This document shows, piece by piece, positions 1 to 38,935 of a stretch of 38,935 bases of DNA. The notes under the pieces were generated by a model. The model was not told the DNA's origin and did not search any database. It was given only the letters and a program-made list of their open reading frames with translations. Location: positions 1 through 38,935 of the forward strand of contig JAGVVU010000013.1 of NCBI GenBank assembly GCA_018304605.1. Reading direction: 5' to 3'. The number at the start of each line of letters is the position of its first letter. Positions within the stretch are counted from its first letter, which is position 1. Source of the stretch: Candidatus Aenigmatarchaeota archaeon (GTDB lineage Archaea > Aenigmatarchaeota > Aenigmatarchaeia > GW2011-AR5). A program made the translations under genes and the position numbers.

Positions 1-177
1 TGTAGAAAGTCGCATAGAAGAAATATCCAGCGAGAGGATTTAAGGTAAAATCTTTAGGACAACGTCATCCCTAAATCTTTATATACTTTTAGTGTTCATG
101 TTATACTAAATAAATAAAGACGTGGTTTTGCAAGGTGTTTAGAAATTAGGATAGAAATACGGAAGAACGGCGCCGCC

Positions 178-486
178 GTGATCATAACATTCGATACGCA
201 GGCGGACAAGTTCGACTCGGACTATGAGCGCAATAAATTCTTCCGTAAGCTCCACGGATGGAACCAGGTCGTGCCTTCCGGCGGCAAGCGCTATGAATAC
301 AGGCGGCACGGGATTCTGGACGAGGTGCCCCACATCAAGGTGGCCGACTCAGCATTCATTGTCGCAATGGAGCACATGAAGAGGATGGAGACTTTCTTCA
401 ATGAGTGGCATGAGAAGGTGCACTGCGAGATGATGAAAATAATGATGGACCCCGAGCAGATGAGGAAATTACTGGCCAGGGAATAA
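178..486 (+). CDS. small conserved-looking hypothetical protein (102 aa)
   Basis: Intact ORF directly upstream of and co-oriented with CDC48; no family recognised with certainty. Confidence 0.55.
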   Translation: MIITFDTQADKFDSDYERNKFFRKLHGWNQVVPSGGKRYEYRRHGILDEVPHIKVADSAFIVAMEHMKRMETFFNEWHEKVHCEMMKIMMDPEQMRKLLARE

Positions 487-531
487 TGTCAAATAAATAA
501 CATTGCAAACCATAATTATAATGAAAATCGG

Positions 532-2805
532 GTGATATTCATGACAGAAGACGTAAAACTTAGGGTCGGAGAACTGACGGAGAGGGGAGACTTTGGCCGG
601 GGCATAATAAGGATTTCCGCGAAGGATATGAAACGGATAGGAATAACAGAAGGGGATATAATAGAATTAGAAGGAAAAAGAAAGACAGCTGCAATAGCAG
701 TGCGCGCTTATCCCGTTGACATAGGGCTGGACATAGTCAGGATGGACGGGCTTGAGAGAAGAAATTGCGGCGCGGGCATAGGAGAATCTGTCAAGGTGAA
801 AAAAGCCGCGGTGGCAGAGGCGAAATCGGTCACAATAGCTCCGGCACGAAAAGGCATAATTATACACATGGGCGGCAATCTGATAAAGCAGAATATTCTC
901 ATGAGACCTCTCCTCACAGGAGACATAATAATCCCGAATCCCATCGTCCAGGACCGAAGATCGAACAGCGTATTCGAGCAGTTTTTTGGCATGGATTTCG
1001 GCGAATTCCTGTTCACGCCATTCGGCGAGGAGAAATTCGTAGTTGTGGCGACGGAGCCGAAAGGAATAGTGCGCGTTACAAGGGCTACTGATGTCGAGCT
1101 GCTTCCGCAGGTCACGAAACCTCTCGAAGAGGAGAGGATTCCGGAAGTCACGTACGAGGACCTTGGCGGGCTGCACGAGGAAGTGAAGAAGGTAAGGGAA
1201 ATGATCGAGCTGCCGCTGAAGCACCCCGAGCTTTTCGAGCGCCTAGGCATCGAGCCGCCGAAAGGAATACTTCTTCACGGGCCTCCCGGATCGGGCAAGA
1301 CGCTTCTGGCGAAAGCTGTGGCAAACGAGAGCGGCGCAAAGTTTTTTGTGATAAACGGCCCTGAAGTCATGAGCAAGTTCTATGGCGAATCAGAGGAGAA
1401 CCTTCGCAAGATTTTCGAGCAGGCGGAGAAGAGCGCGCCGAGCATAGTTTTCATAGACGAGATAGACTCGATCGCGCCCAAGCGTGAGGAGGGCAAGGGA
1501 GAAGTCGAGAAAAGAGTGGTCAGCCAGCTGCTCACGCTTCTCGATGGACTGAAAGCCCGCGGCAAAGTCATAGTTATCGGCGCGACGAACATACCAAATT
1601 CGCTTGATCCTGCATTGAGAAGGCCGGGACGCTTCGACCGGGAAATTGAGCTAGGCGTGCCGAACAAGGAGGGAAGAAAAGAAATACTCCAGATCCATAC
1701 GCGCGGAATGCCGCTAAACAAGAACGTGGATCTCATTCAGATAGCCGAGATCACCCATGGCTACGTCGGCGCTGACATAACGGCGCTCTGCAAGGAGGCT
1801 GCAATGCACGCTCTCCGAAGGGTGCTGCCGGACATAGGGTCGATAAAGGGGGACAGACCGATACCTCAGGAGGTACTCAAGAACCTGATCGTGACAAAGG
1901 AAGATTTTGATTATTCGATGAAGATGGTGGAGCCTTCCGCGATGCGAGAAGTTCTGATAGAAATTCCGAAAGTAAAGTGGGAAGACATCGGTGGATTGGG
2001 GGAAGTGAAGGACTCAATGAAAGAAGTCATCGAGTGGCCGCTGAAATATCCGGACTCTTTCAAGAGGCTGGGCATAAAGCCTCCTACCGGGGTGCTGCTT
2101 TTTGGCCCTCCGGGATGCGGAAAGACGCTGCTTGCCAAGGCTGTAGCCAATGAGAGCGGCGCGAATTTCATATCTGTAAAAGGCCCTGAATTGCTGTCGA
2201 TGTGGGTCGGTGAATCAGAAAAGCATATCCGCGATGTTTTCCGCCGGGCGAAGCAAGTCGCGCCCGCGATAATATTTTTCGACGAGGTAGACGCGCTAGT
2301 GCCGAGGAGGGGAATGTCGCAGGGGGACAATGTTTCTGAACGTGTGGTCAGCCAGCTGCTTGCAGAAATATCAGGATTGGAAGACCTTCATGACGTGGTT
2401 GTCGTGGCAGCAACAAACAGGCCGGATATAGTTGACCCGGCCCTGCTCAGACCTGGCAGGTTCGACAGGCAGATACTTGTGCCAACGCCCGATGAGAAGT
2501 CCAGACTGGCGATACTCAATGTGCATACCCATGACATGCCGCTTTCGGGCGATATAGACCTGAAGAAACTGGCAAGAGAGACCATCGGATACTCCGGCGC
2601 AGACCTCAATGCACTTGTCCGCGAGGCTGGACTGAACGCCATGAGAAAAGATACAAACGCGCAAGAAGTTACCAAGCCGGATTTCGAGAGATCCCTGAAG
2701 GAAATAAAGCCTTCTGTAAGCGAAGAAATGAACCAATTTTACGAGAGCATACTGAAGAGAAGAAAAGCCCAGGTTATCGAGGAAGAGATTAATTACACAG
2801 GATAA
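532..2805 (+). CDS. CDC48/VCP-family AAA+ ATPase, two AAA modules
   Basis: Two Walker A ([26 protein letters not shown]), Walker B ([16 protein letters not shown]), N-terminal double-psi barrel-like region. Confidence 0.97.
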
Positions 2806-2846
2806 GGCCCGTCAAAAGAACCATATTGCGAATTCAGGCGAATTAC

Positions 2847-3029
2847 ATGAAATGCATAGTTTGCGAAAAGAACGCGGAAAGGACAGCGATACGGCAGGAT
2901 ATAGAGGCGGCTTTTTGCGAACGCCACTATTGCACTGAACCGGAGGTTCGTGCAAATTGTGCGGATGCGGGGCATTCGGTACAACATCCAAGGCAGTGCA
3001 TCTTCATAACTGTCTGCCTGTGCTATTAG
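2847..3029 (+). CDS. mini zinc-binding protein (CxxC...CxxH)
   Basis: MKCIVCEKNAERTAIRQDIEAAFCERHYC; similar to the micro-ORF at 3599-3715. Confidence 0.5.
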   Translation: MKCIVCEKNAERTAIRQDIEAAFCERHYCTEPEVRANCADAGHSVQHPRQCIFITVCLCY

Positions 3030-3049
3030 TTGAATTCTTTGGTGATCTG

Positions 3050-3529
3050 ATGAAAACAGTGCGCGAAGATTTCGAGAACGCAAAGAATGTGAAAGAGATA
3101 TTCGAAGTAGTCAAGGATGCGGTCAGGCTGTCACTCAATGAGTCCCGTGCCGGCATCGACCTTGGACTGATAGATCTTGGCAACGGCCACGGCCAGCTGC
3201 TTAGCGCGTATTACCCCGTCGGCTCGAATATTATCGTACTGAACAAGACGCCGCTCAAGCGCGTCACAGAGACCAGGCCCGACCTGATGAAGCCGTATGT
3301 TTTCGTCGTCCTGCTGCATGAATACATCCATTCTCTAGGTTATCTTGACGAGAATACAGTCAGGAAGCTAACGCATGGCATAACTAAATCCATATTCAAC
3401 GGGTCGACCATAACGGAGATGGCGAAGGACATGACAAAGTTCTTCCCACTCCTGCTCTATCCGGGCGGACATCCAGCAAACGGCAAGATGCACGTCATAG
3501 AGCTTGAGCAGCCAGATTACATTGGATGA
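3050..3529 (+). CDS. putative HExxH metalloprotease-like protein
   Basis: LLHEYIHSLGYLDE motif; ATG at 3050 more plausible than the upstream ORF start at 2957. Confidence 0.65.
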   Translation: MKTVREDFENAKNVKEIFEVVKDAVRLSLNESRAGIDLGLIDLGNGHGQLLSAYYPVGSNIIVLNKTPLKRVTETRPDLMKPYVFVVLLHEYIHSLGYLDENTVRKLTHGITKSIFNGSTITEMAKDMTKFFPLLLYPGGHPANGKMHVIELEQPDYIG

Positions 3530-3598
3530 TGAATTGTCAAATCTAACTTCTACGCTTGTACCAAAACCAGTATTAAAGGCGCCTGCCAATTTTCTATC

Positions 3599-3715
3599 AT
3601 GACATGCATGGCCTGCGGTCAGAGGGCGGTTGCCATCGTCGTGAGAAAGGGCATAGAAGTCGCGTTCTGCACGGTACATATGCCTGTTAGGATTGTGGCA
3701 ACAGTCAAAGCATAA
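3599..3715 (+). CDS. micro-ORF, mini zinc-binding protein (38 aa), absent from ORF track
   Basis: MTCMACGQRAVAIVVRKGIEVAFCTVHMPVRIVATVKA; 11/29 identities to 2847-3029 product including CxxC and CxxH. Confidence 0.5.
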   Translation: MTCMACGQRAVAIVVRKGIEVAFCTVHMPVRIVATVKA

Positions 3716-3776
3716 CCAAGAATAGCGCGAAGTCATAAGCAACAGTAAAGCGCCTGCGACTGCTCAACTAAATACT

Positions 3777-4343
3777 TTATTTCTCTAATATTTCCAGGAC
3801 TTTGTCTCTCAATTTTTCAAATTTAATGTAACCGGCCCTTTTATTGAAGTGACCTGCATTCGGCACAAAATCTAACTTTACGTCAAGATTTTTTGCTAGC
3901 GCTTCACCGTTTCCGAGGGATACATAAGGGTCGTCATTCGACTGAAAAACTACAAAGCGACCTGCTTTCTTTTTTATTTCATGCCAATTGAATGAAAAGC
4001 CGCAAAAGCTGCTATCACGGTCATAGTTTAAAATAGGGCGGATCCCCACAGGCGTCCCGATGAAGAATGCAGCTTTCACCGGGTGCGTTAATCTTTCAAG
4101 AATACGCAACGTAAAAACTCCACCTAAGCTGTGACCAATGATCACTGTTTCTTCATTGATATATTTTTCATATTCCCTGAGAACTTCAAACCATTCTGAT
4201 ATTTTTGAAGGCACTACCGGCGGCGAAGGAAATTGTGGCACGAAGACTTTGCAACCTTTTTGCTCCAACTCATGCTTCAGCCACGGAAACCAGTTTTCTT
4301 CTGGATATCCTTCTGTTCCATGGAAGATAAAAATAGTTTGCAT
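3777..4343 (-). CDS. alpha/beta hydrolase, RBBP9/YdeN-like serine hydrolase
   Basis: FIFHGTEG...WFPWLK, nucleophile GHSLGG, DDPYV, GHFN. Confidence 0.85.
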   Translation of the reverse strand: MQTIFIFHGTEGYPEENWFPWLKHELEQKGCKVFVPQFPSPPVVPSKISEWFEVLREYEKYINEETVIIGHSLGGVFTLRILERLTHPVKAAFFIGTPVGIRPILNYDRDSSFCGFSFNWHEIKKKAGRFVVFQSNDDPYVSLGNGEALAKNLDVKLDFVPNAGHFNKRAGYIKFEKLRDKVLEILEK

Positions 4344-4355
4344 AAAAATGCCAGT

Positions 4356-4886
4356 TTATTTTCCACTGTGATACTTTTCCCATACCTCGACGAACTTCAC
4401 GAAGTTGTCTATTATCTTCGTCCCGTCCGCGCCCATCTCCGGGTTGAAGTGCACGCCGAAGAACGGCTTCTCGACTTCTCCTATAATCTCCGGGTATTTT
4501 GATGACGCGAACACCTCGAAGTTCTCGGGCAGCTCGTCTATGACCCCGTCGCAGTTGCTGAACGCCACGAACATCTTCTTCATGTCCAGAGTCAGCGAAC
4601 AGGGATGGTCGATCTTGACGCGGACCTGCTTCTCCGGCTTTCCCTTGGAAGCTTTTGCGCCGTAAGCCCCGACCAGAAATATTGAGGCTGCACCGATGGC
4701 GAGAAGAGGCTTGTCAGTGCCCTTGATTATTTTCTCGTTGTGCTTATGGTTCTTCATGTCGCCGTCAGAAAGGATAAAAGCAGACGCCTTCATGTCGGCC
4801 TTCTCGGGCTTGACAACGACCTTTTGCCCGCGCACAAGCCGGGCTATCTGCTCGGCGCCTTTTCCGTTGTCGACTATCTGAAGCAT
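4356..4886 (-). CDS. class I glutamine amidotransferase-like (GMP synthase subunit A-like), apparently catalytically degenerate
   Basis: KPLLAIGAAS replaces G-x-C-A-G-H nucleophile elbow; FGVHFNPE replaces FGVQFHPE. Confidence 0.7.
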   Translation of the reverse strand: MLQIVDNGKGAEQIARLVRGQKVVVKPEKADMKASAFILSDGDMKNHKHNEKIIKGTDKPLLAIGAASIFLVGAYGAKASKGKPEKQVRVKIDHPCSLTLDMKKMFVAFSNCDGVIDELPENFEVFASSKYPEIIGEVEKPFFGVHFNPEMGADGTKIIDNFVKFVEVWEKYHSGK

Positions 4887-5030
4887 AATTAGAATTCGCT
4901 CATAAAGCTTTTAAGCATGAACTGATGAAAAACCAATGGTTCTTCTATAAAAACTTTTTATTCGCCAAGGCGCAAGATGAGATTAATGATAATCAAGTCT
5001 TCAAAGCTGCCAAGCAAGAAGCGCGGCAAC

Positions 5031-5309
5031 ATGAAAATAACTGAATACAAGATAAACACGGATTTCAGCGGGGCGCTAATAGAGATAAAAGGAAGGCATG
5101 GAAAAATCAAATGCACTGCCGAGGACAGAATTTACTTCATAGTTTCAGGAACCGGCAAGTTCATCATTGGCGGGAAGAGCGCTTCCGTATCAAAGAATGA
5201 CGTGGTCTTTATCCCTGAGAATACGCCTTATGATATTTCTGGAAAATTAAGATATTTTCTGATTTCCAGCCCCGAATTTCACCCGAGCCATGACGTATCG
5301 CTTGAATAA
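5031..5309 (+). CDS. cupin-domain protein
   Basis: IYFIVSGTGKFIIGGKSASVSKNDVVFIPENTPYDIS cupin pattern; start 4977 also possible. Confidence 0.75.
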   Translation: MKITEYKINTDFSGALIEIKGRHGKIKCTAEDRIYFIVSGTGKFIIGGKSASVSKNDVVFIPENTPYDISGKLRYFLISSPEFHPSHDVSLE

Positions 5310-5310
5310 T

Positions 5311-6219
5311 CTATTTTGTTATTATTATCGGCTCGTCTCTTACTATTATTGTATGCTCTGCCTGGCTCACCATGCCGGCTTTTGCCTCGCGCAGCACAGG
5401 ATAGCTGTACAGCACGCCTCGCTGCACCAATTCGCGCAACGCCATCCGCACCCTGAACAGGGAATCGGGAACACCAGACTGCCTGGCTTCCTCCGACAGC
5501 AGCCATCGCTCCGCGAAAGGCAGGCCGTTGTAGCGGGCGACATACGACGCAATCCTCTTCGCATCCATGCTGCGGACGGGCTTGTCTGCGGAGAAGGAAA
5601 ATATCATAACTTCCGGCGTATCTTTTACATGGCCAACGCCATTAGTTGCAAAGGGCTCTATTGCGATCACTTGCCCGTCTGATAAGCGATAATCATTCCT
5701 CAATGCAATATTGGGAATGCTCGGCTCCTTGTGCTCCACGTAGCGGTCGAGTCCATGGCCCGTAAGATTCTCTACAGGAACGAAGCCCGAATTTCTTATG
5801 GCATCTTCGATTGCCTTGGAAATATCACCTATTGCAGCTCCCGGCTTTACCAAATCAACGGCTGCGGCTAGCGCATCCTTGGCAGCTTTTAACAAGCCAT
5901 CGTGCTGGCCGAAGTCGACCGTTATTGCCGTGTCGGCTATGTATCCATCTATGTGTGCGCCCACATCTATCTTCAGCACATCGTCTCCTGATATTTTTGT
6001 CTCGTCGTTGTGCTGCGGAGTATAATGAGCGGCGAACTCGTTCAATGACAGGTTAACAGGAAAAGCGGGCTCGGCTCCGGCTGAGCGCACCATGGCTTCG
6101 ACCTTCTCGGCAAGCTCAAGGAGCGGCATCCCGACTTTCGCGAGCTTCGCTGACTGCTCGCGGACTTCCGCAGCTATCTTGCCTGCCTTGATGTATTTTT
6201 CAAGAACTTCGTCGTTCAT
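5311..6219 (-). CDS. map: methionine aminopeptidase, type II (archaeal)
   Basis: FPVNLSLNEFAAHYTP, KIDVGAHIDGYIADTAITV, GHGLDRYVEHKEPSIPN, IEPFAT. Confidence 0.95.
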   Translation of the reverse strand: MNDEVLEKYIKAGKIAAEVREQSAKLAKVGMPLLELAEKVEAMVRSAGAEPAFPVNLSLNEFAAHYTPQHNDETKISGDDVLKIDVGAHIDGYIADTAITVDFGQHDGLLKAAKDALAAAVDLVKPGAAIGDISKAIEDAIRNSGFVPVENLTGHGLDRYVEHKEPSIPNIALRNDYRLSDGQVIAIEPFATNGVGHVKDTPEVMIFSFSADKPVRSMDAKRIASYVARYNGLPFAERWLLSEEARQSGVPDSLFRVRMALRELVQRGVLYSYPVLREAKAGMVSQAEHTIIVRDEPIIITK

Positions 6220-6270
6220 TAGGATTACTTCGATGTCAAGATTAAATAGATTTCAAATATCCATCTTCCT

Positions 6271-6999
6271 ATGGTCGAGATGTTTTTTCTTGCACTGGAT
6301 TATGCAGAAGCCAGTCAGGCTGTTGATGCTGCAAAATATTCGATGGGAATATTAAGGCAAAGATTCGGAACTGAAATTGTTGATGGTATACCAGATAGTT
6401 ATGGTAAAGTCGGGCTAAAGCTGCCGCCAAACCTATTATACGAATCCATAGATCCCGTGCTCTGGAGCTTTTGTCGCGACAAGGCTAATTTCATTGACGC
6501 CAAGTTTTATGATGACCCTGTAGGAAGCGAAAGATCCATCAGGAGGCTACATCCAGTTTTGCCGGTTTCCTATTTCACAATAGCAGCGCCAATGGGTGTG
6601 CATATGATGAGGCAACATGTAAGATTTGCACACGAACTTGGAATGGAGGTTTTGGCTGCGACTGCGCATACTCATATGCCTCCTGGAGATGTCCGAGATA
6701 CCTATAATGTAGATTGCATTCCTGCAATATATTCCCTTGGGAACAACGCTTTAGAGGCCGGGTGCGATGGTATTGTCCTTGACGGGGAGGCGCTGAAAAA
6801 CCCGGACATCCAAGGGCTTCCTCTAAAAAAATTAGTCACAGGCATAAGGCTCAAGCTTCACGAGAGGCGCAGACAAAGCAGGATAACGCTTCTTGAGGAA
6901 GCGAAGGAACTGAAAGAACAGATGGATTACGCGGTTGTGAGCAGTGGATATTTGGACAAACCAGAAGAGCTGATTGAAATTTTCAAATCGCTCCTCTAA
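6271..6999 (+). CDS. pyrF: orotidine 5'-phosphate decarboxylase-like
   Basis: LALDYAEA start and D-x-K-x-x-D (DAKFYD) catalytic motif; adjacent to pyrE-like gene. Confidence 0.75.
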   Translation: MVEMFFLALDYAEASQAVDAAKYSMGILRQRFGTEIVDGIPDSYGKVGLKLPPNLLYESIDPVLWSFCRDKANFIDAKFYDDPVGSERSIRRLHPVLPVSYFTIAAPMGVHMMRQHVRFAHELGMEVLAATAHTHMPPGDVRDTYNVDCIPAIYSLGNNALEAGCDGIVLDGEALKNPDIQGLPLKKLVTGIRLKLHERRRQSRITLLEEAKELKEQMDYAVVSSGYLDKPEELIEIFKSLL

Positions 7000-7075
7000 T
7001 TTCATTAGAAGAAAATATTATTTGCTTTCGTATCTATAAATTGTTTTTAGACACTGTCGTCTTTATAAGACACAA

Positions 7076-7756
7076 TTGCCAATTAAGAGAGGGTTTATTT
7101 CTTATCAACGAACTAGGCAGCTCGCAAGGCGGATGTTGGAATCAGGAGCCCTTAAATTCGATATCAAGAACTATTTTGTCTGGAGCTCAGGGCACAGAAT
7201 GCCTGTCTATAACGATACTAGGCTCCTTCTCGGAGATTATGATACAAGGATGATGGTCTCTGAGGGATTTCAGGACACCATAAGGGAAAAACAGATAAAG
7301 TACGATATGATATTCGGCGTGGCAACTGCAGGCATATCTCCTGCAACAACTCTAGCTGACTCACTTAAGGCGCCGCTTGGATATGTAAGGAGCACTCCAA
7401 AAGGCTATGGACTCGGAAAAGCCGTGGAAGGACCCGACCCCTCAGGGAAGAAGACGCTTGTCGTTGAGGAACTCATATCAACAGGAAAAAGTGCCGCAAG
7501 AGCAATCAGCGAATTGAGGAAGTCCGGCGCACGAGTGAATCATTGCCTATCCATATTCAATTACAGCTTTTACATATCGCAAAGAATCTTCAACTGCATG
7601 GAGACATTCGATGATGATGTGCTGGAAGAGCCATGCACTGTCACATCCCTTGTCTACTGGGATACACTGATTGACGTTGCTGCTGAAATGAAATACGTCT
7701 CTGATACGCAGATCGGTCTTCTGAGAAAATGGAAGAAGGATCCTTTCAATAAGTAA
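7076..7756 (+). CDS. pyrE: orotate phosphoribosyltransferase-like
   Basis: PRPP-type loop TLVVEELISTGKSAARAI, FGVATAGISPATTLAD; start uncertain (TTG in ORF track). Confidence 0.8.
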   Translation: MPIKRGFISYQRTRQLARRMLESGALKFDIKNYFVWSSGHRMPVYNDTRLLLGDYDTRMMVSEGFQDTIREKQIKYDMIFGVATAGISPATTLADSLKAPLGYVRSTPKGYGLGKAVEGPDPSGKKTLVVEELISTGKSAARAISELRKSGARVNHCLSIFNYSFYISQRIFNCMETFDDDVLEEPCTVTSLVYWDTLIDVAAEMKYVSDTQIGLLRKWKKDPFNK

Positions 7757-8035
7757 CTACCACCGAAAATGTTTATAATGCGTTATCAAATTTCTGAACA
7801 AAGGAGACTCAGCCAATTCTGGATAAGGGCAGTGGTCAACAATTGATATCATCCCTTCTCCTGTTTCTTGCGCTACGCTATCCCGAATTCCATAGTCACC
7901 CCAACCAGAAACCGCAGCCTGATGCCTGCTATCCAAGGCATGTAATTCATTAACATATCTGATTAGGGCATTATCGGCAAGCTGGTTACACTGACTGAAT
8001 TCAGTTAAAGCAAAAGGAAAAATAATCTGTATCAT
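7757..8035 (-). CDS. hypothetical small protein
   Basis: ORF filling the interval; no recognised family; start uncertain. Confidence 0.35.
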   Translation of the reverse strand: MIQIIFPFALTEFSQCNQLADNALIRYVNELHALDSRHQAAVSGWGDYGIRDSVAQETGEGMISIVDHCPYPELAESPLFRNLITHYKHFRW

Positions 8036-8079
8036 TTTTCTAAAATTATACAAAAATGATTTAAACTAACAGGAAATGG

Positions 8080-10860
8080 TTACTTCCAGTAAATCTTATT
8101 CTTGGCGAACAATTTTTCCGCATTTAAAATATCCTTGTAGAATTTTTCTTTATCAGTATGTAGCATCGCCAATATGCGCGCCGCGGTTTGCGGACCTATG
8201 CCGTGGCCTGCCAGAACTTCCGCGGCTTTCCTGCCGTAGACCATCACCAAATCCGCCGAGCGACGCACGTTCTGCAGGTCTTTCTGCTCTTCGTCATTGA
8301 GGGGCTTCTTCTTCGCACGCTTCTTCACCACTTCCGCGGCTGTTATCTGCCGCTTGCGGATAATACCTATAAGACGGCTGTGGCATTTCGGGCAGGACGG
8401 CTGCTCGTCGATATCTTTAACGGTCATGATAAGATTATAATCGCCGCAATTGGTGCAAACCAGACGGACGCGGGTTGCAAGCAGACGTTTGCGAAAAGCG
8501 TTGAGTATTTCCTTCTCCGGCATCCTTGGCTTCATGACTTCCTTGAACTGGTGGACCAGCGCCAGCTCGCCGAGATAGCTGAGCCCGGGCTTCAGGTGCA
8601 TCTTCACTTCCCCCTTCCTTATCCGGTCGAGCACCACCGCTGCATTCTCGAGGTCCATCTTTTCCAGGAAGAGCTCGCGCAGCGTCTCCTCATATATCGG
8701 CGATTTCGCATAGTTGGCCACTATCTTGTTCATATTTATCTTGTCAAACTTGGCGTCGCGGGATATGACGCCGAAGCGGCGGGCGACGTGCAGGAACCGC
8801 CACTTGAACATGGACGAGCGCTCAAGAGCTGACGTCAGAACAGTTTTTATATCCTCAGCCTCTTCCAGCAGCTTAACAACACGGTTGACGTCGACTACCG
8901 TCTGCAATATTATCCTGTACGGGTCGTTCTTCATGTTGACAGCCACGCCACTTTCTGCTGATATGACAGCAGCAAGATACCGCCCCAGCGTGTCGTTAAC
9001 GAGCGAGCCCGCGCAGGTGTGGATGATAATGAAATCCTTGTAGTTCTCGATCAGGATGTTCCTGTTGTCGGGTATCGGGAATGGCTTGTGCTGCTTGATC
9101 ATGCTTATCATTTCCTTCGCCGAATCGGTGTCTGCGTTGTAGAATTCTTTTATCTGTGCCACGTTCTCTGTTGATGCAAGCTTTCGCAGCTTACCGACTT
9201 CCTGAGCTACATCGAAGGCTACTGGAATAAGCTCGCCTTCCCATGAAGGTATGGCCGATTCTATGTCATCCACAGGCTCGACAATAACTTTTCCATTATC
9301 CACTTGTATTATTTTCCAGGCACGGCCCGCGCAAATAAACTTGTTGCCCGACTGGCCATGCTCTGCGACGAAAGCCTCATCAAGGCTTCCTATAGGCTCG
9401 TTCTCGACTATGGAGATGACTTTGAACTTGACAGACGCCGGTATTGTCGATAGGTTCTCGAAATAAGATGTCCATGTTTTTCTTCTTCTTTTTATCCCAA
9501 AAGATTTGCCATCAGGCGCAGGGTTCAGCCATATCATGCGAATGTCAGCCATGAACTTGAGCAGCGCGTCAACCTGCTCCCTTGTTATATCACGGAACAT
9601 GTAGGAGCCTTTGGATATCTCGAATACCTTCTCCGGCGTCATCTCATATTCATCCAGGCACATGCCAAGTATCTGGCCAGACAGGACATCTAGTGCCATG
9701 TCATGCGTCCTTATCTTGTCAAGCCTGCGGCTCGCAGCGTGGCTCGCCACCACACACGACTCAAATATATCCTCTTCGCCGGACAGGATGATGCCCTTGC
9801 TGACCTCGTCGATGCGATGCCCTGCTCGGCCGACACGCTGTATCAGGCGCGTGGCTTGTCTTGGCGAAAGGTACTGCACGACAAGATCAATCGAGCCTAT
9901 GTCTATCCCAAGCTCCAGGGAACTTGTTGCTATCAGCGACTTGAGCTTCTGCTCCTTGAATGCCACTTCGCTCTTGATCCTGCCTTCTTTCGAGAGCGAG
10001 CCGTGATGGACCTCCTGCTTCAGCTCCTTGTCAAGCCTCTTCAGTCTTGATGATATGACTTCCGCAGTCTCACGCGTGTTGGTAAATACTATCACGCTCT
10101 TGTGGCTCTGGATAAGATCATAAATGCGGCGAAGGCGGGCTGTGGTGCTGACGCCGATGACGAGATCGTCCGCTATCAGCTGGTCCTTGGGCGTAGGTTT
10201 CGGCGTCTCCACACGGATGTTATACTTCTTCGAGGACTCCGCCTGCACTATTTTCGTGTCAGCTGACAGAAAGCTAGCAACAATCTCAGGCGAACCGACA
10301 GTAGCTGACAGGCCTATGCGCTGGAAGTTTCCCGACAGCTGCTTCAGCCGTTCTAATCCTAATGACAGCTGTACGCCGCGCTTGCTCTCGATAAGCTCAT
10401 GAATTTCGTCAATTACTACATACTTGACATTCTTCAGATGCTCGCGGAATATCTTCCCTGTCAGAATCGCTTGGAGCGATTCTGGAGTTGTTATCAAAAC
10501 ATGCGGCGGGTTCTCCCTTTGCGCTGCACGCTCTTGCGCAGATGTGTCGCCATGCCTTACGTCTATCTCTAGGTCCAGCTTGTCCGCCCACCAGAACAAT
10601 CGCGATAAAAGATCCCTGTTGAGCGACTTGAGAGGGGTCACATAAAGAAGCGAGATGGGCTTGCTCTTTTCAAGATGAATTTTATCTAGTAGTGGCAGCA
10701 TAGCGGTTTCCGTCTTGCCGATCCCTGTTGCTGCTATAATGAGAATATTCTTTCCTGCAAGAATGTCAGGAATCCCGAGCTTTTGAGGGAGCGTCGGCTC
10801 AATGAAACCTTTCTTGGCTATCAAAGACCGCATTTTCTCGGAAAAAAGATTGAATACCAT
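8080..10860 (-). CDS. lhr: Lhr-type superfamily 2 DNA/RNA helicase (926 aa)
   Basis: AATGIGKTETAMLP, DEIHEL, GLSATVGSP, LVVQYLSPRQATRLIQRVGRAGHR; CTNCG...CPKCHSR zinc ribbon. Confidence 0.93.
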   Translation of the reverse strand: MVFNLFSEKMRSLIAKKGFIEPTLPQKLGIPDILAGKNILIIAATGIGKTETAMLPLLDKIHLEKSKPISLLYVTPLKSLNRDLLSRLFWWADKLDLEIDVRHGDTSAQERAAQRENPPHVLITTPESLQAILTGKIFREHLKNVKYVVIDEIHELIESKRGVQLSLGLERLKQLSGNFQRIGLSATVGSPEIVASFLSADTKIVQAESSKKYNIRVETPKPTPKDQLIADDLVIGVSTTARLRRIYDLIQSHKSVIVFTNTRETAEVISSRLKRLDKELKQEVHHGSLSKEGRIKSEVAFKEQKLKSLIATSSLELGIDIGSIDLVVQYLSPRQATRLIQRVGRAGHRIDEVSKGIILSGEEDIFESCVVASHAASRRLDKIRTHDMALDVLSGQILGMCLDEYEMTPEKVFEISKGSYMFRDITREQVDALLKFMADIRMIWLNPAPDGKSFGIKRRRKTWTSYFENLSTIPASVKFKVISIVENEPIGSLDEAFVAEHGQSGNKFICAGRAWKIIQVDNGKVIVEPVDDIESAIPSWEGELIPVAFDVAQEVGKLRKLASTENVAQIKEFYNADTDSAKEMISMIKQHKPFPIPDNRNILIENYKDFIIIHTCAGSLVNDTLGRYLAAVISAESGVAVNMKNDPYRIILQTVVDVNRVVKLLEEAEDIKTVLTSALERSSMFKWRFLHVARRFGVISRDAKFDKINMNKIVANYAKSPIYEETLRELFLEKMDLENAAVVLDRIRKGEVKMHLKPGLSYLGELALVHQFKEVMKPRMPEKEILNAFRKRLLATRVRLVCTNCGDYNLIMTVKDIDEQPSCPKCHSRLIGIIRKRQITAAEVVKKRAKKKPLNDEEQKDLQNVRRSADLVMVYGRKAAEVLAGHGIGPQTAARILAMLHTDKEKFYKDILNAEKLFAKNKIYWK

Positions 10861-10869
10861 ATATCTCGC

Positions 10870-11406
10870 TCACTCCTTCACTTTCAAATCATTTACGCGG
10901 CCTATGTCGGTGCCGTCGAGAAGATAGATCTTCGGATTTTTCAGTTTCGAAGCTATCGGCCCGTTGAACGTCCCCCTGTTCACCAGGAAATACCCGCACA
11001 ACTCATTGAATGCCGGCATGATTATGATCGTCTTGCCGCCCAGCCTTCCGCGCACCCAGACGGGCTCGTTGTACGTTGCGCCTACATCGTCGCGGAACTT
11101 AACGCAGAGATGGTTGTGGCCTATGACAATAATCCCCTTATCGCTCCTTATCCTGCGATGACCATGGGTGAAAATGTATCCGCCGACCGAGAAGGATTTC
11201 TGCACAGAGACCCTCTTGCCATCAACGAGCTTTTCTATGAAACCGTCATGGTTTCCCTTGACAATGATTATTTTCTTGAATTTCAGCAGCTCCAGAAATT
11301 CCGGAACCTCGCGCCTTTCCTGCGGGCTTATTCCGGCCGTTTTATGCTTCAGGTCGCCGACTATTATCAGTGACTCAGCTTTGGTGAGTTTCTTCAGACT
11401 GTTCAA
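10870..11406 (-). CDS. Lhr-associated metallophosphoesterase, N-terminus apparently truncated
   Basis: GDLKH, GNHDGF, FTHGHRR, GHNHL present; DxH motif I absent. Confidence 0.8.
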   Translation of the reverse strand: MNSLKKLTKAESLIIVGDLKHKTAGISPQERREVPEFLELLKFKKIIIVKGNHDGFIEKLVDGKRVSVQKSFSVGGYIFTHGHRRIRSDKGIIVIGHNHLCVKFRDDVGATYNEPVWVRGRLGGKTIIIMPAFNELCGYFLVNRGTFNGPIASKLKNPKIYLLDGTDIGRVNDLKVKE

Positions 11407-11488
11407 TCTTTCCGCCAGGCGCTTGACCTGGCTTGGCAGCGAGATGCCAGATTTCCACAGGTCTTTGGTATGCTAGAGGCTGGAAGAT

Positions 11489-13339
11489 TTAAAATAGCTT
11501 GATTTTGGAAAGAACCTGAAGCATAGCCAGATGTTTCTTGTCAATCTGCCGCTTCGATTTCTTTGTTGTCATGCCTGTTATCTTGGCTGATGTTGAATTT
11601 TTAATTTCTTCAATCACTACGCGGCTTTTGGAAAATACTTTCGAATCCTTGAGCAACAGCACATTGTATACGCCAGGTATCTGCAACGTGTAGTTCTTCC
11701 CGGAGAACTCAAAGTCCTGGCCGAGTATCAATATCTCGCAGCCTTCGCACGCAGTGAGCAGCACGCTGCTGTTAATCTTTTCTATACTCAGCTTCGGACG
11801 CCCGAGCACTTCTATTGGCACTATTATGTCCTCTTCTTTGTCCGACTTGAGCCTGACCTTCATCGTGTAGTTACCCGGCTCTGTGCCGTTTTCTATCTTT
11901 TTAGCCAGGACAACCAAGCCGCTTGCATTCAGGTCTTTCCTGTTCGCGTCCCACGAGCCTTTGCCATTCCACTCTGACACAGGCTTGTTTCCGCTGTAAA
12001 CGTACGAGTATATCGAAAAGCTGCTGGCAGATACATTTACAATAGTTTCGAAAGGCTCATTGACGTAAACCTTGGATGGGTATGACAGAAGTTCCATACT
12101 CTTTTTTGGATCAGAAGCACCGGTGCTACCTGAATTGCTTGGACTGCTTTCTGAACTGCTGCCAAGTGCGCTACGTGCTTGGAAGCCTTTTACAACAATG
12201 AGCTTCTCGGCTGAGTTATCAGACACATTGTCCTGGCAGCCTGTCCTGAGCACGGCTTTTATCTTGTACGCTTCTGTTCCTGTTATGCTGTCCGGCGTCC
12301 ACTGACGGTCAACTGACTTGTAGCACGAGAATTCCTGGGTTGTATTTAATTTTGCCTTGACGTAAGATCCGAAAAGGTCCTCGATCCAGTATTCGACATC
12401 CACCGATGTCTCGTTGCACATGCTGTCAGCAAGAAGCAGCCTGTATTCGAGCGTTGCGGTGCCGTTAGCAATGCTTTCTGAAGATATCGAAACTGACGTG
12501 TTGCACTGCTTCTGCGCTTCGCTTGCCGCAACTGTCCTGCAGACATCATTGTTTGACAGGTTTGCGTCGCTGAATGACAGATTTGATACGTAGCCGCATA
12601 TCGTGTAGTTGCCAGCAGCAGCCGGCGCCCAGCTGCCCGCCTCCATAGAGCAGCCTACCTCTCTAGAAAATGAGCCGGTTACAGAAGAAGGTGTTATATT
12701 GTATGATACTGTTACATTGTCTAAAGTTGTGCATGTTTTGTTGTCTATATCTATTTTGAATAATGATGTGTATGTCTGATTTACAGTCGCGTTTTCTATA
12801 TAAACAGACAGTCTTACATCAGTAATATTTACAGTTGCATTGACAATCGCATTCGCCCCATTATTAGCTGCACCGGGCGTCGGGTCACACTCTACAAATC
12901 CCCGGCAAAGGGCTTTCCCATTACCGTTGGCACCATAAGAACTTTCATAGAATATTATGTCTTCCTTGATGCCATTGCTAAGGTTCAGCGTATCGTTGGT
13001 ATTTCTAAGGCTGATGGACAACTCGATTATCGTATAGTTGAACTCACCCAACAATCCATTGTTATTTCCCCATACCGACTCGAAGCTGCTGTTGCCTGTT
13101 AATCTATTAGTTATCACCAGATAACTTCCGTCTGGCATGGAATTGTTCCCCAGCGGCTGACTATCGAATGTCCAACCGGATGTATCGGTATTGGTTCCGT
13201 TATTGTATATCTCAACCCATTCACACAGGTCGTTGGAGCAGTTGGGGTTGTACATTATCTCACTCACTTGGAGATTCCATATTGGTTTTGGCAGGAAAAA
13301 TAGAACAACTATGGCTATTAGCAAGAATTTACCATACAT
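11489..13339 (-). CDS. secreted lamin-tail-domain surface protein with Ig/CARDB-like repeats
   Basis: Signal peptide; LQVSEIMYNPN...EWVEIYNNGT...WTF lamin-tail signature; many N-x-S/T sequons. Confidence 0.8.
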   Translation of the reverse strand: MYGKFLLIAIVVLFFLPKPIWNLQVSEIMYNPNCSNDLCEWVEIYNNGTNTDTSGWTFDSQPLGNNSMPDGSYLVITNRLTGNSSFESVWGNNNGLLGEFNYTIIELSISLRNTNDTLNLSNGIKEDIIFYESSYGANGNGKALCRGFVECDPTPGAANNGANAIVNATVNITDVRLSVYIENATVNQTYTSLFKIDIDNKTCTTLDNVTVSYNITPSSVTGSFSREVGCSMEAGSWAPAAAGNYTICGYVSNLSFSDANLSNNDVCRTVAASEAQKQCNTSVSISSESIANGTATLEYRLLLADSMCNETSVDVEYWIEDLFGSYVKAKLNTTQEFSCYKSVDRQWTPDSITGTEAYKIKAVLRTGCQDNVSDNSAEKLIVVKGFQARSALGSSSESSPSNSGSTGASDPKKSMELLSYPSKVYVNEPFETIVNVSASSFSIYSYVYSGNKPVSEWNGKGSWDANRKDLNASGLVVLAKKIENGTEPGNYTMKVRLKSDKEEDIIVPIEVLGRPKLSIEKINSSVLLTACEGCEILILGQDFEFSGKNYTLQIPGVYNVLLLKDSKVFSKSRVVIEEIKNSTSAKITGMTTKKSKRQIDKKHLAMLQVLSKIKLF

Positions 13340-13392
13340 AAAGATACGGGGAGGAGGGTTTTTAAGAGTTATCTATGTAATTATAGTTAGTT

Positions 13393-13462
13393 GGTGATGA
13401 GGCTCACCGTTAAACGCCGAAAGGCTGATAGCTTCTAATTCTTCGGAGGTGAGCCATCTGAA
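13393..13462 (+). ncRNA. candidate k-turn-containing structured RNA / leader element
   Basis: GTGATGA + GGCTCACC ... GGTGAGCC + A + TCTGA; internal GCC-GAAA-GGC tetraloop hairpin. Confidence 0.35.
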
Positions 13463-13865
13463 AAGATCCTACAGATTATACGTGTATGAAATCTTTGAAA
13501 ATCTTGGCAGAATAGAAGAGATTTGCGCGTCTGTATCCTTTTATTTCTCAAAGATTTATGACTTAGAGAAGAATTTCGGCAATAGGAGCAAGTACGCGAC
13601 GATATCAAGACAGACCGTATTTTTGGCTATCCAAAGGTCAAATTCTATGATGCTTGAAATAATAAGAAAGATGGAAATTGTTCGACAGAATAAAATAATT
13701 AAAACAGACAATATAGAGCCATTAATTTCGGAAATTCACGACAGGATAGAATCGATAAAAAAATCTTACAGCCAAGAGAAGTATGAAGGCATTGTAAAAC
13801 AACTGGGAGAAATAGGAGACAAGTGCAATGAAACTAAAATTGTATTTCAAGAACTCTTGAAGTGA
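13449..13865 (+). CDS. hypothetical helical protein (start uncertain)
   Basis: Intact ORF; GTG start lies inside the 13393-13462 stem. Confidence 0.5.
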   Translation: MSHLKRSYRLYVYEIFENLGRIEEICASVSFYFSKIYDLEKNFGNRSKYATISRQTVFLAIQRSNSMMLEIIRKMEIVRQNKIIKTDNIEPLISEIHDRIESIKKSYSQEKYEGIVKQLGEIGDKCNETKIVFQELLK

Positions 13866-14026
13866 TTTGTACGATTTTCCGCCCAGTCAATATTGTTTTC
13901 CCATATTAATTATCTCTGAGACTTGTAGGGAAACAACTGGCTGGGCAAGCAGCAGCAAAACCGGCAAAATCAGCCATTTGGCATGCATTAATCTTTCAAA
14001 ATGAGTGCTTATAAAATTAGCTCTGA

Positions 14027-14434
14027 TCAGCAAATTATCTGGTCGCTATTTCCCGGCGCTGTCACCCTTATCGTGCTGCTGCCTGAGCATACAGCTGCAG
14101 TTGACGAGCATGCGAATACAGAACCTGCGGCCTGCGGCACGCTTGGGCAATTACCACTCGTAGTTGCCGTGCCATTGACAAATATGGCGACTGCACTGGC
14201 CGGAATGCTCTGGCTGCCCGTATTCCTGAGATTTACCGCCGTGCCGGCTGCGCTTTCTATCCTGATCTTTTGCGCCTGCTGGCTCAGCTGCTGCTGAAGC
14301 TGTGTGTCCGTGCTGTCCGTTGCCGTCTGCGCAACCCTCTGGAACCAGACGAAGGCGAAGCCCACCATCGATATCGTGATAAGTAACAGCAAAATTATAG
14401 CAATCACGGGTGTAATACCTTTCATTAAGCTCAC
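14027..14434 (-). CDS. archaeal type IV pilin-like protein
   Basis: Class III signal-like MKGITPVIAIILLLLITISMVGFAFVWF, Gln/Ser/Thr-rich remainder. Confidence 0.85.
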   Translation of the reverse strand: MSLMKGITPVIAIILLLLITISMVGFAFVWFQRVAQTATDSTDTQLQQQLSQQAQKIRIESAAGTAVNLRNTGSQSIPASAVAIFVNGTATTSGNCPSVPQAAGSVFACSSTAAVCSGSSTIRVTAPGNSDQIIC

Positions 14435-14467
14435 TCTATTATTTCTTTTGTCGGCAAGTGGTATATA

Positions 14468-14497
14468 AAGCTTAATTCAGAAAATTGAATTAAGCTT
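14468..14497. promoter_or_regulatory. 12-bp inverted repeat abutting pilin TATA box
   Basis: AAGCTTAATTCA-GAAAAT-TGAATTAAGCTT beside GTATATAAAG, upstream of 14434. Confidence 0.5.
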
Positions 14498-14562
14498 GTA
14501 CAGGAGAATGCAACCGAATAAAACAGCATTCGCATGTCAACAACCTTGAAGTCAAACAACAC

Positions 14563-16010
14563 TTAGCAATTCCTCAACCTCATCATTTTCTGATACCTGC
14601 AAAGCCCCGAAAGGGCATCGGCAGCTGTTTCCGGGGATGAGTAAGTCGGGACACCTTTCTCCTCCAACATCTTCCTGTGCAGGCTGGTATACTCCCCGCC
14701 CGCCATGCAGACCAATATCGGCTTCTTGAAACGTTTTGCGGACGCAATGACGTCAACAATCTCGGAATCCAGCGAGGATATCTGCATCAGAAGTATGGCA
14801 AGCACAGCGTCAACATTATCATCGTTCAGCACAAGCGGAAGAACGGATTTGTAGCGTGCCGTGTCCGCGTCGCCTGTCAGGTCCAGCGGGTTTGATACCG
14901 AAGCATAGAGCGGCACATGAGCTTTCACCTGATTTGCCGTCTTGTCTGACAGCTTGGACAGGCGCAAACCGCCCTGGATAAGCGCATCGGCTGCCAATAT
15001 TCCGAATCCGCCGCCGTCTGTTATCACGTGCACCCGATTGTTCCTTGGGATCGGCTGGCTGAAAGCTTTTGCAAGGCCGAAAAGCTTTTCAACATGCCGC
15101 TGAAGATGCCGGCTTCGCCCGCCATAGAGGCTGTGTGCGAGGCTACCGCCTTTTTTGTCTGGCTGGTCTTGCCGGCCTTGACAACTATTACCGGCTTGGT
15201 AGAAACCTTGAGCTTCTCATAAAGCATGCGATAATCCTTCGAGCCTTCGACGTACATGCAAATCGTCTTTGTCTTCTCATCGTCTAGCAGGTAATTCAGC
15301 ATGTCCGTCTCGTTGACGTCAACCATGTTTCCGAGCGAGACGAACTTGGAAATGCCTATCCCCTCAAAGGAAGCCGAGTCCAGAGCGGCGGAGCCGAATG
15401 CCCCCGACTGGGAGACAAAGGCGATATTTCCCTGGCGCGGGCGCTGCTGGCGATGACGGAGGTTGAATACGGTGTCCACGCCAGAATAAGCGTCATACAG
15501 CCCGATAACATTCGGGCCGATTATTCGCATGTCCCCCCTTGCTCTTTTTATGGCCTCCTCGCCTTCTGCATTGCCCGCCTCTGCAAAGCCGGATGTGATT
15601 ATGACAGCCGCCTTGACGCCCTTTTCCCTGCATTCCACAACTGACTGCAGTACAGACTTGGCAGGCACAACTATGACGGCCAGGTCGACAGAGCCTCCGA
15701 CGTCCTTGATGCTCCTGTAACATTTCTTGCCAAGGACTTCGCCGGCATTCGGATTTACGGGAAAGACCTTCTTTTCCAGAAGGTTCCTGAATATTATGTG
15801 CCCGAACTTTTTCGGATTGCGGGATGCACCGATGACGGCAATGCTCTTTGGGTTGAAGAAGCTGTCCAAATCAGAGCCCATGCAAAGTAATTGACCCGTG
15901 CTGTATAAATCTATTATTTCTTGGATGATAGTCCTCTTAACCGTCCAGGAGAAATAGGAACTCCTCCTCCATAATGTATATGAAAGCTTTGTTGTATACC
16001 TATCTTGCAT
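14563..16010 (-). pseudogene. acyl/acetyl-CoA synthetase (ADP-forming) alpha subunit, frame-disrupted (ORFs 15024-16010 and 14563-15033)
   Basis: FFNPKSIAVIGASRNPKKFG, ASHTASMAG; downstream frame reads VEKLFGLAKAFSQPIPRNNRVHVITDGGGFG before the GTG of ORF 2. Confidence 0.8.
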
Positions 16011-16240
16011 CGTGGATATACTTTCCTAAGCTCCTTGTAGAATCTATAAGCCCGTTCCGGTGAATCCGCCGTTACGCTTCTTCTTACTGCGCTGCCGGTC
16101 TTCCAGTACTCTGTCGCCCTTAATTTGTATTCGATCTCAATATACGCGCAATGTTCTACACCTTCGGTCAAAATTGGCGGAAGATGATTTTTTGGAATAT
16201 TTTTAAGGCCCCTCAGTTTCATGCATATGCCTATTTTCAA
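15914..16240 (-). CDS. hypothetical protein
   Basis: ORF between ACD alpha and PorB; overlaps the 5' extension of the ACD alpha ORF (its real start is probably near 15880). Confidence 0.4.
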   Translation of the reverse strand: MKIGICMKLRGLKNIPKNHLPPILTEGVEHCAYIEIEYKLRATEYWKTGSAVRRSVTADSPERAYRFYKELRKVYPRCKIGIQQSFHIHYGGGVPISPGRLRGLSSKK

Positions 16241-16275
16241 AATCTTCTTAAAGCTAAGAACCAGCCAGACACAAC

Positions 16276-17079
16276 TTACAATAATCTCCCGTCGCCGAGC
16301 ATCTTCCAGCTCCTGTTGACGTGTTCCTGGACAGACTGGACCTTGTCAGAAGGTATCTGGAACTTTTTCTGTACATGGTTGAAGCTCTCGACGGGCTCCA
16401 GCCTGTTTGGGCGCTTGGTGATAGTGACTACACTGTTTTCCACTTCGAAAAGCGGCCAAAGGCCCGTCTCGACTGCCACACGCCCGACTTCTATTGTGTT
16501 GGAAGGCTCGTATCCCCACGATTCCGGGGAAGGGCACAGGACTTCAATGAAACGGAAGCCTGCCATGGCATGCGCCTTCTTCAGTTTCACAATATAATCT
16601 TCGGGATGAGCCACGCTTGCGGTGGCCGCATAGCTTGCCGAGCCTGCCACGTGCCTGCATAGCGCCCTTTCGCTCTTGTAGTTCATTGCATTGTAGCCGA
16701 AGTCATTCGCACAGACATAAAGGACGTCTTCCTTTACGTTTGCAATCGATGCGAGATTCATCGCAGTCGCACCATCGCCCGCGAAAGCGACCACTTTCGT
16801 GCCGGGCTTCTTTTCCATGCCTTTTTCGCCTCTGGACGACGCATTCTGCGTCATGCCGCTTTGAGAAACGCCGCGCGCGACCGATGCCGCATTAGGACCG
16901 GCATGAACGAAAGGCATTCCATTGATGAAAGGGGTCATGGTCCCTGTGGAATTGACAAGAATTATATTGTCAAGCGTCTGGAGCAGCAGCTTCAGGGCAA
17001 GCATCGAGCCGGATCCCGGCGGGCCGTCCCCGAAATTCTTTAGCGGCTTAAGCTCGCTCACGTTGACGTCAATGGGCAT
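16276..17079 (-). CDS. pyruvate/2-oxoacid:ferredoxin oxidoreductase beta subunit-like, lacking cluster cysteines
   Basis: VVAFAGDGATAMNLASIANVKEDVLYVCANDFGYNAMN; GPPGSGS replaces the CxGCG motif. Confidence 0.85.
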   Translation of the reverse strand: MPIDVNVSELKPLKNFGDGPPGSGSMLALKLLLQTLDNIILVNSTGTMTPFINGMPFVHAGPNAASVARGVSQSGMTQNASSRGEKGMEKKPGTKVVAFAGDGATAMNLASIANVKEDVLYVCANDFGYNAMNYKSERALCRHVAGSASYAATASVAHPEDYIVKLKKAHAMAGFRFIEVLCPSPESWGYEPSNTIEVGRVAVETGLWPLFEVENSVVTITKRPNRLEPVESFNHVQKKFQIPSDKVQSVQEHVNRSWKMLGDGRLL

Positions 17080-17194
17080 TTTCTCATCTTGTTCTGCAAA
17101 GCTTATAAGCACTTTATTGATATTTTTACCATTATGTATGGCTCGAGAAGAACGCCGACTTTACAACCTCTTCCCAAGATTAGCCGGGCTGATT

Positions 17195-17422
17195 CTATTT
17201 TCTAAACTTTATAAGCAGACCGCTCGTGTACATCAGAACAAGTCCGAGAAGCACCAAAAACATCTCATTGTTAAGAAGCGGCACGCTGTCCATTATACTT
17301 GACAGGCCGCGCCAGAACAGTATGAACCCGAAGACGCCTATTATCGCAAGAAGCACGCGTTCCGTATGGTTGAGCTCGTATCGCTTTACCCGGTGATGAA
17401 CACTTTTCTTTGCCTTTGCCAT
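17195..17422 (-). CDS. small two-TM membrane protein
   Basis: Two hydrophobic segments, basic N-terminus; TATA-like sequence upstream. Confidence 0.6.
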   Translation of the reverse strand: MAKAKKSVHHRVKRYELNHTERVLLAIIGVFGFILFWRGLSSIMDSVPLLNNEMFLVLLGLVLMYTSGLLIKFRK

Positions 17423-17642
17423 TGAAATTACAATTGACTTGCAGCGTATTTATACTTTTGGAACTATCATACTCGGGTGGCGATGAGAAGATCGTCCCAG
17501 TGGGATGAGACAATGACGTACGAAGTACGTCGTCCAGTCAGATGACCATACGGGTAGCTTTTGAGCCATCCAATCCTTTTCTTTGTCAAAGAAAGCCGTT
17601 TATGAAAAAGAAACATATTAAGATACGGAACATATTATTTCT

Positions 17643-18077
17643 ATGCCAATGAGACGCGGCCGGCAACTCTACAGCAAGAAGTATGACGAGGCGATGGAGC
17701 TGCACAAGGAAGGGAAGAGCATCAACGAGATAGCCACTTCATTGGGCGTTTCTTATTCTGCTGCCTACCACTGGATAAAGGGACTGAGGAAGCCGGAGCC
17801 TGGAAACGTAAATGAATTCGAGAGCTATTTCAGGGAAAACGGTCCCATGCCTGCCATAGAAATCGAGAAGAAATTCCAGAAACACAACGAGCTGTTCCTG
17901 ATGAGCAACAAGCGCGGCATGAAGGTAAGACGGAAAGTTCTTCAGCGACGCTTTGCAGGCTACGCTACATGGTATTATATGGAAGGCCAGGAAGCATTGC
18001 TTGACAAACGCCTTGAGGAACTGTTTTCCAAGATAAAAGACGTCAGGGAGAAGTTAAAGGATGAAATGTTCAAGTGA
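17643..18077 (+). CDS. helix-turn-helix DNA-binding protein
   Basis: YDEAMELHKEGKSINEIATSLGVSYSAAYHWIKGL. Confidence 0.8.
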   Translation: MPMRRGRQLYSKKYDEAMELHKEGKSINEIATSLGVSYSAAYHWIKGLRKPEPGNVNEFESYFRENGPMPAIEIEKKFQKHNELFLMSNKRGMKVRRKVLQRRFAGYATWYYMEGQEALLDKRLEELFSKIKDVREKLKDEMFK

Positions 18078-18118
18078 ATTTTCAACACTTTAAAAAGTTA
18101 TAGATCTTCCTTTTAAAT

Positions 18119-19257
18119 GTGTCTAATCACCTCGCAAGGTACAGCGCAAGATTTGGAAATCATCCAAAGATAACAGCAGCCGCGGCAAACGCAGATAGTT
18201 ACTGGTCAACCGATTTGATTAGAAGACTCGACCTCATTTTTACAGACAGAAATTATGCTTCTGCCTTTTTTGATTCCATAAGCACCGAAATGCTGGCATC
18301 TATGATGCGGACATGTGTTTGCTTCCGACACCTGAAATATGGGCGGCTGCACAGGAAGCCGGCGCAGATGAATTGTTCAAATCCGCGCAGGCTGGCATAG
18401 AAGCCGGAAGGTTTGATTATGCCAACCCGCTTCATGTTGAACTGGAATACACACGTCATAAGGCCAGCGAGCGCGAAAGAGGATACATGCCATTTTCGTT
18501 TGACCATTTCATACAGCTTCCATGGTTGGGTGACAGGAATTTGATAATGACCGACAGCGTTTATGCACAGGTCGAGGAGACGGCAAAACAGGCTGCCGAG
18601 GTTTTCAAATATATTTCAACCAGACAAAATGGCAATCCACTACTTGTTATCGGAAATAAAAGATATGGCAGCTACTTTGTCGTCAGACCGATAGAAGAAC
18701 GCCTGACAAAAGAAGGGGTAAGCGTAGTCCACGAGTATGTAACTTCATTCAACTACGGGTATCCACAAGGCTTTTCGGCATTCGGAGGGCCGACCAATGA
18801 AGTCATGAGATGGATAAACGACAACGGTCCTGATGTTATTGTTGTTGACGGGACAAAAAATGCAGAGAGCAACGGTCGCGCAAGATTCCCCGCGTCATTC
18901 TGGGGTTATATCAATGCCTTTGAGCTGTATAATTCAGGCAAATGCGCAAAATGGTGTGGCGAAGTGCACCGTTACAAAATAACTTTCTGGGCACCTGAGA
19001 TGACAGAAAAATTTTTTGTAGGCGGTCATGCATTTTCCCCCGGCAACGGGCAATACGACCGCGAGGCTACGATGGTATCATCTACGGGCTCATGTTCCTA
19101 CGCTTATTTTGACGACCCGGAAGGATACGTCGAATATAATAGAGTATATGGATTTGCGCAAAACGGCTTCGTATCGAAACCGCTTGCAAAAAATGAAGAT
19201 ATGTTTGTTTCAGCTGTGCAGAGGGAAATCAAAGAAAGAGTAGGCAAATACCTATAG
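18119..19257 (+). pseudogene. hypothetical protein split by apparent -1 frameshift (ORFs 18119-18400 and 18313-19257)
   Basis: ...FFDSISTEMLA / GIYDADMCLLPTPEIWAAAQEAGADELF reads through if one base is restored near 18297-18302. Confidence 0.55.
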
Positions 19258-19402
19258 CCAAGGCCGGAGATATGGATGCCAAAAGACAATTTGATGAGTT
19301 GCCGCACGTCAAAAAGAACGCATGACACCCATATTGAGCCAGCCCATTGAAAATGACTGAAACGGCAGAGTCCCGTTTATGCTAGCAATACACGACGTGA
19401 TT

Positions 19403-20455
19403 TTACAGCCACAATCTTAGGTCTTTCTCAGACTTCTCGACACGCGTTACTGCATCAATAAAGTCTTTCTCGGAAGGATATTTGCCTAAGCATATCAACT
19501 GGCTGCCTTTTCCTATATGCGCACGCAGTATTCCGCCTATTCCTACTGATATTGCCTGCTCAAAAACTACAATCTTCTTCACGTTCTGCAGGACAGCTTC
19601 CACGGCGGCTTTCGGCCAAGGCCTGAAAACGCGAATCCGCAGCACGCCGACTTTTTTGCCCTGCTCGCGCAGCTTCTTCGCCACGGCTTTTGCAGTCGCC
19701 GAATGATATCCCATCGTCACTATTATTGTTTCCGCGTCCTCTGTCATGTAGCGGTCCACGAGCCCGTGGAACCGGTGGAATTTCTGCTTCCACTTCTCGC
19801 CTGCCTTGTTGATCAAATCAGCTGCGTTTTCCATGGCTTTGTTCTGCTGCAGTTTCTGCTCGTCATATTTGTCCGAATAGATGTCAAAGCTCAATTTGCC
19901 GCTGACAAGCTTCGGCGCGTTAAATTTCGGCAGGAAGCTTTTCACAGACTGTTCTGTTGCTATCTGCACAGGCTCCATCAGGCTTGGCAGCCCGTCTATG
20001 TTCACTATAGAAGGCAGCATGACCTTACTGTCCTCGCCTATCCTGTATGCCAGCACAACCGTGTCGTGGATTTCCTGGTTGCTTTCAGGAAAAAACATCA
20101 GGTATCCCGCATCCCGAAGGGCCATGACCGCAGAATTGTCAGGCTTCAGGCCGTGCAGGCTACGTGACACATTCACAGCCACGAAAGGCAGGCGCATGAA
20201 CGGCGCTGCGAGAACTTCGTATGCCAAAGGCGACGAGCAGGGCACAAATGTCCTCATGCCAGTAGCAGAACCGATTGCGGCGGCGAAGGCGCCGCCCGCA
20301 GATTCAAGGTCGAATATCTTGCAGCTGTGTATCTTTGAGAGCTTCCTGGCTATCTCTACCGAGAGCGGCGCGGGAAAATGCGGCACTGACTGAACGCATG
20401 CCGACTTTGCGCCATAAGCTGCTGCGTCAGTTGCGGATAAAATATCTCCTTTCAT
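19403..20455 (-). CDS. porA: pyruvate:ferredoxin oxidoreductase alpha subunit-like
   Basis: GDILSATDAAAYGAKSA, LESAGGAFAAAIGSATGMRTF, VFRPWP...VVFEQAISVGIGG. Confidence 0.85.
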   Translation of the reverse strand: MKGDILSATDAAAYGAKSACVQSVPHFPAPLSVEIARKLSKIHSCKIFDLESAGGAFAAAIGSATGMRTFVPCSSPLAYEVLAAPFMRLPFVAVNVSRSLHGLKPDNSAVMALRDAGYLMFFPESNQEIHDTVVLAYRIGEDSKVMLPSIVNIDGLPSLMEPVQIATEQSVKSFLPKFNAPKLVSGKLSFDIYSDKYDEQKLQQNKAMENAADLINKAGEKWKQKFHRFHGLVDRYMTEDAETIIVTMGYHSATAKAVAKKLREQGKKVGVLRIRVFRPWPKAAVEAVLQNVKKIVVFEQAISVGIGGILRAHIGKGSQLICLGKYPSEKDFIDAVTRVEKSEKDLRLWL

Positions 20456-20493
20456 TATAAACCCCTTTCTTCTCCGATGATATACCTACCAAC

Positions 20494-20720
20494 CTAAACC
20501 TTCGGGACACGATGCTCGTGGTCCTCAGTTATTGCGAACGTCGGGCATTCACGCAGGCATATCAGGCAGCCCGTGCATAGCTCGTAATTTATGGCAGGGA
20601 AGCCGTCAGCCCTCGCGGATATGGCGTTGTGGGGGCAGCTGACTATGCAGTTGTAATTCTTCTCGCATTTCTTGGCTGGATTACCGGTATCGAAAACTTT
20701 ACTTCCTCTTCGTTTATCAT
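20494..20720 (-). pseudogene. POR delta subunit-like 2x[4Fe-4S] ferredoxin with apparent -1 frameshift; absent from ORF track
   Basis: MINEEEVKFSIPVIQ in one frame, KKCEKNYNCIVSCPHNAISARADGFPAINYELCTGCLICLRECPTFAITEDHEHRVPKV* in the next. Confidence 0.75.
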
Positions 20721-20721
20721 G

Positions 20722-21126
20722 TCATTTTCTCCTGTTTTCCGGACGTATAACTCTATCCTTAAGATTTTTCATATCAGTTTGTAGGACTTCCCTGGAAGTC
20801 CAGTATCTTTCATGCAGGTCATTGCAGGATGAGCCTTGCCCTGCCTTGCATTTCGATTCAATGTCCATATATTCTTTGCTGCCATAAACTCCATACTCCA
20901 AATTAAGGCTGGGAGACCAACCTCGTCTCCACACGCCATTTTTCTCCTGATGATTTGTCCAGTGGCCGTCTACTGCATAACTGCATGTTACCGAGTTCCC
21001 CTGAACGTCACATTTCGCTTTCCCGCTAGGCAACTCGTACTGCCCATTTTTGTATGCCCGCATAGCACATGATGCTGAGAGAGCCGCAGCCAGCCCAATC
21101 ACTGCAGCTATTTTTGAATGCCTCAT
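20722..21126 (-). CDS. putative Cys-containing lipoprotein
   Basis: MRHSKIAAVIGLAAALSASC lipobox; four further cysteines. Confidence 0.65.
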   Translation of the reverse strand: MRHSKIAAVIGLAAALSASCAMRAYKNGQYELPSGKAKCDVQGNSVTCSYAVDGHWTNHQEKNGVWRRGWSPSLNLEYGVYGSKEYMDIESKCKAGQGSSCNDLHERYWTSREVLQTDMKNLKDRVIRPENRRK

Positions 21127-21665
21127 TACTTCACTTCCTTGTAGCCCTCGTCAAAAGCGGCGAAATCCTCCCTTGGCATGCCTTCCATGGCAGCCTTCAA
21201 TGATTTCATCGAGACCTTGTTGAATAGTTTCGCCAGCGCCCCGAGCATTACTGTATTCGGGATGTTTGCCTTGAGATGAGCCAGCGCAAGCTCTGTGGCA
21301 TCGACATGGTATGTGTGCACTTTGCGCTTTTTCAGGACAGGGGAAACTACTTTTTCGGGAGAATTGAACAGGACAATGCTCTTCTCGCGCATGCTGATGT
21401 GCCCGGCGCCTTTGGCGTCTTTCGGACGTGCTTCAATCCCAAGCGTGGGGTCAAGTATGACATAATAGTCCGGATCCTCGACCTGGCGGGACAGGATGGG
21501 CGTTTTGTCTATCTTCACATAGCCCTGCACGGGAAAAACACGCCTTCCCCTGCCTATAAAGGCAAAGCTTTGGACGTAAAATCCAGACTGGAAGCATGCT
21601 TTCGAGAAGAGGCGGACAGCGGTTTCAACTCCCTGGCCGCTCCTGCCGTAGAATCCAAATGTTAT
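21126..21665 (-). CDS. POR gamma subunit-like; no canonical start codon found
   Basis: In-frame N-terminal extension of the 21126-21530 ORF: ITFGFYGRSGQGVETAVRLFSKACFQSGFYVQSFAFIGRGRRVFPVQGYVKIDKTPI... Confidence 0.75.
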   Translation of the reverse strand: MTFGFYGRSGQGVETAVRLFSKACFQSGFYVQSFAFIGRGRRVFPVQGYVKIDKTPILSRQVEDPDYYVILDPTLGIEARPKDAKGAGHISMREKSIVLFNSPEKVVSPVLKKRKVHTYHVDATELALAHLKANIPNTVMLGALAKLFNKVSMKSLKAAMEGMPREDFAAFDEGYKEVK

Positions 21666-21809
21666 CGTAAAACTGCACCGTTAATCATTTCTGCGTGCAT
21701 TAATTTAAAGGTATACGAAAATCTGGCATGTTTTCACACAAATTCATCGCAAAACATACTTGTAGGTTAATAGAGCGTGGAGGCTTGACCCACTAAATTA
21801 AATTATCTT

Positions 21810-21915
21810 GAATGCGCCCAAAACTGCTGCCTTTAGGCAGCATGTATTAAGGGCGCATTCGGGATGCCATGCTCCCACGAAACCCACACCTTTAGGTGTG
21901 GGATATTAGGAGCAT
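21810..21915. repeat. two adjacent nested hairpins with TTTA loops
   Basis: GAATGCGCCC[TGCTGCC-TTTA-GGCAGCA]GGGCGCATTC then ATGCTCC[CCCACACC-TTTA-GGTGTGGG]GGAGCAT. Confidence 0.7.
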
Positions 21916-22526
21916 ATCATTACCCTTACATCAGCCGCCAGCAAGCCTTTGTCAGAAATCAACAGAGGATTGATGTCAAGCTCGCTGATTTTCTCGTATT
22001 CTGCCAGTTTCGAGACCTTCAGGAGAACGGACGCGATCTTGTCGCGGCGAGTCAGCAGACGCGAAATTCTTGGCTCGCCAGCCATGTCCACTGCATCCGC
22101 TTTGCTGAGCGGGATGAGACGAAAGCATACATCTTTCTGAGCAGTAAGCCGCCCGCCAGCGCCGAACATTATGACCTTGCCGAACTGCTCGTCATTCTTA
22201 ACGCCTATTATGAGCTCGTGCACATTCTCCAAGTTGCTGTAGACAAGCTCCTGGATTATCACGCCATTTACCCTGCCGATACGCTTGGCGCTGGACATGA
22301 CAGCCTCGAACATCTTGCGCAGATGGTCGCGATGGTAGGCGGTGCGTATACAGCCGGACTTCATCTTATGGATTATGTCAGGAGAATCTGCCTTTAGAAT
22401 GACCGGAAAATGGAGGTTTTCCGCGGCGACTTCCGCTTCCCTGAAATTCCTTGCAAATGCCCAGCTCGCCGCGGTTATTCCGTATTTTTCCAGCATCTTG
22501 TACGCGGCGTGGTCGGGGATTTTCAT
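21906..22526 (-). CDS. acyl/acetyl-CoA synthetase (ADP-forming) beta subunit, ATP-grasp
   Basis: FPVILKADSPDIIHKMKSG, IIQELV, IMFGAGGRLTAQKDVCFRLIPLS, ELDINPLL. Confidence 0.9.
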   Translation of the reverse strand: MKIPDHAAYKMLEKYGITAASWAFARNFREAEVAAENLHFPVILKADSPDIIHKMKSGCIRTAYHRDHLRKMFEAVMSSAKRIGRVNGVIIQELVYSNLENVHELIIGVKNDEQFGKVIMFGAGGRLTAQKDVCFRLIPLSKADAVDMAGEPRISRLLTRRDKIASVLLKVSKLAEYEKISELDINPLLISDKGLLAADVRVMICS

Positions 22527-22574
22527 GAGATAGTATAGGCGGCACCATTAATATTATTTTAAGACTCTGTTATA

Positions 22575-22614
22575 GTGAACCCACAAAAGAATCCGGACAT
22601 GTTTGTGGGTTCAC
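22575..22614. repeat. perfect 13-bp inverted repeat, 14-nt loop
   Basis: GTGAACCCACAAA ... TTTGTGGGTTCAC. Confidence 0.6.
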
Positions 22615-22679
22615 ATACAGTGCACAAGGAAGTAATACATCCAGATTGTTTCCCTGTAGAGCTACAATCAAACACGGTT

Positions 22680-23393
22680 TTACTTCCAATCCAGCTCCTT
22701 GAGCGCAAAATCTCTCTCTTCCGACGATATGAATTTGTAATTTCCAAGCAGTCCTATTTTCTCCCTAACCTTTTCGTCGTCGCGCCTGAAAAGGACATTG
22801 TATTCCTCGCTTCCGGACCTCCCCGGCCTTGACACTCCCGGGACTTGTATGTTCGGCATCTGTAGAATAATCACCAGCTCGCAGACGGTGGACACATCCT
22901 GCATCATGTTTTCAGACGATTCCAATGCTACGAGACCGTTTTCCACGATTTCCCTGGAATTTTCTTCATACTCACCGTAGCGAAACCCCGCAGCCTCCGA
23001 CCATTTCCTCTCGAATTCCTTCCTTTTGGCTGGGGGCAGGGCGCTGTGCCACACGTGACAGAGCTCATGAACAAGGACGTGCGGCCGCAAGTCATGGATT
23101 CCCATGTGTTCCAGCCTTTTTGACCCGTAAACGACACCTCCATACCATCCATGTATCCAGTCGTCATAGAGGCTTATTGTCTTGACTTTTCTCATCTGTG
23201 CCTCGTAATTATCCCAGTAGTGCCTGGTTACATACACCGTCTGGGCGAAACGCCTTACGTAGCCAGCTCTTTCATCATTCAATACCCAAGCCGTATTAAT
23301 CTTGCGTCCTATGCCCGGCTCATAAATTACGTGCCGGGAAGAAGCGCAGCCCATCGAACAGGCCAGCACGCCGGCAAGAAGCGCTTTCCGCAT
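22680..23393 (-). CDS. HExxH zinc-metallopeptidase-like lipoprotein
   Basis: MRKALLAGVLACSMGC lipobox; HVLVHELCHVWH. Confidence 0.7.
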   Translation of the reverse strand: MRKALLAGVLACSMGCASSRHVIYEPGIGRKINTAWVLNDERAGYVRRFAQTVYVTRHYWDNYEAQMRKVKTISLYDDWIHGWYGGVVYGSKRLEHMGIHDLRPHVLVHELCHVWHSALPPAKRKEFERKWSEAAGFRYGEYEENSREIVENGLVALESSENMMQDVSTVCELVIILQMPNIQVPGVSRPGRSGSEEYNVLFRRDDEKVREKIGLLGNYKFISSEERDFALKELDWK

Positions 23394-23504
23394 GCAAAAA
23401 TAATAAACCAAACCTTCTTAAAATCCGGACCCAGTAAAATAAGATTGCAAACCCGAGGCTTCTGGAGGATATTTACCTGGGCATGCCCGGACCGAAAGCA
23501 AAAC

Positions 23505-23798
23505 TCAGTTAGAAGGCGTCTCTTCAGCCTCTTCTGTCTCAACCGACGTTGGCGAGATGTGCTTTATGATGACTACGTCGCCGACAGACTGGACCATCGA
23601 GAACGGCACGATGACCCCCTTCTTGTCGCCTACAAGCGATGCCAAAAAAGAGCCGCGGACCGCGTCCACAACAAGCGATTTTACGCGGAATTTTTCAAGA
23701 TCGAGGCCGACATCGAGAACCTTCCCGCAGTAAACTCCCTTGTGCGTAAAAACATCCTTCCTTGTCATGTCAGAAAAACTTTTTGTTGTTACAGGCAT
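23505..23798 (-). CDS. PRC-barrel domain protein
   Basis: GVYCGKVLDVGLDLEKFRVKSLVVD...GVIVPFSMVQSVGDVVII; ATG at 23798 preferred. Confidence 0.75.
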   Translation of the reverse strand: MPVTTKSFSDMTRKDVFTHKGVYCGKVLDVGLDLEKFRVKSLVVDAVRGSFLASLVGDKKGVIVPFSMVQSVGDVVIIKHISPTSVETEEAEETPSN

Positions 23799-23933
23799 AT
23801 TTTTCAGCTCCTTACGGATTCCTTTACTGTTCTTATATGGCTGCACCCGAATATAAAGATTGCCCGAGTTTTTTCGCAATCCTGTCGTAATTGGGGCGTG
23901 ATTAGAAGAAGAATGGGTCAGGGCAGAATCGAA

Positions 23934-23962
23934 TTCGGCTGATCTTTAATCCTAAAGACCAT
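23934..23962 (-). other. inferred 29-nt tRNA-Val T-arm intron (53/54)
   Basis: BHB-like fold: CGGC/GCCG helix, 3-nt bulges AGA and AAT, inner helix TGGTCTTT/AAAGATCA. Confidence 0.75.
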
Positions 23963-23978
23963 CTGCCGATATCCACCT

Positions 23979-24042
23979 CACGAGGAAAGAAGCTTATATC
24001 TTCTTTCTTTCCTGTGTCTCGGGAAGCTAAGCTTTCCGAAGA
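23979..24042 (-). other. inferred ~64-nt tRNA-Val anticodon-loop intron (37/38)
   Basis: Insert between CTTACA and A-GGTGG; internal GAAAGAAG/CTTCTTTC hairpin; boundaries +/-1 nt. Confidence 0.75.
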
Positions 24043-24098
24043 TGTAAGGGTGGCGTCATGCCTCTAGACCACTGACCCATTCAAGCGCTGGGAGAGGG

Positions 24099-24161
24099 AA
24101 ATTCCAGCCATGCTTGCGTTCTTCCCGCAAGCGCTTTCTTTTTAAGAAAGGGCTTTTTGAA
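24099..24161 (-). other. tRNA-Ser T-loop containing inferred ~56-nt intron
   Basis: 63 nt between GAGGG and CCCTC; starts TTCAA and ends TT; internal hairpins CTTTCTT/AAGAAAG and GCTTGCG/CGCAAGC. Confidence 0.7.
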
Positions 24162-24203
24162 CCCTCGTGAGGCTTGCGCCTCACAGGTTTAGCAAACCTG
24201 CGC

Positions 24204-24235
24204 CGTTAGCCGCAAAACGCTTGCGCGTTAATCAC
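24204..24235 (-). other. inferred ~31-nt tRNA-Ser D-arm intron (22/23 or 23/24)
   Basis: GCCAAGCTTGGTCTAA(G)-insert-(G)GC; AACGC-GCAA-GCGTT hairpin in insert. Confidence 0.65.
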
Positions 24236-24285
24236 TTAGACCAAGCTTGGCTATCCCAGCAACAATAGTTTATCTGCCGTGATAA

Positions 24286-24294
24286 ACTTTTATA
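24286..24294 (-). promoter_or_regulatory. TATA box for the tRNA-Ser/Val unit
   Basis: Minus-strand AGTATAAAAGT about 30 nt upstream of tRNA-Ser G1. Confidence 0.55.
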
Positions 24295-24378
24295 CTATTC
24301 TTGGCAATTATTATTATAGAACAGGAAATTCTGCATTATTCTACAGGAAAATTGGGCTACTTTTAGGAGTGGACATTC

Positions 24379-24714
24379 ATGGGCGAATATGAGGAAAAGG
24401 TAGAAAAGCTGTCAAATGTGCGCATGCTTTTCATGACTTCAATAGTCTCCGCGCTTGCACTTGTAGTCGGCCTTTTCTGGAACGAGGCGATAAAAGCAGC
24501 GATCGAGCAGATTGTACCGGCTGGCGAGGGGCTTTCCTACAAATTCCTGGCAGCAATAACCGTGACGATTGCTGTTGTTATCATAATCTATGTCCTGATA
24601 CACAGCCAGCGCATCGCGGAAGAAAAACTAAAAGAAATGGAATACAGGAAAAAACTTAAACTCGAGGAGAAAAAGAGACGGCTTGAAGAGAGAAAACAAA
24701 AACATCATGACTAG
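24379..24714 (+). CDS. DUF5654-like two-TM archaeal membrane protein
   Basis: LVVGLFWNEAIKAAIEQIVP...; charged C-terminal helix. Confidence 0.7.
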   Translation: MGEYEEKVEKLSNVRMLFMTSIVSALALVVGLFWNEAIKAAIEQIVPAGEGLSYKFLAAITVTIAVVIIIYVLIHSQRIAEEKLKEMEYRKKLKLEEKKRRLEERKQKHHD

Positions 24715-24788
24715 TCCTTTGCGCCCCGGATCGTGGATTTGGCAGCACCAAGCTATTTTAAAAGATACGCTAATTACTTCTAAAGCAC

Positions 24789-24921
24789 GCTCCGTTCGTC
24801 TAGTGACCTTTTCTTCCAAAGAAAAGCTCAACCAAAAGAAGAGCAGGAATTGGTCGGAGATCCCGGTCAAGGATACTGGCCTTTCAAGCCGGCGGCACGG
24901 GTTCAAATCCCGTACGGAGCA
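24789..24921 (+). tRNA. tRNA-Glu(UUC) with D-loop intron
   Basis: GCTCCGT/ACGGAGC acceptor, CTGGC-CTTTCAA-GCCGG, ACGGG-TTCAAAT-CCCGT; ~60-nt insert in D-loop; 73-nt mature. Confidence 0.9.
24806..24865 (+). other. inferred ~60-nt tRNA-Glu D-loop intron
   Basis: Insert between TAGTG and GTCAAG; hairpin CTTTTCTT-CCA-AAGAAAAG; boundaries tentative. Confidence 0.7.
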
Positions 24922-25013
24922 CTTTTCTTTTAAACTTTTCAATACTATACATGTTTGATTACCATGGACGGCGAAAGGAATCCGGCTATCGACAGGTACG
25001 GCGGCGCTCTCCA

Positions 25014-25145
25014 ATGCCTAAAAACCCCTACCTTAGGGAAGGTATTATTCCCTCCTTTGGGCGCTATGATTTTGATATAATCCGCCCGCGAGGCTCGTAT
25101 TTTGCCGAGCCCGGAGCGCGCTATCGACTTGCCTATAGAAGGTAA
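25014..25145 (+). CDS. possible small protein (43 aa)
   Basis: MPKNPYLREGIIPSFGRYDFDIIRPRGSYFAEPGARYRLAYRR. Confidence 0.3.
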   Translation: MPKNPYLREGIIPSFGRYDFDIIRPRGSYFAEPGARYRLAYRR

Positions 25146-25212
25146 TCATTTCTTATTGCCTCAGCTACAGCAACGGCTAAATACATTTCTGATATCACTA
25201 TTCTTGGTTATC

Positions 25213-25485
25213 ATGTCAAAATGCGGATGCGGTTATAGTTCTGGAAAAGGCAATTCGGGCAAAGGCGGAAGCGCCGACGGTTCAGGCAGCGGCATTGGCA
25301 AATATGGGAAAGGAGGAAACAGCCAAGGATATGGAAAAGACGGGAGGTTCAGCGCTTTTCTTTATCCTTCTGACATCGCCAACCCAGAATACGCAGGCAT
25401 TGCCCACTATGCACCATTCCTGCCTTTCAAGGCGCGCGGATCCGGCATAGAGCCGCTCGACGTGTTCTACAGGCAAGAGCGATGA
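25213..25485 (+). CDS. Gly/Ser-rich small protein with N-terminal CGCG
   Basis: MSKCGCGYSSGKGNSGKGGSADGSGSGIGKYGKGG... Confidence 0.5.
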   Translation: MSKCGCGYSSGKGNSGKGGSADGSGSGIGKYGKGGNSQGYGKDGRFSAFLYPSDIANPEYAGIAHYAPFLPFKARGSGIEPLDVFYRQER

Positions 25486-25549
25486 AGCGTCCTTCTGCCC
25501 TGAGAACCGAGCTGGAAGAACTGGAAGACCGAAGAAGAAAGCAGATGCG

Positions 25550-26053
25550 CTAAGAAGCCGCGACAGTTATGAAAATAATGGACATGACTGCGATGAGAAG
25601 GGCGTGGCTCATTTTTATCCCGTGCAATTTCTTTATCAATAATGTGCTGGCTGCAATCATTACGACAGTCCAGGCAGCTTCCACGAAAATCACCCCTGCC
25701 GGCGCGGATCCCGTGGCGAATACTATGTAATAGAAAGGCCCATACAGCGGATAAATCACGTATGTAAACGCGAAAAGGAGCGTGATTACAGAGGCGACCA
25801 GCAAGGACTTTGAAAAATTATTTCCCGACAATTTCTCGCCCTTGAGGCTGGAAACTGCGAAAAGTATCATCAGCCCGCCTATTGCAACCTGGCCGATCAA
25901 AAGAAGCAGCGCCGGGACCGCAAAAAGCGGGCCGACGGCGAGCCTGTACGAGCCATTTGGAATGCCGGGAATAAGGATGTCGTAAAAGAGCATGTATATG
26001 ACAAAAGCAATTGCAGACAAGGCTATTGTCGCTGCGCTATGCAATTTTTTCAT
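25550..26053 (-). CDS. polytopic membrane protein
   Basis: Several hydrophobic segments. Confidence 0.65.
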   Translation of the reverse strand: MKKLHSAATIALSAIAFVIYMLFYDILIPGIPNGSYRLAVGPLFAVPALLLLIGQVAIGGLMILFAVSSLKGEKLSGNNFSKSLLVASVITLLFAFTYVIYPLYGPFYYIVFATGSAPAGVIFVEAAWTVVMIAASTLLIKKLHGIKMSHALLIAVMSIIFITVAAS

Positions 26054-26079
26054 GTAAATAAGTAGAACAGGGAATTTTA

Positions 26080-26343
26080 TTAGATTATCTTCTCGCCTTT
26101 CTCGTTGAGGAGATGTATCACATTAACCGGGCAGCAGTCCGCAGCTTCCTTGTTCTTCGTGTATTGATCATCAATTATCTCGAGCGTTTCGCGCACTATT
26201 TCGCCTGCTTCTTCCTCGCGCTCGCTGCCTTTCACGTCTGACTTCCCGTCCACCGCCGACATTTCCCAGAAATCCGGGGCTACAGCCGCGCATGCGCCGC
26301 AGCCTATGCAGTTCGGGCGGTCATGGTCTATTTTGTACGGCAT
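26080..26343 (-). CDS. single-cluster [4Fe-4S] ferredoxin
   Basis: CIGCGAC...CCPVNVIHL. Confidence 0.85.
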   Translation of the reverse strand: MPYKIDHDRPNCIGCGACAAVAPDFWEMSAVDGKSDVKGSEREEEAGEIVRETLEIIDDQYTKNKEAADCCPVNVIHLLNEKGEKII

Positions 26344-26429
26344 ATGCTCACCTTCGCTTAATAACACAGTAATCTTTTAAAGGTATTAACATAAGATAAT
26401 AAAAATCTGTTTATAATAAAGGTGTTGAA

Positions 26430-27095
26430 ATGAATTCTAAAATTCTGCCTATATTGGCGATATTTTCCATCTTACTTGTGGCAGGCTGCACATCAACCGG
26501 CACTATCGGCTCATCGCCGTCTGTTAGTATAGTATCACCCACAGACGGGCAGGCCATTGCAGGCGACACAGTCACAGTTTCATTAGGCGCGTCGAATGTG
26601 CGCCTAACAGCGCCGAACGGAACGGTCGTGGAGGGGGAAGGGCATTTCCACGTATGGATCGACGATGCAAACGAGCAGCGCGGGGCGAAGACAACTTTCA
26701 CATTTGAGAATGCCGCCGCAGGAACGCACACAGTGAGGGTAGAACTGCACAAGGGCGACCACTCGCTGTACGAGGGCACTGCAAAGACAGTCACGTTCAC
26801 GGTCTCCGCTACAGGCCCAGTCAAGGAATTCAACATGAGTGCGCAGCGCTTTTCTTTTGATCCATCAACAATAACGGTCAACAAAGGGGACCGCGTCGTG
26901 CTCCGCATAACAAGCACCGACGTCGAGCACGGCTTCTCGCTTGCCACATACAATATAGTCGAGACGCTTCCCGTAGGCGAGACGAAAACAATATCCTTCA
27001 CGGCTGAACAGGTTGGCGAATTCAACTTCTTCTGCTCGGTCTTCTGCGGCTCAGGGCACGGCGACATGCGCGGGAAACTAATCGTTAACCCATAG
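26430..27095 (+). CDS. lipoprotein with DUF4399-like N-terminal region and C-terminal CuA-type cupredoxin domain
   Basis: LLVAGC lipobox; EGHFHVWIDD; CuA signature CSVFCGSGHGDM with upstream EHGFSL. Confidence 0.85.
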   Translation: MNSKILPILAIFSILLVAGCTSTGTIGSSPSVSIVSPTDGQAIAGDTVTVSLGASNVRLTAPNGTVVEGEGHFHVWIDDANEQRGAKTTFTFENAAAGTHTVRVELHKGDHSLYEGTAKTVTFTVSATGPVKEFNMSAQRFSFDPSTITVNKGDRVVLRITSTDVEHGFSLATYNIVETLPVGETKTISFTAEQVGEFNFFCSVFCGSGHGDMRGKLIVNP

Positions 27096-27129
27096 GGATA
27101 TTTATTTTTTTCTGACCAATTAAATCTGA

Positions 27130-27684
27130 ATGACAATTATACAAAATGAGAGATTATGCGATGTTTTTCGCCAATCTCTTTGGATGTCATATTCAGACAC
27201 CCAACCTCTTTCAGACACGGGTGCCATCCCTGATAGAGGCTCTGTCGCGTATATTTCGGGTTTCATGGAACGGTTTGTAAGGTCCGAAAATCTTTTTACC
27301 CCGGATGGCTTTGATACTTTGACCCAAAGGTTCTTTGCCTTGCACGATAGAGGCGAGTCATTTTACAGCAGAGAGGTCGCGGATTTCGCGCTTTTCAATT
27401 TAGGGATGGTTCCAGAAAGACTCAAGGCAAAAGGTTTAATGTCTTTTTACACGGATACCGGAGCGACTTCTTATTCATGGCTTTATACACAGTCTTCTTT
27501 CCCAACATTTCAGGAACTCGGGGAAAACCTCCCATTTTACTGTGCTGTTATCACAAACGCGCGCGACAGGTACATGCGCATCGAGGATGATGGGAGCGGC
27601 GGCATAAGGATAGTTCCTGTTTATGAGAACGTACGTTTCAGGGGAGTTCAGGGGCCTGACGGAAGTTTAAGAGAACTTAATTAA
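27130..27684 (+). CDS. hypothetical protein
   Basis: Intact 184-aa ORF, no family recognised. Confidence 0.5.
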   Translation: MTIIQNERLCDVFRQSLWMSYSDTQPLSDTGAIPDRGSVAYISGFMERFVRSENLFTPDGFDTLTQRFFALHDRGESFYSREVADFALFNLGMVPERLKAKGLMSFYTDTGATSYSWLYTQSSFPTFQELGENLPFYCAVITNARDRYMRIEDDGSGGIRIVPVYENVRFRGVQGPDGSLRELN

Positions 27685-27837
27685 TTCTTCGGCGCCCATC
27701 TCTTGTTATAAACCCCTTTTAGAACTCGGGTAAGCCTTAAATATATAAAATAACATTGTAATAGTAACTTTTAGTGTTTTATAAAAGTTGTAAAATGACT
27801 TTTAAGACGTGGTCTAATTTAAAACGAGGTGCATCCA

Positions 27838-29838
27838 ATGGTAACGGCGTATCCGCAGGCAATAGCAAGAGACAGGACAGATATCAATCTGATATCCACT
27901 TCCCCCTATGTCAAGGACTATACTGACGAACGGAAAAAAGCGCTCGTCGGACTCCTGCCCGAAGGCGACGTGAAGGTTCTCAAATTCAACCAATCGCTCT
28001 GCCCCGGATGCGTGGACGACGAAAGATGGGACACGATGAAGATCGACTGCATCGTATACGTAAAGGACAACAAGGTATGGATGACCAAAAACTGCAGCAT
28101 GCACGGCGCCGTGACAGAGGTCTACTGGTCTGACTATGACATGTACAAGAAGGCCGAGAAGTTCCAGGACCCAGGCATCAAGATACTCAATCCTAACATA
28201 GACAAGAGCGAGTTCGAGATAAACTGCCCCACCGATTGCGGGCTTTGCGTCGAGCACGAATCACATACAGGCTTGGGCAACGTAGTGCTGACGAACAGGT
28301 GCGACCTTACATGCTGGTACTGCTTCTTCTATGCGAAAGAGGGAGAGCCGATATACGAGCCTACTCTTGACCAGATAAAATTCATGCTAAAGCGAATGAG
28401 GGACGAGAAGCCAGTAGGCGCCAACGCGGTGCAGCTCACGGGCGGCGAACCTACGCTGCGTGAGGACCTGATTGACATAATAAAAGCAGGAAAAGAGATT
28501 GGTTACGACCACATTCAGTTAAACACCAACGGCATAAACCTTTCAAGATCTTTGGAGCTTTGCCAGAACATAAAAAATGCTGGCAGTCACGTGCTCTACA
28601 TGTCTTTTGATGGCATGTCGCCTGAAACCAACCCGAAGAACTACTGGGAAGCGCAAGGGGCAATTGCCAATTGCAGCAAGGCGGGACTCGGAGTAGTTCT
28701 TGTACCGACCGTTATCGGAGGCGTGAATGACCATGAATTGGGAGATATAATCAGATTCGGATTCGGAAATATTGATACAGTTCGTTCTGTGAACTTCCAG
28801 CCTGTTTCCTTGGTTGGAAGGATGCCGGACAAATTGCGACGCAAACAGAGAATAACAATACCGGGCGCGATCAAGAAGATAGAGGAGCAGACGGACGGAC
28901 AGGTCGGCCGCGAGCACTGGTTCCCTGTGCCTTGCGCAAAACAAGTCACTGATTTTGTCGAGGCAATGAAGGAAGAGCCTAAATATCGACTGTCTATTCA
29001 CTTTGCCTGCGGAATGGCAACATATGTATTCAAGGACGGCGACAGAATGGTTGCCCTACCTGAGTTCTTTGACATAGAAGGGTTCTTCGAATACCTTGGC
29101 GAACTCACGCGCGAGCTAAACAGCAGCAAGCACAAGTCGCTCCGCAAGCCGTGGGTAGTGATGAAGCTGATGAAGAACATCAGCAAGTACGTCAACGAGG
29201 AAAAGAAGCCAAAAGACCTCAAATTCGTGAGGATGCTCACAGGCGCGGTAAGCGGTACGAACTATCATGGACTGGCGGATTTCCACAAGAATTCGCTGTT
29301 CGTGGGAATGATGCACTTCCAGGATCCTTACAACTGGGACATAGACCGCATACATAAGTGCGACATTCACTACGCGACACCGGACGGGCGCGTGCTACCG
29401 TTCTGCACATTCAACGTGATACCTGCCCTGTACAGGGACAAGGTGCAGAGAAAATTCTCAATCCCGTCAGATGAATGGGAAAGGAGAACAGGGAAGAAGC
29501 TCGTCGACGACAAGCACCACAGACGTCTCACTAAAGAACAGATGATGGCAATCAAAAATAATTTCGACCAGTTCAGGAAATACAAGGAGAAACGCAAGAT
29601 GTGGACCGACTGGGGCGAAGAATCTCTAGAGACGCCTTTGGCGTCGGGCATTCCGGCAGTTGCACAAATTCAGGCAACCCACAGCAACGATTTTGTGCCT
29701 CTCGGCGCAATCGGCGCGGCTGTCCTAGGAACACTTCCCAAAACAAAGCCGACGATGGAAAACCCGGCGGGAAGCTTCTCAGGCGGCGGATGCTGTTCCT
29801 CAGGCAAGGAAGAGAGCGGCGGCTGTGGCTGCCATTAA
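27838..29838 (+). CDS. tes: radical SAM protein, tetraether lipid synthase (Tes/MJ0619)-like
   Basis: SLCPGC rubredoxin-like N-terminus, NCPTDCGLCVEHESHTGL, radical SAM CDLTCWYC, QLTGGEPTLRED, CGMATYVF. Confidence 0.8.
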   Translation: MVTAYPQAIARDRTDINLISTSPYVKDYTDERKKALVGLLPEGDVKVLKFNQSLCPGCVDDERWDTMKIDCIVYVKDNKVWMTKNCSMHGAVTEVYWSDYDMYKKAEKFQDPGIKILNPNIDKSEFEINCPTDCGLCVEHESHTGLGNVVLTNRCDLTCWYCFFYAKEGEPIYEPTLDQIKFMLKRMRDEKPVGANAVQLTGGEPTLREDLIDIIKAGKEIGYDHIQLNTNGINLSRSLELCQNIKNAGSHVLYMSFDGMSPETNPKNYWEAQGAIANCSKAGLGVVLVPTVIGGVNDHELGDIIRFGFGNIDTVRSVNFQPVSLVGRMPDKLRRKQRITIPGAIKKIEEQTDGQVGREHWFPVPCAKQVTDFVEAMKEEPKYRLSIHFACGMATYVFKDGDRMVALPEFFDIEGFFEYLGELTRELNSSKHKSLRKPWVVMKLMKNISKYVNEEKKPKDLKFVRMLTGAVSGTNYHGLADFHKNSLFVGMMHFQDPYNWDIDRIHKCDIHYATPDGRVLPFCTFNVIPALYRDKVQRKFSIPSDEWERRTGKKLVDDKHHRRLTKEQMMAIKNNFDQFRKYKEKRKMWTDWGEESLETPLASGIPAVAQIQATHSNDFVPLGAIGAAVLGTLPKTKPTMENPAGSFSGGGCCSSGKEESGGCGCH

Positions 29839-29920
29839 CCCTTTTCTTTCCAAAGAAAGAAAACCGTTAGCGGAAAAGAAAGATATTATCATAATGGTGG
29901 CTCACTGGCGTTCGCTGAAA
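29836..29920 (+). repeat. 3'-end repeat element, copy A
   Basis: TAACCCTTTTCTTTCCAAAGAAAGAAAACCGTTAGCGGAAAAGAAAGATATTAT...GGCTCACTGGCGTTCGC. Confidence 0.8.
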
Positions 29921-29957
29921 GATTTCTTTTTAATAATTTCAGGCTTTAGTTTCGCTT

Positions 29958-30269
29958 ATGAAAGGATTATTCGGAATGGGAAAGAAAGAGCAGAAAGAAC
30001 CCAAGCCTGCTGACGGCAAATGGCTTGTGCAATATGACAAAAAAGGATGCATTGGAGCAGCTACCTGCGAAGCCGTTTACCCGGAAAGATGGAACGTCCA
30101 AGGAAGCGGAAAGGCCGAACTGAAGGGCTCAAAATCCAGCGACGGCATCACTTTATTCGAGCTCCAGATCGGGCAGGACGAATTCGACAAGATGAAGGCA
30201 GCTGCCGAGGGCTGCCCAAAGAACGTCATACACATAATCAACAAGGAAACAGGCGAGAAAATAATATGA
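29958..30269 (+). CDS. ferredoxin with CxxAxxC motif (likely [3Fe-4S])
   Basis: GCIGAATCEAV...AAEGCPKNVIHI. Confidence 0.8.
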   Translation: MKGLFGMGKKEQKEPKPADGKWLVQYDKKGCIGAATCEAVYPERWNVQGSGKAELKGSKSSDGITLFELQIGQDEFDKMKAAAEGCPKNVIHIINKETGEKII

Positions 30270-30565
30270 CGACGCTGGAAATCGTGCAATTCAGGCTGAA
30301 AAGCGAGACAGATGAAAAGGATTTCATATCAGCAGCTGAGGAACTGCAAAAAGAATTTCTTGGAAAGGCTGCAGGTTTCATAGACAGGGCGCTTGCGAGA
30401 ACGGAAGACGGAAATTGGATGGATGTCCTTCACTGGGAAACGCCGGAGGATGCGCAGCGGGTTGCGAAAGATTTCCTTAATCACGCAAGCGCTAGGCGCT
30501 ATGAAGATATGATAGATTTGGAAACAGCGAAGATGACAGATTCGTCTGTAGTGAGAAAGTTTTAA
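30266..30565 (+). CDS. small ferredoxin-fold (ABM/Dabb-like) protein, start overlaps upstream stop
   Basis: MTTLEIVQFRLKSETDEKDFISAAEEL...; ATGA overlap. Confidence 0.55.
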   Translation: MTTLEIVQFRLKSETDEKDFISAAEELQKEFLGKAAGFIDRALARTEDGNWMDVLHWETPEDAQRVAKDFLNHASARRYEDMIDLETAKMTDSSVVRKF

Positions 30566-30590
30566 ATGCATTGGATTGGTTAGTGATGCT

Positions 30591-31166
30591 ATGGAAACCC
30601 AGACACAGTCAATTACAAAAGACATGACGATGGGGGAGATAATAGAAAAATTCCCGTTCGCGTCAGAGGTCATGCTCTCCTATGGACTGCACTGCGTCGG
30701 ATGCCATGTCAATCCATACGAGAGCCTTGAGAACGGGGCACTCGGGCACGGGATGAGCGACGAAGAAGTAAATTCCATGCTTCAGGAGCTCAACGACCTC
30801 GTCAAGACGCATGCAGGCAAGGCAGAGGCACTTCCGAAAGATGCAAAGATCACAATCACAGAGTTCGCGGCAAGGAAGATAAACGAGATAATGAAAACCC
30901 AGCACAAGGATGGGTATGGATTGCGCGTTGAGGTGGCGCGCGGCGGCTGCGCGGGCTACACGTACAACATGGATTTTGAAAAAACCCACAGCGACGATGA
31001 TTTTGTCTTCGAGGAGCACGGCGTGAGGATGTTTGTAACGCCGAAAAGCATGGAATTCCTGAACGGCACTCAGATAGACTATACGGAAGGGCTCCAGGGC
31101 GCGGGATTCAAGCTCAACAATCCGAACGTGAAATCATCCTGCGGATGCGGGAAGTCAGTACATTAA
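30591..31166 (+). CDS. DUF1858 - A-type Fe-S carrier (IscA/HesB) fusion
   Basis: MTMGEIIEKFPFASEVMLSYGLHCVGCHV + ITITEFAARKINEIM...GGCAGYTYNMDFE...SSCGCGKS. Confidence 0.9.
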   Translation: METQTQSITKDMTMGEIIEKFPFASEVMLSYGLHCVGCHVNPYESLENGALGHGMSDEEVNSMLQELNDLVKTHAGKAEALPKDAKITITEFAARKINEIMKTQHKDGYGLRVEVARGGCAGYTYNMDFEKTHSDDDFVFEEHGVRMFVTPKSMEFLNGTQIDYTEGLQGAGFKLNNPNVKSSCGCGKSVH

Positions 31167-31224
31167 GCTCCTTTTTCTTGTAAGAAAAAGTAGCTTGCAG
31201 TCAAAAAGAACTATTATTATTCTT

Positions 31225-31485
31225 ATGGCGAAATACAAGGTCACATACGACCGCGACGGATGCATCTCTGCGGCAGCATGCGTCGGCGTCAATGCAAAAT
31301 GGTGGGCGCTCGACGCTGCGGACGGGCGGGCTAACCTGCTCAACGCCGAGAAGAATCCGGAGACGGGGCTTTTTGAAGTAATAATCGAAGAGGACGAACT
31401 GCAGGCGATGAAAGCTGCCGCGGAAGTGTGCCCTGTGCTCATCATACACATCTACAACGCCGAAACAGGCGAACAGGTTTTCTGA
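31225..31485 (+). CDS. ferredoxin with CxxAxxC motif (likely [3Fe-4S])
   Basis: GCISAAACVGV...AAEVCPVLIIHI. Confidence 0.8.
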   Translation: MAKYKVTYDRDGCISAAACVGVNAKWWALDAADGRANLLNAEKNPETGLFEVIIEEDELQAMKAAAEVCPVLIIHIYNAETGEQVF

Positions 31486-31555
31486 TTTCGCCGTTTTTCT
31501 GACGGATTTTTCATGCAGTTGCAAGCTTTAAAAACCGTAATGGAATCGTATAACT

Positions 31556-32155
31556 ATGAAACTACTGGCCGCAGGAGATCTGCACGACGACCATGAAGGC
31601 GTCAGGAAGCTGGCTGAAGAGGCAGAGAAGGAAGGAGTAGACCTGGTAGTGATAAACGGAGATATATCCAACTTCGGCGACCTCGCGAAAGGAATGATAA
31701 AACCGTTTCTTGATAGAAACAAAAAGGTCGCATTCGTTGCGGGGAATCACGATGTGCCGGGCATAACAGAGGTCCTCAAGGAAAAATATGATATTCTTGA
31801 CATACAGAACAAATCAATCATCTACGACGGCGTCGGCATCTTCGGGTGCGGCGGCGCGAACATACTCCACATGAATTTCACTTCTGACGACGACATGTTC
31901 ACTTACCTGAGCAACGGATTTCGCTACGTGAAGGCAGCAAAGAAAAAAATAATGGTGACCCACATACACCCGAAGGGCAGCATGATAGAAAAGTTCTCCT
32001 TTCCTGGCAGCGAAGCAGTGACGCGGGCAATATACGAACTGAGGCCGGACATACACATATGCGGGCACATCCATGAGATGGAAGGATTCGAGGAAAGGAT
32101 GGGCAACACACGAGTGATATGCGTCGGCTCCCGCGGGAAGATTATTGAAGTATGA
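31556..32155 (+). CDS. metallophosphoesterase
   Basis: GDLHDDHEG, NGDISNFGD, AGNHD, VTHIHPKG, CGHIHE. Confidence 0.9.
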   Translation: MKLLAAGDLHDDHEGVRKLAEEAEKEGVDLVVINGDISNFGDLAKGMIKPFLDRNKKVAFVAGNHDVPGITEVLKEKYDILDIQNKSIIYDGVGIFGCGGANILHMNFTSDDDMFTYLSNGFRYVKAAKKKIMVTHIHPKGSMIEKFSFPGSEAVTRAIYELRPDIHICGHIHEMEGFEERMGNTRVICVGSRGKIIEV

Positions 32156-32211
32156 GGAGTTTTTGAACATCCTTCGGCGTTAGAATCAATTCTTCAAATG
32201 ACAGGACAAAT

Positions 32212-32385
32212 TTACCTGCGTATTAAATTATGCTTCTTCATCCTTTCTGACAGAACGCCCAGAGATTTCAGGTATTCCATCAGTGCAATTCTCGATACTT
32301 CCGACTCCTTCATGTCAAGCTTTTCGCATACGCCCTTGAGGATTAAGTGCGTACGCTCCGGAAGCTTATATCTTATGTAACCCAT
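32212..32385 (-). CDS. 57-aa ribbon-helix-helix-like DNA-binding protein (not in ORF track)
   Basis: MGYIRYKLPERTHLILKGVCEKLDMKESEVSRIALMEYLKSLGVLSERMKKHNLIRR*. Confidence 0.6.
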   Translation of the reverse strand: MGYIRYKLPERTHLILKGVCEKLDMKESEVSRIALMEYLKSLGVLSERMKKHNLIRR

Positions 32386-32496
32386 ATAGACATCATCTAT
32401 GCATTATAGTGTATTGATAAAGTAATTAAATTAGGACGGAAAAGAATTTAAATGTCCCTTTCTCATTATAGAGATATTCTGACCCATTGTGATACC

Positions 32497-34290
32497 ATGA
32501 GCAAGATAGTCAATAAATTCTCCTGGAAAATCGGCGGCGAAGCAGGAGACGGCATACTCAATGCAGGGCTTCAGATGTTCGCAAAGACGTGCCTGCGCGG
32601 CGGGCTGGAAGTTTTCTCAACATCAGAATATCCCTCTCTTATACGCGGCGGGCACAATAGCTTAGACGTGCGCGTGGAGGACGCGGAAATATTCTCCCAT
32701 GTCAAGGGGATAAACCTTCTTGTGGCGATGAACAAGGACACGATAGACAAGCACAAACACAAATTGAGCGACCATGCAGGCGTGATATATGACGGTGACT
32801 ATACAAAATTGGACCCTTCGGAAATCGAGAATTCAACAATAAGATTATATTCTGTGCCGCTCTTCAAGATCGCCAATGAGAACGGCGGAAAGATAATGAG
32901 AAACACCGTGGCGCTGGGCGCTACCATGGCCCTGCTGGATTTCGACATGGAAATATTCAATGGTGTCATATCTGATAACTTCGGAAAAAAGAAAGGAGCT
33001 GCGATAGTCGAAGCGAACATCAAGGCTGCCAAGGCAGGATATGACTACATCAAGAATAATTTTCCCGATGACTTCAAATTCAGACTTGAGAAACAGGCAC
33101 GAAAAAACAATATGTTCATGTCGGGAAACGAGGCGATAACAGCTGGCATGGTCAAGGCCGGCTGCAAATTTTACGCGGCATATCCGATGACACCTGCGTC
33201 CTCGCTGCTGAGCAACATGGCTGCACTTGAAAGGCAGTTCAATCTCGTCGTCAAACACACGGAAGATGAGATAGCTGCGATAAACATGGCAATCGGCGCA
33301 AGCTATGCGGGGGTACGCGCCGCAACAGGAACATCCGGTGGCGGATTTGCACTGATGGCAGAAGGATTCGGGATGGCCGCCCAAATGGAAGTACCTTTGG
33401 TGGTTATAGAAGCCCAAAGACCCGGGCCTGGAACAGGCATGGCAACACATTCGGGGCAAGGCGATCTACGCTTCATGCTTCATGCTTCAACAGATGAATT
33501 TCCCCGCGTTGTAATCGCGCCTGGCGACGTTGAGGAGTGCTTCTACAGGACAATAGACGCATTCAATATCGCAGAGAAATACCAGATGCCCGTGATCGTG
33601 CTCACGGACAAATTCCTTGGTGAGAGCTTCTGGACAATCAAGGAATTCGAGACAAAGAATATAGTCATAGACAGGGGGCTTCTACTGAAGGAAGTGCCTT
33701 CTGACTACAAGAGATATAAGATAACAGAGAATGGCGTCTCGCCGCGCGCAGTTCCCGGGCAGAAAAACGGCATGCATGTCGCAAGCAGCTATGAGCATGA
33801 CGAGGAGGGCAATGAGCGCGAGGAAGAGGAAGTGCGCGTGATGATGCACAACAAGAGATTCAAAAAATTCGACACGTTTGCGAAGACTCTGGACGACCCT
33901 GTCCTCGAGGGAAACCCTGACGCTGAAATGACAATAATTTCATGGGGTTCGACAAAAGGCCCCATCAGGGAAGCGATGAAGCTGCTGAAAGAAGACGGAA
34001 TAAGCACCAACTTCCTCCAAGTGGTTTTCATAAGCCCGCTGCCTTCCAAGCGCATCGCGGAAATAATCAACGATTCCAAGGCTACGGTAATTATCGAGAA
34101 CAACAAGACAGCGCAACTCGCCGGCGTTATAAAAGAGCAGACGGGGCTGGATATCGACCACAAGATACTCAAATACGACGGGCGGCCGTTTTCGCCGCAG
34201 GACATTTATGCAGGGATAAAGGAGCTGCTCAACACGACCGAGCTGAAGGAGATCGTGTTCAGCAAGCACGGTATTATAGAAGCATGGTGA
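32497..34290 (+). CDS. korA: 2-oxoacid:ferredoxin oxidoreductase alpha subunit (gamma-alpha fusion)
   Basis: WKIGGEAGDGILNAG...SEYPSLIRGGHN; GNEAITAGMVKAGCKFYAAYPMTPAS; GTSGGGFALMAEGFGMAAQMEVP. Confidence 0.93.
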   Translation: MSKIVNKFSWKIGGEAGDGILNAGLQMFAKTCLRGGLEVFSTSEYPSLIRGGHNSLDVRVEDAEIFSHVKGINLLVAMNKDTIDKHKHKLSDHAGVIYDGDYTKLDPSEIENSTIRLYSVPLFKIANENGGKIMRNTVALGATMALLDFDMEIFNGVISDNFGKKKGAAIVEANIKAAKAGYDYIKNNFPDDFKFRLEKQARKNNMFMSGNEAITAGMVKAGCKFYAAYPMTPASSLLSNMAALERQFNLVVKHTEDEIAAINMAIGASYAGVRAATGTSGGGFALMAEGFGMAAQMEVPLVVIEAQRPGPGTGMATHSGQGDLRFMLHASTDEFPRVVIAPGDVEECFYRTIDAFNIAEKYQMPVIVLTDKFLGESFWTIKEFETKNIVIDRGLLLKEVPSDYKRYKITENGVSPRAVPGQKNGMHVASSYEHDEEGNEREEEEVRVMMHNKRFKKFDTFAKTLDDPVLEGNPDAEMTIISWGSTKGPIREAMKLLKEDGISTNFLQVVFISPLPSKRIAEIINDSKATVIIENNKTAQLAGVIKEQTGLDIDHKILKYDGRPFSPQDIYAGIKELLNTTELKEIVFSKHGIIEAW

Positions 34291-34296
34291 TTTTTA

Positions 34297-34461
34297 GTGG
34301 ACAAAGAATACGAGGGCAGGGTATTGAGCAACTGGGGCGTAGGAATAAAACACACCAGGACCGTTTATCAGCGAACTTGCCTGAGCCAGAGACCTTATTT
34401 AGAAGGAGGCTTGAGCCACGAAGAACGACGCAAGGAGAATTGGCAGGTATCGCAGTTATAG
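34297..34461 (+). CDS. 54-aa micro-ORF between OFOR alpha and beta
   Basis: GTG start; stop immediately precedes beta GTG/ATG start. Confidence 0.35.
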   Translation: MDKEYEGRVLSNWGVGIKHTRTVYQRTCLSQRPYLEGGLSHEERRKENWQVSQL

Positions 34462-35328
34462 GTGAAAAAAATGGCAACAATCGCGGAGCTGACAACAAAA
34501 CAGGCGCCTACATGGTGTCCAGGATGCGGTGACTTCACTATACTCAGCACCATCAAGAACGCGATCGCCGAGCTTCAGCTGGAGCAGCACAATACGGTGC
34601 TCGTTTCTGGCATCGGCTGCGGCTCGAAGACACCTCACTTCGTCAGGACATACGGGTTTGAAGGGCTCCATGGGCGGGGGCTTGCGGTTGCCAGCGGAAT
34701 AAAACTGGCCAACAACAAGCTGAATGTGATTGAAGTTTCCGGCGACGGCGACACTTACGGCATCGGCGGCAACCATTTCATGCATTCAATGAGGCGCAAC
34801 CTGGACATGACACTTATCGTGCAGGACAATGAAGTGTACGGACTTACGAAGGGACAGACATCGCCGACAAGCGAGAAGGGCTTCAAATCGAATTCGACTC
34901 CGAGCGGCGTTCTTGAGGATCCCGTCAACCCGATAACATGGGCAATAGCGGCGGGCGCCACATACGTCGCCCGCGGATACGCAATGGACATAATGCACCT
35001 GAAGAAACTGATTGCTGAGGGCATGCGCCACAAGGGGTTCGCACTGATAGACGTATTCCAGCCGTGCACGACTTACAACAAAGTGCAAACGGCCGACTGG
35101 TACAAGCAGAGGATATTCAAGCTGGAAGAAACAGGATATGAGACCACTGACAAGATGGCTGCCATTCAAATGGGCCAAATGTGGGGAGACAAAATCCCGA
35201 TAGGTCTCTTCTACCAGGAGAGCAAACCGACGTATGAGGATGGCACGCCGCAAATCGCATCTACACCGCTTGCAAACCAGGACATCAGCAACATAGACAT
35301 ATCCCAGCTGCTGGCCAAATTTAAGTAA
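34462..35328 (+). CDS. korB: 2-oxoacid:ferredoxin oxidoreductase beta subunit
   Basis: PTWCPGCGDFTILSTI, SGIGCGSKTPHF, GDGDTYGIGGNHF. Confidence 0.95.
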   Translation: MKKMATIAELTTKQAPTWCPGCGDFTILSTIKNAIAELQLEQHNTVLVSGIGCGSKTPHFVRTYGFEGLHGRGLAVASGIKLANNKLNVIEVSGDGDTYGIGGNHFMHSMRRNLDMTLIVQDNEVYGLTKGQTSPTSEKGFKSNSTPSGVLEDPVNPITWAIAAGATYVARGYAMDIMHLKKLIAEGMRHKGFALIDVFQPCTTYNKVQTADWYKQRIFKLEETGYETTDKMAAIQMGQMWGDKIPIGLFYQESKPTYEDGTPQIASTPLANQDISNIDISQLLAKFK

Positions 35329-35410
35329 CCTTTTCTTTCCAAAGAAAGAAAACCGTTAGCGGGAAAGAAAGATATTATATTTTCCGGCTCACTGGCGCTC
35401 GCGCTTTCTC
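35326..35410 (+). repeat. 3'-end repeat element, copy B
   Basis: TAACCTTTTCTTTCCAAAGAAAGAAAACCGTTAGCGGGAAAGAAAGATATTAT...GGCTCACTGGCGCTCGC. Confidence 0.8.
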
Positions 35411-35449
35411 CAAGCTTACTTTTAATACATTCAATTCTGAGTTGATTGA

Positions 35450-35914
35450 ATGGAATTGAACATAAAACGGACAGCGAAAGTCATAGGTGAGATATCGCTC
35501 AAGGACCTCGGGTCATACGGCAGCTTCATATTCTATATCGTCATAGCGGCATTGTTCCTGCTAATTGGCGATTATACAATCTTCTACACTCTTATCGTTT
35601 CGCTTGCAGCCGTAACAGCGGTCGTCATGTTCTTCCGCCTTTCTTATAACAAGCCCCGGCCGGGAATGAAAAAAAGGAGATACAATCTGATTTACGAAGC
35701 AGTGGACAACTCATCTTTTCCAAGCATACATGCGGCGAGGTCCGTGATGATATCGATTGCGATATATGCAAAAGCCCCGGCAACCTTCCCGCTACTGGCG
35801 CTGATGGTGCTTGCAGTTTGCGCATCCCGCATATATTTCAGGCGACACGACATCATCGACATTTTCGCAGGTTTAATCCTTGGATTTATCCTGGGCTTTC
35901 TATTCTTTTTATAG
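35450..35914 (+). CDS. PAP2-superfamily membrane phosphatase
   Basis: YNKPRPG, SFPSIHAARS, SRIYFRRHDIID. Confidence 0.85.
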   Translation: MELNIKRTAKVIGEISLKDLGSYGSFIFYIVIAALFLLIGDYTIFYTLIVSLAAVTAVVMFFRLSYNKPRPGMKKRRYNLIYEAVDNSSFPSIHAARSVMISIAIYAKAPATFPLLALMVLAVCASRIYFRRHDIIDIFAGLILGFILGFLFFL

Positions 35915-35936
35915 GTTTGGAGCAAATCTGATTTGC

Positions 35937-36770
35937 ATGAAAGTCGAACTGCATTCTCACACTCACTACTCGCGAGGCAAAAAGGTGCTCTATGACGGGG
36001 TAGAATCGCCTGAGGCGATGGTCCGCAGGGCCAAAGAGCTGGGATTAGGGGCGCTCGCAGTAACAGACCACAATACTGTACTTGGCCACAAGGAAGCAAT
36101 AACGGCGGGGAAGAAACACGGGATCCTCATAATACCAGGCGAAGAAGTAAGCAGCACGGACGGTCACACGCTTGCGCTCGGGATACAGGAAACAATACGG
36201 CCCGGCTTGCCTGTAAAGGAGACCGTCGACCTGATACATGCGCAGGGAGGAGTCGCGATTGCCGTGCACCCATTTGACATAAAACACGACGGTCTCAGGG
36301 AGGAGGCAAGGGCGTGCGACGCAATAGAAATCTTCAACGGCAACAATCTTGACCGGATATCCAACATACGGGCCCGCAATTTTGCTGCAAAGAACAAAAT
36401 GATAATGGTCGCAGGCAGCGATGCGCATACAATCGCGATGCTTGGACTCGGAATAATAAATACGAGTGCGACGGATGTTGACGGGATAATAAAATCAATA
36501 AAGAGAGGCGCCATATACCCTGAATATACTTACCCTTCTGTGAAATTGCTGAAGGATTATGCCGTGACGAGACTTAAAATGTCCTACAGCCATACATGGA
36601 ATTACATGGAAGAAAACTATAGCCCCGCGAAAAAATTCTTCGGCAAGAGAATGCTCAGCCTTGTCAACAAGAGCCCCGGCAGCATTGACAGATTCTTCAG
36701 CGCCCTTGCGTACACGGCTTTCGCCTGCACCGTGACATACAGCTTCTGGCGAAACAACATAAGGAATTAG
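35937..36770 (+). CDS. PHP-domain phosphoesterase
   Basis: ELHSHTHYSRG, VTDHNT, IPGEEVSS, VAGSDAHT. Confidence 0.9.
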   Translation: MKVELHSHTHYSRGKKVLYDGVESPEAMVRRAKELGLGALAVTDHNTVLGHKEAITAGKKHGILIIPGEEVSSTDGHTLALGIQETIRPGLPVKETVDLIHAQGGVAIAVHPFDIKHDGLREEARACDAIEIFNGNNLDRISNIRARNFAAKNKMIMVAGSDAHTIAMLGLGIINTSATDVDGIIKSIKRGAIYPEYTYPSVKLLKDYAVTRLKMSYSHTWNYMEENYSPAKKFFGKRMLSLVNKSPGSIDRFFSALAYTAFACTVTYSFWRNNIRN

Positions 36771-36874
36771 CGGGCTCCGACGCCTGCATGCTCCAGATGT
36801 GCCCTAAGCTTATGTTTTTTTCTAAAAAACGAAAATATTTATATGAGGCGCGCACAATATTGACCTAGAACAAA

Positions 36875-37318
36875 ATGGAGCCATCGTCAAAATCAAGCGG
36901 CGCAGTCAGGACATTCACCCTGAAAGAGGCAAATGACCTGCTCCCTGCGATAAAAAGGGGCCTCGAAAAGACACTTGTTCTGAACGAACGCATAAAATCC
37001 CTGACAAATGACATGGAGAACCTTGTTTCCATCTGGGGAAAAGACGTGCTTGAAAAAGGCCACATGGACAACGCGTATTATTTCGAAAGGGTCACCCAGA
37101 GGGAGGAAGCTTATCAGGAAATGATGCAGAAGATAAACGAGATACAGTCAAACGGCTGCATTGTGAAGGACGTCGAGACAGGACTTGTCGACTTCTACTT
37201 CAGCAACAAAGGCGAGCTTGTTTTCCTGTGCTGGAGATACGGAGAGCAGTATGTAAGTCACTGGCATTCCATTGACGAGGGCTTCAAGTCGCGACGTGAA
37301 ATACGATGGACGAAGTAA
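36875..37318 (+). CDS. DUF2203 family protein
   Basis: RTFTLKEANDLLP...VDFYFSNKGELVFLCWRYGEQYVSHWHSIDEGFKSRREI. Confidence 0.85.
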   Translation: MEPSSKSSGAVRTFTLKEANDLLPAIKRGLEKTLVLNERIKSLTNDMENLVSIWGKDVLEKGHMDNAYYFERVTQREEAYQEMMQKINEIQSNGCIVKDVETGLVDFYFSNKGELVFLCWRYGEQYVSHWHSIDEGFKSRREIRWTK

Positions 37319-37350
37319 TCCCAATTTAACTTTTTCTTCCAATTAGAATC

Positions 37351-38127
37351 ATGCATGAGGATACACAGGGCGCTGGCTTATTTCAGCGGCGCGCCGAGCG
37401 ATTAAAGGGGAACCTTTCGAAAATAAGATACAAGATAGCAGTCATGAGCGGGAAGGGCGGCGTTGGCAAGACGACAGTCGCAGTCAACCTGGCGTGCATG
37501 CTGGCGAAGAAGGGAAATGCTGTTGGTCTCCTTGACGCCGATATAGACTGCCCCAATGTCGCTCAGATGATGAACATTGAAGAGAAGTTCGAAAAAGACG
37601 ATAACGGCTTCATACCCCCCGAAAAATACGGCGTAAAAGCATCATCCATGTCGCTTATTGAAATGGAATCCGGACCGACCATGTGGCGGGGTCCCCTAAT
37701 ACACAGCGCAATCATGCAGCTCATGGAGCTGACCAACTGGGATTCCCTGGATTACCTGATAATAGACATGCCTCCGGGGACGAGCGATGCAGCCCTGACT
37801 GTAATGCAATTCATCGGCATAGATGCTGTGGTTGTTGTTACGACATCGCAGGAGCTTTCCATGACAGACGCGACCAAATCCGCAAAGATGGCCCTCGGCT
37901 TCTACAAGCCGGTCGGCATAGTCGAGAACATGTCGGGCGAGGTCTTCGGAAGCGGCGGCGGCGAAACGATAGCAGGCGAATTATCAGTCCCGTTTCTTGG
38001 CCGCATAGAGCTTTCGAAGCAGATGCGTGATTGCTGCGACAGGGGCGCGCCGGCTGTCGTCAACAATGTAAACGTCAAGAATTTTGAAGTCATTGCAAAC
38101 AACCTGGAAAAGGTCCTTGCGGGATGA
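37351..38127 (+). CDS. Mrp/NBP35 family Fe-S carrier P-loop ATPase
   Basis: AVMSGKGGVGKTTVAVNLA; DYLIIDMPPGTSDAAL. Confidence 0.93.
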   Translation: MHEDTQGAGLFQRRAERLKGNLSKIRYKIAVMSGKGGVGKTTVAVNLACMLAKKGNAVGLLDADIDCPNVAQMMNIEEKFEKDDNGFIPPEKYGVKASSMSLIEMESGPTMWRGPLIHSAIMQLMELTNWDSLDYLIIDMPPGTSDAALTVMQFIGIDAVVVVTTSQELSMTDATKSAKMALGFYKPVGIVENMSGEVFGSGGGETIAGELSVPFLGRIELSKQMRDCCDRGAPAVVNNVNVKNFEVIANNLEKVLAG

Positions 38128-38152
38128 TATGACCTTTGAGAGCATGGCATCC

Positions 38153-38202
38153 AGAATGCATTGAGTTTCATCTGTTTGCTAAATCAGTATTCAATGCATT
38201 CT
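38153..38202. repeat. 12-bp inverted repeat between Mrp and Rieske genes
   Basis: AGAATGCATTGA ... TCAATGCATTCT. Confidence 0.6.
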
Positions 38203-38235
38203 AGGATAAAAAGCTTTTGCATCATAGTGATGATT

Positions 38236-38535
38236 ATGTTCGTTAAAGTTGCAAATGTGAATGAGATAAAGCCCGGGCAGGGCAAAACTGTAAGCGCAAA
38301 CGGCGTGGACATTGCAATTTTCAATGTGGACGGCACTTTCTATGCAATAAAAAATACATGCCCTCACAAGGGCGGACCTCTCGGCGAGGGAATGCTTGAG
38401 GGCAATGTTGTGGCATGCCCCTGGCATGGCTGGAGATTTGACGTTGCAACAGGCATCTCGCCTGTAATGCAAAGCGTGACAGTGGCGAAATTCGAAGTCA
38501 AAGTAGAAGGCGACGATGTGCTCGTCAATCTGTAA
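38236..38535 (+). CDS. Rieske-type [2Fe-2S] ferredoxin
   Basis: NTCPHKGGPL...VACPWHGWRFD. Confidence 0.92.
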   Translation: MFVKVANVNEIKPGQGKTVSANGVDIAIFNVDGTFYAIKNTCPHKGGPLGEGMLEGNVVACPWHGWRFDVATGISPVMQSVTVAKFEVKVEGDDVLVNL

Positions 38536-38588
38536 TTTCCATGTGACGTATTCCAGTCTTTTAATTCTTTCTTTCTATTATCTAGTAC

Positions 38589-38935
38589 ATGAAAAACAGC
38601 ATAGTCGCGTACGAATTAGTCCGGTCAAAGAGTGATAGGCGCGTTCTTTCGTGGAACGCCAGAGACACAAGCGAAGATTCCGACATTATTTCAGAAGTGA
38701 CATCTGTAAACTTGCAGGATTTGGGCTACAATACTCGCCCAGAAGATTACGGCATCGTTCACCTTACGTATAAGGGGCCTGACAGCGACCGGGTCAGGGA
38801 AAGGATTGGAGAAGGCATACAACATATAACGCTTAGCAATCTTCCAGTTCCATATCACTTGCCAAAAGCTTATTTTGATCTTAATCATTACAATTCTGAC
38901 AGAATCACGGAAACCAGGGGTCTCTTGTGGAGGTT
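38589..38935 (+). CDS. partial hypothetical CDS running off the window (not in ORF track)
   Basis: Open frame MKNSIVAYELVRSKSDRRVLSWNARDTSEDSD... to the last base. Confidence 0.55.
   Translation, partial: MKNSIVAYELVRSKSDRRVLSWNARDTSEDSDIISEVTSVNLQDLGYNTRPEDYGIVHLTYKGPDSDRVRERIGEGIQHITLSNLPVPYHLPKAYFDLNHYNSDRITETRGLLWR

Follow-up and report, generated by a model that had tools for sequence, protein, structure and literature searches.

A tRNA-Ser(GCU) gene with introns in the D-loop and T-loop

The window, by which we mean the whole 38,935-nt stretch of DNA analysed here (contig JAGVVU010000013.1 of a Candidatus Aenigmatarchaeota archaeon, genome G000 in our set), carries on its minus strand, from 24260 to 24086, a tRNA-Ser(GCU) gene interrupted by two introns. 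Sequence reading, ARAGORN and alignment with orthologues delimit a precursor of 175 nt and a predicted spliced product of 88 nt. Exon 1 (GCTGGGATAGCCAAGCTTGGTCTA, 24237 to 24260) runs from the 5' strand of the acceptor stem through A21; it reads GCTGGGA-TA-GCC-AAGCTTGGTCTA from position 24260 and is identical at these positions to the intronless orthologue of genome G003. Intron 1 (31 nt, 24206 to 24236) lies in the D-loop, where spliced alignment places it at 21/22 or, with a shift of one base, at 20b/21. Exon 2 (24156 to 24205) comprises the 3' strand of the D-stem, the anticodon arm (GCU), the long variable arm, the 5' strand of the T-stem and the T-loop up to position 59, in the order CGGCG-CAGGT-TTGCTAA-ACCTG-variable arm-GAGGG-TTCAAA. 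Intron 2 (56 nt, 24100 to 24155) was placed by the same alignment in the T-loop at 59/60, and exon 3 (24086 to 24099), delimited by alignment with orthologues, supplies T60, the 3' strands of the T-stem and acceptor stem, and G73 (T-CCCTC-TCCCAGC-G). Every part of a tRNA-Ser that the sequence-only reading had named between 24086 and 24260 was found there: the acceptor stem GCTGGGA/TCCCAGC, G73, the anticodon loop TTGCTAA (GCU), the long variable arm and the T-stem GAGGG/CCCTC. At the predicted exon junctions GGTCTA is joined to CGGCGC and GGTTCAAA to TCCCTC.

ARAGORN called the spliced 88-mer as tRNA-Ser(gct), with its stems paired. The 88-mer submitted had the T-loop TTCAATT, one base off TTCAAAT at the cut position of the T-loop intron; the reconstruction with TTCAAAT obtained the full cloverleaf score. 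Annotation tools had been expected to miss such a gene, and they did: on the window ARAGORN, with or without its intron options, found no tRNA at all (the Ser, Val and Glu genes were all missed), while the Rfam model RF00005 left the unspliced Ser gene undetected and matched only part of the neighbouring tRNA-Glu. A second complete tRNA-Ser(GCU), which the sequence-only reading had named as evidence against the gene, was not found in this genome (82.6% complete). One other match to the Ser anticodon arm, at C10:4857, was read and rejected as a tRNA, for it showed no tRNA features. By eye we also considered the Ser locus on the plus strand and gave this up, since the full orthologue belongs to the minus-strand reading.

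The neighbouring tRNA genes are interrupted as well. Directly downstream of the Ser gene, on the same strand, lies a tRNA-Val(UAC) gene (23914 to 24078) with a 29-nt T-arm intron at 53/54 (23934 to 23962) and a 64-nt insert in the anticodon loop (23979 to 24042). For the latter, no strict bulge-helix-bulge (BHB) with obvious cuts was seen; a TAAG complementary to CTTA is located 14 nt ahead of the exon and could point to a nested or relaxed intron. A tRNA-Glu(UUC) gene on the plus strand (24789 to 24921) has a D-loop intron of about 58 nt with approximate boundaries (about 24804 to 24861); Rfam matches only 24859 to 24913 of this gene, and ARAGORN calls the spliced product tRNA-Glu. Elsewhere in the window, at 13384 to 13444 on the plus strand, Rfam identified a fluoride riboswitch (RF01734, 43.5 bits).

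The genome as a whole shows the same pattern. Only 13 tRNAs exceed the Rfam cut-off; with a lax cut-off there are 28 tRNA-like places, five of them uninterrupted (Ile-GAU, Thr-UGU, Pro-GGG, Cys-GCA and Met-CAU). Roughly twenty more tRNAs were rebuilt by removal of BHB introns, most of which have one or more introns at sites other than 37/38; the rebuilding was automatic, with some ambiguous boundaries and a few places without a solution, and the inventory, built from stretches around Rfam matches, is incomplete. A tRNA-Trp(CCA) gene on contig C15 (locus L146), for example, has a predicted acceptor-stem intron (3/4) and a D-loop intron, with none in the anticodon. Most rebuildable tRNA genes of this genome are thus interrupted, and annotation of genomes like this one misses much of their tRNA set.

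Orthologues and the bulge-helix-bulge fold

We searched the spliced Ser sequence against 30 genomes of the same order. In archaeon GW2011_AR5 (G003, contig JWKQ01000002.1), which belongs to the same genus as the window organism, an uninterrupted orthologue (G003:C2:23199-23286) matches the predicted 88-nt product over 88 of 88 positions, with 95% identity and no gaps. Because it aligns without gaps, the inserts in the window gene are not a reading artefact; the alignment also fixes the ends of the gene (24086 and 24260), the insert sizes of 31 and 56 nt and the product length of 88 nt, all as the sequence-only reading had proposed. Twenty other loci were aligned to the G003 gene with introns allowed; two of them, in G014 and G004, gave poor alignments and did not enter the BHB test. 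Seventeen other orthologues are interrupted, making 18 interrupted genes with that of the window; their exons match closely and their intron sites differ, falling in the D-loop, the anticodon stem (28/29 and 29/30), at 37/38, at the start of the variable arm and in the T-loop (58-60). The Ser gene of G003 has no intron and that of G012 has four (29, 19, 56 and 46 nt, BHB p <0.006 each), one more than the three introns per tRNA gene that reviews name as the most seen in archaea (PMC4033280; PMC8450103). Many relatives have the same Ser-Val tandem but differ in its intron sites; in G003 the Ser gene is free of introns and the Val gene has two. Relatives with zero to four introns in one orthologous gene are good material for tracing intron gain and loss. 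Two non-canonical introns with no anticodon intron had been thought an uncommon arrangement. This does not hold within the order, where such arrangements are frequent; the related expectation that non-canonical positions are known mainly from some lineages needs widening to include Ca. Aenigmatarchaeota.

We then scored how well each intron fits a BHB in which a 4-bp helix is flanked by two 3-nt bulges and the cut separates the second bulge base from the third. The alignment supplied the ends of the 34 introns in the set, only equivalent one-base shifts being left free, and p values were derived by comparison with randomly chosen positions of the same DNA. At the exact geometry the mean score was 20.1 and 27 of the 34 introns had p<0.01. 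Offsets of 1-3 bases either way gave means of 1.0-5.3, so that the shifted controls failed; scoring with the cut after the first bulge base gave no signal and was kept in the offset series as a negative control. BHB-compatible folds, which had been proposed as a check on the window gene, were found at both of its introns, with a score of 27 for the T-loop intron (p=0.0015) and of 17 for the D-loop intron (p=0.018), whose BHB is relaxed: its central helix includes two G-U pairs and its outer helix is weak.

The lower score of the D-loop intron raises the matter of where it is cut. A 30-nt alternative, with cuts between AAGCTT and GGTCTA and between TTTTG and CGGCTAACGGC, scores 23 against 17 for the 31-nt cut and would yield an 89-nt tRNA. 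Its product, however, would have a D-loop unlike that of every orthologue, whereas the 31-nt cut restores exactly the sequence of G003 and G002; moreover, the 30-nt cut would leave GGTCTA in the intron and so require these six bases to agree with orthologous exon sequence by chance. We consider the 30-nt cut improbable and prefer the 31-nt cut because the other product has no counterpart among the orthologues. Far less probable still is that the locus is a decayed tRNA pseudogene that received two random insertions. The blindness of standard finders to the locus speaks for such a relic, but all Ser stems are intact, the exons are nearly base-for-base those of the relatives, both inserts have the geometry of a BHB, the genome yielded no second tRNA-Ser(GCU), and both tRNA neighbours as well as the orthologues are interrupted in like manner.

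These results bear out the parts named by the sequence-only reading and support its view of the locus as a tRNA-Ser(GCU) gene whose two introns are both non-canonical, the anticodon having none. The gene is real and typical of its lineage, Ca. Aenigmatarchaeota; it is the lineage that is unusual. Judged on its sequence the gene is very probably functional, and we hold it highly likely that it is a functional single-copy gene whose introns lie in BHBs, are excised by the splicing endonuclease and leave exons that an RtcB-type ligase joins. The transcript, once made, would fold so that each intron lies inside a BHB with two 3-nt bulges and a 4-bp central helix; on each strand the cut would separate the second bulge base from the third, the tRNA splicing endonuclease would thereby excise both introns, and an RtcB-type ligase would join the exons into the 88-nt tRNA.

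A hairpin module in introns and at gene ends

Intron 2 of the window gene contains a covarying hairpin module, CCC..GCGYNNRCGG (CCCTTTCTTAAAAAGAAAGCGCTTGCGGGA, 24123 to 24152, minus strand), identified by a pattern match for which 0.01 occurrences are expected by chance in the window. The pattern CCCTTN{8,38}ASCGNNNRCGGRA occurs 11 times in the same genome, 34 times in G006, 20 in G002 and 16 in G011; read backwards, it was almost never found in these genomes. Between the three bases that precede CCC and the three that follow GCG, 59 of 72 pairs over 24 distinct combinations are Watson-Crick, as against 26.8 +/- 3.9 in shuffles (largest 41). Rfam gave no convincing match at the module places. 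The idea that a purine third strand forms a triplex was tried on the module; run lengths agree in only part of the copies, and we make no such claim.

Copies of the module lie in tRNA introns of many isotypes. Others lie at gene 3' ends, nine of them after an open frame whose stop codon precedes CCC by 3-7 bases. When such 3'-end copies were tested as introns, none of 15 showed a BHB at p<=0.05, as against 13 of 38 other copies. The window itself holds two copies outside tRNAs, both on the plus strand: one at 29836 to 29881 begins at the stop codon of a radical-SAM-like ORF (27829 to 29838), the other lies at about 35320 to 35380, and both are followed by GGCTCACTGGCG(T/C)TCGC. Two loci of G006 (L179 and L180) show 16S rRNA-like sequence, recognised by eye, broken by module-bearing inserts, for example between GGATTAGAT and ACCCCGGTAGTCC; the introns would therefore extend to rRNA too. 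In two further loci, L083 and L076 (tRNA-Asn-like, on the opposite strand), the module appears by eye to be reverse-complemented relative to the tRNA, an orientation that fits a mobile element acting at the DNA level. We read the module as a probable structured RNA module or mobile element that joined many introns.

The splicing endonuclease and known systems

A single endonuclease matching PF01974 (E 1.3e-26) was found in the genome, at G000:C46:62348-62968. From its likely start it is a single-domain, alpha-type protein of 207 aa, and its single-unit length and lone gene fit the alpha4 type; the epsilon2 form, with three units and about 390 aa, does not fit. No gene for a structural subunit of the (alpha beta)2 type was seen in the genome (82.6% complete), in which a strongly diverged partner could be missed. 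An endonuclease match was obtained in 26 of the 30 genomes and was single in 24 of these; only G021 and G026 have a second gene (G021:C50:15116-16258 and G026:C2:48046-49146), which encodes, besides the short enzyme at another place in the genome, an epsilon2-like endonuclease of about 410 aa with the motif RKTFIMAI, in which the catalytic Lys is kept. As a calibration of the profile, the N. equitans beta subunit (3iey_B) scores 34.8 bits. An AlphaFold model of the endonuclease built from 57 sequences (pLDDT 89), which replaced an earlier one from 9 sequences with a poor C-terminal half, has 1A79 as its best PDB match (TM 0.84). By profile and by fold alike the protein is an EndA/VSEN endonuclease.

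The active site departs from the textbook. Among 56 aligned endonucleases of Aenigmatarchaeota and Nanohaloarchaeota, Tyr137 and His153 (M. jannaschii Tyr115 and His125) are invariant, while the position of M. jannaschii Lys156 is Ala in 47, Thr in 7 and Ser in 2, so that the Tyr-His-Lys triad, conserved in all four enzyme types (PMC6379350), is incomplete. A loop between the Tyr and the His, near the active-site His, carries Lys148 in 56 of 56. The set was gathered with patterns that included EHTKW and may over-represent the loop-Lys form, and a few of its records are titled otherwise (Nanoarchaeota, Micrarchaeota and Planctomycetota). The sole outgroup sequence (L134, titled Heimdallarchaeota) is without the loop and keeps the Lys. 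Since the catalytic Lys is replaced, the loop Lys is invariant, and loop lysines may take a direct part in catalysis (PMC12397907), we suggest that the loop Lys may do its work.

Ligation would fall to RtcB, for which the genome has two loci (G000:C54:29137-31959 and G000:C45:4842-7566). Each RtcB match is split after about residue 50 by an insert of about 500 aa, probably an intein.

From sequence and model we infer that the lone enzyme removes the Ser introns. This assignment is provisional, because alpha4 enzymes are listed, with alpha-prime-2, as narrow in specificity, relaxed introns being removed efficiently by (alpha beta)2 and epsilon2 enzymes only (PMC6379350), and because the ARMAN-2 enzyme loses its activity when alanine replaces the catalytic Lys (PMC12397907). 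Another enzyme might instead be at work, either an undetected catalytic subunit paired with the Lys-less one or an epsilon2-type protein absent from the assembly. The missing Lys of the lone endonuclease speaks for this, as does the epsilon2-like enzyme, with Lys at that place, that G021 and G026 also encode; most relatives, however, near-complete ones included, show no second gene with a profile expected to detect beta. We regard another enzyme as unlikely, if with a better chance than the 30-nt cut considered above. If the lone enzyme is indeed responsible, it would be an alpha-only endonuclease with the M. jannaschii fold, a Lys-bearing loop between the catalytic Tyr and His and the usual catalytic Lys missing; the loop would plausibly confer broad specificity, and introns could then be retained in the D-loop, the anticodon stem and the T-loop.

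The novelty lies in the combination of this lineage's intron load with a lone endonuclease without the textbook catalytic residue. We tentatively suggest, as a possibility short of an even chance, that Aenigmatarchaeota and Nanohaloarchaeota have a fifth kind of endonuclease, alpha-only and broad in specificity, in which a loop Lys substitutes for the catalytic one, and that in the order of GW2011_AR5 it was accompanied by a burst in which tRNA and rRNA genes gained introns, fed in part by the hairpin module, which is located at gene 3' ends as well. The findings extend to a further lineage the idea that the type of endonuclease and the load of tRNA introns evolve together. The current classification would call the Aenigmatarchaeota enzyme narrow and, by its triad, impaired, yet the lineage is rich in introns; a direct test is therefore possible of whether the enzyme cuts and which Lys works.

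Among the closest known parallels are the Thermoproteales (Crenarchaeota), for which 0.84 introns per gene are reported (PMC8450103). There, as here, non-canonical BHB introns are found, often several per tRNA gene, and similar intron sequences occur in different tRNAs (PMC4033280, PMC4090602, PMC8450103). The Thermoproteales belong to another phylum, however, the four introns of the G012 orthologue exceed the reviewed maximum, and Crenarchaeota use (alpha beta)2 endonucleases, unlike the lone alpha-type seen here. ARMAN-2 (Ca. Micrarchaeum) resembles the present case in being an ultrasmall archaeon with non-canonical introns and a Lys-bearing loop near the active site (PMC12397907, PMC6379350), but the ARMAN epsilon2 enzyme has about 390 aa, three units and the full Tyr-His-Lys triad, as against a single unit of about 200 aa without the Lys. 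The alpha subunit of Nanoarchaeum equitans (3IEY_A) likewise has an insert between the catalytic Tyr and His (PKKGKRSEREHSKW vs LKKGPKSAKEHTKW), whereas the catalytic Lys and a beta subunit, both present in N. equitans, were not seen here. The M. jannaschii alpha4 enzyme (1A79), of narrow specificity (PMC6379350), differs in having no loop and in possessing the catalytic Lys, but it offers the closest fold and the best full-length profile match, and, as here, it is encoded by a single subunit gene.
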